A DNA stretch of 7,115 nt. Origin: Alphaproteobacteria bacterium (GTDB lineage Bacteria; Pseudomonadota; Alphaproteobacteria; Thalassobaculales; Thalassobaculaceae). The notes beneath the pieces were generated by a model that ran no database searches, was not told the DNA's origin, and saw only the letters and a program-made list of their open reading frames with translations. The stretch covers positions 1 through 7,115 of the forward strand of contig JAPKDN010000169.1 in the NCBI GenBank assembly GCA_028822575.1. Reading direction: 5' to 3'. The translations under genes were made by a program, and so were the position numbers. Shown here one piece after another: positions 1 to 7,115 of the stretch (its first letter is position 1; each line of letters starts with the position of its first letter).

Positions 1-665
1 AATGGGGGGGTGTATTTTAGAAAACTTTCACATGCCTTACGCAGAGTATCGAAGGTGCGGCGGCCTTCGGCATGATTTGCGCAATTGTTTACAACCAAGC
101 GAATATCGGCGGCGGGATTGGCCAGAATCGTGATCTTAATGAACGCATAGGCATCGGTCAGGGACGTCGGCTCCGTTGTGGTGACGACGATGATTTGGCC
201 GGCGCGACTGGACAGTCCTCTGACCGTGCGATCGATCCCGGCGCCAAGGTCCATGATCACCTGGTCATAATCATCCGACAAATGCACCAGATCCGTGCCG
301 AGCCTAGCTAGGCGGCTGGGCGGCAGTGCGGCCAAGGTGCCGGAGCCGGAGCGCCCCGCCAACACATCGAAATTACCGTCTGGGCAATGGATCTTCGCTT
401 GCGCCAGGGTTATGCGCCCAGAAATAACGCCGCCAAGGTCGCGCTGGGGCATCAGGCCCAGCTGGATATCCACATTTGCCAGGCCTAGATCTGCGTCAAA
501 GAGCAACGCGCGCTGGCCATGTTGGGCGAAGGCATGCGTGAGTGTGACCGAGAACCAGGTCTTACCGACCCCTCCCTTACCGGATGCGACGGCGATGATG
601 TTGCGCCCTTTCTTCAGTGGCTGTGACGTGCCTTGGGCGGACTTGACGTCGGGAGATACGTTCAT
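1..665 (-). CDS. flhG: FlhG (FleN/YlxH) MinD-like flagellar-number ATPase, 5' part only
   Basis: This minus-strand frame starts at ATG 665-663 and stays open to the window edge: 221 codons, with the C-terminus missing. A P-loop of the deviant Walker A type, KGGVGKT, is at residues 30-36. It is followed by FDADLGLANVDIQLGL at 56-71, the hallmark of the MinD/ParA/FlhG family, and DLGAGID at 139-145 (Walker B/switch II). FlhG is known as a membrane-associated ATPase that limits flagellar number and works with FlhF. The position directly after flhF supports flhG over a cell-division minD or a plasmid parA. The start is supported by AAGGA nine bases upstream and an in-frame TAG at 695-693. The N-terminal 29 residues lack the DQAxxLR motif with which canonical FlhG stimulates FlhF. 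It may be transcribed both from the operon and from the sigma-54-like promoter at 814-830. Other names used for such proteins are FleN, YlxH and 'MinD/ParA family protein'. Confidence 0.9.
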   Translation of the reverse strand, partial: MNVSPDVKSAQGTSQPLKKGRNIIAVASGKGGVGKTWFSVTLTHAFAQHGQRALLFDADLGLANVDIQLGLMPQRDLGGVISGRITLAQAKIHCPDGNFDVLAGRSGSGTLAALPPSRLARLGTDLVHLSDDYDQVIMDLGAGIDRTVRGLSSRAGQIIVVTTTEPTSLTDAYAFIKITILANPAADIRLVVNNCANHAEGRRTFDTLRKACESFLKYTPP

Positions 666-674
666 ATCCGAGCA

Positions 675-679
675 TCCTT
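675..679 (-). promoter_or_regulatory. Ribosome binding site of flhG
   Basis: AAGGA lies nine bases upstream of the ATG at 665-663. It fixes this start, because another ATG at 676-674 is in a different frame and an in-frame TAG at 695-693 closes the frame upstream. Confidence 0.6.
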
Positions 680-749
680 GGTTGTTGGCGCGCTAGTTAC
701 GCTTCGATGTAGGGGCCGGCGTTTTGGCCAGGTATTCAACGCTCGAGGC

Positions 750-1745
750 CTAGGGATGGATCCGGCGTTTCTTTGCCGCGTGGCGTCCAAGTGCGTCGTC
801 GTCCGCTTCCGGGAGCAATAGTCGTGCCAGAGCAACGGGATTGAGAGGTTTTAATCCGTCGGTGACGTTTGGACCTACGCCGGCGCCACAAATCGCGAGT
901 TCCCCGGCACTAGCCGCGCTCAGCAGAGCACCATGGCGGCGGGCAACGTCAATGCGGGTGACAATCAATTTTCGCGCACCGAGATCCCGGTAAGCTTCCG
1001 CAAGGTCGCCTGCTTCAAGCGAATCGGTCCCGTCCGAGAGTAGGAGGACAACATCAGCATCAACGGCTTCTATTAACTGCTGTTGGCGGGTAAAGTCGCG
1101 TTCATCGAAAGGGTTTCCGCCGGCGCAATCGATGATCGTCGCCGCTTTTGGGTCACCCGCGGCAATAGCATCGCGCAGCGCCTCCGGATCGCCCGCGCTC
1201 ATCAGGTCGATTTTGAGGATTTTGGTGAATGCCTCGAGTTGCTGAAATCCACCCGCGCGGATTGTATCGGTGGTGATCACGTTGATTGGTCGCCGGGCCA
1301 TAACCGCTTGGGTGGCGAGCTTGGCTGTCGTTACGGTTTTTCCGGCTCCCGGCAGGCCGACCAGCAGGGTGGCCCCAGCGGTTTTTGTGTTCGGAACGGG
1401 GACGAAATTGAACACTTGGTCAAAAGCGCCCGCGAGGGTCAGGTGAGTTTGACCCATGGATAGATTATTGGCGATTGCAAGGATTTGATCGGTTACCGCT
1501 CCTGGCACCCCATGGCGGGAGAGCGCATCACTGATGGCATCCATAGACTCAGGAAATTCGTCGAACCCAAGCTCTTCCTCGAAGCTTTTCTCTTCCTCTA
1601 CAAGGTCGATTGCGGCGGTGATTCGCACCCCTAATCCGTTTTCACCCTTTTGCGAGGAAACGATGATGGCATCATCGCCAAAATGCTCCTTGACCATGCT
1701 CATGGCCTCGGACATCGATGGTGCCGAGAATGTTTTCAGCCGCAT
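750..1745 (-). CDS. flhF: FlhF, SRP-type GTPase for flagellar placement (divergent)
   Basis: FlhF is a signal-recognition-particle-type GTPase that recruits early flagellar parts to the correct site, usually the pole. I chose the start at MRLKTF (331 residues) because the family's N-terminal B domain begins this way. An in-frame ATG at 1769 would add eight residues (MHQANGYA). Residues 1-45 are the B domain, 47-70 an acidic linker (VEEEKSFEEELGF), and about 70-331 the NG GTPase domain. Motifs seen are G1 GLPGAGKT at 130-137, G2 DTIRAGGFQQLEAF at 160-173, G3 DCAGG at 206-210, G4 TRID at 263-266, and a G5-like GAGVGPNVTDGLKPL at 287-301. G3 and G4 differ from the usual DTAGR and TKxD, so guanine recognition or hydrolysis may be altered. 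The gene is shorter than many FlhF proteins because the linker is short. It follows flhA by 52 bases and precedes flhG by 84. Its 3' end contains a sigma-54 promoter consensus. Confidence 0.9.
   Translation of the reverse strand: MRLKTFSAPSMSEAMSMVKEHFGDDAIIVSSQKGENGLGVRITAAIDLVEEEKSFEEELGFDEFPESMDAISDALSRHGVPGAVTDQILAIANNLSMGQTHLTLAGAFDQVFNFVPVPNTKTAGATLLVGLPGAGKTVTTAKLATQAVMARRPINVITTDTIRAGGFQQLEAFTKILKIDLMSAGDPEALRDAIAAGDPKAATIIDCAGGNPFDERDFTRQQQLIEAVDADVVLLLSDGTDSLEAGDLAEAYRDLGARKLIVTRIDVARRHGALLSAASAGELAICGAGVGPNVTDGLKPLNPVALARLLLPEADDDALGRHAAKKRRIHP
814..830 (-). promoter_or_regulatory. Sigma-54 (RpoN) promoter inside the 3' end of flhF, directed at flhG
   Basis: Read on the minus strand, the site is CTGGCACGACTATTGCT. 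It matches YTGGCACG-N4-TTGCW at every constrained position, with the -24 GG at 828-827, the -12 GC at 816-815 and the obligatory ten-base spacing. Transcription would start near 803, leaving a leader of about 138 bases before the flhG ATG. The same bases encode part of LALARLLLPE of FlhF, so a coding coincidence is possible, but a match this complete is very unlikely by chance in 7 kb. The local activator FlbD is an RpoN-dependent regulator of flagellar genes, which makes the site functionally sensible. I could not assign an FlbD binding site with confidence. Confidence 0.7.
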
Positions 1746-1798
1746 CGCATATCCGTTCGCCTGATGCATTCGCGCTCACGCTTCACCACTTTCGCCAT
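1736..1798 (-). other. Possible 20-codon coupling mini-ORF between flhA and flhF
   Basis: An ATG at 1798-1796 shares its A with the flhA stop (TGATG). The frame reads MAKVVKRERECIRRTDMRCG and ends at TGA 1738-1736, nine bases past the first base of the flhF ATG at 1745. It is not in the flhF frame. Ribosomes leaving flhA could pass through it and release next to the flhF start, which lacks a good Shine-Dalgarno. The peptide resembles nothing I know. Coupling is inferred from geometry alone, and the frame could be chance. Confidence 0.25.
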
Positions 1799-3921
1799 CA
1801 GACTTGCCCCAGGGTTCTGATCTTGGCCTTGGGATGTATTTCGTTCTGAGACATGATGACGGTCTGCGGTCTGAAGCGTTCAATGATCGAGCGCACGAAG
1901 GGTCTTGCCGCCGGTGATGTCAACATTACCGGCGCCTCGCCTGCTTGGCCGAATTGATCCATCACCGTGCGTACATTCGAAATGAACTGCTGCAACAGGC
2001 TTGGGGGCATGGATAATTGTCGGTCATCACCCTGTCCGATAATCGATTCCGCGAAGGTTTGCTCCCAGTCCGGGGACATGGTCACGAGGGGGATGGAGCC
2101 GTCGGGGCTGGCATTTTGCTCGCTGATTTGTCGGGCCAGTCGAACGCGGACGTGCTCGGTGAGCTGGGTAACGTTTCGAGTGAAGGCACAGGCTTCAGAG
2201 ACTCCTTCCAGAATTGTTGGCAGGTCCCGTATAGAAACCCGTTCACCAAGGAGATTCTGCAGCACGCGCTGTACGCCGCCGACCGCGATCATGGTTGGCA
2301 CCACGTCTCCAACTAGTTTCTGATGTTGTGGAGGCAGCTCATCTAGTAGCTTTTGGGTCTCCGTATAGGACAGAAGTTCCGGCATGTTGTCGCGAATCAC
2401 CTCGGTGATATGCGTTGTAACCACCGTTGAGGGGTCGACCACCGTATAACCTTTGAACATCGCTTCCTCGCGATTGTCCGGATCCACCCACATCGCCGGT
2501 AACCCAAAAGTGGGCTCTACGGTCTCGGTACCTGGGAGGTCGATGGGCTGTCCACCCGGATCCATAACAAGGAGCCTGTTTGACCTGATGTCGCCCCGGC
2601 CGACCTCGATCTCCTTGATTCGGATGACATAGGTGTTCGCTGGCAACTGCAAATTATCCTGGATACGGACTTGAGGCATGATGAAGCCGCTCTCGGCCGC
2701 CAGTTGTCGGCGGAGCGATTTGATCTGATCGGTCAGGCGCTGACCCTCGGTCTCGGCGCTGACGAGGGGCAGGAGGCCGTAGCCAAGTTCCAGGCGAACC
2801 AAATCGATATGGAGCGCCGATGAGATCGGTTCCTCCAGCAGCGGCGCGTTCTGATCTCCCAGGGCCAACATCTCGGCTTTTTCGACGGCTTCGTCTCGGC
2901 TGCGTTTCAGCAGGAAACCGCCTCCACCTATCAGGATCGCCAGGCCCACAAATGGGATCATTGGGATCCCGGGAAGGAGTGAGAGAATCACCATGAGAAA
3001 CGAACTCAACGCCAGTGCCTTGGGGTAACCACCGAGCTGGCTGAATATCGCCTTGTCCGTCGAGCCGGAGGTTCCGCTTTTGGTGACCAGCATGCCGGCG
3101 GCGGTGGAGACAATAAGCGCTGGAATTTGGCTGACCAAACCATCGCCTACTGTCAGCAACGTATAGGTCTGTGTCGCCTGGCTGAAATCCAAACCCTGTT
3201 GGGCGATTCCAATGATGATTCCGCCGATCACGTTGATCATGGTGATGAGCAGGCCGGCGATGGCATCGCCGCGCACGAACTTTGACGCGCCATCCATCGC
3301 GCCGAAAAACGTGCTTTCGGAATTTAAGTCCTCGCGGCGCGTACGGGCCTCGTCCTCGTTGATCAGGCCGGAAGAGAGATCGGCGTCGATGGCCATCTGC
3401 TTGCCGGGCATCGCGTCCAGGCTGAAGCGCGCCGAAACTTCGGCGATACGCCCTGAACCCTTGGTGATAACGATGAAATTCACGATCACGAGAATCGCGA
3501 AGACGATAACGCCAATCACCGGATTGCCGGCCATCATGAATTGGCCGAAAGCTTCGATCACCTGCCCAGCGGCGTCGGTGCCGGTATGGCCTTCAGCGAG
3601 GATTAGGCGCGTCGATGCCAGATTGAGCGATAGCCTCAGCATGGTCGCGATCAATAGGATCATCGGAAAAGCGTTGAAATCCAAAGGTCTCGTGATGAAT
3701 AAGACCGTCATCAAAATCAAAACTGAAAAAGCGATCGAGATACCGAGCGTTAAATCAAGAAGCCAGGTCGGCATCGGCAGTATAAGAACCGACAGAATCG
3801 CGACGACGCCCAACGCGAGCGCAATATCGCCGCGCTTGGAGATCTGTGCGAGAATATCGGACCCAGAAAAACCAACGCCACCTGCGCCTTCTTTTTGTCC
3901 TTCGTTAGATGCATCCGTCAT
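1798..3921 (-). CDS. flhA: FlhA, flagellar type III export gate protein
   Basis: FlhA is the large membrane component of the flagellar export gate. It couples ion flow to secretion and docks chaperone-substrate complexes. The protein has 707 residues, normal for the family. Hydrophobic segments lie near residues 33-50, 54-75, 84-103, 135-153, 220-240, 262-279, 302-317 and 322-338, giving the expected eight. The FHIPEP-family core is clear: RLSLNLASTRLILAEGH at 96-112, then the cytoplasmic loop with SGRIAEVSARFSLDAMPGKQ (156-175) and MAIDADL (176-182). GDGLVSQIPALIVSTAAG (259-276) is also conserved. Residues from about 340 to 707 form the soluble C-terminal domain, including VDPSTVVTTHITEVI and DLPTILEG. 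The ATG at 3921-3919 is preceded in frame by TAG 3930-3928 and has only a weak AGG a few bases upstream, so translation may depend on flbD. The gene follows flbD by 36 bases. Its TGA at 1800-1798 overlaps an ATG of a 20-codon mini-ORF. A non-flagellar type III homologue is unlikely given the neighbours. Confidence 0.98.
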   Translation of the reverse strand: MTDASNEGQKEGAGGVGFSGSDILAQISKRGDIALALGVVAILSVLILPMPTWLLDLTLGISIAFSVLILMTVLFITRPLDFNAFPMILLIATMLRLSLNLASTRLILAEGHTGTDAAGQVIEAFGQFMMAGNPVIGVIVFAILVIVNFIVITKGSGRIAEVSARFSLDAMPGKQMAIDADLSSGLINEDEARTRREDLNSESTFFGAMDGASKFVRGDAIAGLLITMINVIGGIIIGIAQQGLDFSQATQTYTLLTVGDGLVSQIPALIVSTAAGMLVTKSGTSGSTDKAIFSQLGGYPKALALSSFLMVILSLLPGIPMIPFVGLAILIGGGGFLLKRSRDEAVEKAEMLALGDQNAPLLEEPISSALHIDLVRLELGYGLLPLVSAETEGQRLTDQIKSLRRQLAAESGFIMPQVRIQDNLQLPANTYVIRIKEIEVGRGDIRSNRLLVMDPGGQPIDLPGTETVEPTFGLPAMWVDPDNREEAMFKGYTVVDPSTVVTTHITEVIRDNMPELLSYTETQKLLDELPPQHQKLVGDVVPTMIAVGGVQRVLQNLLGERVSIRDLPTILEGVSEACAFTRNVTQLTEHVRVRLARQISEQNASPDGSIPLVTMSPDWEQTFAESIIGQGDDRQLSMPPSLLQQFISNVRTVMDQFGQAGEAPVMLTSPAARPFVRSIIERFRPQTVIMSQNEIHPKAKIRTLGQV

Positions 3922-3957
3922 CGTAACCTATCGATGATTGTTGGCGTCAGGCATGTT

Positions 3958-5376
3958 TTACACGTGGGCCCGTTCCCCGTCGCCGGGAGATCGTACCTGT
4001 AGCCCGGCCTCCGAATAGGCCTTGAGCTTGTTTCGAAGCGTGCGTATCGAAATCCCTAGGATCGTGGCCGCGTGAGTTCGATTGCCAAGGCAATGCTCAA
4101 GCGTATTGATGATCAACTGCCGTTCAACATCTGCGACGGTCCTACCTACCATTGGGGTGCTCTCGTCGTCATCATCCGCGGGCATCGGATTGCTAAGCAT
4201 TGGAGGGGGCGCGGCCGCTGATGCGACGGCCTCGCCCCATGGTGGCAAGGGCGAGGCGATGGGCTCCGCTGATTTAGCTGCGCCGGTCAACGTGATGGAT
4301 TCATCATCGATCTCGTCACCAGCTGAGAGAAGCACCGCGCGATGCATGGTGTTCTCCAACTCTCGGACATTGCCGCGCCAGTGATGGCCCTCGAGGCGCT
4401 TCATTGCGCTTTTGGAGATTGGGCGACAGGGAAGACCATTGGCCTCGGCGTATTTGTCGCCGAAATGTTCAGCCAAGACTCGAATGTCCGCTGGTCGAGC
4501 GCGCAAAGGGGGTAGCTGAAGATTGAAGACGTTGAGTCGAAAATACAGATCTTCGCGAAATTTTCCCTCTGAAACGTGGCGTTCGAGATTGCGATTGGAG
4601 GTGGCGATCACACGAATATCGATCTTCACGGGTTGTGAGCCGCCCACGCGGTCGATTTCTCGTTCCTGGACTGCGCGTAATAGTTTGGCTTGCAGGCGGA
4701 TGTCCATTTCGCTGATTTCATCAAGCAGCAGAGTGCCGCCATCTGCTTCCTCGAACTTGCCAACGCGCCGTGCCACGGCTCCGGTGAAGGCGCCTTTTTC
4801 ATGTCCAAACAACTCCGACTCCAGTAGATTATCCGGAATCGCGGCGCAGTTGACCGAGACGAATTTCTCACCACTGCGCTTACTTTTCGAATGAATGTAG
4901 CGAGCTAAAACCTCTTTACCCGTTCCCGAATCACCGGTGACCAGCACGTTGGCGTCAGATGGGGCAATTTGGTTGGCGAGTTTTAAGGTCCCGGCCATCA
5001 CTGGATCCTTGAAAATAACCGAGGTTTGCTCTTCGGAGACGGCTTGTAGGACGGCGGCGATCATTTCAGGATTTGGGGGGAGTGGGATGTATTCCATGGC
5101 GCCTGCCTTGATGGCGGCGACAGCGGCGTCAGGATCATTGCTGACTCCGCAAGCGACGACCGGGGTGTTGATCCGCTCGTCCCTCATGCTGCGCATGAAC
5201 TTGGCGACCGACAGTTTGATGTCGATCATGACCAGATCCGCGCCTTGACCACCGCGCAGCGCATGCAGCCCGGCGTCGATACTATCGACCTGACTGACCT
5301 TCGCGCCTCGCGCAATCGCGATCTGGCCGGCAGTGCTGATATGCCCTTCGAGCATCCCAACGATCAGCAACCGCAT
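3958..5376 (-). CDS. flbD: FlbD, sigma-54-dependent flagellar transcription activator
   Basis: FlbD is an NtrC-family regulator that activates RpoN-dependent late flagellar genes and can repress early ones. In Caulobacter it is controlled by FliX rather than by classic phosphorylation. The 472 residues fall into a receiver-like domain (1-113), an AAA+ domain (about 124-360), an Ala/Pro-rich linker with an Asp run (about 365-412) and a Fis-type helix-turn-helix (about 418-455, containing RTHAATILGISIRTLRN). The AAA+ motifs are intact: Walker A GDSGTGKE at 148-155, the sigma-54 contact loop GAFTGA at 195-200 and Walker B GGTLLLDEI at 213-221. The receiver keeps an Asp at position 52, but the acidic pair near residues 7-8 is Gly-Met and the usual Lys near 99 is Leu. 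The start is set by AAGGGAG six bases upstream of ATG 5376-5374. The gene lies between motA and flhA, as expected for a flagellar regulator. A generic NtrC-like regulator is less likely because of the locus and the degenerate receiver. Confidence 0.93.
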   Translation of the reverse strand: MRLLIVGMLEGHISTAGQIAIARGAKVSQVDSIDAGLHALRGGQGADLVMIDIKLSVAKFMRSMRDERINTPVVACGVSNDPDAAVAAIKAGAMEYIPLPPNPEMIAAVLQAVSEEQTSVIFKDPVMAGTLKLANQIAPSDANVLVTGDSGTGKEVLARYIHSKSKRSGEKFVSVNCAAIPDNLLESELFGHEKGAFTGAVARRVGKFEEADGGTLLLDEISEMDIRLQAKLLRAVQEREIDRVGGSQPVKIDIRVIATSNRNLERHVSEGKFREDLYFRLNVFNLQLPPLRARPADIRVLAEHFGDKYAEANGLPCRPISKSAMKRLEGHHWRGNVRELENTMHRAVLLSAGDEIDDESITLTGAAKSAEPIASPLPPWGEAVASAAAPPPMLSNPMPADDDDESTPMVGRTVADVERQLIINTLEHCLGNRTHAATILGISIRTLRNKLKAYSEAGLQVRSPGDGERAHV

Positions 5377-5382
5377 GGCACT

Positions 5383-5389
5383 CTCCCTT
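5383..5389 (-). promoter_or_regulatory. Strong ribosome binding site of flbD
   Basis: AAGGGAG lies six bases upstream of the flbD ATG. It is one of the two best Shine-Dalgarno sequences in the window, so FlbD may be translated independently of motA. Confidence 0.65.
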
Positions 5390-5406
5390 GTCTTTCTAGT
5401 TCTGAC

Positions 5407-5417
5407 GGCGGACCGCC
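5407..5417. repeat. Short perfect palindrome in the motA-flbD gap
   Basis: GGCGGACCGCC on the plus strand reads as GGCGGTCCGCC on the minus strand: five-base arms around one central base. It sits between the motA stop and the flbD ribosome binding site. It could form a small hairpin (four base pairs, three-base loop) or bind a dimeric regulator. No T run follows, so it is not a standard terminator. It may be chance in GC-rich DNA. Confidence 0.3.
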
Positions 5418-5425
5418 TGCAGTAT

Positions 5426-6277
5426 TCATCCGAAGTAGTCGAGCCGCTCTGACAGCGGCAGCTTCGTATTTAAATAGGTTTCTAGCAGGCGAGGGTTTTC
5501 TTGCCGGCAAACCGATAGCGCGCCTGCCAGATAGATTTCACAAACCAGGATTTCCTCCGTGGTATTGCGATCCAATTTGGCGGCAATGGGCGCGAAGATC
5601 ATGTAGGCCATGACGGCGCCATAGAACGTCGTAAGGAGGGCCACCGCCATGGCGGGGCCGATTTGCGATGGATCATCGAGATTGCCGAGCAATTGGATCA
5701 AGCCTACTAAAGTTCCTATCAACCCCATCGCTGGCGCGACCTCTGCCGAGCGCCTTAGCACGCTGGCCATTCGCTCCCGACGATCCGCGATCGCTTCGAC
5801 TTCTCGCTTCAGGACCCGAGATACCTGTACCTCGTCGCCACCATCGACGGTCAGTGCGATAGCCCTTTGAAGAAATGGTTCGCTACGAAGTTGTGGAAGC
5901 GAAGACTCCAGAGCTAGTACGCCGTGTTCCCGGCTAATCGAGGCGAGGTGCAGAATTCGCTCACATGCGGGGCGAGCCTCCTGGCTTTTGGGAAACATGG
6001 TTACCGCGATTTGGCCCATGGCAGCCAAAACCTCGCGAATGGTGAAAGAGACCATGGTCACCGCGAATGTGCCCAATAGGACGATCAACAGGGCGGGGGT
6101 GTTATAGAAGGAACTGACCGAACCTCCCGTCACCAAGGCGGTAGCGATCAGCGCGAAAGCAAATATCAAACCAAGCACCAAGGCAGCGTCAAACCCACGG
6201 TGGGATGGCGGCAGCTCAAGTTTCCGCGCAGTCCGGCGGCTTATATATTCGGTGGTGTGGCCAGCCGTGTCAGCCAT
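5426..6277 (-). CDS. motA: MotA/PomA-type flagellar stator protein
   Basis: MotA/PomA proteins form, with MotB/PomB, the inner-membrane ion channel that drives flagellar rotation by pushing on FliG. The protein has 283 residues. Four membrane segments lie near 31-50, 60-79, 180-199 and 208-230, with the large cytoplasmic loop between the second and third. VAPAMGLIGTLVGL (180-193) and IGPAMAVALLTTFYGA (206-221) closely resemble Vibrio PomA as I remember it. Prolines at 182 and 230 correspond to the conserved functional prolines of MotA. The loop carries SREHGVLALE (115-124), with the Arg and Glu type of residues that contact FliG. An N-terminal extension of about 27 residues, rich in Arg, Lys and Glu, precedes the first membrane segment and is longer than in PomA. 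The coupling ion cannot be decided from this. No motB is adjacent. An AAAGG lies about nine bases upstream of the ATG. An ATG at 6284-6282 opens an overlapping five-codon frame (MING-stop), which might link initiation. A TolQ/ExbB protein is unlikely given these motifs. Confidence 0.88.
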   Translation of the reverse strand: MADTAGHTTEYISRRTARKLELPPSHRGFDAALVLGLIFAFALIATALVTGGSVSSFYNTPALLIVLLGTFAVTMVSFTIREVLAAMGQIAVTMFPKSQEARPACERILHLASISREHGVLALESSLPQLRSEPFLQRAIALTVDGGDEVQVSRVLKREVEAIADRRERMASVLRRSAEVAPAMGLIGTLVGLIQLLGNLDDPSQIGPAMAVALLTTFYGAVMAYMIFAPIAAKLDRNTTEEILVCEIYLAGALSVCRQENPRLLETYLNTKLPLSERLDYFG

Positions 6278-6305
6278 TGATCATGACCTTTCCATGCGAG
6301 AAACC

Positions 6306-6320
6306 CGCGCGCGTGTGTAC
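6306..6320. repeat. Alternating pyrimidine-purine tract in the fliN-motA gap
   Basis: CGCGCGCGTGTGTAC is 15 bases of unbroken pyrimidine-purine alternation, the type of sequence that favours left-handed Z-DNA. It lies in the 56-base gap between fliN and motA. No function is implied by the sequence alone. Confidence 0.4.
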
Positions 6321-6333
6321 CATTCTAATCCGG

Positions 6334-6699
6334 CTAGGTCGCACGGTCGGATTTGATGATTTCCGTCATGGTCACGCCGAGGCGTTCATCGACGATCACG
6401 ACCTCACCACGGGCGACCAGGCGGTTATTTACATAAATATCAATGGCCTCACCGACCTTACGGTCGAGTTCAACGACGGCGCCGCGACCGAGTTTGAGAA
6501 GCTGGCTAACCTGCATGGTCTGTTTGCCGAGCACGGCCGACACCTGAACTGGGATGTCATAAACCGCTTCAAGCTCTCGCGCAGTGATCTGATTGCTCGA
6601 TTCATCACTATACATTTCCTCTGCTTCTTCATCTTCCACCCCGTCCTTTGGGGTGTCACTATCAAGGTCCGCTAAATTGAGATCATTGTTGTCTGCCAT
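6334..6699 (-). CDS. fliN: FliN, flagellar switch (C-ring) protein
   Basis: FliN is the most abundant C-ring protein. It forms the lower ring of the switch complex and docks the FliH-FliI export ATPase complex. The protein has 121 residues. Residues 1-36 are acidic and probably disordered (DSDTPKDGVEDEEAEEMYSD). Residues about 45-115 form one SpoA domain, with YDIPVQVSAVLG (47-58), LLKLGRGAVVELDRKVGEAI (67-86), DIYVNNRLVARGEVV (87-101) and ERLGVTMTEII (105-115), all typical of FliN. The ATG at 6699-6697 is three bases after the fliH TAG, with AGGAG six bases upstream and lying inside the fliH end, so the two genes are probably translationally coupled and made in related amounts. A FliM or type III secretion SctQ protein is excluded by the small size and single domain. 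Confidence 0.97.
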   Translation of the reverse strand: MADNNDLNLADLDSDTPKDGVEDEEAEEMYSDESSNQITARELEAVYDIPVQVSAVLGKQTMQVSQLLKLGRGAVVELDRKVGEAIDIYVNNRLVARGEVVIVDERLGVTMTEIIKSDRAT

Positions 6700-6702
6700 G
6701 GT

Positions 6703-7115
6703 CTACTCCTCGGATACGAGAGCCCGCGCAGGCTCGGTTTGAGGGCGCGTTGGAGCGATGCCCGCTGTATTTGCCAGATAGTCCGTAACCGGAGTATCGG
6801 TGTCGTCATTTTCGTCCTCGTCCCGGTCTTCGGCTTCCTTGTCGACCAGGGAACGCGGTTCCGGATGTTCTCGTGCCGGCAATCCTCGCAGAACACGATC
6901 CACCATTTCGTCGATTTGCTCCCATGTTTCGTTCAGGGAACGCTCCACGGCGCCGGCATGCCAGGAAATTCGACAATCTGAGAGTTCAAGTTCGGGATCG
7001 GCCGTAAGCACAACTTGGCCCTCAAAACCAACGCGCGAAGCCATCAAAGTGACCTTGGAACTCAGCGGGCTCTCCAGCTCGCTCGCGACTCGGATCATCA
7101 CTTTTGGCTGTTCAG
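6703..7115 (-). CDS. fliH: FliH (FlbE-type) export ATPase regulator, C-terminal part only
   Basis: The frame is open at the window edge and ends at TAG 6705-6703, giving the last 136 residues. The N-terminal part lies outside the window; a GTG and an ATG near 7101-7096 are internal codons, not the start. FliH binds the export ATPase FliI and tethers it to FliN and the export gate. The first 75 visible residues match the usual FliH C-terminal domain: KVMIRVASELESPL, VGFEGQVVLTADPEL, SDCRISWHAGAVERS and then a helix ending DEMVDRVL. About 57 more residues follow, strongly acidic in the middle (DKEAEDRDEDENDDTD) and Pro/Thr-rich at the end, probably a disordered tail. The placement directly before fliN fits the alphaproteobacterial order, in which Caulobacter calls this gene flbE. 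The identification rests on the domain pattern and the neighbours. Confidence 0.8.
   Translation of the reverse strand, partial: EQPKVMIRVASELESPLSSKVTLMASRVGFEGQVVLTADPELELSDCRISWHAGAVERSLNETWEQIDEMVDRVLRGLPAREHPEPRSLVDKEAEDRDEDENDDTDTPVTDYLANTAGIAPTRPQTEPARALVSEE
6706..6710 (-). promoter_or_regulatory. Ribosome binding site of fliN within the fliH end
   Basis: AGGAG is six bases upstream of the fliN ATG and overlaps the last Glu codons of fliH. This arrangement favours translational coupling of fliH and fliN. Confidence 0.7.

Follow-up and report, generated by a model that had tools for sequence, protein, structure and literature searches.

The stretch of alphaproteobacterial DNA analyzed here (7,115 nucleotides; hereafter the window) carries on its minus strand a fliH-like gene, fliN, a motA-like gene, flbD, flhA, flhF and flhG. 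The flbD gene (3958–5376, minus strand) encodes a sigma-54-dependent activator that lies barely over the NCBIfam cut-off (NF050807, 751.3 versus 750 bits); an FlbD orthologue is thus encoded nearby, as expected for a member of an FlbD regulon, and the initial annotation was right to place one about 3 kb upstream in the operon. Further downstream follow flhA (1798–3921, minus strand), which together with flhG provides the background for synonymous change, and flhF (750–1769, minus strand; 339 codons from the first ATG). The last gene, flhG (3–665, minus strand), is assigned to the MinD/ParA-type ATPases by Pfam and NCBIfam matches and by its position, and is cut by the end of the window. The first-ATG start of flhF adds eight residues, MHQANGYA (1746–1769); most aligned FlhF relatives start at window codon 9, MRLKTF, which is probably the true start.

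A sigma-54 consensus within flhF

Near the end of flhF, positions 814–830 of the minus strand read CTGGCACGACTATTGCT, the sole exact match to TGGCACGN4TTGC in the window. The candidate intragenic promoter (CTGGCACG-ACTA-TTGCT), proposed from this exact match and from synonymous conservation, consists of a −24 element TGGCACG at 823–829 and a −12 element TTGCT at 814–818, both on the minus strand. It agrees with the sigma-54 consensus TGGCACG-N4-TTGCW at every constrained position, with GG and GC at the fixed spacing, which bears out the earlier description of a perfect consensus that has no equal on either strand. The accompanying estimate, a chance expectation well below one in a hundred, also holds: the exact consensus occurs in none of 200 dinucleotide shuffles of the window, and a first-order Markov model gives an expectation of 0.006 for both strands. 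The same site is the only match to YTGGCACGN4TTGCW with up to two mismatches; since by chance alone the window should contain about 0.67 matches of this looser kind, it is the complete lack of mismatches at 814–830 that counts.

The site lies inside a gene, in sense orientation and near a downstream start on the same strand, as intragenic promoters do. From the −24/−12 geometry, transcription is predicted to start at 803 (minus strand), 12 bases past the C of the −12 element, which leaves 138 bases up to the flhG ATG at 665. With this predicted start, the flhG transcript would have a 5′ leader of 138 bases (666–803, minus strand) made up of the end of flhF and the intergenic DNA, and corresponding leaders in the listed relatives span about 44–143 bases, with flhG starts judged best by eye. 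In one relative (L002:5010-6098), FlhF is lengthened to 362 residues and overlaps the flhG start, and the promoter site is still kept.

The 17 bases span flhF codons 314–319, CTG GCA CGA CTA TTG CTC, encoding LARLLL, and the annotation had itself cautioned that they also encode a Leu/Ala/Arg-rich stretch. Because this peptide is nearly invariant, it is the proper null for the site. When the codons of flhF were shuffled synonymously with the protein held fixed, 47 of 20,000 shuffles produced an exact match, all 47 at the same place; the peptide therefore allows the motif and does not force it. If only the peptide and the local codon usage mattered, the core would arise with a median probability of 3% per genome, a figure that ignores relatedness and is not to be multiplied across genomes, and a single occurrence would accordingly be weak evidence. 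This leaves room for an explanation in which the agreement of the LARLLL codons with the consensus is a coincidence shared by descent, and the comparison with related genomes bears directly on it.

Synonymous conservation among the nearest relatives

Codons were read at 80 loci and at further loci from additional genomes. The nearest relatives fall in the order of genome G015, where 36 genomes were searched. Among these, flhF with the relevant end is present in 25, as a strong hit in 24 and as a contig-end fragment in one. All 25 carry [CT]TGGC[ACG]CG-N4-TTGCT, as does the window. Free synonymous variation of the GG and GC bases among close relatives had been named as the observation that would speak against the promoter; it is absent, the core being kept in every one of these genomes. 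The site-bearing loci of the order range in GC content from 0.40 to 0.72, and in members of 65–72% GC the codon TTG makes up only about 1–12% of local leucine codons. The rare codons of the site are kept even in L018, at 72% GC.

The conserved bases follow a distinct pattern, with TGGC-CG kept, the spacer variable and TTGCT kept, and the alanine codon within the site is GCA in 15 of 24 sequences and GCC or GCG in the other nine. In a codon alignment of 19 sequences, the TTG column stands first among 207 columns with an excess synonymous identity of 0.80, followed by 0.44 for the next. Means over a sliding window of six codons also place the site first at 0.29, by a modest margin over the gene start (0.22) and the segment encoding LSAASA (0.19), the other peaks of synonymous conservation in flhF, both lower than the site. 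Parsimony on the FlhF tree with 24 sequences assigns no change to the TTG column, compared with 4 to 11 for the other 11 invariant leucine columns of flhF. When flhF, flhG and flhA are pooled for 19 taxa, the column again shows no change and ranks first of 85 invariant leucine columns, the remaining 84 having 3 to 10 changes (the next has 3). Just two of the 85 columns are confined to codons ending in TG, and these are the two in which the motif needs them. The spacer leucine column uses five codons, yet it has only 4 changes, fewer than usual. Among fourfold and sixfold degenerate columns, flhG has none with at most one change and flhA has three isolated ones.

Conservation thus extends beyond the demands of the overlapping protein, as expected of a functional intragenic site: the putative promoter sequence is nearly unchanged in the relatives, more than the protein requires, which makes it very likely a genuine switch for the flagellar genes that follow. 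The leucine columns, with no change set against 3 to 10 in the other 84, bring the chance explanation close to refutation, and the retention of rare codons at 72% GC points the same way; despite the near invariance of the peptide, we consider coincidence with shared descent scarcely credible. It is also conceivable that the codons are kept for some other reason, such as an RNA signal, translational pausing, an overlapping frame or another DNA-binding site. Conservation by itself is no proof of transcription and the bases lie shortly upstream of flhG, which leaves this explanation some ground; however, the fixed and free bases fall as a −24/−12 element predicts, and two observations made further afield, described below, also count against it, so that we regard it as improbable.

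Distribution beyond the order and other consensus matches

The wider distribution was followed in a 113-row FlhF alignment, which leaves out L095 (flhF broken in the assembly) and L107 (the contig-end fragment), both of which carry the site, and in which one genome contributes two rows (L020 and L151). All 27 added loci are included; 23 of them were listed at codon level, one of which (L164) is probably misplaced. The full core is present at this place in 34 of the 113 rows, 24 in the order (window included) and 10 outside it (L076, L078, L079, L141–L145, L152 and L156). The site state changes about five times on the tree of these rows, which leaves little independence among the 34. The peptide [LM]AR[LI]LL occurs in 39 rows, and the five of these without the core (L061, L154, L157, L166 and L167) use other codons for the equivalent peptide, a further argument against the chance explanation; L157 and L166 nevertheless keep GG-N10-GC. 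At the protein level, two of 33 aligned FlhF proteins have His or Gln in place of the Arg (P0027, LAHLLL; P0049, LAQFLL), a replacement incompatible with the CG of the −24 element.

Most Azospirillum rows, among the rows listed, have neither the site nor a clear replacement, and the Azospirillum-group row L056 keeps TGGCACG-N4-ATGC. A clade of Niveispirillum/Oleisolibacter type, ten rows (L019, L035, L037, L038, L047, L049, L053, L072, L146 and L148), is without the site and instead carries TGGCCTGGCTTTTGC in the codons for GLAFAD, some 75 bp farther upstream (73 bp in L146 and L148). This element is identical in all ten rows, has GG and GC at the correct spacing and stands in a different frame from the LARLLL site. 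A first conservation test of it was circular, the loci having been picked for containing it; in a tree built regardless of TGGCCTGGCTTTTGC, all ten rows of the clade have it. Seven consecutive codons are unchanged here, which is suggestive and not decisive because 51 of 228 invariant columns in these rows likewise show zero changes. The element is possibly a shifted sigma-54 site, and the occurrence of a similar element upstream in another frame is the first of the two observations that argue against conservation of the codons for a reason other than a promoter.

The second comes from genome-wide scans for the exact 15-mer, covering 11 of the 18 genomes represented by L001–L018. There are 42 matches, compared with 9 for a reversed-pattern control; eight of the 11 genomes have one exact match inside flhF, and in G003, G004, G006 and G009 the flhF site is the sole exact match genome-wide. 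Thirty of the 42 matches were fetched as loci and inspected by eye: 6 lie in flhF, 2 before flgB, 1 in flgF and 21 at loci without a recognized flagellar gene, and the consensus alone is therefore not flagellum-specific. The matches before flgB (recognized by eye) are exact and lie 100 bases from the gene in L133 (G015) and 81 bases in L139 (G013), outside any frame of the kind found in flhF. In Caulobacter, flgB itself is under FlbD control. The last codons of flgF, 115–122 bases before flgG, hold sigma-54-like sites with a perfect match in L172 and a single mismatch each in L170 and L171, and this flgF-end site is absent from the five other loci read (L168, L173, L174, L175 and L177); it is a second intragenic candidate.

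Probable activator, candidate target genes and a possible stage-specific entry into the operon

The proteins that would act at such a promoter are widespread among the relatives. RpoN was found in 60 of 63 (16/18 and 44/45), an FlbD hit above 600 bits in 59 of 63, with 40 of 63 over the NCBIfam cut-off, and FliX in 19 of 20. In Caulobacter, FlbD activates RpoN-dependent rod and hook genes after the export apparatus has formed, together with FliX (PMC3930126, PMC3096577, PMC7064773), and couples rod and hook genes to assembly of that apparatus (PMC7064773, PMC3930126). The initial annotation had proposed an FlbD-driven promoter aimed at flhG. The comparison strongly supports one part of this proposal, a genuine sigma-54 promoter directed at flhG, and FlbD is a plausible activator; a binding site for FlbD did not emerge, no FlbD (ftr) enhancer being claimable by eye in 180 bases upstream and 150 bases downstream of the site in 29 sequences.

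The lack of an FlbD site in the flanks lends some weight to a sigma-54 promoter with a different activator, e.g., an NtrC-type enhancer-binding protein, as does the presence of several other activators of this class in most listed relatives. Furthermore, two draft genomes keep the site with an FlbD hit that is not strong or only partial (G009 and G384; the L009 contig starts about 2.35 kb before flhF). On the other hand, FlbD is encoded in the same operon, and two relatives have this consensus in front of flgB, flgB-type genes being the kind that FlbD controls in Caulobacter (PMC7064773). G162 lacks both a strong FlbD hit and an exact site, and G372 has neither an RpoN hit, nor a strong FlbD hit, nor the site. 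The site is present without an RpoN hit in two small drafts, G002 and G011, and since the genomes concerned are drafts all these absences are uncertain. Another activator is, on balance, unlikely, and FlbD remains the favored candidate. Loss of the site does not track loss of RpoN or FlbD as a rule: G372 and G162 fit such a rule, whereas G326 and G403, from core-less rows with the equivalent peptide, possess both proteins without an exact site.

In L002–L018, a gene for a long protein with a low-complexity N-terminal part adjoins flhG downstream. A weak fold hint in the relatives points to a possible substrate-specificity-switch C-domain. Seven of the proteins gave no match to the hook-length models of Pfam or NCBIfam at E values up to 10, so that membership in FliK was not accepted, and a PDB profile search of the protein returned nothing; with the libraries and the PDB profile negative and the fold hint weak, the gene is named FliK-like only, and its FliK role is presumed. 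The initial annotation had suggested that the promoter raises the FlhG:FlhF ratio. Both this idea and a hook-length role are compatible with the site, and supply of the FliK-like protein at the hook stage would explain the promoter no less well than the ratio.

Intragenic sigma-54 promoters are of a kind already known, from Pseudomonas putida and Escherichia coli (PMC6424431, PMC4591121). In P. putida, PMC6424431 describes PflhF, a sense sigma-54 promoter inside flhA of the flhA-flhF-fleN-fliA operon, which adds transcription of the distal genes including fleN, the flhG counterpart, and is activated by FleQ and antagonized by FleN. The window site resembles PflhF as a putative sense sigma-54 promoter within a coding gene that would serve flhG/fleN; it differs in that PflhF lies in flhA and its transcript includes flhF, whereas the window site lies in flhF and its predicted transcript excludes flhF, and in the activator, FleQ in the one case and likely FlbD in the other (PMC6424431). 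In E. coli, PMC4591121 reports many sense-oriented intragenic sigma-54 sites, many of them conserved, three of which drive the neighboring gene. Their sense orientation within genes is shared by the window site. The leaders of those three are 360–760 nt long, whereas the predicted 138 bases here are ordinary, and, set against the E. coli sites, the window-type site is kept across DNA of 40–72% GC. The likeness to Caulobacter lies in RpoN promoters, FlbD as activator, FliX as its partner and genes of the rod and hook stage (PMC3930126, PMC3096577, PMC7064773); in contrast to its FlbD/RpoN promoters, the flanks of the window-type site showed no ftr element to the eye. According to PMC7064773, Caulobacter uses factors other than FlhF, and the promoter should therefore have no counterpart there. 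Searches of open-licence PMC text brought up neither a sigma-54 promoter that lies within flhF and serves flhG, nor any account of its location in flhF, its depth of conservation or the shifted element in one clade.

Our preferred reading, to which we assign a probability of roughly 80%, is that the 17 bases are an intragenic sigma-54 promoter in flhF that serves flhG and the FliK-like gene and is probably activated by FlbD. Its bases are the sequence, its orientation and spacing, conservation beyond the protein, recurrence in other lineages and the gene order of the relatives; from these we infer promoter activity, activation by FlbD and timing. Early transcription of the operon would yield FlhA, FlhF and FlbD. 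RpoN holoenzyme would then bind the −24/−12 element within the LARLLL codons of flhF, and an AAA+ activator, most likely the FlbD whose gene lies about 3 kb farther up the operon, would open the promoter, with FlbD becoming active only after the MS-ring, C-ring and export apparatus have formed. A transcript from about 803 would include neither flhF nor flhA; it would cover flhG and, if the relatives are a guide, the FliK-like gene next to it. The rod and hook stage would thereby receive additional FlhG together with a protein of the hook-length type, through a stage-specific second entry into the operon.

We also put forward, tentatively and as the less probable case, that the promoter dictates part of FlhF: in this frame the element forces [LMV]-A-R-x-L-L, and the C-terminal LARLLL of these FlhF proteins would then be held partly by DNA regulation rather than by protein function. 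If so, lineages in which the promoter was lost or moved would be free to drift to peptides such as LARMMI, LARLMM and LAKMMM, all of which are seen in the 113-row alignment. The cause could equally run in reverse, a changed peptide removing the promoter. Should the idea hold, the tail of FlhF would be dual-coding and would link the assembly stage to the supply of FlhG and FliK-like protein.

An operon that looks like a single unit would thus have a second, probably stage-specific entry hidden by gene annotation. The site offers a clean case of dual coding, in which synonymous changes alone should abolish the promoter, and it predicts how alphaproteobacteria that combine FlhF/FlhG with FlbD/FliX may deliver FlhG and a hook-length-type protein late in flagellar assembly.
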